DNA of 64,000 nucleotides from Burkholderiaceae bacterium (GTDB taxonomy: Bacteria; Pseudomonadota; Gammaproteobacteria; Burkholderiales; Burkholderiaceae_C), in the NCBI GenBank assembly GCA_019745555.1, contig JAIESX010000001.1, positions 124,001 to 188,000 of the forward strand, written 5' to 3'. Each line of letters begins with the position of its first letter. Position 1 is the stretch's first letter. A program made the translations under genes and the position numbers. Positions 1 to 64,000 of the stretch are shown here, one piece after another. The notes beneath the pieces were generated by a model. That model was given only the letters and a program-made list of their open reading frames with translations, was not told where the DNA came from and made no database searches.

Positions 1-376
1 CGAGGACGAAATCAAACGCCTCATCTACGAACCGTTGTAGGTCCGTGGCTTCGGCGATGTGCTGCATGCCAGGTGGCTTGGTACGATCAAACTGGTAGGT
101 TCGCCCCTCTATGATGTCGCCCTCCCAGACGGTGCGATCACCATAGGTGCAGTTATCCAGACCCGCGAGGATGGGATATACGGGGAAAAAGCCTCGCGAC
201 GAGAAGGCGGGGCTGGGTCCGCCTATCTCGACGCCTTGCTTACCGGCAAACAAGGCCTTGTTGTCGTTGAATGACGCGGCTTGGCGCGTCGCCAAACTCT
301 TCAGGCGAATTCTGATCGCATATGCGAAACCCGCAAGACCCCGGGCGCGCAGAATGCGGAGTGCCTTGGCAATCAT
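1..376 (-). CDS. Class I SAM-dependent methyltransferase-like protein, N-terminal part (runs off left edge)
   Basis: An open frame of 125 codons runs from an ATG at 376 to the left edge with no stop. The ATG overlaps the TGA of the upstream glycosyltransferase (ATGA), so the two are translationally coupled. Visible motifs are KALFAGKQGVEIGGPSPAF near residues 40-58, an LDNCTYGDRTVWEG stretch and HIAEATDL further on. This resembles the N-terminus of SAM-dependent methyltransferases found in surface-polysaccharide loci, where the EIGG segment begins the SAM-binding fold. The catalytic part lies outside the window. Assignment rests on motif memory, so substrate and exact family stay open. Confidence 0.6.
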   Translation of the reverse strand, partial: MIAKALRILRARGLAGFAYAIRIRLKSLATRQAASFNDNKALFAGKQGVEIGGPSPAFSSRGFFPVYPILAGLDNCTYGDRTVWEGDIIEGRTYQFDRTKPPGMQHIAEATDLQRFVDEAFDFVL

Positions 377-1275
377 TTCTGGATCAACCCACCATACTCG
401 CAGGCACCCATGCGATGACCCAGGCCGTCGCGAATGCCCAACATAAATGCTTTTAGTTTCTGGCGTCTGCGCTCCTCAAAGAGAAGCATCAACGCGGCCC
501 CGAACAGCAAGCGCAACAGCCGGCGTGCACACCAGTCCGGCTCGACGCGCCAGTACCGCGCGATCGTCACGATCGAGTTACGCGCGATGTAGTACTTGCG
601 GACCGGCACATGATTTGGCAGGCGTCCGAACAGCGGCAACCAGGTCCCGCCATCTTCGCCCACGCTGTGTTCCATGACTGGTTTTCGGCTGATAAGGATA
701 CGCGCACCATGCTTGCGTGCACGCAGACAGAACTCGTGATCGAGCTGGTCAATGAAGTAGTCATCTCGGAAACCCCCGAGACGCTCGGCAAAGACAGCGT
801 CGACTAGACAAGCGGACGTGATCACCGTCGTCTGCTCCAAGTACTCCCCAGGACCCCCCATCGGGACGCGGGTTGTCCCGTTGCGTGGGTCGTAGTAGTT
901 GCCCCCCACAACCACCGGCTGCGTCGCACAGCGGGCCTTGACTTGAAGCAAGGTTTGAACCATGTCAGCGTAGCAGCGACTATCTTGATCAAGCGTGACA
1001 ATCCAGCGGCAACCCCAAGCCAGTGCCTGCGCCAGGCCCTGATTGAGCGCGGCGCCAACGCCTAGATTGCGCCCGTTCTGGATCAGCCGGAATTTTTCTG
1101 CCCCTCCCGTGCCGAGGTCCAACGATGCTTGCTCTTTCGAATGCGGCGTGTTGTTCACGACGACCATCGCCTGAAACTGGGAGTAGAGTTTGCGCAACCG
1201 CGGGACAAAACCCGAATCCGGATGAAATGCGATGATGACGGCGCAAACAGATTCCGGCTCCGGCGCGGCGGTCAT
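373..1275 (-). CDS. Family 2 glycosyltransferase, rhamnosyltransferase type
   Basis: The 300-residue protein has a GT-A fold start (CAVIIAFHPD, residues 11-20), the NLGVGAALNQG nucleotide-sugar motif (70-80) and a TLDQDS metal-binding motif (94-99), a DxD variant typical of the rhamnosyltransferase branch of GT2. It probably transfers a sugar from an NDP-sugar to a lipid-linked glycan at the cytoplasmic membrane. The ATG at 1275 is preceded by a strong GAGGAGG ribosome binding site. It lies 70 bp downstream of another glycosyltransferase on the same strand and overlaps the methyltransferase that follows, so it belongs to a glycan operon. Sugar specificity cannot be read from sequence. Confidence 0.85.
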   Translation of the reverse strand: MTAAPEPESVCAVIIAFHPDSGFVPRLRKLYSQFQAMVVVNNTPHSKEQASLDLGTGGAEKFRLIQNGRNLGVGAALNQGLAQALAWGCRWIVTLDQDSRCYADMVQTLLQVKARCATQPVVVGGNYYDPRNGTTRVPMGGPGEYLEQTTVITSACLVDAVFAERLGGFRDDYFIDQLDHEFCLRARKHGARILISRKPVMEHSVGEDGGTWLPLFGRLPNHVPVRKYYIARNSIVTIARYWRVEPDWCARRLLRLLFGAALMLLFEERRRQKLKAFMLGIRDGLGHRMGACEYGGLIQK

Positions 1276-1345
1276 CGGTGACCTCCTCTATAACGCTTAT
1301 GCATAGATGGAGATCCAAGCTGGCAGCACTTCTTCATCGGTGTGC

Positions 1346-2455
1346 TCAGTTGTTGCGGCTTAGGTCCACGTATAGGTCCGCGAACCGGGCTGCGCAGTCA
1401 TCCCAGGTGCCGCAGGTTTCTCTGACCCATAGACGCGCGGCATCTCCAACGGTGGCATTGACCTCCGGCTCCTCGAGACGCGCAAGTGCAAGAGCAAAGG
1501 TCTGCGGGGAGTCGGCCAGAAAGCCTGTTCGGCGGTTGTCGATGATGTCGCGGTGGGCCGGGAGGTCGGAAGCGATCACTGGCAAGCCGGCAGCCATCAT
1601 CTCCAGGACCACCTGAGGTCGCCCTTCGTCATGGCGGCTCAGTGTAATGAGACCGCACGCCTCCGGAATCCAGTCCTGCAGCAGCGCAGCGGGATGCGTC
1701 GGCCCGTGGTAATGGACCCAGTCAGGCAATGTCAATGCCTCCTGCATCGGACCAAAGAGATGGAGCTCGCGCGCTCCATTGAACAGACCCGAACCCCAGT
1801 CGAAAAGATCGCCGATCTTCTCCCGGGTCAATCGCGCAACAACCAGCCAACGTTTCGGTCGGCCTGTCGGTGGCTGCAGCCGCTCCACGTCGAACCAGAT
1901 TCGATCGATGCCGAAGGGTACCGCCTGGACCCTGGCCACATCGCCAAAACGTTGTCGCAGTTCTGGCACCATCCACTCGGCATTCGGCGCCAGCACCGCC
2001 CGGCGTTGCCGTAAGACCCGGTGCAGCAGGGTGGCCATGCCCGGCAGACGCAGCAAGCCGAAATCCGTCCCTAGCACGCTGATCACGGCCGGGGTGCGCG
2101 TTCCCCACAAGGGCAAGGCGTTCTGTAGCCAGTTCACATGGACCACGGTAGTGGGTCTGCGGCGGTACGCACGATGCAGGCGGCACAACAGGCCCATCGC
2201 CGCCCACAATGCGGCGGGTTTGCTGCCGCGCAGCAGGTGAGCGATGCCACCACGTTGCGAGAGCAGCTGCAGCCAATTCCGATCCGCTGATGTTGCCACG
2301 CTGCTGACACCAGGCGGCAGCTCGCCCGGCGGTGCCCACAAGTCAAGCTGCAGCCCAGGGAGGCGGCTCAGCGCGGCTGTAAGGTTGTAGATGAAGCGCC
2401 CGCGCCAGTCTTGGCCGTCCTGCGGATACGAGGTGCTGGTCATCAGTACCTTCAC
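1346..2455 (-). CDS. Family 4/1 glycosyltransferase (GT-B fold)
   Basis: The protein has 369 residues if started at GTG 2455, which follows a GCGAGG ribosome binding site and lies 1 nt from the upstream stop. An ATG four codons later is an alternative. The N-terminus (VKVLMTSTSYPQDGQDWRG) is typical of GT4 enzymes. The C-terminal nucleotide-binding half carries EGRPQVVLEMMAAGLPVIA, the E-x7-E region that contacts the donor nucleotide, followed by a DLPAHRDI stretch. It is expected to be a retaining cytoplasmic or membrane-associated transferase in the same glycan pathway as its neighbours. Donor and acceptor are unknown. Confidence 0.82.
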   Translation of the reverse strand: MKVLMTSTSYPQDGQDWRGRFIYNLTAALSRLPGLQLDLWAPPGELPPGVSSVATSADRNWLQLLSQRGGIAHLLRGSKPAALWAAMGLLCRLHRAYRRRPTTVVHVNWLQNALPLWGTRTPAVISVLGTDFGLLRLPGMATLLHRVLRQRRAVLAPNAEWMVPELRQRFGDVARVQAVPFGIDRIWFDVERLQPPTGRPKRWLVVARLTREKIGDLFDWGSGLFNGARELHLFGPMQEALTLPDWVHYHGPTHPAALLQDWIPEACGLITLSRHDEGRPQVVLEMMAAGLPVIASDLPAHRDIIDNRRTGFLADSPQTFALALARLEEPEVNATVGDAARLWVRETCGTWDDCAARFADLYVDLSRNN

Positions 2456-2456
2456 A

Positions 2457-3344
2457 CTAATCGTCCTCGCGATCGCGGGTGTCGATGTTCTTGTAATGCA
2501 AGGCCGATATCTGTTCCGAGACAATGCCGATGAGGAAGGTCAGGATAGACGATATAAAGAGTAAGGCGCTCATATTCGTAAAGCGCCCGGTCGTGAGATA
2601 GGTGTAGAGGTAGTAGGCTAGCCCGGTGGCGAAAAATCCGCCGCTGATGGGAAGAAACAGCTTTTGCGGCGAGAAGAGCGTACCCACCTTGATGATAATC
2701 AGCAGAAATCGCACACCATCACGCACAGGATTGATATGGCTCACACCGCTGCTGCGCGGCGGGGCATGGATGGGCACATACGCGACGCTGTAGCCTGCCC
2801 GGAAAAAGCTCATGGTGATGGTTGTCGGATATGAGAAACCGTTGGGCAGAAGATAGAGGAACTGCCTAAAACGTTCTGCGTCCACCACACGAAAACCGGA
2901 GGTCAGATCCGCAATCGGCTGCATGACCATCCAGCTGGCAAAGCGGCTGAACAGATCGTTGGCCACGGCGCGATGGGCGCCAGCATGAGATCCTCGCTGG
3001 CGAGCGCCGACGACCATGTCATAACCCTGTTCGAACTGCGCCAGCAAACGACTGATGTCCTGAGGCTGATGCTGACCGTCCGCATCCATGAGAACCAGAG
3101 TCCGCCCCCTGGCCGCCCGAGCGCCTGTCTTGACAGCCGCACCATTGCCTTTGGAATAGGGATGCCTCACGATGCGAACCGCGAACTCCGCGCAGACCGC
3201 AGAGGTATCATCGGTCGATCCATCGTCGACGACCAGGATCTCGGCACCAGGCACTAACGCAAGCAATTGCGGCAACAGAGTACGCAAGCTTGACGCCTCG
3301 TTCCTGGCAGGAATGACGACCGACAGCTGGACGTATGAGCTCAT
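2457..3344 (-). CDS. Polyprenyl-phosphate glycosyltransferase-like GT2 with C-terminal membrane segments
   Basis: Starting at ATG 3344 the protein has 295 residues. Motifs are SVVIPARNEAS (8-18), DDGSTDDT (40-47) and DADGQHQP (87-94), the signature of DPM1/ArnC-like GT2 enzymes that load a sugar onto undecaprenyl phosphate. The C-terminus has two hydrophobic helices (around residues 230-285) and a charged tail, so it is membrane anchored. A longer frame reaching back to 3482 overlaps the upstream gene and is not needed. The start lies 22 nt after the upstream stop. It may supply a lipid-linked sugar to the adjacent GT-C-like membrane protein, which is an inference from order only. Confidence 0.85.
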   Translation of the reverse strand: MSSYVQLSVVIPARNEASSLRTLLPQLLALVPGAEILVVDDGSTDDTSAVCAEFAVRIVRHPYSKGNGAAVKTGARAARGRTLVLMDADGQHQPQDISRLLAQFEQGYDMVVGARQRGSHAGAHRAVANDLFSRFASWMVMQPIADLTSGFRVVDAERFRQFLYLLPNGFSYPTTITMSFFRAGYSVAYVPIHAPPRSSGVSHINPVRDGVRFLLIIIKVGTLFSPQKLFLPISGGFFATGLAYYLYTYLTTGRFTNMSALLFISSILTFLIGIVSEQISALHYKNIDTRDREDD

Positions 3345-3366
3345 GGGCGGGTTGGACAATGCGTCT

Positions 3367-5277
3367 TCACGGCTTGCCAATATTACCTGCTGCCAGTAAT
3401 TGCGCAAGCGTCTGGCGCTCCTCGGATGACAACCGGGTAGACCGCAATTCCAGTAGGAGCTGTCGTGCCTCCTCACGGTCATTGCCCAGCCATAGCAATT
3501 GGGCCCATTTGAGACGGTTGCTGGGCTCCCTTGGGTTCAACGCCAGGGAAGCGCTCAGTGCTTGCTTTGCGGCTGCCAAGTCTTTCTCCCGCAACCAAAG
3601 GTAATCCGCCAGCCAGGAGTAGAGCATCGCCTGAACCGCCACGCCCGTCTTCGGATTGCCCAATGCTGCCCGGAAAAGACTCTCCACCTGCTCCCGCCGT
3701 AGGCAATATGGGCCCGTAACTTCCGTCTCTTTCAGATGGAAAAGGACATTGCGGTCGCCGGGGGCAAACAGCGAGTGCCGCAGACGCGTTGTCAATTCAG
3801 CGAGTGCCGCTTCGTCAACCCCCTGGCCGGAGCGGCACGCCAGACCCAGCATTTCCAGCAAGGCCATCTTGAAGTTTGGATCCAGCGCGCTTGCTCGTTG
3901 CAGGTGTTCGTTTGCCATCTCATGGGCCATGGTTCCGGGCTGAGCTGCAGCAGGCAGATTCGCCAGGACCATGCCGAGGTTGTAACGGGAACGTGCCGAA
4001 TCCGGGTGGTGCTGTACTTCGGCCAGCGTGCGGCGCAACTCGTCACCATGCTGGTAGGCACGCAAGGCCGTCGTCACCGCATACACAAGCACGGCCAGTA
4101 GCGCTATACCAACCAGCATACGGGGCTGAAGTACCTCGCGTTCGACCCAACGCACCAGGATTGATATCAAGGCGAGTAGCAAACCCAGCAAGGGCAGGTA
4201 ATTACGATGCTCATGCACCAGCTCCAGCGGCAAGAGCGTGGATTCCAGGAGGTGACCGACCAAGAACCACGACAGGCCGAAAGCCACCAACGGCGAATTC
4301 CGGCGCAGATGCCAGATCAGCCATAGCACCCCAACCCAGGCCAGTACCGCTGGCGCTGTCGTCCACGGGTCGAACCACCCTGTAGAAATGGAAAAGTCGT
4401 CGTGATACAGGCCAAGGGCCGAACCGCGCGGCACAAGGGCCAGGCCAACATAGAACCAGAGCGCACGTGCTTCAGTGAGCATGCGCTGTGTGGCGTCAAA
4501 CGGACGTAAATCGTAGCCAGCCCACAACCACGAGGCGCCACCCAGCCCCAGATAGATCAGACCGCCCACGAGGACCGAGGTGACGGCGACCACATACGCT
4601 TTCCCGAAAGTATCCAGATGCCCGACCTGATCTCTTCGCAGCAACAACTCCCAGATGAGCACGAACAAAGGCAGGAGGAGCCCGGTCTCCTTGCTCAGGA
4701 TGGACAGGGGCCAGGCCAGGCCCCAGGCAAGTAGCATCCATGCGATTGCCATCTTGCCGGTGTGGCGGCGTGCCACCATGTGCAGCCAGAACGCCAGCAG
4801 CAGGAAAAGGGCCGAAAGACTGGTCATCCGCTGCACGACATGCAGCACGGGCAGCAGCTGCAGAGGGTGCAGCAGCCAGAGCGTGGTACCAGCGAGGGCC
4901 AGCCAGCGCGCCACCGACAGATTCTCCCCCTCCCGCTTTCTCAAGAACTCCCGCAAGATCGCGTAGACCAGAGCGCCACACAGCATGTGGACGAGCAAGT
5001 TGGTCAGCTTGTAAGTCCAAGGATGGAAGCCGCTGAAGTAGTGGTTGAGCGCAAAGCTCAGCTGTGCAATCGGGCGCCCGGTTGGACCTGCGCCTCCGCT
5101 GGACCAGGCCTGGACCAGCGCTTCCCAGCTGAGTTCCTTCATTTGCACACCTGGGGCCAGCAGGATGCTGGGCCCATCGTCAAAAAAGAAGCTACCGCCC
5201 AGTCCCGGCCAGTACACAGCGACCAGCAGAACGCCGAGGCACGAAAGAGCCCACCAGGTGGGTATACGCGTTGTCAT
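3367..5277 (-). CDS. Polytopic GT-C/TMTC-like membrane protein with C-terminal TPRs
   Basis: The protein has 636 residues from ATG 5277. An in-frame extension to 5457 would run through the pilA terminator and is rejected. The N-terminus has a membrane helix, then an acidic FFFDDGPS motif (30-37), GRPIAQLSFALNHYFSG and a YKLTNLLVH stretch. These resemble the TMTC/GT-C glycosyltransferases that use polyprenyl-linked sugars, where the periplasmic acidic pair is catalytic. About ten hydrophobic segments follow, then a soluble tail with TPR-like repeats (about 400-636). Because it lies directly downstream of pilA, a role in pilin glycosylation is plausible but inferred. Confidence 0.7.
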   Translation of the reverse strand: MTTRIPTWWALSCLGVLLVAVYWPGLGGSFFFDDGPSILLAPGVQMKELSWEALVQAWSSGGAGPTGRPIAQLSFALNHYFSGFHPWTYKLTNLLVHMLCGALVYAILREFLRKREGENLSVARWLALAGTTLWLLHPLQLLPVLHVVQRMTSLSALFLLLAFWLHMVARRHTGKMAIAWMLLAWGLAWPLSILSKETGLLLPLFVLIWELLLRRDQVGHLDTFGKAYVVAVTSVLVGGLIYLGLGGASWLWAGYDLRPFDATQRMLTEARALWFYVGLALVPRGSALGLYHDDFSISTGWFDPWTTAPAVLAWVGVLWLIWHLRRNSPLVAFGLSWFLVGHLLESTLLPLELVHEHRNYLPLLGLLLALISILVRWVEREVLQPRMLVGIALLAVLVYAVTTALRAYQHGDELRRTLAEVQHHPDSARSRYNLGMVLANLPAAAQPGTMAHEMANEHLQRASALDPNFKMALLEMLGLACRSGQGVDEAALAELTTRLRHSLFAPGDRNVLFHLKETEVTGPYCLRREQVESLFRAALGNPKTGVAVQAMLYSWLADYLWLREKDLAAAKQALSASLALNPREPSNRLKWAQLLWLGNDREEARQLLLELRSTRLSSEERQTLAQLLAAGNIGKP

Positions 5278-5292
5278 TCCACAAGCCCAATG

Positions 5293-5324
5293 AAAAAGCC
5301 CCTTGGCCAGAGACCAAGGGGCTT
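5293..5324 (-). terminator. Rho-independent terminator of pilA
   Basis: Perfect 11-bp stem (5296-5306 with 5314-5324, 7-nt loop) followed on the minus strand by a T5 tract. It lies 21 bp after the pilA stop and before the next gene, so it uncouples the highly expressed pilin from the glycan genes. Confidence 0.9.
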
Positions 5325-5344
5325 GCGACAAGACCGCTGGACGA

Positions 5345-5809
5345 TCAGAAGTCCTTGCAGGAGCTGGGACGGAACTTGGTTTCGACCGGGTTGGTACCGC
5401 CGCCGCAAGTCCAGACCACTTGACCCGTGGCGGTACTGGCATTGCCGCGCAGGACAATGGTCTTTTGTGCGGCAGCTGCCGGCAGACCCGACTGGGCGGT
5501 CGTGGTGGTGGTCACGACGATGTCACCCCGCGTTGCGTCGACGCCAGAATAATCGACGGACGCCACGTACTTGGAAGACTGGGGCAGAACGCCCATCGAA
5601 GCAGCCGACTTGTTCATGACACCGAAGTTCGCGAAAGCTTCGGACACCGCCGTACGGGCAGAGGAGCCCGCCAGGATCACTTCAGAGATCTTGGCACGGA
5701 CCATGTAGTCCTGATAAGCGGGCAGGGCCACAGCAGCCAGAATACCGATGATCGCAACCACGATCATCAGTTCGATCAGGGTAAAACCCTTTTGAATAGC
5801 ACGTTTCAT
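5345..5809 (-). CDS. pilA: Type IV major pilin PilA
   Basis: The 154-residue prepilin has a short basic leader (MKRAIQKG) cut by prepilin peptidase before [17 protein letters not shown]. The invariant Glu at mature position 5 and the hydrophobic assembly helix are present. Mature pilin is about 146 residues. Two cysteines near the C-terminus (in VWTCGGG and PSSCKDF) frame the usual disulfide-bonded D-region loop. The ribosome binding site AAGGAG is 6 nt before ATG. It is a single gene between a sigma-54-type promoter and its own terminator. The protein polymerises into the pilus fibre used for adhesion, twitching and DNA uptake. Confidence 0.96.
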
Positions 5810-5856
5810 AAAAACTCCTTACGGTGGACAGGGAAAGGGATATCGCGTTGGACATC

Positions 5857-5872
5857 AGCATTTTTTGTGCCA
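5857..5872 (-). promoter_or_regulatory. Sigma-54 (-24/-12) promoter of pilA
   Basis: Minus strand reads TGGCACAAAAAATGCT, with GG and GC in the sigma-54 spacing (consensus TGGCACG-N4-TTGCA). The predicted transcript starts near 5846, giving a leader of about 37 nt before the pilA ATG. pilA is known to use RpoN with PilR in Pseudomonas. Confidence 0.8.
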
Positions 5873-5963
5873 ACCCTCGGAGTCTCTCCACAATGCCGTG
5901 AAGCACGTCGGATTGCGTAAAAGTTCCGCAATTAAGCGGGTCAACCCATGCTTATCGTCGTCG

Positions 5964-5994
5964 CCCGACAAATTTGTCGGGCCAATTTTGTCAC
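5964..5994. promoter_or_regulatory. Palindrome and TTGTC cluster, candidate PilR enhancer
   Basis: An 18-bp perfect palindrome CCCGACAAATTTGTCGGG (5964-5981) is followed by another TTTTGTC (5985-5991). The repeated TGTC units resemble PilR binding sites described upstream of pilA in Pseudomonas, and the distance of about 90-130 bp from the -24 box fits an enhancer. This is an inference; no T-tract follows, so it is not an obvious terminator. Confidence 0.45.
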
Positions 5995-6003
5995 CCAGTG
6001 CTG

Positions 6004-6303
6004 CTAACCGAGCCTTCGCGTCACCCAACTGGTGATCTCATCCGCATAGTCCGACGGCAGTCCGCCATCCTTCAGCGCCCACTTGAACTCGTTGGCCAGC
6101 TGCGCCTTCTTGTAGGCGTTCAACTTCTGCTGCTGCTTGAACTCCGTGATCTGAGATGCCATTTTGCCCAAGACCTCGTCCACCCGCCGCGCGAAATCTT
6201 TGTCGGACTTGCTGGCGGCTTTGGGAATGCGCTCAAGGAAGAACTTGGCCAAGGATACGCCGAACCTCTTGGATTCTGTTGCGTCGAGCCAGCCCAGAAA
6301 CAT
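6004..6303 (-). CDS. Hypothetical protein, 99 residues
   Basis: A small, charged, soluble protein with no signal peptide or membrane helix. It has an Ala/Lys-rich central helix region (KSDKDFARRVDEVLGKM, then QQQKLNAYKKAQLANEFKWAL) and ends in SWVTRRLG. It is divergent from the first GT41 gene (78-bp gap) and upstream of pilA on the same strand. I do not recognise the family. Codon use matches neighbours and the length is conserved-looking, so I regard it as a real gene of unknown function. A role linked to pili or glycosylation would be guesswork. Confidence 0.6.
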   Translation of the reverse strand: MFLGWLDATESKRFGVSLAKFFLERIPKAASKSDKDFARRVDEVLGKMASQITEFKQQQKLNAYKKAQLANEFKWALKDGGLPSDYADEITSWVTRRLG

Positions 6304-6380
6304 GACGCCTCCGTTTGTTATGGGATATGCGATTATAGAAACAGCCTCATTTGACCTTTTTCGTTTGAAGGACGACCTCG

Positions 6381-9110
6381 ATGACCCTTCGGGAACGCGC
6401 CACAGCTACCACAGAATCCGCGCCTGAACGGCGGTCGACTGAGGACGAGACGGACCGCGCGCAAGCAGAACTGTTGCTTCAAACCGGCATGGCGCTTGAA
6501 CAGCAGGGGCATCTTGACGAAGCGCTGGATCACTACGGGCGTGCCATACAGTTGCAGCCGGGATTGGCCCGCGCGCATTTCAACAAGGGGAATATCCTGC
6601 TCGATCGGGGCGAGGCAGCAGCTGCGCTGGCTGCGTATCGAATCGCCCTGCAGCACAAACCCGAGTCTGCGGGGGCTCACTACAACATGGGCAACGCCCA
6701 TTTGCGCCTAGGCGATCCTCGAGCGGCGGTCGCGGCGTACGAGGAGGCGCTCCGGCTGAGGCCTGAGTTCATGGAAGCGCAAGTGGCACTGAGCGAGGGG
6801 CTTGCCTTGTGCGCCGCATCAGCCGAAGCAGCCTTCCAGCAAGGTCTGGCCGCCCAGGATCAGGGTCGACCAGATGCCGCGGAGGAACTCTACCGCCAGG
6901 CTCTGACACTTCAGCCCGACCATGTCTATGCCAACAACAACTTGGGCGTGCTCCTTTTGCACCAGCATCACGCCGAGGAGGCCGCCTGCTGTTTTCGGCA
7001 GGCTGCCACGGGATCCCCTGAGGATGGCTCCATTTGGCTCAACCTGGCAAATGCGCTGACTTTGCAGGGCGTTCATGAAGAGGCGCTGCGCGCCTGCGAG
7101 CAGGCCGTCGACCTGATGCCTGCCCATGTTCAGGCACTCGTCCAGCGAAGCATCCTGCTGAACGCTCTGGGCCGTCGCCGCGACGCTGCTGCCAGCTACC
7201 AGCAGGTACTGAGCATCGCGCCAGATCACACCGAAGCTCACCTGAGCCTCAGTGGAATCTTGATCGAGTTGAATCAGTTGGAAGCAGCTGAACAATCATG
7301 TCGCCAGGTACTCGCGCGGGAACCTGACAACGCACGCGCTTACAACCACCTTGGCGTGGTTTTCAAGAAAAGGCATCAGCTGGAGGAAGCGGTAGCCTGT
7401 TTTCGCAAGGCACTGACTATCCTCCCGGATAGCGTCGAGGCTGAAGTGAATCTTGGCTCGACGCTATATGGAATGGGGCAACTGGATGCCGCGGCAACTT
7501 CCCTGCAACGAGCTCTGGCGATGGCCCCAGACTCCGCTGCGGCCCACTCCAACCTAGGCAATCTCCTGCTGGATCAAGGGCAGCCTGCCTTGGCTGAGTC
7601 CCATTACCTGAAAGCACTTGAGCTCGATTCCAGTCTGGCCATCCCTCACAACAATCTAGGCTCGATCTACGCACGCACCAATCGTCCGACGGACGCGGCA
7701 GCTCGTTATCGGCAGGCCATCGCCAACGATCCTGGTTACGTCGACGCCTATGCCAATCTGGGCGGCGTTCTCAAAGACTTGGGTCAAGTTGAGGAAGCCC
7801 TGAACATGATGATCCGGGGACTTGAGATTGACCCCGAGTCCTTGCTGTGCCACAACAACCTGTTGTTCATCCAGAACTATCTGGCGGAGCAGTCTGGCGA
7901 GCAGCTGCTGGCCGATGCGCGCCGCTTTGGCGAGGTGGCTGCCAGGCTGGCCAAGCCCTACACCGATTGGCCCAATCCACCCGATCCCGCACGGCCCCTG
8001 CGTGTAGGACTGGTCTCAGGTGATCTGGGCCATCATCCGGTCGGCTTCTTTCTCGAAGGGGTGCTGAGCGAACTCACGACCCGGGCTGGCGATCGCCTGG
8101 CGTTCTTTGCCTATTCTCATCGCCTGGAAGAAGACGCCACCAGCCAGCGCCTGCGCGCGTGCTGCCAAGGCTGGCTCAAGACACTGGGGCTGAGCGACGA
8201 AGCGCTGGCGCGGCGTATTCGCGACGATCGCATCGACATCCTGATCGATCTGGCCGGCCACACGAGCGGCAACCGGTTGGCCATGTTTGCCTGGAAGCCC
8301 GCACCGGTGCAGGTGAGCTGGCTGGGCTACTTCGCCACAACCGGCGTTGCGGCCATGGACTACTTCCTGGCCGACCCCTGGACGCTGCCCCCCGAGCAGG
8401 AGCCTTTCTTCACCGAGCAGGTCTGGCGCCTGCCCGAGACGCGCCTGTGCTTCACGCCGCCCGACTCCCAGGCACAGGTGAATGTCCTGCCTGCGCTTGC
8501 GCGCGGCTACGTCACTTTCGGCTGCTTCAACAACCTGAGCAAGATGAACGATGCCGTGGTGCGGCTCTGGGCCCAGGTGTTGCAGGCCGTGCCAAACAGC
8601 CGCTTGCTGCTCAAGTACAGGCAGCTCGCTGACGCTTCCGTGCGCCAGCGCACGGCCGAGCGTTTTGCCTTGCACGGCATATCCGCTCAGCGCCTGGTGT
8701 TTGAAGGCCACAGCTCGCGCTCGGACTACCTCGCCGCCTATCATCAGGTGGACATTGCGCTGGACCCCTTCCCCTTCCCCGGGGGCACCACCACCGTGGA
8801 GGCGCTGTGGATGGGCGTGCCGGTGCTGACGCTACAGGGCGATCGCTTCCTGGCCCGCCAGGGGGTCGGTCTTCTCATGAACGCCGGCCTGCCCGAATGG
8901 GTCGCCGCCGATGCCCAGGGCTATGTGCGCCGCGCCAGCGCACACGCCAGCGATCTGCCGGCCCTGGCCGCCTTGCGCTCACGCTTGCGACAGCAGGTGC
9001 TCGCCTCCCCCATCTATGACGCCCCACGCTTTGCGCAGCACTTCGAAACCGCACTGCGCAGCATCTGGCAACTATGGTGCCAAGACAGGGTCGGCTCACA
9101 CCGGGAATAG
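6381..9110 (+). CDS. TPR-repeat O-GlcNAc transferase-like protein (GT41/SPINDLY), copy 1
   Basis: The 909-residue protein has about thirteen tandem TPR-like repeats (residues about 28-485) followed by a GT41 catalytic domain (about 491-900) that contains LRVGLVSGDLGHHPVGFF, with the His-His-Pro motif of the OGT N-catalytic lobe, and FPFPGGTTTVEALWMGVPV in the donor-binding C lobe. It should transfer a sugar, classically GlcNAc, to Ser/Thr of cytoplasmic protein targets selected by the TPR superhelix. The ATG follows GAAGGACG. The next GT41 gene begins 3 bp after the stop. Nucleotides 7851-9079 are identical to 10329-11557 in copy 2. Bacterial relatives often modify flagellin or pili; the target here is unknown. 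Confidence 0.88.
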   Translation: MTLRERATATTESAPERRSTEDETDRAQAELLLQTGMALEQQGHLDEALDHYGRAIQLQPGLARAHFNKGNILLDRGEAAAALAAYRIALQHKPESAGAHYNMGNAHLRLGDPRAAVAAYEEALRLRPEFMEAQVALSEGLALCAASAEAAFQQGLAAQDQGRPDAAEELYRQALTLQPDHVYANNNLGVLLLHQHHAEEAACCFRQAATGSPEDGSIWLNLANALTLQGVHEEALRACEQAVDLMPAHVQALVQRSILLNALGRRRDAAASYQQVLSIAPDHTEAHLSLSGILIELNQLEAAEQSCRQVLAREPDNARAYNHLGVVFKKRHQLEEAVACFRKALTILPDSVEAEVNLGSTLYGMGQLDAAATSLQRALAMAPDSAAAHSNLGNLLLDQGQPALAESHYLKALELDSSLAIPHNNLGSIYARTNRPTDAAARYRQAIANDPGYVDAYANLGGVLKDLGQVEEALNMMIRGLEIDPESLLCHNNLLFIQNYLAEQSGEQLLADARRFGEVAARLAKPYTDWPNPPDPARPLRVGLVSGDLGHHPVGFFLEGVLSELTTRAGDRLAFFAYSHRLEEDATSQRLRACCQGWLKTLGLSDEALARRIRDDRIDILIDLAGHTSGNRLAMFAWKPAPVQVSWLGYFATTGVAAMDYFLADPWTLPPEQEPFFTEQVWRLPETRLCFTPPDSQAQVNVLPALARGYVTFGCFNNLSKMNDAVVRLWAQVLQAVPNSRLLLKYRQLADASVRQRTAERFALHGISAQRLVFEGHSSRSDYLAAYHQVDIALDPFPFPGGTTTVEALWMGVPVLTLQGDRFLARQGVGLLMNAGLPEWVAADAQGYVRRASAHASDLPALAALRSRLRQQVLASPIYDAPRFAQHFETALRSIWQLWCQDRVGSHRE
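7851..9079 (+). repeat. 1,229-bp direct repeat, copy A
   Basis: Encodes the catalytic domain of the first GT41 gene (codons 491-900). I find no mismatch with 10329-11557 (offset 2,478 bp). Identity starts sharply at CACAACAACC and ends sharply within the last codons. Confidence 0.95.
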
Positions 9111-9113
9111 ACC

Positions 9114-11564
9114 ATGGGGCTGCTTGATTCCTTCTTCAGGCGTGTACCCACCGCTTCAGGCGGGGACCATGCTTCGTCCATGCGCAGCCAGACCGTCGCA
9201 GAGAGCAAGCTCGAAGAAGGCATGCGCATGGAGCGCGAGGGTCGTCTTGATGAGGCGCTGCATTGTTACGATGCGGCTATTGCGCTGGCGCCTGATCTGG
9301 CGCGGGCACATTTCAATCGCGGCAACATCCTGCTCGACCGGGGTGATGCCTTTGAAGCTCTTCCTTCCTATCGCAAGGCGATCGAGCTCAAGCCCGATTC
9401 GGCAACAGCACACTACAACCTAGGCAACGCCTATCTGCAGCTCGGCAATCTGCAAGACAGTGTCACCGCACTGCGCACGGCAATCACCCTCAAACCCGAC
9501 TTTCTCGACGCCCATATCACGTTGGGGCTGATCCACGGCAAGCTCGGACATGAGCGCGAAGCGCAGCTGTCGTTTTCGAATGCCACCAGGATCAATGCCG
9601 ATTCTGCCGAGATCTATTGTCGAGTTGCTTCCTGCTGGTTGGAAGCAGGCTTCGAGCAATTTGCGATCCACAATGTTCAGAGGGCACTCTCCTTGCAGCC
9701 TGACATGGTTGATGCCTTACGTCTGTGGGGACTTGCATGTCAGCGCCTGAAGCACACTGAGGATGCGATTGAGTATTTCCGTCGTGGCTTGTCGATGCAG
9801 CCCGATAACGCAGAACTTCTCAACCATCTTGGTACGGCCTTTCGAGACTCCGGGCGACATGACACCGCCATAGACTGCTATCGCAGGGCATTGGCAATCA
9901 ATCCCGATCTTCCCGTCGCGCACTACAACCTGGGGGAGTCACTGCAGAGTCTGGGACAGTCCGAAGATGCCATCAGTTGTTATCAACGGTGTCTGGCGCT
10001 CGGGCAAAGTCATTACGATGTCTACATCAGTCTTGCGGCGGCTCTGCGTGATCTAGGGCGCGACAATGAGGCGCTCACGCGCTTTGAGCAGGCGATAGCG
10101 CTACAGCCGGATAACCCCGCCGGCTATATCCACAGAGGCGTCACGCTCGCGATGCTCGGCCGCCTCCAAGAGGCGCAGGAAGATTATCAGCGTGCGCTGC
10201 TGCTGCAACCCGACAATGCTGATGCCCAGCTGAGCATGGGTGTGGTCCTCAAGGATCTGGGAGATGTGTCCAATGCACTGACTTATGTGCAGCGCGCATT
10301 GGAGATTCAATCCGACTATGTGCTTGCGCACAACAACCTGTTGTTCATCCAGAACTATCTGGCGGAGCAGTCTGGCGAGCAGCTGCTGGCCGATGCGCGC
10401 CGCTTTGGCGAGGTGGCTGCCAGGCTGGCCAAGCCCTACACCGATTGGCCCAATCCACCCGATCCCGCACGGCCCCTGCGTGTAGGACTGGTCTCAGGTG
10501 ATCTGGGCCATCATCCGGTCGGCTTCTTTCTCGAAGGGGTGCTGAGCGAACTCACGACCCGGGCTGGCGATCGCCTGGCGTTCTTTGCCTATTCTCATCG
10601 CCTGGAAGAAGACGCCACCAGCCAGCGCCTGCGCGCGTGCTGCCAAGGCTGGCTCAAGACACTGGGGCTGAGCGACGAAGCGCTGGCGCGGCGTATTCGC
10701 GACGATCGCATCGACATCCTGATCGATCTGGCCGGCCACACGAGCGGCAACCGGTTGGCCATGTTTGCCTGGAAGCCCGCACCGGTGCAGGTGAGCTGGC
10801 TGGGCTACTTCGCCACAACCGGCGTTGCGGCCATGGACTACTTCCTGGCCGACCCCTGGACGCTGCCCCCCGAGCAGGAGCCTTTCTTCACCGAGCAGGT
10901 CTGGCGCCTGCCCGAGACGCGCCTGTGCTTCACGCCGCCCGACTCCCAGGCACAGGTGAATGTCCTGCCTGCGCTTGCGCGCGGCTACGTCACTTTCGGC
11001 TGCTTCAACAACCTGAGCAAGATGAACGATGCCGTGGTGCGGCTCTGGGCCCAGGTGTTGCAGGCCGTGCCAAACAGCCGCTTGCTGCTCAAGTACAGGC
11101 AGCTCGCTGACGCTTCCGTGCGCCAGCGCACGGCCGAGCGTTTTGCCTTGCACGGCATATCCGCTCAGCGCCTGGTGTTTGAAGGCCACAGCTCGCGCTC
11201 GGACTACCTCGCCGCCTATCATCAGGTGGACATTGCGCTGGACCCCTTCCCCTTCCCCGGGGGCACCACCACCGTGGAGGCGCTGTGGATGGGCGTGCCG
11301 GTGCTGACGCTACAGGGCGATCGCTTCCTGGCCCGCCAGGGGGTCGGTCTTCTCATGAACGCCGGCCTGCCCGAATGGGTCGCCGCCGATGCCCAGGGCT
11401 ATGTGCGCCGCGCCAGCGCACACGCCAGCGATCTGCCGGCCCTGGCCGCCTTGCGCTCACGCTTGCGACAGCAGGTGCTCGCCTCCCCCATCTATGACGC
11501 CCCACGCTTTGCGCAGCACTTCGAAACCGCACTGCGCAGCATCTGGCAACTATGGTGTGCCTGA
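9114..11564 (+). CDS. TPR-repeat O-GlcNAc transferase-like protein (GT41/SPINDLY), copy 2
   Basis: The 816-residue paralogue has about eleven TPR-like units (residues about 35-400) and a GT41 catalytic domain (about 406-815) that is identical to copy 1. Its TPR half is related but clearly different, for example FNRGNILLDRG aligns with FNKGNILLDRG while later repeats diverge. The N-terminus starts MGLLDSFFRRVP and has no signal peptide. The two genes form an operon with a 3-bp gap. Different TPR arrays with one shared catalytic module suggest two target ranges and the same chemistry. It converges on the GspE-like gene, leaving only 17 bp between stops. Confidence 0.88.
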   Translation: MGLLDSFFRRVPTASGGDHASSMRSQTVAESKLEEGMRMEREGRLDEALHCYDAAIALAPDLARAHFNRGNILLDRGDAFEALPSYRKAIELKPDSATAHYNLGNAYLQLGNLQDSVTALRTAITLKPDFLDAHITLGLIHGKLGHEREAQLSFSNATRINADSAEIYCRVASCWLEAGFEQFAIHNVQRALSLQPDMVDALRLWGLACQRLKHTEDAIEYFRRGLSMQPDNAELLNHLGTAFRDSGRHDTAIDCYRRALAINPDLPVAHYNLGESLQSLGQSEDAISCYQRCLALGQSHYDVYISLAAALRDLGRDNEALTRFEQAIALQPDNPAGYIHRGVTLAMLGRLQEAQEDYQRALLLQPDNADAQLSMGVVLKDLGDVSNALTYVQRALEIQSDYVLAHNNLLFIQNYLAEQSGEQLLADARRFGEVAARLAKPYTDWPNPPDPARPLRVGLVSGDLGHHPVGFFLEGVLSELTTRAGDRLAFFAYSHRLEEDATSQRLRACCQGWLKTLGLSDEALARRIRDDRIDILIDLAGHTSGNRLAMFAWKPAPVQVSWLGYFATTGVAAMDYFLADPWTLPPEQEPFFTEQVWRLPETRLCFTPPDSQAQVNVLPALARGYVTFGCFNNLSKMNDAVVRLWAQVLQAVPNSRLLLKYRQLADASVRQRTAERFALHGISAQRLVFEGHSSRSDYLAAYHQVDIALDPFPFPGGTTTVEALWMGVPVLTLQGDRFLARQGVGLLMNAGLPEWVAADAQGYVRRASAHASDLPALAALRSRLRQQVLASPIYDAPRFAQHFETALRSIWQLWCA
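10329..11557 (+). repeat. 1,229-bp direct repeat, copy B
   Basis: Identical to 7851-9079 in my reading, including third codon positions. It codes for residues 406-815 of the second GT41 protein. Confidence 0.95.
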
Positions 11565-11581
11565 GATGCGTCTCTTTTCTG

Positions 11582-13993
11582 TTACTTGATGCAGACCTGC
11601 CGGACCTGCTTGAGGTCGGTCATGCCTAGCATGATCTTCTCCATCCCGTCCATCTTGAGGGTCCGCATGCCGCTTTCCACGGCAGCCGCAAAGATCTCGG
11701 CGACACGGGCGCGCTCCTGCACCAGCTTCTTGATGCGGTCATCGGCGATCAGCAGTTCGTGCAGACCCAGACGGCCTTTGTAGCCAGTGTTGTTGCATTT
11801 CTCGCAGCCCACCGGCTTGTAGAAACGCAGCTTGCCGTCCTCGCCGTAGTTGACCACCCATTCCTCGTAGAGCTTCTGGGCTTCGCCACTGAAATCTGCC
11901 TTCCAGGCCTTCGTGTTTTTCAGTTCTTCGGCATATTCGGAGATAAAGGCGTTGATCTCGGAGGTACTGGGGTTGTAAGGCTGCTTGCAGTCGCACAGCT
12001 TCTTGGCCAGTCGCTGGGCCAGGATGCCCAGCAGGGCGTCGGCGAAGTTGAACGGGTCCATGCCCATGTCCAGCAGGCGCGTGATGGACTCAGGTGCGGA
12101 GTTGGTGTGCAGGGTGGAAAACACCAGGTGACCGGTGAGCGAAGCCTCCACGCCCATGGACACGGTTTCCTTGTCACGTGATTCGCCGACCATGATGATG
12201 TCGGGATCGGCACGCAGGAAAGCGCGCATGATCAGCGCAAAGTCGATGCCGGCCTTCTTGTTGATCTGGACCTGGCGCAAACCGCGCTGCGTGATTTCCA
12301 CCGGGTCTTCAGCGGTCCAGATCTTGGTGTCCGGCGTGTTGAGGAATTTCAGGATGGAGTGCAGCGTCGTCGTCTTGCCGGAGCCTGTCGGACCGCAAAC
12401 ATAGAAGAGGCCGTAGGGCTTGCTGACCGTGCTCTCCAGCCGCTCACGATTGTGTGGTGTGAGACCGAGCTTTTCGAGCGGGATCGGCTCACCCGAGGCC
12501 AGGATGCGCATGACCACGTCTTCGACGCCACCGGCCGAAGGAATCGTCGCGACCCGCAGCTCGATGTCGAGCGGACCGTACTTCTTGAACTTGATCTTGC
12601 CGTCCTGCGGCTTACGGCGCTCAGAAATATCCAGATCACACATGATCTTGAGACGGGTGACCATGGCCTGGCGGAAATGCGCCGGCACCTCGATATAGGG
12701 CATCAGGGTGCCATCGACACGGAAACGGATGCCGGTCTTGAGCTTGCCAGGCAGGGGTTCAATGTGGATATCGGAGGCCTTCTGGTTGTAGGCGTCGACG
12801 ATGACCTTGTTGACGAACTTCACCAGTTCGTTGTCAGCCGCCGCAGACTCCAGGGAGTCGTCGTTCTCGTCGTCGCTGCCCAGGGGGCCGCCCATGTCGG
12901 CGAGCATCTGGTCGATGGAGGTGCCGTCCACGACGGCGCCGAACAGCTGTTCCAGCGTCTGCTCGAACTCGGTCTGGGTTGTGACCCTGTACGCAAACTT
13001 GTGGATGCGTGGAAACACCTGTGGCACCACACGGGCACCCCGCGTCGCCTCCGGATCCAGGCACATGATGACCAGGCCCTCGGGCGACTCTTCGAGCGGG
13101 ATCCAGCCCTGTCCTTCGGTGAACTCGCGCTTGAGCGAACCATGCAGCATCTCCGAGCGGATACGCCCGGGGTTGAAAGGCTCGTAGGGCACACCAAAGA
13201 ACTTGGCCAGTGATGGCCCGATCTGCGAAGGCGTCAGCTGATGGCGGCTCATCAGCAGATGCTCCACGGGACGCCCTTCGTTGCGGGCTTCCTGCACGCA
13301 GTCCTGCAGCTCGGTACCGGTGATCAGACCGTCGGCCACCAGACCGTCGTACTTGGTCGCGCGGATACGCTGCGGTTCATCGGTCTTGTGCATGCGAGTA
13401 CGGATGGCGGTGGCCAGCGTCTTGCAGAGCTGGACCACGCCCTTGACATCCAGCTCGGAAAACGGCTGGTCGGCCTTGTTGTTGATGACCTGCAACACAC
13501 CGTACAGATTGCCGCCCTCGATGATGGGCGAAACCAGCATCTGCTTGGTACGGTAACCCGAGCGCTTGTCCACTTCCTGGAGAAAAGCGAGCTGCGGATG
13601 AATCTGCTTGAGCGCCTCCACGTCATAGACATCGGCCAGGTTGAGCAGCTTGCGGCTGAATGCCACGTAGCCGGCGATGCTCTGCGGGCTGATGGGCAGC
13701 TTCAGTTCGCGGCTGCTGGTCAGGCCGGTCTTGATCTTGGAGACGATGGAAGTCTCGTCGTCGCTCACCGCATAAAGCGTCAAACGATCTGCATTGAAGA
13801 GCTTGCAGATCTCCGGGCTGACTTCGAGCATGATCTGCTCGACATGTTCGGTCTCGTGGATGCGCAGCACCACCTGCTTGAGCTGGCGCACGAACAGGGC
13901 CTCGAAGGTCTTATCCTGCTTGTCGCTCGTGGGCTGCTGGGAATCGCGGAAGCCGGGATCGCCCCCGCCCGGCGGTTTCATGACGGCACTCAT
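11582..13993 (-). CDS. GAF-domain GspE/PilB-family secretion ATPase
   Basis: The 803-residue protein has a GAF-like sensor domain (about 40-205), a MshEN/GspE N-terminal-like domain (about 215-365) and a AAA-type secretion ATPase with Walker A GPTGSGKTTTLHS near 534, an AEDPVEIT Asp/Glu box, FSTLHTN, and a C-terminal zinc region (CDCKQPYNP and CEKCNNTGYKGRLGLHELL). Such ATPases power pilus extension or type II secretion. Here it is not next to pilC/gspF genes but ends an operon of PP2C, FHA and MBL-fold proteins. The start overlaps the preceding stop by 4 nt (ATGA). The first MshEN motif lacks a clear RLGxxL, so c-di-GMP binding is doubtful. Confidence 0.88.
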   Translation of the reverse strand: MSAVMKPPGGGDPGFRDSQQPTSDKQDKTFEALFVRQLKQVVLRIHETEHVEQIMLEVSPEICKLFNADRLTLYAVSDDETSIVSKIKTGLTSSRELKLPISPQSIAGYVAFSRKLLNLADVYDVEALKQIHPQLAFLQEVDKRSGYRTKQMLVSPIIEGGNLYGVLQVINNKADQPFSELDVKGVVQLCKTLATAIRTRMHKTDEPQRIRATKYDGLVADGLITGTELQDCVQEARNEGRPVEHLLMSRHQLTPSQIGPSLAKFFGVPYEPFNPGRIRSEMLHGSLKREFTEGQGWIPLEESPEGLVIMCLDPEATRGARVVPQVFPRIHKFAYRVTTQTEFEQTLEQLFGAVVDGTSIDQMLADMGGPLGSDDENDDSLESAAADNELVKFVNKVIVDAYNQKASDIHIEPLPGKLKTGIRFRVDGTLMPYIEVPAHFRQAMVTRLKIMCDLDISERRKPQDGKIKFKKYGPLDIELRVATIPSAGGVEDVVMRILASGEPIPLEKLGLTPHNRERLESTVSKPYGLFYVCGPTGSGKTTTLHSILKFLNTPDTKIWTAEDPVEITQRGLRQVQINKKAGIDFALIMRAFLRADPDIIMVGESRDKETVSMGVEASLTGHLVFSTLHTNSAPESITRLLDMGMDPFNFADALLGILAQRLAKKLCDCKQPYNPSTSEINAFISEYAEELKNTKAWKADFSGEAQKLYEEWVVNYGEDGKLRFYKPVGCEKCNNTGYKGRLGLHELLIADDRIKKLVQERARVAEIFAAAVESGMRTLKMDGMEKIMLGMTDLKQVRQVCIK

Positions 13994-14781
13994 AGGTCAA
14001 ACTCCTGTCCTGCCCGCAACCAGCGTATGTCGTGCTGGCGACGGCTTCCCGACGGACCGCAGACGTCCAGCGCCCGGATCTCGGACATGATCAGATCGGT
14101 CTCGGCGGGTTTGGTATGTGTGATGTAGATCGGATAATTCCTGCCCGGCGCGATGCCGTCAAGCTCCGCGGCCAGCACCTCGGGTGAAAGATGCTGGCTC
14201 GTCTGGGCGAGTTGGCTTTCACGGCTGCTGAACGCCGTCTCGATCACCAGCATGCTCACGTCCAGCTGGTTGATGCGCTGCCAGAAGGCCGCATTGGGCC
14301 CGGTATCGCCACTGAAGACCCAGCAGGCCTGAGCGGTCATGACCGCGTAGCCGACCGCCGGCACGGTATGCACGGCCGGCAGCACTTCGATGCGTCGATC
14401 ACCCAGCGCCAGCACTTGCCCGGTCTCGATCGGCACAAAGCGCAGAAAGGGCGCCGTGACCGAGGGCAGGCGGGTGAAGTCCGGCCAGATCACGTCGTTG
14501 AAGACATGGGTCCGCAACGCCGCAATCGTCCCCGACAGGGCATGCACCTGCACAGGCCGGGTGCGCTGCGCCGCGATCGCGTCCAGCATGAGGGGCAGGG
14601 CCGCGATGTGGTCCAGATGGGAGTGGGTCAACAGGACGTGGTCGATGGCCAGCATCTCGTCCAAGGTCAGGTCGCCGACGCCGGTCCCTGCATCGACTAG
14701 GATGTCGGCATCCAGCAGAAAGGACGTGGTGCGGCATTCCTTGGCGATGGCGCCCGAGCAGCCCAACACGCGCACCTTCAT
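13990..14781 (-). CDS. Metallo-beta-lactamase-fold hydrolase, cyclic-nucleotide phosphodiesterase-like
   Basis: The 263-residue protein carries the metal-binding motif THSHLDH (52-58), a VFSGDTGPN motif and a downstream YITHTKPAE histidine, all expected of MBL-fold hydrolases. Together with its N-terminus (MKVRVLGCSGAIA) it resembles class II 3',5'-cyclic-nucleotide phosphodiesterases, so hydrolysis of a cyclic nucleotide is a reasonable guess. The ATG at 14781 has AAGGAG 5 nt upstream, better than the GTG two codons earlier. It overlaps the GspE-like gene by 4 nt and follows the FHA gene by 46 bp, pointing to a signalling operon. Confidence 0.75.
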   Translation of the reverse strand: MKVRVLGCSGAIAKECRTTSFLLDADILVDAGTGVGDLTLDEMLAIDHVLLTHSHLDHIAALPLMLDAIAAQRTRPVQVHALSGTIAALRTHVFNDVIWPDFTRLPSVTAPFLRFVPIETGQVLALGDRRIEVLPAVHTVPAVGYAVMTAQACWVFSGDTGPNAAFWQRINQLDVSMLVIETAFSSRESQLAQTSQHLSPEVLAAELDGIAPGRNYPIYITHTKPAETDLIMSEIRALDVCGPSGSRRQHDIRWLRAGQEFDL

Positions 14782-14827
14782 GACCACTCCTTCGTCTGCC
14801 CGCGAACCGCAGGCCTGCTGCCAGCCC

Positions 14828-15460
14828 TCAGTTCTGGATGAACTGCATCCTGGTTCCCGCCAGCTCGATCATGTCACCGCTCTTGAGCGCGACCGGCTCG
14901 CTGCTGATCGGCGCGCCATTGAGCAGGGGAATCCCCGAGCCTTCCACGTGGGCCACCACATAGCCTTGCGCACGCCGGGAGATCGAGGCCACCGCCACGC
15001 CCGGTTTGCCCACCGTCGTCACCGCCTTGGTCAGGGGCACTTCCCGACCAGAGGCCGTGCCCGAGAGCACGCGCAAGGACGCGTTGAGAGCCGCCGCCTC
15101 CGGTACGGAGGCCAGCCCTGCGGGTGACTCGCCTGGCTTGAACAGCATGGTCTTGTCAAAACCGGGCGCTTCCGCCTCGTTGACGAACTTGATCTTGTAC
15201 TTGCCGACCTCGATCGTGTCGCCATTCTGCAAGGCCTGCTTCTTGATCGCCTTGCCGTTGACATAGGTTCCATTGGTGCTGTTCAGATCCTCCAGCACCA
15301 CTTCGCTGCCGTTCATCTGCAGCGCCGCATGCTCACCGCTGACGGCGAGATTGTCGATCACCACATCGTTGTATGGCCGCCTCCCCAGGGTCGTGCGTTC
15401 CTTGGTCAGCTGCACTTCCTTGATGACAACACCGTCGATCGATACGATCATTTTCGGCAT
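14828..15460 (-). CDS. FHA-domain protein
   Basis: The 210-residue protein has a clear FHA domain with TTLGRRPYND (23-32), SGEHAAL (41-47) and NSTNGTYVNG (60-69), the residues that read phosphothreonine. A second, weaker FHA-like half (about 125-208) has VTTVGKPG and a degenerate recognition loop. There is no signal peptide. The ATG follows AGGAG. It lies between the PP2C phosphatase and the MBL-fold hydrolase in one operon. FHA proteins usually dock phosphoproteins made by Ser/Thr kinases; no kinase is present in this window. Confidence 0.9.
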   Translation of the reverse strand: MPKMIVSIDGVVIKEVQLTKERTTLGRRPYNDVVIDNLAVSGEHAALQMNGSEVVLEDLNSTNGTYVNGKAIKKQALQNGDTIEVGKYKIKFVNEAEAPGFDKTMLFKPGESPAGLASVPEAAALNASLRVLSGTASGREVPLTKAVTTVGKPGVAVASISRRAQGYVVAHVEGSGIPLLNGAPISSEPVALKSGDMIELAGTRMQFIQN

Positions 15461-15503
15461 GCCCGACTCCTATTCCTTTTGCTTTTTGTCAAATATATTC
15501 CGG

Positions 15504-16304
15504 CTATTTTCCCAGCAATCGGGCCATCAGGCCGCGCTTTTCTGGTCCGGCCTCCACCTGGACCAGCAGCACGGTGATATTGTCCCGCCCGCCGTGGGAA
15601 TTGGCCGTATCCACCAAGGTCTTGACCTTCTGCTCCGGATTCAGGGGTAGCTGCAGGATCTTGGCGATGTCCGCATCCCGCACCATGTCCGACAGGCCGT
15701 CCGAGCACATCAGATAGCAGTCACCGGGCTCGACCGCGTGCTCATGCACCTCCAGCAGGACCGCGTCATCCACGCCCAGCGCCCGGGTCACCAGGTTCTT
15801 GTTCATGGACAGGGCCGCCTGTTCAGGCGTCAGCAGGCCGGCATCGATCTGCTCCTGCAGCAGCGAGTGGTCCCGGGTGATCTGGGCCAGCTCGCCCTTG
15901 CGCAGGCGATAGCAGCGCGAATCCCCGATATGTCCCATGATCAGGTCGTTGCCACGAAACACGCCGGCCACGAGCGTCGTGCCCATCCCGGAATACTGGC
16001 TGTTGTCATGCGCCGCGCGGAACACCGCAGTGTTGGCATTGCTGACACAGATCTCCAGCGCGCGCCGCATATCCTGAACCGATGCCGCGCTCCCGGCTTC
16101 AGCGAGCCAGCGGGTCATCTCGGTCTTGATGATGTTGCTGGCCATGCTGCTGGCCACCTCACCCGCGTTGTAGCCCCCCATGCCATCGGCCAGGACAGCA
16201 ACTCCCGCAGCCTCGTCGAAGCTGTAGGCATCTTCGTTGTTTTCTCGCATCAAACCCGAGTCGGTTTGCGCACAAAACCTGTAATTCACGGCTTCTGTCG
16301 TCAT
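15504..16304 (-). CDS. PP2C-family Ser/Thr protein phosphatase
   Basis: The 266-residue protein shows the full bacterial PP2C motif series: RENNEDAY (20-27), VLADGMGGYNAGEVAS (37-52), GHIGDSRCYRLR, CSDGLSDMV and GGRDNITVLLV. The aspartates bind the Mn/Mg pair that activates water for phospho-Ser/Thr hydrolysis. It is soluble and lacks extra domains. It is the first gene of the operon PP2C-FHA-MBL-GspE and is separated from the FHA gene by 43 bp. It likely reverses phosphorylation read by the FHA protein, and the partner kinase must lie elsewhere. Confidence 0.92.
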   Translation of the reverse strand: MTTEAVNYRFCAQTDSGLMRENNEDAYSFDEAAGVAVLADGMGGYNAGEVASSMASNIIKTEMTRWLAEAGSAASVQDMRRALEICVSNANTAVFRAAHDNSQYSGMGTTLVAGVFRGNDLIMGHIGDSRCYRLRKGELAQITRDHSLLQEQIDAGLLTPEQAALSMNKNLVTRALGVDDAVLLEVHEHAVEPGDCYLMCSDGLSDMVRDADIAKILQLPLNPEQKVKTLVDTANSHGGRDNITVLLVQVEAGPEKRGLMARLLGK

Positions 16305-16511
16305 GGCTCAATGATCTACCGTCGGGCCAAGCCGCTTGCTGAGGTGTAAGTTTGCCAATTCTTGCCTGTGTTCGAAGCCGGAAATTGCGGCACGCACACG
16401 GAAACCCGTGCAAGCACGTCCCGGGCGCAGGCCATCCAAGTTACCGACCTTAGCAGAGCGCAACCTCAGCGGCAAGGTAGTAATGCACGCGGCCTTGTCG
16501 TTTTTATGCAA

Positions 16512-16545
16512 AAGAAAACCGCCCGCTCCCACAGGGAGCGAGCGG
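16512..16545 (-). terminator. Rho-independent terminator of terC
   Basis: 12-bp stem with one wobble pair (16519-16530 with 16534-16545, 3-nt loop) followed on the minus strand by TTTTCTTTT. It lies just after the terC stop. The rest of 16305-16569 shows no gene. Confidence 0.88.
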
Positions 16546-16569
16546 TCGGTGGTGGTGCACTGAGCCGGC

Positions 16570-17271
16570 TCAGGCCGCGGCAGCCGCCCGCTTCTTCTGC
16601 ATCAGCTTGCCGAGGGCCAGCACAAGCAGGGCGCCGGCAATACCGAAGCCGTAGTTCCAGACCTTCTCCTGCGGCAGATAGGCGACGACCGCGGGGTCGG
16701 TATGGGCCATGGTGCCGGCAATCCAGCCCAGCAGCATGCCACCCAGGGTGATGATGATGGGGAAGCGGTCCATGAGCTTGAGCACGAGCTGGCTACCCCA
16801 GACGATGATCGGGATGCTGACGAGCAGACCGAAGATGACCAGCGGCAGCTGCGCGCTTTCGCCCGCGCCTTGCGCCGCGCCGGCAATGGCGATCACGTTG
16901 TCCACGCTCATGACCAAGTCGGCCACGATCACGGTCTTGACCGCACCCCAGAGTTTGTCGCTCGCCTGGATATTGCTGTGCTCATCTTCGTCCTCGGGGA
17001 CCAGCAGCTTGACACCGATCCAGATCAGAAGGATGGCGCCGACCAGCTTGAGGTAGGGCACCGCCAGCAGGGCGAGCGCAAAAGCAATCAGGATGACGCG
17101 CAGGATGATGGCGCCCGCCGTGCCCCAGATGATGCCCTTCCTGCGCTGCTCGGGTGGCAAGGAACGGCAGGCCAAGGCGATGACGACGGCATTGTCGCCG
17201 CCAAGCAGGATGTCGATCAGGATGATCTGGCCGACAGCAACCCAGAAATGGGCGGTCATGAATTCTTCCAC
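16570..17271 (-). CDS. TerC-family integral membrane protein
   Basis: The 233-residue protein has about seven hydrophobic helices and the paired acidic motifs of the family, DILLGGDNAVVIALA near the N-terminus and DLVMSVDNVIAIAGA in the second half, with an acidic cytoplasmic loop (VPEDEDEH) between. TerC-family proteins are linked to metal ion efflux, including manganese, and to tellurite resistance. The predicted start is GTG 17271; an ATG four codons later (MTAHFW) is possible. It is a single gene between two terminators, downstream of sucD. Substrate is not deducible. Confidence 0.88.
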   Translation of the reverse strand: MEEFMTAHFWVAVGQIILIDILLGGDNAVVIALACRSLPPEQRRKGIIWGTAGAIILRVILIAFALALLAVPYLKLVGAILLIWIGVKLLVPEDEDEHSNIQASDKLWGAVKTVIVADLVMSVDNVIAIAGAAQGAGESAQLPLVIFGLLVSIPIIVWGSQLVLKLMDRFPIIITLGGMLLGWIAGTMAHTDPAVVAYLPQEKVWNYGFGIAGALLVLALGKLMQKKRAAAAA

Positions 17272-17312
17272 GGCATTCTTTCTTTATCTATCCGCACGAG
17301 GCGGGGGTCTCC

Positions 17313-17352
17313 AAAAAGTCAAGCCCGATTGTCCAAGTGGGCTATCGGGCTT
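17313..17352 (-). terminator. Rho-independent terminator downstream of sucD
   Basis: Perfect 9-bp stem (17321-17329 with 17344-17352) followed on the minus strand by GACTTTTTGG. It ends the sucCD transcript. Confidence 0.75.
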
Positions 17353-17363
17353 GATATTGTGGA

Positions 17364-17410
17364 AAACCGCAATTATTGACCGCGCTCAATAAGGCGCGAA
17401 TTTGCGGTTT
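17364..17410. other. Nested inverted repeat in the sucD 3' untranslated region
   Basis: Outer arms AAACCGCAA (17364-17372) and TTGCGGTTT (17402-17410) enclose an inner CGCGC/GCGCG pair (17381-17385, 17394-17398). It starts 6 bp after the sucD stop and may stabilise the 3' end of the mRNA. Confidence 0.6.
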
Positions 17411-17416
17411 CCCGGA

Positions 17417-18310
17417 TTAGAGCAGGGACTTCAGCAGCTTGCCCATCTCGGACGGGTTGCGCGTGATCTTGAAACCGCACTCTTCCATGACCGCCAGCTT
17501 GGCGTCGGCCGTGTCGGCACCGCCGGAGATCAGCGCGCCGGCATGGCCCATGCGCTTGCCGGGGGGCGCCGTCACGCCGGCGATGAAGCCGACGACGGGC
17601 TTTTTCATGTTGGCCTTGCACCAGCGGGCGGCTTCCGCCTCGTCCGGGCCGCCGATCTCACCGATCATGATCACGGCGTCCGTGTCCGGATCGTCGTTGA
17701 AGGCCTTCATCACGTCGATGTGCTTGAGGCCGTTGATCGGGTCGCCACCAATGCCCACGGCGCTGGACTGGCCCAGACCGATCTCGGTCAGCTGCGCCAC
17801 GGCTTCATAGGTCAGGGTGCCGGAGCGCGAGACCACGCCGATGCGGCCCTTGCGGTGGATGTGACCGGGCATGATGCCGATCTTGATCTCGTCGGGCGTG
17901 ATCAGGCCAGGGCAGTTCGGGCCCAGCAGCAGGGTCTTCTTGCCGCCGGCGGCTTCCTTGGCCTTCATCTTGTTGCGAACCATCAGCATGTCACGCACCG
18001 GGATGCCTTCGGTGATGCAGATCGCCAGGTCCAGGTCGGCCTCGACGGCTTCCCAGATGGCATCGGCCGCGCCGGCCGGCGGCACGTAGATCACGGAGAC
18101 GGTGGCACCGGTCTGCTTGGCGGCCTCCTTGACGGAGGCGTAGATCGGGATGTTGAAGATGGACTCGCCCGCCTTCTTGGGGTTCACACCCGCCACGAAG
18201 CAGTTCTTGCCGTTGGCGTATTCCTGGCACTTTTCCGTGTGGAACTGGCCGGTCTTGCCGGTAATGCCCTGGGTGATGACTTTGGTGTCTTTGTTGATGT
18301 AGATCGACAT
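17417..18310 (-). CDS. sucD: Succinyl-CoA synthetase alpha subunit
   Basis: The 297-residue protein starts [19 protein letters not shown], with the N-terminal CoA-binding Rossmann fold ([10 protein letters not shown]), [11 protein letters not shown], and the phospho-histidine segment [10 protein letters not shown] near 245. With SucC it converts succinyl-CoA to succinate in the TCA cycle with substrate-level NTP formation. An in-frame extension to 18382 runs into sucC and is not used. It begins 10 bp after the sucC stop, so the two are co-transcribed with sucC first, the usual order. Confidence 0.97.
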
Positions 18311-18320
18311 GACGGTTCCT

Positions 18321-19490
<1,170 letters not shown>

Positions 19491-19652
19491 GAGGGTTCTC
19501 TCAGGAAATGGATTTCTGTCCGATCAGGGCACCGGTACGTCCCCTGGCTGGTGCTGGATTTAGCACAGCCTTGGAATGTATCATGTTGCTCTGCACAAAA
19601 CCGGTGCGCCCCGGGCCGGTTTCATAAATTCGTCCAAGCAAGGCATCAGCCC

Positions 19653-20585
19653 ATGTCCGCCAAGAAAATCTTCATCGACGGCGAGGCCGGCACCACCGGT
19701 CTGCAGATCCGCGAGCGCCTGCTGGCCATGCCACAGGTCGAACTGGTGAGCATCGCCGCCGAGCGCCGCAAGGATCCGGCCGCCAAGCGTGAACTGCTGG
19801 CTGGCGTCGACCTGGTCATCCTCTGCCTGCACGACGAGGCAGCCCTGGAGACCGTGGCGCTGGTCGACGAACTGGAAAGAAGCTCAGGCCGCCCCGGCCC
19901 CAAGATCATCGACGCCTCAACCGCCCATCGCGTGGCACCAGGCTGGGTCTACGGTTTTCCCGAACTGACCCGCGAGCATGCTCAGGCGGTGGCCCAGGCC
20001 CGCCGCGTCGCCAACCCCGGCTGCTACCCCACGGGTGGCATCGCCCTGCTGCGTCCGCTGGTCGACGCCGGCCTGCTGCCCACCGACTACCCCATCGTCC
20101 TGTCCGGCTACTCGGGCTACTCAGGTGGTGGCCGTCAGATGATCGAGGCCTACGAAGTCAGCAAGACCGCGCCGCCTCTGGAGGTCTACGGCCTGGGCCT
20201 GACCCACAAGCACCTGCCTGAATTCCAGCGCTACACGGGGCTGACGCGCCGCCCGATCTTCGTGCCCGCCGTCGCCAACTACTACGCCGGCATGATCGAC
20301 CAGATCGGCCTGCAATTCGACCTCATGAAGGGGGTGACGCGCAGCCAGCAGCTGGAAGACGCCCTGCGCGCGCATTACGCCGGCAGCGAGTGGGTCAGCG
20401 TGGTGCCGCCTGCCCTGGGCGGGCGCCTGGAACCCACCGCGCTCAACGGCACCAACAACATGGAACTCAGCGTCTACGGCAACGACAGCCTGGGCCAGGC
20501 TGTGCTGGTGGCGCGCTTCGACAATCTGGGCAAGGGCGCCAGCGGCGCCGCAGTCCAGAACCTCCGGCTGATGCTGGGCCTGTAA
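19653..20585 (+). CDS. argC: N-acetyl-gamma-glutamyl-phosphate reductase (type 2)
   Basis: The 310-residue protein reduces N-acetylglutamyl-5-phosphate to the semialdehyde with NADPH, the third step of arginine synthesis. The dinucleotide fold begins [19 protein letters not shown] and the catalytic cysteine is C124 in NPGCYPTGG; a [10 protein letters not shown] histidine motif follows. The length fits the short type 2 AGPR subfamily. I chose ATG 19653; a much longer upstream frame antisense to sucC is spurious. It converges on recX, with adjacent stop codons. Confidence 0.95.
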
Positions 20586-21074
20586 TCAGGCCGCTTCATC
20601 GGCCGGATCACTACCCATTACCCGGCGCACGACCTCTGCGGAAAAACCCCGCGTGAGCAGAAAGCGGGTCTGCCTAGCTCGCTCCTGCGCGTCGATCGGC
20701 AGGGCCTCAAAGCGGCGACGCCAGACCTCTCGCGCCCGCGTCAATTCACTGTCTTTCAGACCCGCCAGGGCCTGCTCGATCAACTCCCGGGCCAGCCCCC
20801 TGTCCTGCATCTCCTGCCGCAACCGTGCCGCACCCAGCCGCCCGGCACGGCGATGCACCAGCGATTCAGCAGCGCGCTGCTCGTCCAGATAGCCCTTGGC
20901 CTGCAATTCATCCAGTGCCTGGGCCAGCGTGCCCGGCTCTTCCTCGTAACGTGCGAGCTTGCGCTCGAGTTCGAGCCGGGTGTGTTCACGCTGGCCCAGC
21001 AGCCTCAAGGCCCTACCCTTGAGGCTGACTTGGAAAGCCGGCTTGGCGCCGGCTGGCTTCTGCGGGCCCGACAC
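20586..21074 (-). CDS. recX: Regulatory protein RecX
   Basis: The 162-residue RecX-family protein consists of three-helix repeats with motifs LGQREHTRLELERKL, ALDELQAKGYLDEQRAAES and LLTRGFSAEVVRRVM. RecX caps or destabilises RecA filaments and tunes recombination. The likely start is GTG 21074, 8 bp after the recA stop, so recA-recX form an operon under the SOS-box promoter. The stop codon abuts that of argC, which converges. Confidence 0.93.
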   Translation of the reverse strand: MSGPQKPAGAKPAFQVSLKGRALRLLGQREHTRLELERKLARYEEEPGTLAQALDELQAKGYLDEQRAAESLVHRRAGRLGAARLRQEMQDRGLARELIEQALAGLKDSELTRAREVWRRRFEALPIDAQERARQTRFLLTRGFSAEVVRRVMGSDPADEAA

Positions 21075-21082
21075 GCTGTGTC

Positions 21083-22141
21083 TTACTCCTCTGCCGCGGC
21101 CTTTTCCACCTCACCGCGCTGCGGGATGCCCAGGGACTCGCGCACCTTGTTCTCGATCTCCAGCGACAGCTCGGGGTTCTCCCGCAGGAACTCACGGGCG
21201 TTGTCGCGGCCCTGGCCGATCTTTTCGCCGTTGTAGGCGTACCAGGCACCTGACTTCTCGACAATCTTGGCGTTCACGCCCATGTCGATGATCTCGCCCT
21301 CGCGGCTGATGCCCTCGCCGAACAGGATGTCGAACTCGGCCGTCTTGAAGGGCGGCGCCACCTTGTTCTTGACGATCTTGACCTTGGTCTCGTTGCCGAT
21401 GGCCTCCTCGCCCTTCTTGATCGTGCCGGTGCGGCGGATGTCGATGCGCACCGAGGCGTAGAACTTCAACGCGTTGCCGCCCGTCGTGGTTTCGGGGCTG
21501 CCGAACATCACGCCGATCTTCATGCGGATCTGGTTGATGAAGATGACCATGCAGTTGGTCTTCTTGATGGTGGCGGTGAGCTTGCGCAGGGCCTGGCTCA
21601 TCAGGCGGGCCTGCAGGCCGGGCAGGCTGTCGCCCATCTCGCCCTCGATTTCGGCCTTGGGCGTGAGCGCTGCCACCGAGTCCACCACGATCAGGTCCAC
21701 CGCGCCCGAACGCACCAGGCTGTCGACGATCTCCAGCGCCTGCTCACCGGTATCGGGCTGGGAGATCAGCAGATCGGGCAGGTTCACGCCCAGCTTCTGC
21801 GCGTACTGCACGTCCAGCGCGTGCTCGGCATCCACAAAGGCACAGGTGCCGCCGATCTTCTGCATCTCGGCGATGACCTGCAGGGTCAGCGTGGTCTTGC
21901 CCGAGGATTCCGGGCCGTAGATCTCGACCACCCGGCCACGCGGCAGGCCGCCCACGCCCAGGGCGATGTCCAGGCCCAGGGAGCCGGTGGAAACCACCTG
22001 GATGTCCTCAATGGCCTCGCCTTCGCCGAGACGCATGATGGTGCCCTTGCCGAACTGCTTCTCGATCTGGGCCAGCGCGGCCTGCAAGGCCTTGGCTTTC
22101 TCACTGTTGGCGACGCTGATGGATTTGCCGGATACGTCCAT
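21083..22141 (-). CDS. recA: Recombinase RecA
   Basis: The 352-residue RecA has Walker [10 protein letters not shown] (76-84), Walker [11 protein letters not shown], the L1/L2 DNA-binding loop region ([20 protein letters not shown]) and [16 protein letters not shown], and a typical acidic C-terminus (EVEKAAAEE). It forms the ATP-dependent strand-exchange filament and triggers LexA self-cleavage. AAGGAG stands 6 nt before the ATG. A LexA box sits 50 bp upstream. recX follows in the same operon. Confidence 0.98.
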
Positions 22142-22190
22142 GATGACTCCTTGAGGGGTTGATGTGTGATCCAGTGTTTTTAACCACAGG

Positions 22191-22206
22191 CTGTATGCTT
22201 GACCAG
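22191..22206 (-). promoter_or_regulatory. LexA (SOS) box upstream of recA
   Basis: CTGTATGCTTGACCAG matches CTGT-N8-ACAG at 7 of 8 defined bases. Position 50 bp before the recA ATG fits LexA repression of recA-recX. Confidence 0.75.
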
Positions 22207-22270
22207 TAATTTATCTGCCTTGTACTTTTCAGTAAAGCCGTAAATTAGTCATTTTGGTTTACTATTTGCC

Positions 22271-22756
22271 ATGATGGATGTTGCCGCTTTCCCGCTTGAA
22301 GATGGCTGGCGCCAGACCCACCTGGGGCGCCTGCTGGGTCATGCCATGCGCCGATTCGACGAGCGCGTGTTGCAACTCATGGCGCACGATCCCGAGGTAC
22401 CGCTGGCCCTGTCCAATCTGGCCGCGCGGGGCCAGATCAGCGCCGCCCACGTGCACATCACCCGCCACCTGACGCTGCAAGGGTCTCGCCTGCAGGAGCT
22501 TGCCGCCTCGGCCGGCATGAGCAAGCAGGCCATGGGCAAGCTGGTCGACCAGTGCGAGGCCTGGGGCCTAGTCACGCGCGAGGCCGATGCCCGGGATGGC
22601 CGTGCCAAGCTCGTGCGCTTCACACCGGCGGGCCTCGCCTGGCTGCAGGGCTTCCAGCGTGCTGTCACCCAGGCCGAAGCCGAGCTGCGGCAGGCCGTGG
22701 GCGCCGAGGTGGCCACCGTGATTGCACTGGGGCTGGAAGCCTATGCGAGCGCCTAG
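22271..22756 (+). CDS. MarR-family transcriptional regulator
   Basis: The 161-residue protein has a MarR-type winged helix. The N-terminal dimerisation helix includes LGRLLGHAMRRFDER, the recognition region is LQELAASAGMSKQAMGKLVDQCEAWGLV (split around residues 75-105), and the wing is READARDGRAKLVRFTPAG. It presumably represses a target in response to a small ligand. It is divergent from recA and followed 57 bp later by a response regulator on the same strand. No operator palindrome was identified with confidence, and the target is unknown. Confidence 0.85.
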   Translation: MMDVAAFPLEDGWRQTHLGRLLGHAMRRFDERVLQLMAHDPEVPLALSNLAARGQISAAHVHITRHLTLQGSRLQELAASAGMSKQAMGKLVDQCEAWGLVTREADARDGRAKLVRFTPAGLAWLQGFQRAVTQAEAELRQAVGAEVATVIALGLEAYASA

Positions 22757-22813
22757 AATCGGCGCACAACATGCCCAGCCAGCGAGACACTGCGGGCAGG
22801 CCAGGAGACACGC

Positions 22814-23488
22814 ATGCGGATACTGATCGCCGAAGATGACCAGGTGCTGGCCGACGGCCTGCTGCGCACCCTGCGCAGTTCAGGCGCAGCCGTCAACCAC
22901 GTGGCCAGTGGTACCGAGGCCGACGCGGCCCTGATGACCAACAGCGAATTCGACCTGCTGATCCTGGATCTGGGCCTGCCCAAGCTGCACGGCCTGGAGG
23001 TGCTCAAGAAGCTGCGCGCACGCGGCTCCAGCATGCCGGTGCTCATCCTCACCGCCGCCGACAGCGTGGAGGAGCGCGTCAAAGGCCTGGACTACGGTGC
23101 CGACGACTACATGGCCAAGCCCTTTTCGCTGCAGGAGCTCGAGGCCCGGGTGCGGGCCCTGGTCCGCCGTGGCATGGGTGCCACCAGCAGCCACATCAAA
23201 CACGGTCCGCTGACCTACGACCAGGCGGGCCGTGTAGCCACCATCGACGGCAAGATGGTCGAACTGTCGGCGCGCGAACTCGGCCTGCTCGAAGTGCTGC
23301 TGCAGCGCAGCGGGCGCCTGGTCAGCAAGGACCAGCTGGTCGAGCGCCTGTGCGAATGGGGCGAGGAAGTGAGCAATAACGCCATCGAGGTCTATGTGCA
23401 CCGTCTGCGCAAGAAGATCGAGAAAGGGCCGATCCGCATCGCCACCGTCCGGGGCCTGGGCTACTGCCTCGAAAAGATCCAGGCCTGA
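22814..23488 (+). CDS. Two-component response regulator, OmpR family (TctD/QseB-like)
   Basis: The 224-residue protein has a receiver domain with the acidic pocket AEDD (6-9), phospho-acceptor Asp52 in LILDLGLPK and the conserved Lys in DDYMAKPFSL, then a winged-helix effector domain ending in EVYVHRLRKKIEKGPIRIATVRGLGY. Phosphorylation by the kinase encoded 54 bp downstream should promote DNA binding. The kinase resembles TctE, which in other bacteria controls tricarboxylate uptake, but no tct transport genes are adjacent, so the stimulus is open. Confidence 0.92.
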   Translation: MRILIAEDDQVLADGLLRTLRSSGAAVNHVASGTEADAALMTNSEFDLLILDLGLPKLHGLEVLKKLRARGSSMPVLILTAADSVEERVKGLDYGADDYMAKPFSLQELEARVRALVRRGMGATSSHIKHGPLTYDQAGRVATIDGKMVELSARELGLLEVLLQRSGRLVSKDQLVERLCEWGEEVSNNAIEVYVHRLRKKIEKGPIRIATVRGLGYCLEKIQA

Positions 23489-23542
23489 GCGTCCGGGGTC
23501 TGGCGCCAGCATCCCTCCTGTTCACGCGCAAGGCCGAAGCCC

Positions 23543-24985
23543 ATGAAACTTTTCCAGCGCGAGCAGCGCTCGCTCTTCGGCGAGATCCTGGACTGGATGC
23601 TCACGCCGCTGCTGCTGCTGTGGCCCATCAGCCTGGTACTGACCTGGCTGGTCGCGCAGAGCATCGCGGGCAAGCCCTTTGACCGCACGCTCGAGTACAA
23701 CGCGAACGCCCTGGCCCAGCTGGTCACGGTCGAAGAACAGCAGGTGCGTTTCGCCCTGCCGCTGCCGGCAAGGCAGCTGCTTCGTTCGGACGACACCGAC
23801 ACCGTCTACTACCAGGTCCTCGGCGCGCGTGGCGAGTACCTGGCTGGCGAGCGCGAATTCCCCCCGCCTTCGGAGGAAGAGATCGTGGCGCCCGGCGTGG
23901 TACGCCTGCGCGACGACAAGTACCAGGGCATGGAGTTGCGCGTGGCCTATATGTGGGTGCCGCTGGAGCCACTGGGCGCACGCCTGGCCCTGGTCCAGGT
24001 GGCCGAGACCCTGGACAAGCGCTCCATCCTGGCCGCCGAGATCATCAAGGGCGTGATGCTGCCGCAGTTCGTGACCCTGCCGCTGGCCGTGCTGCTGGTC
24101 TGGCTGGCCCTGGTCCAGGCTCTCAAGCCGCTCAACCGCCTGGAGGAACGCATCCGGGCCCGCCGCCCGGACGACCTGAGCCCGCTGGACACCCAGACCG
24201 TGCCGCAGGAAGTCGCCCCCCTGGTGGCCTCGGTGAACGACCTGCTGCTGCGCCTGAAGGACTCGATCAGCACACAGAAACGCTTTCTGGCCGACGCCGC
24301 CCACCAGCTCAAGACACCGCTGGCCGGCCTGCGCATGCAGGCCGACCTGGCGCAGCGCGAAGGCACCAGCACCGAGGAACTCAAACAGTCACTGCGCCAG
24401 ATCGGCCGCTCCAGCATCCGCGCGACCCATACCGTCAACCAGCTGCTGGCCCTGGCGCGCGCCGAGGCCGGGACCACCGCCATGAGTCGCCAGCCCTGCG
24501 ATCTGGCGCGCATCACGATGGAGGTGGTGCAGGACAGCGTTCCACGCGCCCTGGACAAGCACATCGACCTGGGCTACGAAGGCGCTCAGGCCGGCATGCC
24601 GGGCGTGACGATCGAGGGCAACCCCACCCTGCTCAAGGAACTGGTGCGCAATCTCCTCGACAACGCGATCAACTACACACCTTCGACGCAGGAACGCCCG
24701 GGTGTGATCACCGCGCGCGTGCTGGCCGATCCTTTCGGCAAGATCGTCGTGCTGCAGGTCGAGGACTCCGGGCCGGGCATCCCGCAGGCCGAGCGTGAGC
24801 TGATCTTCCAGCCCTTCTACCGGGCCCTGGGCAACGACGTCGACGGCTCAGGTCTGGGCCTGCCCATCGCGCAGGAGATCGCCCAGCAGCACCGTGCCCA
24901 CATCAGCGTGGAAGACACGCGACCCGGTCAGCCCTCGCCCGGCGCGCGCTTCACGGTACGCTTCGACCTGACACGCAAAGAGTGA
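23543..24985 (+). CDS. Sensor histidine kinase (TctE-like)
   Basis: The 480-residue membrane kinase has an N-terminal helix (about 14-40), a periplasmic sensor region (about 45-165), a second helix (about 168-195), a HAMP-like linker, the H-box FLADAAHQLKTPLAGLRMQ with His254, N-box ELVRNLLDNAINYTP, and G boxes VEDSGPGIP and GSGLGLPIAQEIA. The periplasmic region matches the 2CSK_N style of TctE kinases. It autophosphorylates and passes phosphate to Asp52 of the adjacent regulator. The last gene of the operon converges on the SPOR gene with a 15-bp gap. Confidence 0.92.
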   Translation: MKLFQREQRSLFGEILDWMLTPLLLLWPISLVLTWLVAQSIAGKPFDRTLEYNANALAQLVTVEEQQVRFALPLPARQLLRSDDTDTVYYQVLGARGEYLAGEREFPPPSEEEIVAPGVVRLRDDKYQGMELRVAYMWVPLEPLGARLALVQVAETLDKRSILAAEIIKGVMLPQFVTLPLAVLLVWLALVQALKPLNRLEERIRARRPDDLSPLDTQTVPQEVAPLVASVNDLLLRLKDSISTQKRFLADAAHQLKTPLAGLRMQADLAQREGTSTEELKQSLRQIGRSSIRATHTVNQLLALARAEAGTTAMSRQPCDLARITMEVVQDSVPRALDKHIDLGYEGAQAGMPGVTIEGNPTLLKELVRNLLDNAINYTPSTQERPGVITARVLADPFGKIVVLQVEDSGPGIPQAERELIFQPFYRALGNDVDGSGLGLPIAQEIAQQHRAHISVEDTRPGQPSPGARFTVRFDLTRKE

Positions 24986-25000
24986 AGCAGGCAGCTGGCC

Positions 25001-25660
25001 CTATTTGCAGCTGCGCAGCGATTTGTCGCCCAGTGCCGGCTTGAGCTCTTCCAGCTTGGGCTTGATGGCCTCGTCCGCCGCGGGGATGCGCAGCTGGCTC
25101 TGCCGCAGCTCGGCCCGCTCCTGCACCACGCGTGCCGTGCGCACCCCGCGCTTTTGCAGCGCGTTGAGTTCGGCCTGGGCCTGGGCCTGGGTCTCGAAAC
25201 GCCCCAGGGACAAACCCAGCTGCAACTCGCTGTTTTCCAGCGGCTGCAGCCTGAGCTTCATCGTGTCGAGCTCGGCTTTCTTGCGATCCCGTGCCGCTGT
25301 ATTGGGGAACTTGCCCATGTAGACGATCCAGCGCGCCGGCTCGACGCTGGTCTCCAGCGCCCAGGCCGTGGGCGGCAGCAGTGCTTCCAGTGCCTTGCGC
25401 AAGGTCTCGGTCTGCTCTTCGTCAAAAAGGCCGGCCTGCAGGCATTCCGGTGGCTTGGGGGGGGTCAGCGCCACCTGCTCGGCCTTGCGACCTTCCTCCG
25501 GCGGCAGGATGCGGATGGCCTGGGGCCGCAGCTGCTGCTCCAGCCGCTGGGGCTCGCTCTGCTCGGCCGGCGCCCAGCCATAGGCACGCAGCAGGCCTTG
25601 CGACCAGGCGTAGTACGCCGCGTTGAGCAGAACCAGCAGCAGGACGACGAGGCGCAGCAT
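25001..25660 (-). CDS. SPOR-domain membrane protein
   Basis: The 219-residue protein has one N-terminal membrane helix (MLRLVVLLLVLLNAAYYAWS), a proline and glutamate-rich linker, then a SPOR-type domain (about 105-185) with RWIVYMGKFPNTAARDRKKAEL and LGLSLGRFETQAQAQAELNAL. SPOR domains bind denuded septal peptidoglycan, so it may act at division sites. It starts 9 bp after birA, so birA and it are co-transcribed. Typical division SPOR proteins are similar in length; no catalytic domain is present. Confidence 0.82.
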   Translation of the reverse strand: MLRLVVLLLVLLNAAYYAWSQGLLRAYGWAPAEQSEPQRLEQQLRPQAIRILPPEEGRKAEQVALTPPKPPECLQAGLFDEEQTETLRKALEALLPPTAWALETSVEPARWIVYMGKFPNTAARDRKKAELDTMKLRLQPLENSELQLGLSLGRFETQAQAQAELNALQKRGVRTARVVQERAELRQSQLRIPAADEAIKPKLEELKPALGDKSLRSCK

Positions 25661-25669
25661 GGGCGGTCT

Positions 25670-26425
25670 TCAGTAGGTGGGGCGAACGCTGACTTCGGCG
25701 CTGGAGATTTTCTTCAGGCCGCTGGAAGTATGCACCAGCAGTGCGCCCTGCGCGTCCACACCCCGGGCCTGGCCGTGGATGCCGTCGCTGAGCTGCACCT
25801 CACGGCCCGCCAGCGCGTCACGCGCGGCGTAGGCCGGCAGAAACGGCGCCCAGCCCTGGGACTCGAAGCGCTGCACCGCCTGCACCAGGGCCGGGGCCAC
25901 TCGCAGCAGAGCCGCGGGCGCGTCTGTGCCCGGCTCCAGCTCCTGCAGCCAGGCTGGCGGTGTGTTCAAGCCCGCCGCGTCACGCGGCGCAATGTTGATA
26001 CCGACCCCGATCACGGCGTAGCGCTCGTCGCCGACCTGGGTGGTCTCGATCAGGATGCCAGCGAGCTTGCGATCCTGCCACCAGACATCGTTGGGCCACT
26101 TGAGCTTCAGATCTGGGTGGAGGCTCTGCGCCACGCTCACACCCACGGCCAGCGACAGGCCCGACCAGTCGGCCATGCGCAGCGGCAGGCCCAGGGAAAA
26201 AGTCAGCACATCGCCCGGCGCACCGCCGTGCCAGGCGCGGCCCAGGCGGCCACGGCCCGCGGTCTGCGCCTCAGCCACAAGGAGCACCGGCTCCAGCCGG
26301 CCGGCGCGCGCACGGCGCATCAGTTCGGTATTGGTCGAATCGACCTCGGGCAGCACCTCGACCGTGAAGCCGGGCAGGGCCGGTGCCACGGCTTCCCAGA
26401 TCGCTTCAGCCGGCCACCGCAGCAT
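25670..26425 (-). CDS. birA: Biotin-[acetyl-CoA-carboxylase] ligase
   Basis: From ATG 26425 the protein has 251 residues, with EVDSTNTELMRRA, the biotinyl-5'-AMP loop QTAGRGRLGRAWHG, and LKWPNDVWWQDRKLAGILIE, all diagnostic for the catalytic domain. There is no N-terminal winged helix, so it is a monofunctional BirA that attaches biotin to carboxylases without repressing bio genes. The start overlaps the last base of the SET gene stop (TGATG), so the two are coupled. An extension into the SET gene frame is rejected. Confidence 0.94.
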   Translation of the reverse strand: MLRWPAEAIWEAVAPALPGFTVEVLPEVDSTNTELMRRARAGRLEPVLLVAEAQTAGRGRLGRAWHGGAPGDVLTFSLGLPLRMADWSGLSLAVGVSVAQSLHPDLKLKWPNDVWWQDRKLAGILIETTQVGDERYAVIGVGINIAPRDAAGLNTPPAWLQELEPGTDAPAALLRVAPALVQAVQRFESQGWAPFLPAYAARDALAGREVQLSDGIHGQARGVDAQGALLVHTSSGLKKISSAEVSVRPTY

Positions 26426-27000
26426 CACTTCTTGCTCTTCTTGCCGGCCTTCTTCTCTTTTTTCTTCTCGCTCTTGGCCTTCACTTCGGCTTTGGCCTTC
26501 TTCTTTTTCTTGGCGGACTTTTTCGGTTCGTCGTCCTTGGGCGCCAGCAAGGTGCCGCGACAGTTCTCGCTGCCGCACCAGCAGGGATACTGGGCCAGCA
26601 GCTTCTTGGTATAGGGCTCGTCGATGACCAGGCCGTAGTCGTAGTTCAGTTCCTCACCGGCCTTGATCTTGCGCAGCGACTTGATGAAGACGCGACCGCC
26701 CTGTTCGTCGGCCTCGCAGTTGGGATCGCAGGAATGGTTGATCCAGCGCGAGGAGTTGCCGCCCACCTTGGCATCGATGACATGGTCCTCGTCAATGTGG
26801 AAGTAGAAGGTGTGGTTCGGGTCCTTGGGATCGTGCGGGTGACGGCGCAGTGCCTCGTCCCAGTCGATGATCTCGCCCACGTATTCGATGATGACCTCAC
26901 CCTTGGGGATATCCTGAACAGCGAACACACCCTTGCCGTGCACGCCGGAGCGACGGGTCTGGATACGGCGGCCAGACTCGGAAACAGGATTCTTGGACAC
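26425..27000 (-). CDS. SET-domain protein lysine methyltransferase with lysine-rich tail
   Basis: From GTG 27000 the protein has 191 residues. The SET fold starts at RRSGVHGKGVFA, continues with SSRWINHSCDPNCEA (NHSCDPNC at 88-95), GEELNYDYG, and a post-SET cysteine cluster CWCGSENCRG (139-148) that would bind zinc with the SET cysteine. The tail (about 160-191) is over half lysine and resembles histone H1. It should methylate a protein lysine using SAM; targets are unknown. An alternative ATG at 27069 would add 23 residues coded by a GC-repeat and looks less likely. It is divergent from the topoisomerase III-SWIB gene. Confidence 0.85.
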   Translation of the reverse strand: MSKNPVSESGRRIQTRRSGVHGKGVFAVQDIPKGEVIIEYVGEIIDWDEALRRHPHDPKDPNHTFYFHIDEDHVIDAKVGGNSSRWINHSCDPNCEADEQGGRVFIKSLRKIKAGEELNYDYGLVIDEPYTKKLLAQYPCWCGSENCRGTLLAPKDDEPKKSAKKKKKAKAEVKAKSEKKKEKKAGKKSKK

Positions 27001-27033
27001 TGCTGAAAAATTTGGTAAGGTGAACTCGTATGG

Positions 27034-27078
27034 GCGCGCGCGTGTGCGCGCCCGCGTGTGCGCGCGCATGCGCGCGTG
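27034..27078. repeat. Alternating purine-pyrimidine tract (Z-DNA prone)
   Basis: GC/GT/GCAT alternation runs from 27034 to 27051 and 27053 to 27078, broken only by one C. It lies between the divergent SET and topB genes, 20 bp before the topB ATG. Confidence 0.85.
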
Positions 27079-27097
27079 AGAACTGGATTGTAGTCAG

Positions 27098-30037
<2,940 letters not shown>

Positions 30038-30050
30038 GTGCACTTGCGAC

Positions 30051-30089
30051 AAAGAAAAAGGGCGGTGCTGTGCACCGCCCTTTTTCTTA
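30051..30089. terminator. Bidirectional terminator between topB and gapA
   Basis: GGGCGGTGC/GCACCGCCC stem (30060-30068, 30072-30080, 3-nt loop) flanked by A5 and T5, so it can stop transcription from both convergent genes. Confidence 0.93.
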
Positions 30090-30102
30090 AGCCTGCGTGA
30101 GT

Positions 30103-31134
<1,032 letters not shown>

Positions 31135-33147
31135 TTACTTCGCCAGCACGGCCTGGACGGTCTGCGCGACGTTTTCAGGCGTGAAACCGAAATGCTTGAA
31201 CAGCACCGGCGCCGGGGCCGACTCGCCATAGGTGTCGAGGCCGACCACGGCGGCGCAGCCGTATTTCCACCAACCGTCGGTCACGCCCATCTCGACGGCG
31301 ACGCGCGGCAGGCCGGCGGGCAGCACGGCCTGCTTGTAGGCAGGCTTCTGCTGGTCGAAGGTGGTGGTGCTGGGCATGGAGACCACACGTACGGCGATCT
31401 TCTGCGCGGCGAGCAGCTCCTGCGCCTTGAGCGCGAGCTGCACTTCGGAGCCGGTGGCGATGATCACGGCCTGGGCCTTCTTCTTCAGGCCCAGGTCGGC
31501 CGGCTCGGACAGTACGTAAGCACCACGGCTGATGTCGCCCAGGTCCTTCTTGGTGGCGTAGGGCACGTTCTGGCGGCTCAGCAGCAAAGCCGTGGGCTTG
31601 CGCTTGTTCTGCAGGGCCACGGCCCAGGCCACGGCGGTCTCGGCGGTGTCGGCCGGGCGCCAGACGTCCAGGTTGGGAATCAGGCGCAGGCTGGCCGCGT
31701 GCTCCACCGACTGGTGGGTGGGGCCATCCTCGCCGAGGCCGATGGAGTCGTGCGTGAAGACGTGGATCACGCGCTGCTTCATCAGCGCCGCCATGCGGAT
31801 GGCATTGCGCGAGTAGTCACTGAAGGTCAGGAAGGTGCCGCCATAGGGGATGTAGCCGCCGTGCAGGGCCACGCCGTTCATCACGGCCGCCATGCCGAAC
31901 TCGCGCACACCATAGTTGATGTGGCGACCACCGTTGCCATTTCCCTCGGCGTCGAAACGCAAGGCAGGTGTGTGGCTGGTGTTGGTGAGGTTGGAGCCGG
32001 TCAGGTCGGCCGAGCCACCCAGCAGCTCAGGCAGGGCGGTCGTGAAGGCCTCCAGCGCGATCTGGCTGGCTTTGCGCGTGGCCACGGTCTCGGCCTTGGT
32101 GTGGGCCGCGACGGCGGCGTCCACTGCCACCTGCGCGAACTGCCTGGGCAGATCGCCCGCCATGCGGCGCTTGAACTCGGCGGCGAGTTCGGGGTAGGCC
32201 GCAGCGTAGGCTGTGAACTTGCGGTTCCACTCCGCTTCGCGCTTTTCACCCGCGGCCTTGGCGTCCCAGTCGCCGTAGACCTCGGCCGGGATCTCGAAGG
32301 GGCCATGGGTCCAGCCCAGGGCTTCGCGCGTGAGTTTGATTTCTTCCGCGCCCAGCGGTTCGCCATGGGCCTTGGCCGTGTTGGCGCGGTTGGGGCTGCC
32401 CTTGCCGATGCTGGTCTTGCAGATGATCAGCGTGGGCTTGTCCTCGGTCTGCTTGGCGCGCGCAATGGCTTCGGAGACAGCGGCCGTGTCGTGGCCGTTG
32501 ATCGGGCCGATCACGTTCCAGCCGTAGGACACGAAACGCAGCGCGGCGTTGTCGCCATACCAGGGCGCGACCTGGCCGTCGATGGAGATGCCGTTGTCAT
32601 CGTAGAGGGCGATCAGCTTGTTGAGCTTCCAGGCGCCGGCCAGGGAGGCGGCCTCGTGGCTGATGCCTTCCATCATGCAACCGTCACCCAGGAAGACGTA
32701 GGTGTGATGGTCGACGATGGCGTGGCCGTCGCGGTTGAACTCCTTTGCCAGCAGCTTCTCGGCCAGCGCAAAGCCCACGGCATTGGTCACGCCCTGGCCC
32801 AGGGGACCGGTGGTGGTCTCCACACCGGGGGTGATGCCGGTTTCCGGGTGGCCGGCCGTCTTGCTGTGCAGCTGACGGAAGTTCTTGAGTTCCTGCAGCG
32901 GCAGCTTGTAGCCCGTGAGGTGCAGCAGGGCGTAGATCAGCATGGACGCGTGACCGTTGGAGAGCACGAAGCGATCGCGGTCGGCCCACTGGGGATTGGC
33001 GGGGTTGTGGCGGAGATGGTCGCTCCAGAGTGCGACGGCCATGTCGGCCATGCCCATGGGCGCACCCGGATGACCGGAGTTGGCTTGTTGTACTGCGTCC
33101 ATCGCCAGCGCGCGGATCGCGTTGGCCATCTGTCGGGTATTTGCCAT
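31135..33147 (-). CDS. tkt: Transketolase
   Basis: The 670-residue thiamine-diphosphate enzyme starts [20 protein letters not shown] and has [19 protein letters not shown]/Mg motif [18 protein letters not shown], and the pyrimidine-domain and C-terminal domains ([16 protein letters not shown]). It moves two-carbon ketol units between sugar phosphates in the pentose phosphate pathway. I chose ATG 33147; an in-frame extension to 33276 passes a small hairpin and has no family support. tkt precedes gapA in one operon. Confidence 0.97.
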
Positions 33148-33182
33148 GTAAGGGCCGCTCCGGTGGGGGGTGTCAGGGGAAA

Positions 33183-33199
33183 CCCGGTATTTTACCGGG
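33183..33199. other. Small hairpin in tkt/murU intergenic region
   Basis: CCCGGTA (33183-33189) and TACCGGG (33193-33199) form a 7-bp palindrome with a TTT loop, 36 bp upstream of the tkt start. It could be an operator or a leader hairpin; no further evidence. Confidence 0.4.
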
Positions 33200-33257
33200 G
33201 TCGCCTTATGGCTTCGGGGCGGCGGCCTGATACCGGCGCTTGCACTACAGTGCGGCT

Positions 33258-34025
33258 GTGCCATCCATCCACACACCCTCCATCGCGGTCATGCTGCTGG
33301 CCGCCGGTCGCGGCGAGCGCATGCGGCCGCTGACCGACACCACACCCAAGCCGCTGCTGGCCGTGCGGGGCAGGTCTTTGCTGCAATGGCATGTGGACGC
33401 GCTGGCCGCGGCCGGCTTCCGCGACTTCGTGATCAACACGGCCTGGCTGGGCGAGCAGATTCCAGCGCATTTCGGGCCCGAGCCGCGCAGCAGCGAAGGC
33501 CTGCCCTTGAGCGTCCGCTACTCCTGGGAAGGGCTGGACTTCGGCGGCGCGCTCGAGACCGCTGGCGGCATCGTGCGCGCCCTGCCCCTGCTCGGCGACA
33601 TCTTCTGGGTCGTGGCCGGTGATGTCTACGCGCCGGGCTTTCCCTTTTCGGTCCAGGCCGCCCAGCGTTTCGCGCGCAGCGACAAGCTGGCCCATCTCTG
33701 GCTCGTCCCCAATCCACCGCACCACCCCGAGGGCGACTTCGGGCTGTCGCCAGACCCGGCCGCCACGGATCGCCAGCTGGCCCTGAACCAGGCCGCACGC
33801 AAGTACACCTACAGCACCATCGGCCTGTACCGGCGCGAGTTCTTCGCGCGGCCCTGGTGCGGGATCCCACCGGGCAACAGCAGCGGTGTCAAAGCCCCTC
33901 TGGGCCCCATGCTGCGGGCGGCCATGGACAATCAGGGCGTCAGCGCCGAGCTCTACACCGGACCCTGGACCGATGTGGGCACGCCCGAACGCCTAGCGCA
34001 ACTCAACGAGACTGCCCGCCCATGA
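33258..34025 (+). CDS. murU: Sugar-1-phosphate nucleotidyltransferase, MurU-like (N-acetylmuramate-1-phosphate uridylyltransferase)
   Basis: About 255 residues from GTG 33258; a TTG at 33240 and an ATG at 33291 are alternatives, none with a good ribosome binding site. The nucleotidyltransferase signature [17 protein letters not shown] opens the protein, KPLL follows, and VVAGDVYA supplies the metal-binding Asp. The closest functional analogue I recall is MurU, which makes UDP-MurNAc from MurNAc-1-P in the recycling route that begins with the AmgK kinase. An amgK-like gene lies at 46.8 kb, which supports the call. Its stop overlaps the start of pepP (ATGA). Confidence 0.75.
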
Positions 34026-35419
34026 GCACCATCGAACACGCCGCCCTCTATGCGCAACGCCGTGCGCGCCTGGCCACCCAGCTCGGCCCCGATGCCGTGG
34101 CCATCGTGCCCACCGCGCCCGAGCATCTGCGCAACCGTGACAGCGAGTTCCTGTTCCGCTTCGACAGTTACTTCCATTACCTCAGCGGCTTCGGCGAGCC
34201 CAATGCCTGGCTGGTGATCACGAGCAGCGGCCACACAACGCTCTTTTGCCAGCCCAAGGATCTGGAACGCGAGATCTGGGACGGCATCCGTCTGGGCCCC
34301 GAGGCGGCGCCTGCGACGCTTGGGGTCGACGCGGCCTTTCCCGTCACCGAGCTGGAACAGCGCCTGCCCAGGCTGCTCGAGAACCAGGCTACGGTCTGGT
34401 ATCCGTTTGCGACGCATGCGGGCCTCGAGGCTCGCATCGAGGGCTGGCTCAAGGCTGTGCGCGCCCGCGTGCGTTTTGGCGCACTCTGCCCTGAGTCCCA
34501 GCGCGATCTGTGTTCCATCCTGGATGAGATGCGCCTGGTCAAGGACGCTTTCGAGCAGGACGTGATGCGGCGCGCCTCGCGCATCAGCGCGGGCGCCCAC
34601 ATACGCGCCATGCAGCTGTCAGCCCGCATGCTGCGTGCGGGCCAGGACGTGCGCGAGTACCACCTCGACGCCGAGCTGCTGCACGAGTTCCGGCGTCACG
34701 GCTCGCAGTACCCGGCCTACGGTTCCATCGTCGCCGCGGGCGCCAATGCCTGCGTGCTGCATTACCGCGCCGACAACGCCCCCATCCGTGACGGTGAGCT
34801 GGTGCTGATCGACGCCGGTTGCGAGCTCGACGGCTATGCCAGCGACATCACGCGGACCTTCCCGGCCAACGGTCGCTACACCGGTCCCCAGCGTGCGCTC
34901 TACGACCTGGTGCTGGCCGCGCAGCATGCCGCGGTGGATGCCACGCGTGCCGGCGCGCGCTTCGTCGAACCGCACGAGGCCACGGTCAGGGTCCTGTCTC
35001 AGGGCCTGCTGGACCTGGGCCTGCTCGACAAGCACAAGGTCGGCAGCGTGGACGACGTGATCGCCAGCCGCGCCTACTTCCGCTACTACATGCACCGCAC
35101 CGGCCATTGGCTGGGCATGGACGTGCACGACTGCGGCAGCTATGTGGAGCCCAGCGAGCTGGGCAAGACCAGCGAGCGCAAGGACCCGCTGTCGGGCGAG
35201 CTCATCAAGGATCGGCCCAGCCGCATCCTGCGGCCGGGCATGTGCCTGACCATCGAGCCCGGCCTCTATGTGCGTCCGGCCGAAGACGTGCCGCGCGAGT
35301 ACTGGAACATCGGCATCCGCATCGAGGACGACGCCTTCGTCACGCAGGACGGCTGCGAGCTGATCACCCGCGATGTGCCGGTGCATGCGGACGAGATCGA
35401 AGCCCTGATGCGCGGCTGA
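34022..35419 (+). CDS. pepP: Xaa-Pro aminopeptidase P (M24B)
   Basis: The 465-residue protein has an N-terminal aminopeptidase-P domain (DSEFLFRFDSYFHYLSGF near 41-58) and a pita-bread catalytic domain with dimanganese ligands in LIDAGCELDGYASDITRTF, HRTGHWLGMDVHD, TIEPGLYV and GIRIEDD. It removes N-terminal residues preceding proline. The ATG at 34022 overlaps the TGA of the MurU-like gene, so a longer upstream frame is rejected. The gene pair murU-pepP is a common neighbour set in this group, as far as I recall. Confidence 0.93.
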   Translation: MSTIEHAALYAQRRARLATQLGPDAVAIVPTAPEHLRNRDSEFLFRFDSYFHYLSGFGEPNAWLVITSSGHTTLFCQPKDLEREIWDGIRLGPEAAPATLGVDAAFPVTELEQRLPRLLENQATVWYPFATHAGLEARIEGWLKAVRARVRFGALCPESQRDLCSILDEMRLVKDAFEQDVMRRASRISAGAHIRAMQLSARMLRAGQDVREYHLDAELLHEFRRHGSQYPAYGSIVAAGANACVLHYRADNAPIRDGELVLIDAGCELDGYASDITRTFPANGRYTGPQRALYDLVLAAQHAAVDATRAGARFVEPHEATVRVLSQGLLDLGLLDKHKVGSVDDVIASRAYFRYYMHRTGHWLGMDVHDCGSYVEPSELGKTSERKDPLSGELIKDRPSRILRPGMCLTIEPGLYVRPAEDVPREYWNIGIRIEDDAFVTQDGCELITRDVPVHADEIEALMRG

Positions 35420-35532
35420 ACGCGCGCCGCGACCGCGCGGCTATGCCGTGCTTAGGCAAAGGCAATTGGCTCTTTTTGTTGATTTAACTATCATTATTTA
35501 CTATTTGATAGTTTTTAAACAAGAGGTGATCC

Positions 35533-35784
35533 ATGGCCAAGTTCGCGCGCGCCCATCTGCCGACCCTGAAAAAGACCGCCAGCTATTACGTGGTCCACAT
35601 CGCCGTTGCTGCGCTGGTGGCCTATGCCGTCACAGGCAACCTGCTGATGTCGCTCACCCTGAGCTTGCTCGAACCCACGGTCCAGGCCGTGGCCTTCTTC
35701 TTCCACGAGAAGGCCTGGCAGCGCTGGGGCCAGCCGGCCGCTGCGCGCCCGGCCGTCGTCGTGCTGGAGTCGGCGCAGGCCTGA
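35533..35784 (+). CDS. DUF2061 small membrane protein
   Basis: The 83-residue protein has two predicted helices (about 20-40 and 42-58) with the family-like sequence KKTASYYVVHIAVAALVAYAV and SLLEPTVQAVAFFFHEKAW. AAGAGG stands before the ATG, and the upstream 113 bp are AT-rich with several TATAAT-like hexamers. Function of DUF2061 is not known. It is followed by 194 bp before maeB. The gene seems to be monocistronic. Confidence 0.8.
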   Translation: MAKFARAHLPTLKKTASYYVVHIAVAALVAYAVTGNLLMSLTLSLLEPTVQAVAFFFHEKAWQRWGQPAAARPAVVVLESAQA

Positions 35785-35978
35785 GAGTTCGACGGCCTCG
35801 ACTTTTGCGTATAAGTAAAAACCGATGCGATACCTGCGCGGATTCCACGCACGGAATGCGCAGTTTCGAGGTCTACAATCCGGTTCCCCATAGACGCAGG
35901 CCGTTGGGACGGGGACCTTGCGGATCGTCGCATGACCCGGACCCCAGCCGATACCTGGCCTGCAGCAGGAGTTGATCG

Positions 35979-38282
<2,304 letters not shown>

Positions 38283-38331
38283 GCATCAGCCATCAGTGTG
38301 CGCCCACTGATGTGATCATGTGGCGCCCGGA

Positions 38332-38367
38332 GGGCCTGCTTATCGGATAAGCAGGCCCTTGCTTTTT
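38332..38367 (+). terminator. Rho-independent terminator of maeB
   Basis: Perfect 11-bp stem (38332-38342 with 38348-38358, 5-nt loop) followed by TTGCTTTTT, 49 bp after the maeB stop. Confidence 0.9.
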
Positions 38368-38438
38368 GGGCCCCGATCTGCGACACTCTCGGGCTTGAAT
38401 CTTCCGGGTTAACCCGGGTGTCATAACAGGTTCGACTC

Positions 38439-38831
38439 ATGGCGCGCAGCTCAGGCATCAAGTTGGTACTCACTGGCTTTTTGCTGGCGCTAGCTTTGTG
38501 GTCCACCGGCGCCGGGGCGCGAGGCCCCACACCTGTGGACGCATCCATGACGGTGTCGGTGGCGGAACTGCCACGCCAGGGTGCGGAAACCTATCGCCTG
38601 ATCCTGCAGGGCGGCCCGTTTCCGTACGAAAAGGATGGCACGGTGTTTGGCAACCGCGAGCGTTTGCTCCCGGCCCAGAAGCGCGGCTACTACCGCGAGT
38701 ACACCGTTCCCACACCTGGCGCGCGCAATCGGGGCAAGCGCCGGATTGTGTGTGGTGGAGCGCCGACGACGCCTGACGCCTGTTATTACACGGCCGATCA
38801 TTACGCGAGTTTTCGCCGGATCGTGCCCTGA
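38439..38831 (+). CDS. Secreted guanyl-specific ribonuclease, barnase/N1-T1 family
   Basis: The 130-residue protein starts with a signal peptide (MARSSGIKLVLTGFLLALAL, cut near residue 28) and has a compact microbial RNase domain. Catalytic candidates are Glu87 in YYREYTV, Arg101/102 in GKRRIV and His121 in TADHYASFRRI, matching barnase E73, R87 and H102 by order and context. KDGTVFGNRE is the family's substrate-loop region. Two cysteines (105, 115) may form a disulfide. It cleaves RNA 3' of guanine and is probably exported. A barstar-like inhibitor gene follows 35 bp downstream. Confidence 0.9.
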   Translation: MARSSGIKLVLTGFLLALALWSTGAGARGPTPVDASMTVSVAELPRQGAETYRLILQGGPFPYEKDGTVFGNRERLLPAQKRGYYREYTVPTPGARNRGKRRIVCGGAPTTPDACYYTADHYASFRRIVP

Positions 38832-38866
38832 CGGAATCAGTTTTTAGCCAAGAAAGTGACGCGGGG

Positions 38867-39268
38867 ATGGATACACCACTTCGTACCGTACGAACGAATA
38901 TCGTTCAGTCGATCCGGGCCTTCCGGGTCGCGGACCTGCAGGAAGCGGCCCAGTCGCTGGGTCATCACTTCCTCTATGCCAATCTGGCCAGCGCCCAGTC
39001 CAAGCAGGACGTGCTGGACCTGATCGCCCAACAGTTCATGCTCGCCGCCAATGTGGGCAAGAACTTCGACGCGCTCTATGACTGCATGACGGATCCGCTG
39101 CACAAGTCGGGCCCGCAACCGGGCTTCATCGCCGTGCTGGAACACATCCCGGCCAATGCCAAGTTCGACAAGGAAGCACGCGAGCAGCTGCTCGACATCT
39201 TCCGCGATGCGGCGGACTACTGGAGTGACCGCAAGGTCCCATTCCGGTGTTTCTATTCTTTTCTGTAG
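38867..39268 (+). CDS. Barstar-family ribonuclease inhibitor
   Basis: The 133-residue acidic protein has GKNFDALYDCMTD (64-76), whose Asp68 and Asp72 align with the Asp35 and Asp39 of barstar that plug the barnase active site. No signal peptide is seen, so it stays in the cytoplasm and protects the cell from RNase that folds before export. It is 35 bp downstream of the RNase gene on the same strand, an expected toxin and immunity order. A coding-like frame continues past its stop in another frame (39247-39477). Confidence 0.88.
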   Translation: MDTPLRTVRTNIVQSIRAFRVADLQEAAQSLGHHFLYANLASAQSKQDVLDLIAQQFMLAANVGKNFDALYDCMTDPLHKSGPQPGFIAVLEHIPANAKFDKEAREQLLDIFRDAADYWSDRKVPFRCFYSFL

Positions 39269-39477
39269 CCCGTTCTGCACAAACCAGCCAAGCAGAACGG
39301 GCGAACGAGGCTAAGGCAGAGGGCGTGGCCAACGAACCCACCCCCACCGGCACCAGCCTCGAGATGGCTGAAGAGGGCGGCGAAAAGATGCCGACCGACA
39401 AGCTGCTCGACGTGTCGCCGCTGGCGCTGCGCATGAGCAGCCCCTTCAATGCGGGTTACTGGCTCGCTGCCGCCTGA
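39247..39477 (+). CDS. Possible small protein overlapping the 3' end of the barstar gene
   Basis: A 76-codon frame starting at GTG 39247 in the -1 frame relative to barstar. From about 39300 the third codon positions are strongly G/C (for example the segment coding for LLDVSPLALRMSSPFNAGYW), as in real genes of this genome. The first 20 codons overlap barstar and no ribosome binding site precedes the GTG. It may be a separate small gene, or the remnant or frameshifted extension of the inhibitor. I do not recognise it. A terminator follows 34 bp after its stop. Confidence 0.4.
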   Translation: MFLFFSVARSAQTSQAERANEAKAEGVANEPTPTGTSLEMAEEGGEKMPTDKLLDVSPLALRMSSPFNAGYWLAAA

Positions 39478-39510
39478 CCGCTTGAAGCGGGGCGACGCGC
39501 CCTCCTGAGA

Positions 39511-39536
39511 AAGCCACCGGAGACGGTGGCTTTTTT
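39511..39536 (+). terminator. Rho-independent terminator after the RNase/inhibitor genes
   Basis: 9-bp stem AAGCCACCG/CGGTGGCTT with GAGA loop (39511-39519, 39524-39532) followed by T6. It abuts the stop of the convergent rsmA gene. Confidence 0.9.
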
Positions 39537-40300
39537 CATGCCGCGGTGGTCTGCGCCAGCGCGACGTACTCCGCTACCGGCACCTCTTCGGCACGGCGCT
39601 GCAGGTCAAAGTGCTGGGTGACGCCCTGGTCCTCCAGCCAGCGGCCCAGGGTATGGCGCAACAGCTTGCGGCGCTGGCTGAAGGCGACCTGCACGATCTC
39701 CTCCAGCCGCTTCGGGTCCAGGAGCGCCGGCTGGGCGTGCGGCACCATGCGCACCACGGCGCTGTCCACGCGCGGCGGCGGATCGAAGCTCGCGGGCGGC
39801 ACGAAGAGCACATTCTCCATGGCGTAGCGCCACTGCAGCATCACGCTCAGGCGTCCGTAGTCCGCGGTGGCCGGCTCGGCCACCATGCGATCGATGACCT
39901 CCTTCTGCAGCATGAAATGCTGGTCTTCGATGACGGCCACATGCGTCAGCAGGTGAAACAGGATGGGCGTGGAGATGTTGTAGGGCAGGTTGCCGACCAC
40001 ACGCAGCTTTTGCGTCCCGTGCCGGCGTGCCAGCTCGGTGAAATCGACCCGCAGCACGTCGGACTCGATGACCTCGAGCTGTGCATGGGCGCGCAGGCGC
40101 GCGGCGAGGTCGCGGTCCAGCTCGATCACCATGAGCCGGCCCAGGCGCTCGACCAGGGGCTGGGTCAGGGCGGCAAGACCCGGGCCTATCTCCACCATGG
40201 CCTGGCCGGGCCGCGGATCGATGGCGCGCACGATGCCGTCGATGATGGCGTCATCCGCCAGAAAATGCTGGCCGAAGCGCTTGCGCGGGATGTGCTTCAC
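39536..40300 (-). CDS. rsmA: 16S rRNA (adenine1518/1519-N6)-dimethyltransferase
   Basis: The 254-residue enzyme starts [20 protein letters not shown], with the SAM motif [14 protein letters not shown], and NLPYNIS, the catalytic motif for adenine-N6 dimethylation. It dimethylates two adjacent adenines in the 3' terminal hairpin of 16S rRNA during ribosome maturation. It starts 3 bp after surA in the lptD-surA-rsmA set, a conserved arrangement (often with pdxA, which is missing here). Confidence 0.96.
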
Positions 40301-40303
40301 GGG

Positions 40304-41677
40304 CTACTGCTGCGGCGCTTCGCGCAGCTCCACATAGGCACGTGCACGCACGTCGCGCACCCAGTTCTCGTAGGCCTCTGCCGTCTTGCGCTCACGCAGC
40401 ATGCCGCGCACAAGTTCGCGCTGCTCACGCTCGCTCAGCGCTGCATTGCGACGCTCGAGCAGCTGGATCAGGTGCACACCGAAGCGGGAGATCAGGGGCT
40501 GGCTGATCTGCCCGGGCGCGAGCTGGTCCATGACGCGCTCGAACTCGGGCACAAACATGCCAGGATTGGCCCAGCCCAGATCGCCGCCCTGGGCGGCACT
40601 GCCATCCTGTGAGTGCTGGCGCGCCAGGCTTGCAAAGTCGGTTTCGCCACTGACGATGCGGCGGCGGAAATCATTCAGTTTGTCGCGCGCCTGGGCCTCG
40701 CTGAGCTGGGTGCCGGGCACCAGCAGGATGTGGCGCGCCCGACTCTGGGTCACCGTGGTCGGCGGCAGGCCGGGCTGGCGCCGTTCGATCAGCTTGAGCA
40801 CATGAAAACCGGCCCCGGAGCGCACCAGACCCGCCACGCCGCCGGGCGCCAGGGTACGCACCGCATCGACGAACAGGCCGGGATAGCGATCGGCCGGGCG
40901 CAGACCGAGCTGACCGCCGTTGCTGCGATCGGGCGCGTCGGAATGCTCGCGCGCCAGCGCGGCGAAGTCCTCGCCGCGACGTGCGCGCTGCAGCGCCTGC
41001 TCGGCCCTGGTCTGGCGCTCGCGCTGCTGGGCCTCGTCCGCGTTCTCGGGCACGACCACGAGGATGTGCGCGATGTGGATGAGCTGACGCGCCGGATCGC
41101 CGGCCAGTTGCTGCTGCTCGGCCAGGTACTGGTCCACCTCCACATCGCTGACACGCACGCGCGACTCGACCTCGCGCTCGCGCAGCCGCGTCAACATGAG
41201 CTGCTCGCTGAGCTGCTCGCGGAAGCGAGCATAGTCTATGCCTTCACGCTGCAGCTGCTGCCGCAGCTGCTCCACCGTGAGCTGGTTCTGGCTCGCCACG
41301 GATTGCTCGGCCTGGTCGATCGAGGGTTCGTCGATCCGGATGCCACTTTCCTTGGCCAGCTGCAGCTGGGCCCGGTCGTTGATCAACTGGTTCAGCACCT
41401 GACGCGCGAGTTCGCGCAGATCGGGCTGGGGCTGGCGCTGGGCCGCCAGCTGGCGGCGGATGCGCTCGACCTGGGCGCTGACCTGCTGATTGGTGATGGG
41501 CTCGGCATTGACCACAGCCACGATGAAATCGGCCGAGCGCACGCCGGGCACCAGCACGGCGGGCTCGGTCAAGGCCGGTGCAGGCGCAGCACCGGGGGTG
41601 CGCAGGCCCTGGCCCCATGCCGGCGTGCCGGTCAGCAGGAGAGCCAGCAGGAATGCCGGGATTCGGGACACAGTCAT
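40304..41677 (-). CDS. surA: Periplasmic peptidyl-prolyl isomerase/chaperone SurA
   Basis: The 457-residue protein has a signal peptide (MTVSRIPAFLLALLLTGTPAWG), a SurA N-terminal chaperone domain (about 45-190) and two parvulin domains (about 200-300 and 310-410) with IAHILVVVP and RARHILLVPG starts, and a C-terminal helix that completes the chaperone core. It escorts unfolded outer membrane proteins, among them LptD, through the periplasm. It sits 3 bp after lptD, which is a known client, and just before rsmA. Confidence 0.95.
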   Translation of the reverse strand: MTVSRIPAFLLALLLTGTPAWGQGLRTPGAAPAPALTEPAVLVPGVRSADFIVAVVNAEPITNQQVSAQVERIRRQLAAQRQPQPDLRELARQVLNQLINDRAQLQLAKESGIRIDEPSIDQAEQSVASQNQLTVEQLRQQLQREGIDYARFREQLSEQLMLTRLREREVESRVRVSDVEVDQYLAEQQQLAGDPARQLIHIAHILVVVPENADEAQQRERQTRAEQALQRARRGEDFAALAREHSDAPDRSNGGQLGLRPADRYPGLFVDAVRTLAPGGVAGLVRSGAGFHVLKLIERRQPGLPPTTVTQSRARHILLVPGTQLSEAQARDKLNDFRRRIVSGETDFASLARQHSQDGSAAQGGDLGWANPGMFVPEFERVMDQLAPGQISQPLISRFGVHLIQLLERRNAALSEREQRELVRGMLRERKTAEAYENWVRDVRARAYVELREAPQQ

Positions 41678-41680
41678 GGG

Positions 41681-44071
41681 TCAATCGTAATTGCTGAAGC
41701 GGCTCGGTGCCGTCACCTGCTGGCGCAGGACCTGGTAGCGGGGAATATTTCTCTGCAGCGACTGCAGCGGATCGATGCCCACGCGCGAGAAGCCCACCAG
41801 CTCGAGCTGGAACATGATGCGGCGGGTGCTCGTCACGACACCGGTCTGCAGTCGTTCGAGCACGATGCGGCCCAACCAGCACCCCGCATCGTATTCCAGG
41901 CCGATGATCGAATCGACCAGCTTGTCGTCCTGCATGCTGTAGTTCAGGCGGCCCACGCTGTACCAGCGCCCGGGTCCCTGGCCCTGGCCTCGTCCCAGGT
42001 CCTTGCCCTTGTCGCCCCAGAGATCGTTGAGCGGCCACTGCCAGCCGATGTCCACGAGTTCACTGAGGTTGCGCTGGTAGCGGTAGGCCACGTTGACCAC
42101 GCGGTAGTTGCTGGGGTTGTAGCGCATGCTGACCGTAGAGCGCTCGGACTCACCGGTCTTCTGGTTGTATTGCACCGTGCTGTCCAAATTCCAGCGCGGG
42201 TCGATGGTCAGACCCGCACCCAGCAGGATGTCACTCACCCCCTTGGGGGAGGGCGTACCGCCGGGCAGAGTCACGCGCTGATCTTCGAAACGCAGACGCT
42301 GCGCGATGCCCAGGCGCAGGATCTCGGCCCCGGTGTCCGGGTCCAGCAGCCGGGTGGACAGGCCACCGGTCAGCAGGTTGTTGTCGGCAATGCGGTCGTT
42401 GCCGACGAAGGCGTTCTCGCTGTAGATGCTGGCGAAGTTGAAGTCCAACAGGCCCGAGTCGTAGTTGGGCAGGTAGTTCTGCTCGACATAGGGCGTGTAG
42501 ACGTAGAACAGGCGCGGCTCCAGCGTCTGGCGAAAGCCGCTGCCGAAGTAGCTGGCATCGCGCTCGAAGACCAGGCCGGTGTCCAGGCTGTAAGTCGGCA
42601 CCGTGCGCCCCGCCTGACGCTGGCCGTTGGCCAGCGCCCGGTCGAAGTTGTAATTGACCGAGTGGACCGACATGCGCGGGATGATGAAACCCGCAGCTCC
42701 CAGCAGGGGATAGCTCAGCTGCCCCTTCGCCACGCTGCGCTGCGCGTTGGGCTGCCCGGTCAGCGCGGAGCTGGCCTGGAAATCGGTGTAGTCGGCCTCC
42801 AACCCCAGGTCAAATCCCGCCGCATAGGGCTGGGTGTAGCGCGCCACGATCTGCGGCAGCCGGTCATAGGGCGGCACGATAGGGGCCAGCGGATCCTGCA
42901 GCGTCTGCCATTGCAGGGTGCGCAAGGTGGCCGAGTAGGGCCCCCGGTTCCAGTTCAGGCCGACATCGTTGGCCAGCAGGCGCTGGGTCAGGGATGGGGT
43001 GGCGCGCGGGAAATCGCGCCAGTAGTCGTCGTCGCTGACCCGGTTGAGGTTGAGGTTGAGGCCCAGGGCGCCCCACGATGGGTCCGACACGCCGCCCCTG
43101 TGCTGAAACGACCGGCCCCAGCGATCCCGGTCGCGCAGCTTGTCCGAGGGCATGTAGTCGGCGCGCAGCTGTCCCGAATAGCCCGCCTCCAGATAACGGA
43201 ACTGGCCGCCATAGTTGACGCCACGCTGGCTCATCACCGTCGGGTAGAAGGTGGCGTCGCGATTGGGTGCGATGTTCCAGTAGTAGGGCGTGGTGACCGA
43301 GGTGCCGCTGATGTTGTAGGCACTGAAGGTCGGCGATAGAAAGCCCGATTTGCGTTTTTCGGTCAGCGGGAAGGTCATGGACGACAGGCCCAGCACGCGC
43401 ACGTTCTGGAAGCTCACCGTCACGTCCTCTGCCTCGGCCGCCTCTTCCTCGGAGTCCAGGCGCAGCGTGGCCGCGCGCAAGATCCAGGCCGGCATCCAGT
43501 CCGGGCCAGGCTCGCGCTGGCAGGTCGTGAAGGTGGCGTTGCGCACCACGGCGCGCTTGTCGTCGAGGAAATCGATGCGTTCGGCCTCACCATGGGCGTC
43601 GTTGGACAGCAGGCGGTAGCGGGCCTGGTCGAAAAAGCCCTCGAAGGCGTCGATGCGCAGATCGAGCGCCGGGCCCTCGAAGACATTGCCCGCCTGGTTC
43701 ACACGCACGTCGCCGCGGGCCCGGGCGAGATCGCGCGCCTGGTCGTATTCAAGACGATCGGCGCGGATCGTCATGTCGGCACGCCGGAACTCCACGCCGC
43801 CTTCCAGCACGATCTCGGTGTCACTCTCGGCGGACAGTCGCTCGCCGTAGACGTAGGTCGGTGAGGCGGTGCGCTGCTGCTGGCTCAGGGACTCGGCCAG
43901 CATGGGGCTGAGCCGCAGTTCCAGCGGCGTCTCGGACAGGCTCTGCGCCTGCGCCGCGGAGCCGTGCCACAGCGCACAGAGCAGCAGCGCCAGCGGGTTC
44001 AGGGCAGGACGGGAGAGGCGGGGCAAAGCGGACGGTCCGGAGAAGCAGGGTTTGTAGAATGGATTATCCAT
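41681..44071 (-). CDS. lptD: LPS-assembly protein LptD
   Basis: The 796-residue protein has a signal peptide ending near AAQAQ (42), an OstA/LptD N-terminal domain (about 70-190: EGGVEFRRADMTIRADRLEY) and a long C-terminal beta-barrel (about 230-796). The mature protein has two cysteines (in FTTCQRE and DAGCWLG), fewer than the four of E. coli. With LptE it inserts LPS into the outer membrane and is essential in most Gram-negatives. The ATG 44071 lies only 1 bp from the group II intron, so promoter and ribosome binding site must come from intron sequence or the start must differ. Confidence 0.95.
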   Translation of the reverse strand: MDNPFYKPCFSGPSALPRLSRPALNPLALLLCALWHGSAAQAQSLSETPLELRLSPMLAESLSQQQRTASPTYVYGERLSAESDTEIVLEGGVEFRRADMTIRADRLEYDQARDLARARGDVRVNQAGNVFEGPALDLRIDAFEGFFDQARYRLLSNDAHGEAERIDFLDDKRAVVRNATFTTCQREPGPDWMPAWILRAATLRLDSEEEAAEAEDVTVSFQNVRVLGLSSMTFPLTEKRKSGFLSPTFSAYNISGTSVTTPYYWNIAPNRDATFYPTVMSQRGVNYGGQFRYLEAGYSGQLRADYMPSDKLRDRDRWGRSFQHRGGVSDPSWGALGLNLNLNRVSDDDYWRDFPRATPSLTQRLLANDVGLNWNRGPYSATLRTLQWQTLQDPLAPIVPPYDRLPQIVARYTQPYAAGFDLGLEADYTDFQASSALTGQPNAQRSVAKGQLSYPLLGAAGFIIPRMSVHSVNYNFDRALANGQRQAGRTVPTYSLDTGLVFERDASYFGSGFRQTLEPRLFYVYTPYVEQNYLPNYDSGLLDFNFASIYSENAFVGNDRIADNNLLTGGLSTRLLDPDTGAEILRLGIAQRLRFEDQRVTLPGGTPSPKGVSDILLGAGLTIDPRWNLDSTVQYNQKTGESERSTVSMRYNPSNYRVVNVAYRYQRNLSELVDIGWQWPLNDLWGDKGKDLGRGQGQGPGRWYSVGRLNYSMQDDKLVDSIIGLEYDAGCWLGRIVLERLQTGVVTSTRRIMFQLELVGFSRVGIDPLQSLQRNIPRYQVLRQQVTAPSRFSNYD

Positions 44072-44947
44072 GGTGCGACTCGCGTCGCTCCTTGCGGTCC
44101 TTGTGATCGCCTTATCAGCGAGTTTTCCCTCTGAAAAGAGGTCAACTCTGCCCTCGAAAGAGGGTTACTTGTGGGGTAGCCAAATGGCTCAATTTGGCTG
44201 CTCCAGTCCGCACCTACAGGGTACGGAAATGGTGAAATACAACCTTAAGGGATGTGTTTCGTTGCCAAAAAGATACATATTTCCGTCTGGAAAGGCTTCT
44301 TTACGCCTTGTTACAAATTTATTTGTAGCAAGGGTACTGATTTGGGAGCGCAACCGCTCTCTGTGTCTTGTTTCTTACCGAAACCACGCTTGGAACAGCG
44401 TGACCTTGACTACACGTGCGCTTGGAGTAATCCGGGGGTTCGAAGCTGTAGTTAAACGATCTGTGCGCAAGCACATAAGGCGAACGCAAGTTCGTCTCAA
44501 CTCTGCGAGCAAGACGCAGAGGGATCGCCAAGGTAAAGGGTACGGGAAACATACTGTGAACTCTCGTTCGAACCGTCGTCACCATTAGGCAGCTTACGCT
44601 TGCCTCCCTCTCACGAGGGGAGCTGCAGCCAAAAGGCGTCAGGTCTGGAAGTGCCGGTCGTGATTCGGCATTTCGTTTCCCAAAACGATCTGCGGCGGAT
44701 AGAGAGTCCCTAACCCCATCTGTCTGGTAGCCACCAGACTGGGCACGGAGGGAAACGAGGTAAGCCCCATTCATCGCCAGCCCGCAAGGGTTGGCAACCT
44801 GCGAGTAATCAAAGGCCATGGTGGAGGGGGTAGAGGAAGAGGCAAAAGCGAATGCCGGTCTGTAATGGATCGGATAGGTCATGCCTAAGCGAAAGCGAGC
44901 AGACTTGCCTCAGGTGCGACAGCGTAAAGCCGTTGCGACTTTAACTA

Positions 44948-44978
44948 TGACCCAGAGGGTATCTGACCCTCTGGGTCA
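44948..44978 (+). ncRNA. Hairpin just upstream of the maturase start (intron RNA)
   Basis: A perfect 13-bp stem (44948-44960 with 44966-44978, ATCTG loop), 39 bp before the maturase ATG. It is probably part of intron domain III/IV and may affect maturase translation. The segment 44073-45017 holds only intron RNA; short open frames inside lack codon bias. Confidence 0.6.
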
Positions 44979-45017
44979 GTGCCTTCTTCAAATGGGTTTA
45001 CCTAACTGGAGAATGGT

Positions 45018-46721
45018 ATGGAACACATCGGCAACGATGCTGCATCTCCGGACGAATCAAGTGAATGGCACTCCATCGATTGGAAGGCCGTCATGCAGTT
45101 CGTCGGAAAGGCGCAGATGCGCATTGCGCAGGCAGAACTGGAGAAGGACTTTCGAAGGGTCGCAAGACTCACAAGAGGTCTCATCCGATCCTGGCAAGCC
45201 AAGGCATTGGCCGTCAGGAAAGTAACTGAGAACAGAGGGAAGCGGACGAGTGGCATCGACCGCGAACTTTGGGACACGCCAGAGAAGAAATGGAAGGCGG
45301 TTAATCGACTGAATCCAACGGGGTACCGGGCACGCCCATTGCGGCGGGTCTATATCCCGAAAGCCAACGGGAAGGAAAGGCCTTTGGGCATACCGACCAT
45401 GTTGGATAGGGCGATGCAGGCTCTATACCTGCTCGCGCTGGAGCCTGTCGCAGAGTGCCACGCCGATCCGAACTCCTACGGGTTTCGGAGAAATCGGGCA
45501 ACGCACGATGCGCGGCAACAGCTATTTGTGTCTCTGTCCAGACAGGTTTCGGCCGAATGGATATTGGATGCAGATATCAAGGGGTTCTTCGACAACATCA
45601 ACCACGCGTGGCTGCTGAACCATGTCCATATGGACAGACGGGTTCTCCATAAATGGCTGAAATCAGGGGTGGTTGACAGGGGTCAACTCCGCCGCACGGA
45701 GGAGGGTACACCGCAGGGCGGGATCATTTCTCCGGTGTTAGCGAACATCACGCTGGATGGTTTGGAACAGGGCCTCATGGAGTTCTTACGAACGAAATTG
45801 GGGACCAAAGCCGCTCTCCGCGCGAAGGTGAATCTGGTGAGGTATGCCGACGACTTCGTGGTGTCTGGTAGCTCGAAAGAGCTGCTGGAAACCGTTGTCC
45901 GACCTTGGGTGGTGGAGTTTCTGCGCGAGCGGGGACTGACACTGTCCGAGGAAAAGACGAGCGTGGTGCATATCGAGCAAGGTTTTGATTTTCTAGGGTG
46001 GAACTTCCGGAAGTACTCCGGAAAACTGCTCATCAAGCCGAGCAAGAAGAATGTGAAAGCGTTCTATGCGAAGGTGAAGGAAATCATTGCCGGTTCGCTA
46101 TCGCTTCCAAAGTATCAACTGATACGGCGCCTGAACCCAGTCCTCAAAGGCTGGGCTCAGTACCACAAAGGAGTTGTGGCCAAGGAAGCCTTCAACCGCA
46201 TGGACAGCCAGATTTTCTGGCGGTTGATGCGGTGGGGGCTTCGGAGGCACCCGCGTAAAAGCAGGAAATGGGTTCTGGCCCATTACTGGAAACACTGGAG
46301 CGCAGGCTACAGGTTTACGGCACAAGTCCGCAATGATTTCGATGAGGTGGTGGCAACGGAGCTTTATGTTCTCGCCAGTACCAAAATCGAACGACACAAA
46401 AAGGTGAAAGGGGAGTTCAATCCCTTTGATCCCGCTTGGGTTGTCTATGGAGAACAGCTGCGGGTGGAACGAATGTCGCAGGACATTTGGAACAACCAAC
46501 GCTGGGCTCTGTGGATTCAGCAACGGGGTAATTGCGCCCTCTGTCAGCAAGCGATTGACATGGATAGTGAAAGGTACGACGACCACCATATCGTGTACCG
46601 GCAGTTCGGAGGCAGCGATGCCTTATCCAATCGGGTACTGCTGCACTCGATATGTCACAGGCGTGTCCACGCCCGAGGTTTGAAGGTCGTCAAGCCGGTC
46701 CCTGATACACGGGGACTTTAA
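45018..46721 (+). CDS. ltrA: Group II intron reverse transcriptase/maturase with HNH endonuclease
   Basis: The 567-residue protein has RT blocks in order: RRVYIPKANGKERPLGIPTM (about 111-130), ADIKGFFDNINH, TPQGGIISPVLANI, catalytic LVRYADDFVV, GLTLSEEKT and FDFLGWNF, then the maturase X domain (about 330-430) and a C-terminal HNH with CALCQQAID, DDHHIVYRQFGG and CHRRVHARG. It binds the intron RNA to help splicing and, as an RNP, copies the intron into DNA targets. It looks intact, with no internal stop, so the element may be mobile. Confidence 0.96.
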   Translation: MEHIGNDAASPDESSEWHSIDWKAVMQFVGKAQMRIAQAELEKDFRRVARLTRGLIRSWQAKALAVRKVTENRGKRTSGIDRELWDTPEKKWKAVNRLNPTGYRARPLRRVYIPKANGKERPLGIPTMLDRAMQALYLLALEPVAECHADPNSYGFRRNRATHDARQQLFVSLSRQVSAEWILDADIKGFFDNINHAWLLNHVHMDRRVLHKWLKSGVVDRGQLRRTEEGTPQGGIISPVLANITLDGLEQGLMEFLRTKLGTKAALRAKVNLVRYADDFVVSGSSKELLETVVRPWVVEFLRERGLTLSEEKTSVVHIEQGFDFLGWNFRKYSGKLLIKPSKKNVKAFYAKVKEIIAGSLSLPKYQLIRRLNPVLKGWAQYHKGVVAKEAFNRMDSQIFWRLMRWGLRRHPRKSRKWVLAHYWKHWSAGYRFTAQVRNDFDEVVATELYVLASTKIERHKKVKGEFNPFDPAWVVYGEQLRVERMSQDIWNNQRWALWIQQRGNCALCQQAIDMDSERYDDHHIVYRQFGGSDALSNRVLLHSICHRRVHARGLKVVKPVPDTRGL

Positions 46722-46782
46722 TCTGGTAAAGCAGTCGAAGGTTATGCAACCCGATGACGCTGTGTAGCCAGTGGTCGTGTGT

Positions 46783-46852
46783 GAGCCGTATGCAGGGAAA
46801 CTTGCACGTCCGGTTCGACGGGGGGGATATCATCGAAAGATGGTATCCCTAC
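46783..46852 (+). ncRNA. Group II intron domains V and VI
   Basis: Domain V reads GAGCCGTATGCAGGGAAACT at its 5' half and closes at GTCCGGTTC, with the conserved AGC-like catalytic base and GAAA tetraloop. Domain VI is a GGGATATCATC/GATGGTATCCC hairpin with a GAAA loop. Together they form the catalytic core and branch-site region of the intron. Confidence 0.85.
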
Positions 46853-47925
46853 CCTCCAGCGCCTCTTCTTCCAGCCCCATTCCCTGGGCCAGCCCCGAGC
46901 GGGCCGCCGCCTTCCAGCACTGGCTGGACGGGCTGGCCGGCCCCCGCCAGCTGCTTCTCCACACCCTGCGTCCGGCCTCGGCCGATGCCAGCTTTCGCCG
47001 CTATTTCCGCATCGATGCGGCTGACGGCAGCCGCATCATCATGGACGCGCCACCCGACAAGGAGAACTGCCGTCCCTTTGTCCAGATCGCCAGGCTGATG
47101 GACGATGCCGGTCTGCATGTACCTCAGGTGCTGGACTGGGACGAGTCCCGGGGCTTCATGCTGCTGTCCGACCTGGGCGGCCAGACCATGATGCAGGCCA
47201 TCGACAAGGAGCATGCCGCCACCAACCTGCCGCTGTACCTGCGCGCGGTGGATGCCCTCGTGAGCTGGCAGAAGGCATCGCGCCCCGAGGTCCTGCCGCC
47301 CTATGACACGGCCTTGCTGCGGCGCGAGCTCGAGCTCTTTCCCGATTGGTACCTCGCCAGGCATCGCGGCATCACGGTCGAAGGCAAGCTGCGTCAGACC
47401 CTGGACAGGATGTTCGAGCTCATCATCGAACGCAACCTGGCCTGGCCCGCGGTGTATGTGCATCGCGACTTCATGCCGCGCAACCTGATGATGCCGGGCG
47501 ACGCCGCCGAGACCCGGCTGGGCGTGCTGGACTTCCAGGACGCCGTCTACGGCCCGATCACCTACGACATTGCCAGCCTGATGCGCGACGCCTTCCTCTC
47601 CTGGGAGGAAGACTTCGTGCTCGACGTCACCATCCGTTACTGGCAGCAGGCCCGCAAGGCCGGTCTGCCCGTCGGCGACGATTTCGGCGAGTTCTACCGC
47701 GGTGTCGAATGGATGGGCCTGCAGCGCCATCTCAAGGTCGCTGGCATCTTCGCGCGGCTCACGCTGCGCGACGGCAAGCCGCAGTATCTGGCCGACGCAC
47801 CACGCTTCATCGCCTACATCCGCGCCACCTGCGCCCGCTACATCGAGCTCAAGCCCCTGCTGCGTCTGGTCGACGAGGTCGAGGGCATCACCGAGGTCAG
47901 TGGCTACGCCTACGGGCGCGTCTGA
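46840..47925 (+). CDS. amgK: Aminoglycoside phosphotransferase-family sugar kinase, AmgK-like
   Basis: The protein has 361 residues if started at ATG 46840, which lies inside intron domain VI. The original start was probably the ATG at 44070, which splicing may reconnect. The fold is APH-like: ASADASFRRYFRI near the nucleotide loop, VYVHRDFMPRNLMM with catalytic Asp and Asn, and GVLDFQDAVYGPITYD with the metal-binding Asp. AmgK phosphorylates the anomeric position of MurNAc and GlcNAc for cell-wall recycling; the MurU partner is at 33.3 kb. rsmE starts 5 bp after its stop. The divergent position next to lptD is the common arrangement. Confidence 0.85.
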   Translation: MVSLPSSASSSSPIPWASPERAAAFQHWLDGLAGPRQLLLHTLRPASADASFRRYFRIDAADGSRIIMDAPPDKENCRPFVQIARLMDDAGLHVPQVLDWDESRGFMLLSDLGGQTMMQAIDKEHAATNLPLYLRAVDALVSWQKASRPEVLPPYDTALLRRELELFPDWYLARHRGITVEGKLRQTLDRMFELIIERNLAWPAVYVHRDFMPRNLMMPGDAAETRLGVLDFQDAVYGPITYDIASLMRDAFLSWEEDFVLDVTIRYWQQARKAGLPVGDDFGEFYRGVEWMGLQRHLKVAGIFARLTLRDGKPQYLADAPRFIAYIRATCARYIELKPLLRLVDEVEGITEVSGYAYGRV

Positions 47926-47930
47926 ACGCG

Positions 47931-48647
47931 ATGCCGCGCTTCCACTGCCCCGTTTCCCTGTCCGTGGGCAGCACGCTCACGCTGCCCGCAGGCGCCGCGC
48001 GCCATGTCCAGGTCCTGCGCCTGCAGCCCGACGACACCATCACGCTCTTCAACGGCGAGGGTGGCGAATGCGAGGCCACGATCACGCGCATGGGCCGCAG
48101 CGAGGTGGAGGTGCGCATCACCTCGCACACGGCCGTCGAGCGCGAAGCACCGCGTGCCGTGCACCTGGCCCTGGGGGTGCCGGCCAACGAGCGCATGGAC
48201 TGGCTGGTCGAGAAGGCCGCCGAGCTGGGCGCGGCCAGCCTGCAGCCCTTGCAGACCGAACGCAGCGTGTTGCGCCTGAGCGGCGAACGGGCCGAGAAGA
48301 AGCGTCAGCATTGGCAGGCCATCGCGGTGGCGGCCTGCGAGCAGTGCGGCCGCAATCGTGTGCCGCCCGTAGCGGCCCTGCAGACCCTGCCCGCCTGGCT
48401 CGCCAGCGGCGCGCTGCCGCATCGGCGCCTGCTGCTCTCGCTGCAGGCTGACAGCCTGCCCCTGGCGCAGCAGGTCGCCCGGCTGGATGGTAGCCCGGTG
48501 GTCTTCCTCTCCGGCCCCGAAGGAGGCCTGAGCCCGGCCGAGGAGCAGGTCGCCCGTGCGGCAGGCTTCGTGCCTGTGAGCCTGGGGCCGCGCACCCTGC
48601 GCGCCGAAACCGCCCCCCTGGCCGCCCTCGCGGCTCTCACCCTCTGA
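47931..48647 (+). CDS. rsmE: 16S rRNA (uracil1498-N3)-methyltransferase
   Basis: The 238-residue SPOUT-class enzyme has an N-terminal PUA-like domain (MPRFHCPVSL, then RHVQVLRLQPDD) and a C-terminal knotted SAM-binding region with VFLSGPEGGLSPAE and SLGPRTLRAETA. It methylates U1498 of 16S rRNA. It begins 5 bp after the amgK stop, so the genes are co-transcribed, and is followed 9 bp later by an MFS gene. Confidence 0.94.
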   Translation: MPRFHCPVSLSVGSTLTLPAGAARHVQVLRLQPDDTITLFNGEGGECEATITRMGRSEVEVRITSHTAVEREAPRAVHLALGVPANERMDWLVEKAAELGAASLQPLQTERSVLRLSGERAEKKRQHWQAIAVAACEQCGRNRVPPVAALQTLPAWLASGALPHRRLLLSLQADSLPLAQQVARLDGSPVVFLSGPEGGLSPAEEQVARAAGFVPVSLGPRTLRAETAPLAALAALTL

Positions 48648-48656
48648 ACGCTCACC

Positions 48657-49829
48657 ATGAACCATCGCCTCGCGCTGCTGGCCATCTGCCAAGGCCTGTT
48701 CTTCACCAACAACGTGGTCTTCATCGCCATCAACGGCCTGGTGGGCCTGGCGCTCGCGCCCAAGGGCTGGATGGCCACCTTGCCGGTCATGGGCTATGTG
48801 GTGGGCGGCGCGCTGAGCACCGGCCTGGTCGCGCGCAGCCAGTCGCGCTGGGGCCGGCAGACGTCGTTCCAGATCGGCCTGCTGGTCGCGCTGGGCTCGG
48901 CCCTGCTCTGCGCCTATGCCGCCTGGAGCCGCAATTTCTGGCTGCTGATCGCGGCCACCGTCATCGCCGGCTACTACAGCGCCAACGGCCAGCTCTACCG
49001 TTTTGCGGCGGCCGAACTCGCACCAGCGAACTTCCGCGAGAAGGCCGTCTCGCTGGTACTGGCGGGCGGCCTGATCGGCGCCATAGCCGGCCCCAATCTC
49101 GCCAAGTACACGCGGGACCTGCTGGCCACGCCCTTTGCCGGGGCCTACCTCTCGCTCGCCGGCGTGGCAGCGCTGGGTCTGGTGCTCATGGCCTTCGTGA
49201 AGTTTCCCGCCGTGGCGGCAACCAGCGGCCACAGCGCCCAGGGCCGCAGCGTCTGGGAGCTGATGCGCCAGCCCCTGTTCCTCGTCGCCGTGGTCGGCGC
49301 CGCCCTGGGCTATGGCGTGATGAATCTGCTGATGGCTGCCACCCCGCTGGCCATGCAGGTCTGCGGCTTCCCCTTTGACGATGCGGCGCTGGTGCTGGAG
49401 TGGCATGTGATCGGCATGTTCGCGCCCGGCTTCTTCACTGGCCACCTGATCAAGCGCTTCGGTACCCTGAGCGTCATGGGCGTGGGCGTGCTGCTTAATT
49501 TCCTGTGCATCGTGATCGCGCTTTCGGGCGTGGACTTGCACCAGTTCCTGATCGCGCTCTTCCTGCTGGGTGTGGGCTGGAACTTCCTCTTTACCGGCAG
49601 CACCACGCTGGCGCTGCAGGCCTACCGACCGGAAGAAAAGGACCGGGCCCAGGCAGCCATCAATTTCGCGGTGTTCGCGGTGATGGCGCTGACCTCCTTC
49701 GCCTCCGGTGCCCTGGTCACGACCCAGGGCTGGCAGCTGCTCAACTGGGGCTCGCTGATTCCCGTGGCGCTCACGGGCCTGGCCCTGCTCTGGCTGGCCC
49801 TGCGTCGACAGGCCGCACGCCAGGCCTGA
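48657..49829 (+). CDS. MFS transporter
   Basis: The 390-residue polytopic protein has about twelve hydrophobic helices, with a positively charged loop (RSQSRWGRQ) between helices 2 and 3 as in major facilitator proteins and a second-half equivalent (HLIKRFGTLSVM). No specific substrate motif is recognised. It is the last gene of the amgK-rsmE-MFS run, with a 9-bp gap to rsmE. It converges on the lipase-like hydrolase with 6 bp between stops and no clear terminator. Confidence 0.85.
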   Translation: MNHRLALLAICQGLFFTNNVVFIAINGLVGLALAPKGWMATLPVMGYVVGGALSTGLVARSQSRWGRQTSFQIGLLVALGSALLCAYAAWSRNFWLLIAATVIAGYYSANGQLYRFAAAELAPANFREKAVSLVLAGGLIGAIAGPNLAKYTRDLLATPFAGAYLSLAGVAALGLVLMAFVKFPAVAATSGHSAQGRSVWELMRQPLFLVAVVGAALGYGVMNLLMAATPLAMQVCGFPFDDAALVLEWHVIGMFAPGFFTGHLIKRFGTLSVMGVGVLLNFLCIVIALSGVDLHQFLIALFLLGVGWNFLFTGSTTLALQAYRPEEKDRAQAAINFAVFAVMALTSFASGALVTTQGWQLLNWGSLIPVALTGLALLWLALRRQAARQA

Positions 49830-49835
49830 ACGCCC

Positions 49836-50678
49836 TCAGGCAAACCAGCGTTCGAGCCAGGACTGCAGCCGGGCGTAGACCGGCTCGCGCTCCAGCTCGT
49901 TGAAGATCTCGTGGTAGAGCTCGGCATAGCAGTGCGCCTCGAGGACGCGTGCCGGTGCCGCCTGGGCAAAGGCCGCGCTGCCGCGCGGACTGACCAGCCT
50001 GTCCTGGCCAGCGTACATCAGCAGGGTCGGCACTTCCCAGCGCGGCGCGGCCGCCAGCACCTGCGGTCCGGTATCGGCGATGTAACGCGCGAGCCGGCCG
50101 GAAATGCGGTCGTGGATGAGCTTGTCCTGCTGGTAAGCGCGAACCACCTGCGGGTCGTGTGAAATCCACTTCGGGTCCAGCCCGTTGCCCACGCACAGAT
50201 TGGGCGCCACCGAAGGCAGGACCGCGAGCAGCAGTCTCTGCACCGCGTTGAGCCCCGGATCGAATGCCGGCGAGGACAGCACCAGGCCATCGACACGCCC
50301 GAGCTGGCGCGCCACCAGATGCGCGGCCACCAGCCCGCCCATGCTGTGACCGAGCACGATCAGCGGTGTGTCGGCGTCCAGACGGCGGCGCGTGCTGCCC
50401 AGCACGTCGGCCAGGTCCTCGACCAGACGCTGGTCCGACGGCAGGCCGCCGCGCACGCCGCCCGATTCGCCATGGCCGTAATGGTCGTAGCCACGCACGG
50501 CAAAGCCCCAGTCGTTGAGCCGGCGCGCGAGTTCGTCGTAGCGGCCCGCATGCTCGCCCAGGCCGTGCACGATGAGCACCACGCCGCGCAGCCGGGTGCC
50601 AGGATCGAGCGGCCAGTCCTGGATGGCCAGGTTGTCGCCATCGGAGGCGACGTAGGTTGTCAGCGTGGATTCCTGCAT
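49836..50678 (-). CDS. Alpha/beta hydrolase, monoacylglycerol lipase/lysophospholipase-like
   Basis: The 280-residue serine hydrolase has an oxyanion-hole motif HGLGEHAGRY (39-48), nucleophile Ser112 in GHSMGG, an Asp in YAGQDRLVSP and a His in ELYHEIFNE to complete the triad. HGLGEHAGRY and GYDHYGHGES are hallmarks of the hydrolase_4/monoglyceride lipase group. It has no signal peptide. Its ATG is 3 bp from the right-hand inverted-repeat element (50682-50953), which therefore contains or replaces its promoter. Confidence 0.88.
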   Translation of the reverse strand: MQESTLTTYVASDGDNLAIQDWPLDPGTRLRGVVLIVHGLGEHAGRYDELARRLNDWGFAVRGYDHYGHGESGGVRGGLPSDQRLVEDLADVLGSTRRRLDADTPLIVLGHSMGGLVAAHLVARQLGRVDGLVLSSPAFDPGLNAVQRLLLAVLPSVAPNLCVGNGLDPKWISHDPQVVRAYQQDKLIHDRISGRLARYIADTGPQVLAAAPRWEVPTLLMYAGQDRLVSPRGSAAFAQAAPARVLEAHCYAELYHEIFNELEREPVYARLQSWLERWFA

Positions 50679-50681
50679 GGT

Positions 50682-50953
50682 CTAGGGTCTGTTCACACTC
50701 ATTTCGCAAGTGCGAGCGTGGTTAAAACCGCGCCAATCTAGGCGCGCGACGACGCCCAGGCTGGCCGCCTGGGCTAGGAGTGCAACAACGAGTGGCGCGG
50801 TTTTAACCACGTTCCCTTCGGGTTGCGGCCAAAAAGGCCATGCGCGGCGTTGCGAAGCCTTGCCGGGGCCCCACCCCGGTGGCGTTTCGCGCCTTGCGCA
50901 TGGCCTTTTTGATCCGCAACGCATCTTGTGAAATGAGTGTGAACAGACCCTAG
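50682..50953. repeat. 272-bp inverted-repeat element (MITE-like)
   Basis: Ends are perfect 24-bp inverted repeats (50682-50705 and 50930-50953, beginning CTAGGGTCTGTTCACACTCA). Inside are an 18-bp perfect inverted repeat (50717-50734 with 50794-50811), a nested GCCCAGG/CCTGGGC, and a 23/24-bp near-perfect repeat (50822-50844 with 50897-50920). No open frame of note. It fills the whole gap between the hydrolase start and the M20 peptidase stop, and supplies the latter's TAG. It is likely a non-autonomous mobile element or a structured REP-type repeat; no clear target duplication is visible. Confidence 0.8.
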
Positions 50954-52425
50954 GGCATCTGCGCGATGACCTGCGCCACCGCGGCCGTCAGGCGGCGTGC
51001 ATAGGGCACGTGCAGGAATTCGTTGGGGCCGTGTGCATTGCTCCTGGGGCCCAGCACGCCGCAGACCATCATCTGCGCCCTGGGGAAGCCGCGCGAGAGC
51101 ATGTTCATCAGCGGAATGGTACCGCCCTGGCCGATGAAGCCGCAGGGCGCGCCGTAGAAGTTGCGCGAGGCAGCGTCCAGGGCGCGGCCGAACCAGGGCG
51201 CGGTCTCGGGCGCGTTCCAGCCAGTGGCCGAGCTCAGGCCCTCGAAAGTCACGCGGGCCTGGTAGGGCGCGTTGTCTTCGAGCAGGGCCTTGAGCTCCTG
51301 CACCGCTGTTGCCGCCTCCACCAGCGGCGGCAGGCGCAGTGAGAGCTTGAAGGCGGTGTAGGGCCGCAGCACATTGCCGGCGTTCTGCAGGTCCGGCAGG
51401 CCTTCGGCGCCCGTGACGCTGAGCGTGGGCGCCCAGGTGCGGTTGAGCAGGGCCTGCACCGGGTCGGTGGTCATGGGCAGGGCCAGACGGGTATCGCCTT
51501 CGCAGTCATAGTGCGCCCAGGGAAAACGCTTGTAGAGCTCCTCGCCCAGGATCGCGGCCGTGGCGCGTGCCTGGTCCATACGCTCGGCCGGCACCTCGCA
51601 ATGAAAACTCTGCGGCAGCAGGCGGCCGGTCTTGCTGTCTTCCAGCCGGTCGAGCACCTGGCGCATGATGCGAAAACTCGAGGGCACGACACCGCTGGCG
51701 TCACCCGAGTGCACCCCTTCGGTCAGGATTTCGACCTTGAGCACGCCACTGGCCATGCCACGCAGGCTGGTGGTCAGCCAGAGCTGGTCGTAGTTGCCGG
51801 CCCCCGAGTCCAGACAGACCACCAGGCCGACATCACCCAGCCGCGTACGCAGTGCGTCGATGTAGGGCAGCAGATCGTAGGAGCCGCTTTCCTCGCAGGT
51901 CTCGATCAGCCCGACCACCCGCGGGTGCGCGAGCTGCTGGCTCTTGAGCGCCTGGAGGGCCGCGATGCTGGCGTAGACGGCATAGCCATCGTCGGCACCA
52001 CCGCGGCCGTAAAGCTTGCCGTCCTCGTATTTCGGCGTCCAGGGGCCGAGATCGTTGCGCCAGCCGCTGAACTCCGGCTGCTTGTCCAGGTGGCCGTACA
52101 TCAGCACGGTCTGGGCGGAGACGTCGGCATCCCCGGCGCCGCGGCTCGCGGGCAGTTCGAAGAAGAGCACCGGCGTGCGGCCTTCCAGGCGGATGACCTC
52201 GAGCTTCAGGCCCTCGACCTTCTGCGCCTCGACCCAGGCCGCGGCGTTGTGGACCACAGTGTCGATATAGCCGTGCTGCGCCCACTGCGGATCGAACATC
52301 GGCGACTTGGCTGGAATCGCAATGTAGTCGCTGAGCTGACGGACGATCTGACCATCCCACAGGCGGGTGATGTCATCCAATGCTCGGGCGGTGTCGAGCA
52401 CGGTCTGCGAGGCGCGGGTATTCAT
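50950..52425 (-). CDS. M20-family metallopeptidase
   Basis: The 491-residue protein carries VLMYGHLDKQPE with the first zinc His/Asp, YGRGGADDGYAVYAS, IETCEESGSYD with the bridging Glu, and a C-terminal SNAHGPNEFLH ligand. It resembles dinuclear zinc dipeptidases of the M20A/CNDP-like branch. A dimerisation lid (about 215-370) interrupts the catalytic domain. It is cytoplasmic. The stop codon TAG lies in the terminal repeat of the adjacent 272-bp element. It is divergent from the TRAP receptor gene with a 109-bp gap. Confidence 0.9.
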   Translation of the reverse strand: MNTRASQTVLDTARALDDITRLWDGQIVRQLSDYIAIPAKSPMFDPQWAQHGYIDTVVHNAAAWVEAQKVEGLKLEVIRLEGRTPVLFFELPASRGAGDADVSAQTVLMYGHLDKQPEFSGWRNDLGPWTPKYEDGKLYGRGGADDGYAVYASIAALQALKSQQLAHPRVVGLIETCEESGSYDLLPYIDALRTRLGDVGLVVCLDSGAGNYDQLWLTTSLRGMASGVLKVEILTEGVHSGDASGVVPSSFRIMRQVLDRLEDSKTGRLLPQSFHCEVPAERMDQARATAAILGEELYKRFPWAHYDCEGDTRLALPMTTDPVQALLNRTWAPTLSVTGAEGLPDLQNAGNVLRPYTAFKLSLRLPPLVEAATAVQELKALLEDNAPYQARVTFEGLSSATGWNAPETAPWFGRALDAASRNFYGAPCGFIGQGGTIPLMNMLSRGFPRAQMMVCGVLGPRSNAHGPNEFLHVPYARRLTAAVAQVIAQMP

Positions 52426-52534
52426 GAGCGTCCTTGTCGGAAGACTGAACCTTGATCAGTATATTCAGCCCTGCGAGCACCCGCGAGCCCGGGTGCTTAC
52501 ACTCTCGACTGCCCCAGAATTCCAGGAGATCCCC

Positions 52535-53545
52535 TTGAAGACCGCCACTACCCCGCGCCGCCGTCTGCTGGCAGCTGGCGTCTCGGCCTTAGCCCTCGGT
52601 GGCCTTGCACGGCCGGGTTTTGGGCAGTCCAGGATCACGTTGCGTATTTCCACCCCCGCCGTGCCCGATGACTGGCACGCCAGGATGTGGACAGTGTTCA
52701 AGGACTCGCTGGAAAAGTCGGCCCCGGGCCAGTTCGACGTGCAGATCAACCTGAATGCCGCACTGTTCAAGCAAGGTGCCGAACCGGCCGCCATGGCCCG
52801 CGGCAATCTCGAGCTGGCTTCGATCTCGGCATTTGACATCGCCAAGCTGGTGCCCGCTTTCTCGATTTTCACCGCGGGGTACGTGATCCGCGATCCGCAG
52901 CACCAGCAGACCGTCTTCAATGGTCCCATCGGCCAGGAACTGTTCAAGACCGTCTCGGAGAAGATGGACCTGACCGTCCTGTCCACCGTCTACCTGGGCA
53001 CACGCCAGCTCAACCTGCGCGAAGCGCGCCAGGTCCAGACGCCGGCCGACCTCAAGGGGGTCAAGCTGCGCATGCCCGGCAGCAAGGAATGGCTTTTCCT
53101 GGGTAATGCGCTCGGTGCCACGGCCACCCCGCTCGCTTTTGGCGAGGTTTACCTGGGCCTGAAGACCGGCACCGTCGATGGCCAGGAGAATCCCTTGCCG
53201 ACAGCGCGAGCCGCCAAGTTCCATGAGGTCACCAAGCAGCTGGTGTTGACCCAGCATCTGGTCGACAGCCTCTTCATCACCATCGCCAACAAGAAATGGA
53301 ACGCGCTGACCCCTGCACAGAAGCAGCATGTGGTCGCCGCGGCGCAGGCGGCCGCGAAGTTCAACAACGACAACCGCCTGCGGGAGGAAGGGCAGCTGGT
53401 GGACTTTTTCCGACAGCAGGGCCTGCAGGTCAGCACACCGGACCTCGAGGCCTTCCGCAGTACGGTGCAGGCGGCTTACCGCCGGTCAGATTACGCCAAG
53501 GTCTGGCCACCCGGTCTGCTGGACCAGATCAACCAGACACGTTGA
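52535..53545 (+). CDS. dctP: TRAP transporter solute-binding protein (DctP family)
   Basis: The 336-residue protein probably starts at TTG 52535, with AGGAG upstream. The N-terminus PRRRLLAAGVSALALGGLA is a Tat- or Sec-type signal peptide. The mature part has DctP-type motifs: AAMARGNLELASISAFD, the signature LKGVKLRMPGSKEW, and TGTVDGQENPLPTARAAKFHEV. It binds an organic anion in the periplasm and passes it to the membrane subunits. The substrate is not predictable; dicarboxylates or other organic acids are common. First gene of the PQM set. Confidence 0.9.
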   Translation: MKTATTPRRRLLAAGVSALALGGLARPGFGQSRITLRISTPAVPDDWHARMWTVFKDSLEKSAPGQFDVQINLNAALFKQGAEPAAMARGNLELASISAFDIAKLVPAFSIFTAGYVIRDPQHQQTVFNGPIGQELFKTVSEKMDLTVLSTVYLGTRQLNLREARQVQTPADLKGVKLRMPGSKEWLFLGNALGATATPLAFGEVYLGLKTGTVDGQENPLPTARAAKFHEVTKQLVLTQHLVDSLFITIANKKWNALTPAQKQHVVAAAQAAAKFNNDNRLREEGQLVDFFRQQGLQVSTPDLEAFRSTVQAAYRRSDYAKVWPPGLLDQINQTR

Positions 53546-53550
53546 CCTTC

Positions 53551-54042
53551 ATGGCTCTGTTGCGCAAAGCCGCCCATGTCCTGGGCGGGCTGATGTTCCT
53601 GGGTTTGTTCGGGATCTTCCTGATACAGATCACGGCACGTTTCGGTTTCGACCAGCCGCTGCCGTGGACCGACGAGCTCGCCGTGGTGCTCTACCTCTGG
53701 GTCATCCTCTGGGCGGCCGCCTTTATGGTGCCGGAGCGCGAACATGTGGTATTTGACCTGGTATGGAACAGCGCAGGTCCCCGCTTGCGCCGCGGGATGA
53801 AAATGGCAGGTCACCTGATGATCGGTGGGCTGGCCGCCGCGGCGCTTCCCGCCAACTGGGACTACGTGCAGTTCATGCGACGCGAAGGCACCCCCGTGTT
53901 GGGCCTGTCCTTCCAGTGGGTGTTCCTGCCGCTGCTGCTGCTGCTGCTGGCCTTGGTGGGGCGCAGCCTTCGGGGGATCTGGGACGCCTGGCGCGACCGG
54001 GACCCGGATGAGCAGAGCCATGACGCGAAGGGGGTCCGGTGA
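53551..54042 (+). CDS. dctQ: TRAP transporter small permease (DctQ family)
   Basis: The 163-residue membrane protein has four predicted helices and the DctQ motif DELAVVLYLWVILWAAAFMV. It starts at ATG 53551, 5 bp after the dctP stop. It pairs with DctM to form the sodium-driven permease. The stop overlaps the GTG start of dctM (GTGA). Confidence 0.9.
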   Translation: MALLRKAAHVLGGLMFLGLFGIFLIQITARFGFDQPLPWTDELAVVLYLWVILWAAAFMVPEREHVVFDLVWNSAGPRLRRGMKMAGHLMIGGLAAAALPANWDYVQFMRREGTPVLGLSFQWVFLPLLLLLLALVGRSLRGIWDAWRDRDPDEQSHDAKGVR

Positions 54043-55334
54043 GCCTGGCTTTGTGGGCGTTGGTGGGCGTGGTGCTGGCGGGCATGGTGCTGCGCATGCC
54101 CATCGGTTTTTCCATGCTCATGGCCGGCGTGGCCTATCTCTTGGTCAAGGGCCAGGATCTGGGACTGATGGCCGAGCAGGTGGGCAACGGGCTGTACAAC
54201 AGCTATGTGCTGCTGGCCGTGCCGCTGTTTGTGTTTGCGGCCAATATCATGAACGCGGGCACGGTCAGTGAGCGCATCTTCGATTTCTGCCGTATCCTGG
54301 TGGGACGCCTGCGCGGCGGCCTGGCCCAGGTGGACATCCTGGTCAGCGTGGTCTTCTCGGGCATGAGCGGCAGTGCGATTGCCGACGCGGCGGGGCCCGG
54401 CTTGGTGACGATCCGGCAGATGCTGAAGAAGCCGGAGTACACGCGCGGCTTCGCTGGCGCCGTCGTCGTCGCCAGCGCCACCCTGGGGCCCATGATTCCA
54501 CCGTCGATCCCGATGGTCATCTACGCGCTGGTGTCGGGAGCCTCGGTCGGCGCGCTCTTTCTGGGCGGACTCCTGCCCGGACTGTGCATGATGGTGCTGA
54601 TGATGGGCGTTGTGCAATACATCGCACACCGGCGGCAGATGCCGCGCGAGGCACCCGTTCCTCGTCGCGAGTGGCCGACCATCGTGTTTCGCGGCGCCTT
54701 GCCGCTGTCCATGCCCATTGTGTTGCTCGGTGGCATTTACTCCGGCGCCTTCACCCCGACGGAGGCGGCGGCGGTTGCCGCCTTGCATGCGCTGATCCTC
54801 GCCGCGGTGGTGTTCCGCGCCTTGAGCTGGCGTTCGTTCTGGGGCGTGGTGCTCGAATCCACCCGTGCCAGCGCCGTGATCACCATCATCCTGGCCGGCG
54901 CCTTCATGTTGAACTACGCCTTCACCGCTGAAGGTGTGCCCCAAACCATGGCCTCCTGGGTCGAGGGCCTGCAGCTGAGCCGCTTGCAGTTCCTGTTCAT
55001 GGTCAATGGCCTCTTTCTGATCCTGGGTTGCTTCCTCGACGTCTCGGTGCTGCTGCTGGTTTTTGTCCCGATGCTGCTCCCCGCGGCCACGCTGCTGGGT
55101 GTGGATCTGGTGCACTTCGGCGTACTGGTGGTGCTGAACATGATGATCGGCCTGATCCACCCGCCTTTCGGCATGCTGCTCTTCGTCACCAAGGCCCTGA
55201 CCGGCATCCCCATCGGGGAGATGATGCGTGAGGGTTGGCTGTTTCTGGTGATGCTGCTCGGCCTGCTGGTGGCCATGACCGTCTTCCCCGAGATCGTGCT
55301 CTGGCTTCCCCGGACCATGGGCTACGGGGCCTGA
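54039..55334 (+). CDS. dctM: TRAP transporter large permease (DctM family)
   Basis: The 431-residue polytopic protein has about twelve helices and DctM motifs such as SGMSGSAIADAAGPG, ATLGPMIPPSIPMVIYA and GVLVVLNMMIGLIHPPFGM. It is the transport channel of the TRAP system. It starts at GTG 54039 overlapping dctQ by 4 nt, so the three genes form one operon. It converges on metW. Confidence 0.93.
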   Translation: MSLALWALVGVVLAGMVLRMPIGFSMLMAGVAYLLVKGQDLGLMAEQVGNGLYNSYVLLAVPLFVFAANIMNAGTVSERIFDFCRILVGRLRGGLAQVDILVSVVFSGMSGSAIADAAGPGLVTIRQMLKKPEYTRGFAGAVVVASATLGPMIPPSIPMVIYALVSGASVGALFLGGLLPGLCMMVLMMGVVQYIAHRRQMPREAPVPRREWPTIVFRGALPLSMPIVLLGGIYSGAFTPTEAAAVAALHALILAAVVFRALSWRSFWGVVLESTRASAVITIILAGAFMLNYAFTAEGVPQTMASWVEGLQLSRLQFLFMVNGLFLILGCFLDVSVLLLVFVPMLLPAATLLGVDLVHFGVLVVLNMMIGLIHPPFGMLLFVTKALTGIPIGEMMREGWLFLVMLLGLLVAMTVFPEIVLWLPRTMGYGA

Positions 55335-55382
55335 GCCGCGCCGGCCGCCCGCCCCAGAAGCCGGGCGTCCAGCTTCCGGCGC

Positions 55383-55964
55383 TCAACGTGAAAACTTCAG
55401 CACCGCCGTGCTGGCGCGCAGATTCGGCAGCCGGCGGATCAGGCGGCCGTTGTGCAGGCCGAAGCTGTCGAGGATCTGCAGGCCGTTGCGCTGGGCCAGC
55501 ACCTCGAGGTCGGCATGCGTGCCGACGCGGATGTTGGGTGTGTCGTACCACTGGTAGGGCAGGCGGCGCGTCACGGGCATGCGGCCCAGCAACACGCTGA
55601 GGCGGTTGGGCCAGTGCGCAAAGTTGGGGAAGGCCACGATGCCCGTGCGACCCACACGCGCGGTCTCGCGCAGCACGGTCTCGGCATTACGCAGGTGCTG
55701 CAGGGTGTCGATCTGCAGCACCACGTCGAAGCTCTGGTCGCCGAACATGGACAGCCCTTCGTCCAGGTTGAGCTGGATCACGTTGACACCACGCTGTACG
55801 CAGGCCTGCACATTGGCGTCGGCGATCTCGATGCCGTAGCCGCTGCAGCCACGCGTGGCCTGCAGGTGAGCCAGCAGGGCACCGTCGCCGCAGCCCAGGT
55901 CGAGCACACGTGAGCCCGGGGGCACCAGGCTGGCAATGCTCTCGAGAGTGGTGCGGTCACTCAT
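55383..55964 (-). CDS. metW: Methionine biosynthesis protein MetW
   Basis: The 193-residue methyltransferase-fold protein starts near [29 protein letters not shown] and has [15 protein letters not shown] and a PFLQYYDTPNIR-like [14 protein letters not shown] segment. MetW proteins work with MetX in homoserine acylation in proteobacteria. Its ATG overlaps the metX stop by 4 nt (ATGA), so metXW is a translationally coupled operon under the SAM-II riboswitch. Confidence 0.93.
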
Positions 55965-57088
55965 GACACGGCCTCCGCGGCGATGTTGCCGAAATAGGCG
56001 CGCACGAGGTTCATGTAGCGCGCATCGTCGAGCAGGAAGGCGTCGTGCCCGTGCGGCGCGTCGATCTCGGCATAGGAGACCTCGCGCCGGTTGTCGAGCA
56101 GGGCCTTGACGATCTCCCGGCTGCGCGCCGGCGAGAAACGCCAGTCGGTCGTGAAACTCACGAGCAGGAACTTGCAGCGCGCCGCGGCCAGCGCGCGGCT
56201 GAGGTTGCCGTCATGGCGTCGCGCCGGGTCGAAGTAGTCGAGCGCGCGCGTGATCAGCAGATAGGTGTTGGCATCGAAGTACTCGCTGAACTTGTCGCCC
56301 TGATAGCGCAGATAGCTCTCGATCTGGAACTCGATGTCCTGCGTGCTGTACTTGAGGTCGATGCCCTCGCGCAACTGACGGCCGAACTTCTCGTTCATGA
56401 CGTCGTCGCTGAGGTAGGTGATGTGGCCGATCATGCGCGCGATGCGCAGACCGCGCTTGGGCACCACGCCGTGCGCGTAGAAGTTGCCCCCATGGAAGTC
56501 GGGGTCGGTCACGATGGCACGACGCGCCACCTCATTGAAGGCGATGTTCTCGGCATTCAGGTTCGGCGCGCTGGCCACCACCACGGCATGGCGCACGCGG
56601 CCGGGGTACTGCAGCGTCCAGCTCAGCGCCTGCATGCCGCCCAGGCTGCCGCCCATGACGGCCGCGAGCTGCTCGATGCCCAGCGCATCGAGCAGGCGGG
56701 CCTGGGCGTTGACCCAGTCTTCCACCGTGACCACGGGAAAATCGGCCCCGTAGACCCGGCCCGTGTCCGGGTTCACGTGCATCGGCCCGGTGGAGCCGAA
56801 GCAGGAACCGAGGTTGTTGACGCCGATGACGAAGAACTTGTCCGTGTCCACCGGCTTGCCCGGACCGATCATGTTGTCCCACCAGCCTTCGCTCCTCGCC
56901 TGGCCCTCGTAGACACCGGCGACATGGTGCGAGGCATTGAGCGCGTGGCAGATCAGCACCGCGTTGGACTTGTCGGCGTTGAGCCTGCCGTAGGTCTCGT
57001 AGGCCAGGGTGTAGCCGCGGATGCTCGCGCCGCTCTGCAGAGGCAGGGCGGCGTCAAAGCTCATCGTCTGGGGCTGGGCGATCAACAT
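55961..57088 (-). CDS. metX: Homoserine O-acyltransferase MetX
   Basis: The 375-residue alpha/beta hydrolase-fold enzyme has the nucleophile Ser148 in [13 protein letters not shown], a conserved [11 protein letters not shown] region, [12 protein letters not shown] and a C-terminal triad His in [12 protein letters not shown]. It acylates homoserine with acetyl-CoA or succinyl-CoA as the first committed step to methionine; the acyl donor cannot be fixed from sequence. Start at ATG 57088, directly downstream of a riboswitch-terminator leader. metW follows. Confidence 0.95.
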
Positions 57089-57102
57089 CTAGGGACTGTC
57101 CC

Positions 57103-57144
57103 CAAAAAGAAGACCCGGCGCGGCAGTTCAGCCGGGCCGGGTCT
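57103..57144 (-). terminator. Riboswitch-linked intrinsic terminator
   Basis: Perfect 9-bp stem (57111-57119 with 57136-57144, GC-rich) then TTCTTTTT on the minus strand, 15 bp before the metX ATG and 12 bp after the aptamer. Confidence 0.85.
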
Positions 57145-57156
57145 CCGAATTCGAAA

Positions 57157-57228
57157 CACCCGCCTCTTTAGCTGAACTTCGGAACTCCAGGGTTCCGGCG
57201 CCCGCAATCGGGGTCAAATCGGCGCTGG
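57157..57228 (-). promoter_or_regulatory. SAM-II riboswitch upstream of metX
   Basis: Minus strand reads AGCGCCGATTTGACCCCGAT, then TGCGGGCGCC, a 16-nt inserted hairpin, and CAGCTAAAGAGGCGGG. These align with the SAM-II aptamer (GCGC-GAUUUAACC...AUUGC..GCGC...AGCUAAAAAGGG), including the P1 helix GCGC/GCGC and the pseudoknot CCC/GGG. With the terminator it should stop metXW transcription when SAM is plentiful. Confidence 0.88.
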
Positions 57229-57266
57229 GCTTAGTATAAGTGCAAGTGCCCACGAGGAGTATGTCC

Positions 57267-58100
57267 ATGGCCGACCCCAATGAACTCTACGGCTCCGACG
57301 CCTATGCGCCGGCCCAGATCGCCCAACGCATCGAGTCGGTGGGCGTCACCAAGGCCCGGCTGCCCACGCTGCAGCTACTCATGCTGGGGGTGCTGGCCGG
57401 CGCCTTCATCGGCCTGGGCGCCATGCTGTTTGCCCTGGTGAAGTCCGATGCCACCCTGGGCTTTGCGGCCAGTGCGCTGCTGGGCGGCCTGGTGTTTTCA
57501 CTGGGCCTGCTGCTGGTGGTCGTTGCCGGCGCGGAGCTTTTCACCGGCAACAACCTGCTGGCCATGGCCTGGGCCGATGGCCGCATCACGAGCCGCGAGG
57601 TGTTGCGCAACTGGGTGCTGGTCTGTGCCGCGAATTTCGTCGGCGCGGGCGGTCTGGCCCTGCTGGTCTTCGCCAGCGGCCACGCGGGGCTCAATGGCGG
57701 AGCCATCGGCCAGACCGTGGTGAAGATCGCCCTGGCCAAACAGGAGCTCTCGCCGACGCAGGCCTTCTTCCGTGGCGTACTGTGCAATGTGCTGGTCTGC
57801 ATGGCCGTGTGGATGGCCATGGCCGGACGCAGCGTGGTGGACAAGGCGGTCGCCGTGGTACCGCCCATCGCCGCCTTTGTGGCCGCCGGTTTCGAACACA
57901 GCATCGCCAATATGTATTTCATGCCCCTGGCCATGCTGCTGCAGCACTTCGGGCCGGAAGGTCTGGCAGCCATGCCAGCGGTCACCTGGGCGGGCATGCT
58001 GGGCAATCTGCTGCCGGTGATCGCCGGCAACCTGCTGGGCGGCAGCGTGCTGGTGGGCCTGAGCTATTACCTGATCTACCGCCGCACACCCGCCGGCTGA
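57267..58100 (+). CDS. Formate/nitrite transporter (FNT family)
   Basis: The 277-residue protein starts MADPNELYGSDAYAPAQIAQ at ATG 57267, 7 nt after AGGAG. An ATG two codons upstream is too close to that site. It has six helices (about 45-265), with FNT features LVVVAGAELFTGN and NVLVCMAVWMA. Members conduct formate, nitrite or hydrosulfide as pentamers. It is divergent from metX and followed by a convergent TMEM165 gene, so no operon helps fix the substrate. Confidence 0.88.
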   Translation: MADPNELYGSDAYAPAQIAQRIESVGVTKARLPTLQLLMLGVLAGAFIGLGAMLFALVKSDATLGFAASALLGGLVFSLGLLLVVVAGAELFTGNNLLAMAWADGRITSREVLRNWVLVCAANFVGAGGLALLVFASGHAGLNGGAIGQTVVKIALAKQELSPTQAFFRGVLCNVLVCMAVWMAMAGRSVVDKAVAVVPPIAAFVAAGFEHSIANMYFMPLAMLLQHFGPEGLAAMPAVTWAGMLGNLLPVIAGNLLGGSVLVGLSYYLIYRRTPAG

Positions 58101-58106
58101 GAGGGC

Positions 58107-58676
58107 TCAGCCCACCCAGCCAGCCAGCGTGACCACCCCCAGCACGGCAAACACGAGCGCGGACACACGGTGCAGCAAGGCGACGGGGATGCGCCGGGTC
58201 AGGCGCTCGCCCAGCCAGACCACGGGGGCGTTGGCCAGCATCATGCCCAGCGTGGTGCCCAGCACCACCCAGAACCAGCCGCTGTACTGCGCCGCGAGCA
58301 TCACGGTGGCGATCTGCGTCTTGTCACCCATCTCGGCCAGGAAGAAGGCGATCACGGTGGTGCCGAACACCCCCCAGCGCGCGTAGCGCTGCGGATCATC
58401 GTCCTCATCAATGCGGTCGGGGATCAGCATCCAGGCCGCCATGGCAAGGAAGGACAGGCCGAGGATCCCGCGCAGCCATACAGGGCCCAGCCAAGTCGTC
58501 ACCCAGGCGCCGACGGCGCCTGCCAGCGCATGGTTGACCACCGTGGCCACGAAGATGCCGGCCACGATGGGCCAGGGGCGACGGAACTTGAGAGTGAGGA
58601 GGAGGGCCAGGAGCTGGGTCTTGTCGCCCATCTCGGCCAGCGCGACCAGGCCGGTCGATATCAGAAAAGCTTCCAC
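58107..58676 (-). CDS. TMEM165/GDT1-family cation transporter
   Basis: The 189-residue protein has six helices and two copies of the family signature, ALAEMGDKTQLLAL (13-26) and FFLAEMGDKTQIATV (about 110-124), which coordinate the transported cation. Family members export manganese or move calcium in exchange for protons. The short acidic loop DRIDEDDDPQ links the halves. It is convergent with the FNT gene and divergent from amtB. I see no yybP-ykoY manganese riboswitch upstream. Confidence 0.92.
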   Translation of the reverse strand: MEAFLISTGLVALAEMGDKTQLLALLLTLKFRRPWPIVAGIFVATVVNHALAGAVGAWVTTWLGPVWLRGILGLSFLAMAAWMLIPDRIDEDDDPQRYARWGVFGTTVIAFFLAEMGDKTQIATVMLAAQYSGWFWVVLGTTLGMMLANAPVVWLGERLTRRIPVALLHRVSALVFAVLGVVTLAGWVG

Positions 58677-58721
58677 CGCTGGATTCTAGTCCTCTGATTC
58701 AGCTCACCCGTCGTCCTGCCT

Positions 58722-58737
58722 TGGTGCGCACCTTGCA
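58722..58737 (+). promoter_or_regulatory. Candidate sigma-54 promoter of amtB
   Basis: TGGTGCGCACCTTGCA fits TGG-N9-TTGCA with correct -24/-12 spacing. A transcript would start near 58749, about 90 bp before the amtB ATG. TGGTGCA and TGCACCA half sites around 58775 and 58803 resemble NtrC sites but lie downstream. Confidence 0.55.
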
Positions 58738-58840
58738 CACTCTTGGCGCCCGTTGGCTCAGTTATTGCTTGAGATTGGTGCATTTTTCAAATCTTCTGGT
58801 TTCTGCACCAGACACAGGCAATTTATCTGGAGATCTCAAC

Positions 58841-60043
58841 ATGGACGCACTAAAGCAGGGCGCTGACGCCCTGTTCATCTTGCTCGGTGCCATCATGGTC
58901 CTGGCCATGCACGCGGGCTTCGCCTTTCTGGAACTGGGCACGGTCCGGCGCAAGAACCAGGTCAACGCCTTGGTCAAGATTCTCGTGGACTTCTCGGTGT
59001 CGACCGTGGTCTATTTCCTGGTCGGCTACGGTGTGGCTTACGGGACGGGTTTTCTGGTCGGCGCCGAGGAGCTGGTGGCCAAGAATGGCTACGAGCTCGT
59101 CAAATTCTTCTTTCTGCTGACTTTTGCCGCCGCCATTCCGGCCATCATCTCGGGCGGGATTGCGGAGCGCGCCAAGTTCTGGCCACAGCTGATCGCCACC
59201 GCTGTCATCGTGGGTTTCGTCTACCCCTTCTTCGAGGGCGTCGTCTGGAACCAGGGCCTGGGCGTGCAGGCCTGGATCAAGGCCACGACCGGCGCAGAGT
59301 TCCATGACTTTGCCGGCAGCATCGTGGTCCACGCCGTGGGCGGCTGGATCGCGCTGCCCGCCGTGCTGCTGCTGGGCGCGCGTTACAACCGCTACCGCAA
59401 GGACGGCGGTGTTTCGGCCCATCCGCCGTCGAGCATTCCCTTCCTGGCCCTCGGCGCCTGGATCCTGACCGTGGGCTGGTTCGGCTTCAACGTCATGAGC
59501 GCGCAGACCCTGGACAAGATCTCGGGCCTGGTCGCGGTGAACTCGCTCATGGCCATGGCGGGAGGCACGCTGGCCGCACTGGCCCTGGGTCGCAACGACC
59601 CGGGCTTCGTGCACAACGGCCCGCTGGCCGGGCTGGTGGCCATCTGTGCCGGCTCCGACCTCGTGCACCCGCTGGGCGCGCTGGTGGTCGGTGGGGTGGC
59701 TGGCGCGATCTTCGTCGTCATGTTCACCTTGACGCAGAACAAATGGAAGATCGACGATGTGCTGGGCGTCTGGCCCTTGCACGGCCTGTGCGGCGCCTGG
59801 GGCGGCATCGCTGCCGGCATCTTTGGCAGCCAGGCCCTGGGCGGGCTGGGCGGGGTGAGCTTCACGGGCCAGCTGATCGGCACCGCGCTCGGGGTGCTCT
59901 GGGCCTTGCTCGGCGGCTTCGTGGTCTACGGCGTGCTCAAGCTGATCATGGGCCTGCGCCTGAGCCAGGAAGAGGAATTCGACGGCGCCGACCTGTCGAT
60001 CCACAAGATCGGCGCCACCCCGGACCGCGAGGTCAACTGGTAG
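58841..60043 (+). CDS. amtB: Ammonium transporter
   Basis: The 400-residue protein has eleven helices and the AmtB signatures: AGFAFLELGTVRRKNQ near the N-terminus, DFAGSIVVHAVGG with the first pore His, and WPLHGLCGAWGG with the second. I chose ATG 58841 with GGAGATC upstream rather than an extension to 58721 that contains the sigma-54 motif. No glnK gene lies next to it. The C-terminal tail (EEEFDGADLSIHKIGATP) is the GlnK-binding type. Confidence 0.92.
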   Translation: MDALKQGADALFILLGAIMVLAMHAGFAFLELGTVRRKNQVNALVKILVDFSVSTVVYFLVGYGVAYGTGFLVGAEELVAKNGYELVKFFFLLTFAAAIPAIISGGIAERAKFWPQLIATAVIVGFVYPFFEGVVWNQGLGVQAWIKATTGAEFHDFAGSIVVHAVGGWIALPAVLLLGARYNRYRKDGGVSAHPPSSIPFLALGAWILTVGWFGFNVMSAQTLDKISGLVAVNSLMAMAGGTLAALALGRNDPGFVHNGPLAGLVAICAGSDLVHPLGALVVGGVAGAIFVVMFTLTQNKWKIDDVLGVWPLHGLCGAWGGIAAGIFGSQALGGLGGVSFTGQLIGTALGVLWALLGGFVVYGVLKLIMGLRLSQEEEFDGADLSIHKIGATPDREVNW

Positions 60044-60290
60044 GCCTCGTCCTGGACGACCAGCCCACTGTGGCGTCCAGGCCATAAATTTCGGTCATTC
60101 TGGACCGGCGGCACTGGACAAGTCGTGCAAATTGTGGGCCCGGCCCCATAATCATCTGACGCATCGCCGGGTGGCGGTGCGAGTTTGCGGTGATTCGTCG
60201 GTTTTGCGTCTTCTTCAAGTCCTGCTTGGTTTGTTGCTCGCGGCTATCGGACTCCATCGCCTTCCCTGAGTCTTTTTGAGGAGCCCCTTC

Positions 60291-60662
<372 letters not shown>

Positions 60663-60682
60663 TCAGTGCTTGCTGATCCACG

Positions 60683-60706
60683 AAAGGGCCCGCCGGGCCC
60701 TTTTTT
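60683..60706 (+). terminator. Rho-independent terminator of first RRM gene
   Basis: AAAGGGCCC/GGGCCCTTT stem (60683-60691, 60695-60703) with a run of T, 20 bp after the stop. Confidence 0.9.
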
Positions 60707-60732
60707 CATGGTTTTTACTAGGCTGGGCCACC

Positions 60733-60762
60733 TTGCCGGCGGGCGTTTTCTGTGCCAATAAT
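60733..60762 (+). promoter_or_regulatory. Sigma-70-type promoter of second RRM gene
   Basis: TTGCCG (60733-60738), 18-bp spacer, AATAAT (60757-60762). The transcript would begin near 60770, giving a leader of about 115 nt before the ATG at 60885. Confidence 0.5.
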
Positions 60763-60841
60763 GAAAAAGTGGCGGCTGGGAGGCTGACCACAGGATCGCG
60801 GTGATCTGCCGAATTCGCATCGACCACAGGTGCTTGCGTTT

Positions 60842-60883
60842 CAGGGACCCCATCGCTTGTCATAGGTTTTTCAGGAGTCCCTG
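60842..60883 (+). promoter_or_regulatory. Leader helix next to the RRM2 ribosome binding site
   Basis: CAGGGAC (60842-60848) is complementary to GTCCCTG (60877-60883). The Shine-Dalgarno AGGAG (60873-60877) overlaps the base of this 7-bp helix. This could gate translation, possibly with temperature. Confidence 0.4.
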
Positions 60884-60884
60884 C

Positions 60885-61313
60885 ATGGGCAACAAACTTT
60901 ATGTGGGCAACCTTGCCTATTCCATCCGTGACAACGACCTCGAGCAGGCTTTCAGCCAGTTCGGCACGGTCACCAGCGCCAAGGTCATGATGGAACGTGA
61001 CACCGGCCGCTCCAAGGGCTTCGGCTTTGTCGAAATGGGCAGCGATGCCGAGGCGCAGGCCGCCATCAACGGCATGAACGGCCAACCCCTGAGCGGGCGC
61101 AGCGTCGTCGTCAACGAAGCGCGCCCCATGGAGCCGCGGCCGCCCCGGACCGGCGGTTACGGCGGGGGCGGGGGTGGGGGTGGCTATGGTGGTGGTGGCG
61201 GCCGTCGTGAAGGCGGCGGCTATGGCGGCGGGGGTGACGGTGGCGGTGAGGGGGGCTTTCGCAGCCCTTATGGCAATCCGCGTGGCGGCGGCGGTGGCCG
61301 ACGCGGCTATTGA
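60885..61313 (+). CDS. RRM-family RNA-binding protein, glycine-rich C-terminus (copy 2)
   Basis: The 142-residue paralogue has LYVGNLAYSIRDNDLEQAF, RNP2 in LYVGNL and RNP1 KGFGFVEM, and a longer Gly-rich tail that ends RGGGGGRRGY with more Arg-Gly. Residues around the RRM are about 80% identical to copy 1, so they arose by duplication. The ATG is preceded by AGGAG and a long leader. It is followed by a terminator and converges on the SDR gene. Confidence 0.9.
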   Translation: MGNKLYVGNLAYSIRDNDLEQAFSQFGTVTSAKVMMERDTGRSKGFGFVEMGSDAEAQAAINGMNGQPLSGRSVVVNEARPMEPRPPRTGGYGGGGGGGGYGGGGGRREGGGYGGGGDGGGEGGFRSPYGNPRGGGGGRRGY

Positions 61314-61333
61314 GCCCTCTCTCCCTGACGAAC

Positions 61334-61360
61334 AAGGCCCCGGACGGGGCCTTTTCTTTT
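61334..61360 (+). terminator. Rho-independent terminator of second RRM gene
   Basis: AAGGCCCC/GGGGCCTT stem (61334-61341, 61346-61353, GGAC loop) then TTTTCTTTT. Confidence 0.9.
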
Positions 61361-61361
61361 G

Positions 61362-62135
61362 TCATTCCGCAGCGCGGTGCTTGCGTGGCCGGCCCGCCAG
61401 CAGGCGGTCGAACAGGGGATCGGGCAGCAGACGCAGCAACTTGGCCACCACGCCCATCGGCCAGGGGATGACGCGGTAGCTGACACCGCGGTCGATCAGC
61501 GGCCAGGCCCGGGCAGCGAAAGCCTCGGGCGTCATCAGAAAAGGCATGCGGTAGCGGTTCTTGCGCGTGAGCGGCGTATCGACATAGCCCGGTGCCAGCG
61601 TCACCACGCGCACGCCGCTGCCGCGCAGTTCCCCGCGCAGGCTTTCGCAGTAGCTGACCACCCCTGCCTTGCTGGCGCAGTAGGCGCCGTGACCGGGCAG
61701 ACCGCGGATGGCCGCCACACTGGCGACGCCCACGAGCCGGCCACTGCCACGCGCACGCATCGCCGGGATGAAGGGATGGAAGGTGGCCGCCAGGCCGACG
61801 TTGTTGACGGCCAGGGTGCGTGCCAGCACGTCGAGATCGTCTCGCTCGGCCGTGTCCATGCCCACGCTGATGCCCGCATTGGCCACCACCACCTCGGGCA
61901 GGCCCTGCTGGGCCAGGCAGGCCTGGCCAGCCGCCACGATGCTGTCGATCTCGGCCACATCGGCTGCGTAGACACAGTAGCGCGCCGGGTCCAGCTGCTC
62001 GGCTTTGGCCCAGCGCTCGATCTCGGCGCTGCGCCGCGCCACCAGGGCCAGGCGCCAGCCCTGATCGTAGGCATGGCGCGCCAGCGCCTGGCCGATACCG
62101 CTGGACGCGCCGGTGATGAAGAGCAGGGGTGCCAT
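61362..62135 (-). CDS. Short-chain dehydrogenase/reductase
   Basis: The 257-residue classical SDR has the nucleotide motif TGASSGIG (8-15), NAG near 86, catalytic Ser in GVASVAAIRG and Tyr-Lys in AYCASK. The C-terminal extension (LRLLPDPLFDRLLAGRPRK) is hydrophobic and basic. The substrate is unknown. It lies 14 bp after lptC on the same strand, so it may be transcribed with the kdsD-kdsC-lptC set, but such a link is not established. Confidence 0.88.
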   Translation of the reverse strand: MAPLLFITGASSGIGQALARHAYDQGWRLALVARRSAEIERWAKAEQLDPARYCVYAADVAEIDSIVAAGQACLAQQGLPEVVVANAGISVGMDTAERDDLDVLARTLAVNNVGLAATFHPFIPAMRARGSGRLVGVASVAAIRGLPGHGAYCASKAGVVSYCESLRGELRGSGVRVVTLAPGYVDTPLTRKNRYRMPFLMTPEAFAARAWPLIDRGVSYRVIPWPMGVVAKLLRLLPDPLFDRLLAGRPRKHRAAE

Positions 62136-62149
62136 GGGCTGTCTGTCCG

Positions 62150-62764
62150 TCAGCGCTGCGGCGGCAATAGCGTGCCCCGTACCCGCCCGCGCATTTCGAC
62201 GACTTGGTCGAAATTGCTGTAGTCCAGGCTGTCCGCCGTGACGCGGTCACCGGCCCGCTCCAGCTCCACGGGCTTGTGGGACTTGATGCGCTCCTCGTTC
62301 AGAAAGGCGTGCAGGAACTCGCCGCTGAAGCTCACGCGGGGCAGGGCCGTGCCGCTGCGGTCCACCGTGGCCTCGCGCACCACGCGCGCGTTGCCCATGA
62401 GCTGCACCTCGGTCGCGTCATTGTTGGCCAGCGCCTGTCGGGCCGTGGCCACGGTGACGAAGCCGCGCGGGTTGTAGCTGCGGATACGCACCTGGTCGAT
62501 CTCCAGGATGTCGGTGTGCGGGTAGTGACGGGCCTGCTCGCCGTAGACCTCGCTCTTGAGGCGGCCGTCGCCATCGAAGGTCTTGATGGAGAAGCGCTCC
62601 ATCAGGTAGTCGGGGTCGCGGCGCTGCGCCTGCTCGGGAGCGTCAGGCTCGAACAGCGGCGTGCTGCGCACCAGCCAGTAGGTGCCCAGCGCCAGCACGC
62701 CCATCAGCACCAGGGGCAGGTAGATGGAGAGCCGGTCCCAGGCCAGCCGCGCGTAGCGGTTCAC
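62150..62764 (-). CDS. lptC: LPS export protein LptC
   Basis: The 204-residue protein has a single N-terminal membrane anchor (about 13-33, SIYLPLVLMGVLALGTYWLV) and a periplasmic OstA-like fold (KTFDGDGRLKSEVYGEQARHY ... DQVVEMRGRVRGTLLP). LptC links the inner-membrane LptBFG transporter to LptA in the LPS bridge. Its start overlaps the kdsC stop by 4 nt. Its partner LptD is encoded at 41.7-44.1 kb. Confidence 0.92.
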   Translation of the reverse strand: MNRYARLAWDRLSIYLPLVLMGVLALGTYWLVRSTPLFEPDAPEQAQRRDPDYLMERFSIKTFDGDGRLKSEVYGEQARHYPHTDILEIDQVRIRSYNPRGFVTVATARQALANNDATEVQLMGNARVVREATVDRSGTALPRVSFSGEFLHAFLNEERIKSHKPVELERAGDRVTADSLDYSNFDQVVEMRGRVRGTLLPPQR

Positions 62765-63309
62765 CGCAGGGTCTCCTGAAGCAAAGCGGCATAGCGGCCG
62801 CTGGCCACGAGCAGCAGATCGCAGAATTCGCGCGCGGCACCGCCACCGCCCGGGGCCCGGGTCACGTGGTGGGCCCGGGCCAGCGCCTCGGCGTGTGCAT
62901 GGGCGGGAGCGCAGGCCAGGGCGCAGCGCTGCATCACCGGCAGGTCGGGCCAGTCGTCACCGATCACCGCCGCCTGCGACCAGTCCAGCCCCAGGGCCTG
63001 CAAGGTCTGCTCGGCGGCCGGGCGCTTGTCTTCGGTGCCGTAATGCACATGTGCTATCCCCAGGGCCTTGAGACGGGTGCGCAGCGCGGGACTGTCGCGC
63101 CCGGTGATCACAGCCGGGGTGATCCCCGCACGCGGGAGCAACTTGAGACCATGGCCGTCCAGGGTGTGGAAGCGTTTGAGGGTCTCGCCGGCCTCGCTGA
63201 TGTAGAGGCCACCATCGGTCAGCACGCCATCGACGTCGAAAAAGGCCACACGCACGCCCTGGGCGCGCAGCAGCAATTCGGGGGGAAAATTCAGCGCCGG
63301 GGCGATCAT
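62761..63309 (-). CDS. kdsC: KDO-8-phosphate phosphatase
   Basis: The 182-residue HAD-family enzyme starts MIAPALNFPPELLLRAQGVR and has VAFFDVDGVLTDGG with nucleophile Asp25, an ITGRDS second motif and IGDDWPDLPVM with the metal-binding Asp pair. It removes phosphate from KDO-8-P. ATG 63309 is 2 bp past the kdsD stop; a longer upstream frame is not needed. It overlaps lptC. No transmembrane segment. Confidence 0.94.
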   Translation of the reverse strand: MIAPALNFPPELLLRAQGVRVAFFDVDGVLTDGGLYISEAGETLKRFHTLDGHGLKLLPRAGITPAVITGRDSPALRTRLKALGIAHVHYGTEDKRPAAEQTLQALGLDWSQAAVIGDDWPDLPVMQRCALACAPAHAHAEALARAHHVTRAPGGGGAAREFCDLLLVASGRYAALLQETLR

Positions 63310-63311
63310 CG

Positions 63312-64000
63312 TCAGATCACCTTCGCGCGCATCAGATCGTTGCTGTTGAGGGCACCGCACAGGCGGCCTTCGCCGTCAACCACCAGCACACTGGTAATGC
63401 GCCGCGCCTCCATCAGATCAGCCGCTTCCACGGCCAGGGCATCGTGCGCCACGGTGACGGGGTTGGGATGCATGAATTCGCCGGCCGAGCCCTGGCGCAC
63501 GTCCACGCCCTTTTCCAGCAGGCGACGCAGATCGCCATCCGTGAAGATGCCCAGCACCCGGTCCTCGGTGTCCACGATGGCCGTTGCGCCCAGGCCCTTG
63601 GCCCCCATCTCGCGCATGATGACGCTGAAACCCGCGTCCGGCGGCACACGCGGCACGGCGTCGCCGCTGCGCATGACGTCGCTCACGAGGGTCAGCAGCT
63701 TGCGCCCGAGCGCGCCGCCTGGATGCGAGCGCGCAAAGTCCTCGGCCTTGAAGCCGCGGGCATCGAGCAGGGCCACGGCCAGCGCATCACCCAGCGCCAG
63801 CTGGGCGGTGGTGCTCGCCGTGGGCGCGAGGTTGAGCGGACAGGCCTCCTTCTCGACCGCGGTGTTGAGCACCAGATCGGCATGGCGGCCCAGTGTCGAG
63901 GCCGGATTGCCGGTCATGGCGACCAGGGGCACACCCTGGCGCTTGAGCACGGGCAGGATGGCGGTGAGCTCTTCGGATTCACCGCTGTTGGAGATGGCCA
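63312..64000 (-). CDS. kdsD: Arabinose-5-phosphate isomerase, C-terminal part (runs off right edge)
   Basis: The frame is open to the right edge, so the N-terminus is missing. It contains the end of a SIS domain (ISNSGESEEL, then LVAMTGNPASTLGRHADLVL and NLAPTASTTAQLALGDALA), followed by two CBS domains (about 70 residues from VMRSGDAVPRVPPDAGFSVI and the last 60). The length and order fit KdsD/KpsF, which makes D-arabinose-5-phosphate for KDO. It heads the kdsD-kdsC-lptC operon. Confidence 0.93.
   Translation of the reverse strand, partial: AISNSGESEELTAILPVLKRQGVPLVAMTGNPASTLGRHADLVLNTAVEKEACPLNLAPTASTTAQLALGDALAVALLDARGFKAEDFARSHPGGALGRKLLTLVSDVMRSGDAVPRVPPDAGFSVIMREMGAKGLGATAIVDTEDRVLGIFTDGDLRRLLEKGVDVRQGSAGEFMHPNPVTVAHDALAVEAADLMEARRITSVLVVDGEGRLCGALNSNDLMRAKVI

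Follow-up and report, generated by a model that had tools for sequence, protein, structure and literature searches.

Next to each other in a type IV pilus locus lie two TPR-GT41 genes that carry the same catalytic half, identical over 1,229 bp, joined to different TPR halves. The two genes are probably ancient duplicates whose catalytic half was recently homogenised by gene conversion, giving a pair of TPR-targeted transferases with a common head. The pair lies in the window, i.e. the whole stretch of 64,000 nucleotides of a Burkholderiaceae bacterium contig analysed here. It is not settled how protein O-glycosyltransferases of the GT41 family find their targets, and natural pairs from the same cell, in which the head is identical or nearly so and the targeting half differs, are ready-made controls with which one can ask whether target choice lies in the TPR half alone. 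The pair is also an example, from a bacterial enzyme family, of domain-limited concerted evolution.

The identical catalytic block and the histories of the two gene halves

Gene 1 (6381..9110, forward strand) and gene 2 (9114..11564, forward strand), which starts 3 bp past the gene 1 stop, are open frames encoding proteins of 909 aa (P0001) and 816 aa (P0002). In both proteins many Pfam TPR models matched the N-terminal half above cut-off, and the C-terminal half matched Pfam Glyco_transf_41 with 157 bits each (cut-off 25). The first-pass annotation had described two catalytic repeats, identical down to their silent sites and sharply bounded, downstream of TPR-coding halves that are merely related, and this description was confirmed. 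Base-by-base comparison of the forward-strand segments 7851..9079 and 10329..11557 gave 0 differences over 1,229 bp, without the scattered differences that would have spoken against it, and 409 of 409 third codon positions were equal. In gene 1 the block extends from codon 491 into codon 900 of 909, and in gene 2 from codon 406 (H406 of P0002) into codon 815 of 816. In 50-bp windows compared in register and ungapped, identity was 54% before the block (from 7800) and 32% after it (from 9100). The TPR-coding halves defined by the Pfam matches and the base comparison (6381..7850 and 9114..10328, both forward) were not homogenised, their longest common exact run being at most 12 bp. In a hand-counted alignment with the plant protein SPINDLY (SPY), N408 of P0002 aligns with SPY N436, a member of the substrate-binding asparagine ladder located inside the connector (residues 431-482) that joins the TPRs to the catalytic domain (PMC9715652, available part). 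The block therefore corresponds to nearly the whole connector and both catalytic lobes, without the TPRs.

To place this event in time, both genes were compared with relatives, as had been proposed. The genome G010, of the same genus as the window, also has a tandem pair, flanked by the same neighbours as that of the window. At the protein level, the catalytic halves of G010 show 68.5% identity to each other and 71.5-74.0% to the window catalytic half. Regarding the TPR halves, gene 1 is collinear with the G010 upstream gene over 479 aa (44%), and gene 2 matches the G010 downstream gene at 63% of 235 aligned positions, or at 47% in the best BLAST stretch; the downstream gene has a much shorter TPR half, and TPR lengths vary among relatives. 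In a TPR tree of 14 rows, built on the N-terminal TPR sequence with clades assessed by the AU test, gene 2 grouped with the G010 downstream gene (support 100/99) and the two window genes were rejected as a clade (p 1.4e-4), while the grouping of gene 1 with the G010 upstream gene was neither supported nor rejected (p 0.43). By contrast, the catalytic tree rejected both the grouping of gene 2 with the G010 downstream gene (AU p 3.1e-5) and that of gene 1 with the upstream gene (AU p 5.1e-4). The G010 genes themselves, considered as a possible case of older conversion, grouped with support of 89/86 in a 22-row tree and 62/37 in a 14-row tree.

Judging from these trees, the TPR half of gene 2 is the ortholog of that of the G010 downstream gene. 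Since the two halves of gene 2 differ in history, the conversion is placed after the split from G010, and the conflict between the TPR and catalytic trees argues that one old duplicate received its catalytic half from the other after that split. The initial proposal of conversion or a domain-swap duplication was thus upheld in part: recent conversion has strong support and a recent whole-gene duplication is disfavoured, the TPR orthology of gene 2 being older. Inside a bounded tract the window copies are closer to each other than to their orthologs, with older orthology outside it, which is the pattern of concerted evolution.

Conversion tracts in other GT41 arrays

To determine whether this pattern recurs, 101 of 124 records were surveyed, the other 23 being dropped as duplicates of other stretches or as unwanted (L044). 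They contained 178 modules in 97 sequences, and in 46 of these sequences two or more modules, 102 pairs in total, lay within 6 kb on the same strand. Exact common runs of at least 98 bp were found in 8 pairs, in 8 of the 46 loci, a proportion that is not a population frequency because the regions were chosen for closely spaced GT41 matches among the matches listed. The longest runs were 1229 bp in the window, 770 bp in L037 (G024), 729 bp in L093 (G414), 718 bp in L038 (G033), 200 bp in L092 (G356), 120 bp in L091 (G289), 101 bp in L064 and 98 bp in L095 (G363), the modules of L064 and L095 being cut by contig ends. No exact run of at least 98 bp was found between neighbouring modules in the 38 remaining loci. 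As a control, modules were compared between loci: only 1 of 15,629 pairs reached 98 bp, the next longest run was 82 bp and the 99.9% quantile was 50; between the sister genomes G356 and G414 the run was 74 bp. The single between-locus pair above the threshold, with an exact run of 126 bp, joins L106 and L107, two contigs of the same genome (G710).

The tract is best delimited in G356 and G414, single-contig sister genomes with three TPR-GT41 modules in one chain, the chains being 92% identical over 6.1 kb. Informative sites were defined as columns at which the four sequences of modules 1 and 2 from the two genomes split two versus two. Up to column 595, 120 of 124 such sites grouped the modules by position, 3 by genome and 1 was crossed. 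Between columns 645 and 1284, all 51 informative sites grouped them by genome, and the last 6, from column 1341, did so by position again. On these site patterns, a bounded tract in the later catalytic domain is converted separately in G356 and in G414, and the copies here too are closer than orthologs inside the tract, with older orthology outside. In G289, whose architecture is like that of G356 and G414, modules 1 and 3 are the most similar overall (87.6%) and a patch of 98-99% joins modules 1 and 2. In G033 (L038), GC3 of module 2 is 0.41 in the TPR half, 0.52 in the first half of the domain and 0.78 in the second half, and module 1 has a GC3 of 0.77; this rise to the level of module 1 points to module 1 as the donor. 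Taken together, these results show, at the sequence level, that the same kind of conversion occurred in other tandem or fused GT41 modules.

In several of these arrays a chain of two to four TPR-GT41 modules is encoded by one open frame, 1,217-2,608 codons long (L090 from G209, L089 from G299, L091, L092, L093, L088, L037 and L038), and three-module chains are present in two single-contig genomes.

A change in base composition accompanies the window block, whose GC3 is 0.80-0.82 compared to 0.63-0.64 in both TPR halves; the G010 pair has a GC3 of 0.67-0.73 throughout, with no step. The window step could be due to biased conversion or to a donor from outside. Across the survey, the catalytic minus TPR step averaged 0.085 in modules of homogenised loci (n=18, unconverted modules included) and 0.025 in other modules (n=151), a difference with a rank test p of 3.4e-4 computed on modules that are not independent. 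For this reason GC-biased conversion was not built on.

Within-genome paralogs more alike than orthologs, silent sites included, have been reported in a survey of concerted evolution in prokaryotes that covers 26 genes and whose authors favour gene balance (PMC6053082, available part). Unlike the cases in the part of that survey available, the window conversion affects only one of the two protein halves; neither 'glycosyl' nor 'transferase' appears in the survey text. Among the papers listed by searches of the open-licence literature, we recognised no report of conversion between GT41 genes and found no description of such domain-limited concerted evolution or of TPR-GT41 chains with two to four heads. 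The ingredients are thus known, and repeated domain-limited conversion in GT41 arrays appears to be new.

Neutral conversion, assembly and duplication as alternative explanations

The first-pass annotation had further suggested that selection keeps the transferase homogenised while the TPR array diversifies, a suggestion that the data do not require. Conversion needs similar DNA and the TPR halves are too different, so neutral conversion of the alignable half is sufficient to give the same picture. Twelve donor-pocket positions, some of them alignment gaps, were compared in 47 strand-wise arrays. The pocket was identical in all modules of 4 arrays (the window, L034, L036 and L037) and in modules 1 and 2 alone in L089, L090, L092, L093 and L110; in L038 the nine C-lobe positions were identical and the N-lobe positions were not, and in the remaining arrays the modules differed at one or more positions. 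With all modules identical in 4 of 47 arrays, a common donor pocket fails as a rule for arrays. We consider the chances about even that conversion is real and purely neutral, reflecting adjacency and the fact that only the catalytic DNA is alike enough, with no functional link. Such an explanation is consistent with a window tract that ends where similarity ends, with tract starts that vary from locus to locus, with the 38 of 46 arrays that have no recent conversion tract and with pocket residues that differ in many arrays. It accords less well with G010, in which both pockets equal those of the window although the copies are only 68.5% alike, a hint of constraint in these sequences.

We regard as unlikely an assembly artefact, whether by double use of a single catalytic sequence or by the smoothing of two similar copies to a single version. 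A DNA search of the window genome found the segment twice, the sole other match being 130 bp at 69%, and a protein search found one further GT41 gene, more distantly related (35%). The genome, in 57 contigs, has a completeness of 88.6%, and neither a 16S rRNA nor matches to the rve domain were found in it, from which we infer that it is probably a MAG. An exact repeat of 1.2 kb is hard to resolve with short reads, and the perfect identity of the window copies could reflect consensus smoothing of very similar copies. However, smoothing requires copies that are already nearly identical, so that conversion is implied anyway. A false second copy is unlikely because each copy lies in an open frame of its own with its own syntenic flanks and because each G010 counterpart bears a catalytic half. 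Moreover, the pattern recurs elsewhere with real differences between copies, in two cases in single-contig genomes. A plasmid origin was likewise rejected: a megablast search of 72,556 plasmid records gave no match to 6381-11564, and the window genome has no further near copy of the segment.

Finally, a whole-gene duplication that took place recently in the window lineage, with one TPR half later replaced or rapidly altered, would also yield identical catalytic halves with different TPRs and would fit the variable TPR lengths, including the short TPR half of the G010 downstream gene, but it is highly improbable, and was discarded, given that the pair is already present at this location in G010, that the gene 2 TPR half is orthologous to that of the same-position G010 gene and that the window genes are rejected as a TPR clade. 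Conversion between old duplicates is thus the reading retained below.

Predicted function and genomic neighbourhood of the pair

The best-scoring solved structure for P0002 was SPINDLY. In a hand-mapped alignment, SPY H495, K665 and T748, which have roles in catalysis (PMC9715652, available part), are kept as H467, K636 and T718 of P0002, and SPY N661 is also conserved. Both the domain model and the catalytic residues thus assign the proteins to GT41, the family of OGT, SPINDLY and HMW1C. By contrast, SPY Y744, described on the fucose side, is replaced by Phe at P0002 position 714, so that the Tyr of SPINDLY-type O-fucosyltransferases is lacking, and SPY S496 is replaced by Pro; ApHMW1C carries Phe at the position of Y744 (PMC9715652, available part). 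Because of these two replacements, a GDP-fucose donor and SPINDLY chemistry cannot be assumed. The initial label of O-GlcNAc-transferase-like was correct at the level of the GT41 family, whereas the best solved match is an O-fucosyltransferase.

Like the window proteins, SPINDLY comprises TPRs, a connector and two catalytic lobes; it is a plant GT41 protein O-fucosyltransferase, whereas the window genes are bacterial and in tandem (PMC9715652, available part). P0001 and P0002 both have the architecture of their best model, FlmG from Caulobacter crescentus, a modular protein with an N-terminal TPR half followed by a C-terminal GT-B half, in which the TPR half, and not the GT half, binds flagellins (PMC7591256, available part). 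FlmG modifies a filament protein while this is still in the cytoplasm, and by analogy the same may apply to the window proteins. However, the FlmG target is flagellin, whereas the window pair adjoins a pilin gene; furthermore, the available part of PMC7591256 describes no duplicated pair with a common head such as that of the window.

These comparisons suggest the following scheme. An old duplication would have produced two adjacent TPR-GT41 genes at the type IV pilus locus; the conflicting trees indicate that the catalytic half of one was then overwritten by that of the other through recent gene conversion, and the TPR halves would have stayed apart, their DNA being too different to pair. By analogy with FlmG and SPINDLY, P0001 and P0002 are each probably cytoplasmic, with a TPR superhelix that would pick the target protein and a GT41 head that would add a sugar to Ser/Thr. 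As both proteins carry the same head, a common donor preference is expected after conversion, and the two might presumably transfer the same donor sugar to two targets or sites. The target might be pilin or another pilus protein; pilin is our guess from the neighbourhood. More generally, and this we find rather doubtful, arrays at pilus or flagellar loci could be modular glycosylation systems in which conversion spreads one head and its donor while each TPR half keeps or gains a target. If so, sugar identity would evolve as a unit across copies and target choice module by module.

The window pair sits between a type IV pilin gene (5345..5809, reverse strand; Pfam Pilin above cut-off), which is the candidate target, and a gene for a PilB-like assembly ATPase (803 aa) that carries a GAF domain at its N-terminus (11582..13993, reverse; below the NCBIfam PilB cut-off). 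Both neighbours are syntenic, as are a 696-codon open frame beside the pilin (3367..5457, reverse) and a run of GT2, GT4 and GT2 glycosyltransferase genes recognised by domain matches (373..3482, reverse). A pilin relative was found in 9 of 35 loci tested, and pilin and pilB relatives together in 4 of 35 (G010, G439, i.e. Polaromonas JS666, G247 and Polaromonas CF318); in one further MAG they are split, one on each of two contigs (L062 and L063). Neither a pilin nor a pilB relative was found in any of the six other homogenised loci tested, which are short stretches and comprise all but L095. Two of these loci, L037 and L092, adjoin MotA and MotB as well as sugar-nucleotide enzymes, and L092 also adjoins CheZ and an FlhB-family gene; flagellar genes next to sugar-nucleotide enzymes fit flagellin glycosylation. 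The neighbours of L038 that were tested are neither pilus nor flagellar genes.

Other candidate pilin modifiers at the window locus are one of the GT2 proteins, with NCBIfam matches to polyprenyl-phosphate sugar synthases below cut-off, and the product of the 696-codon frame, for which no Pfam or NCBIfam match was found. The latter appears by eye to be membrane-like with a repeat-like C-terminal part, and it is kept in syntenic loci at 52-62% identity. The PilB-like GAF ATPase has a similar length in syntenic loci, and beyond its gene lie genes for metallo-beta-lactamase-fold, FHA and PP2C proteins.
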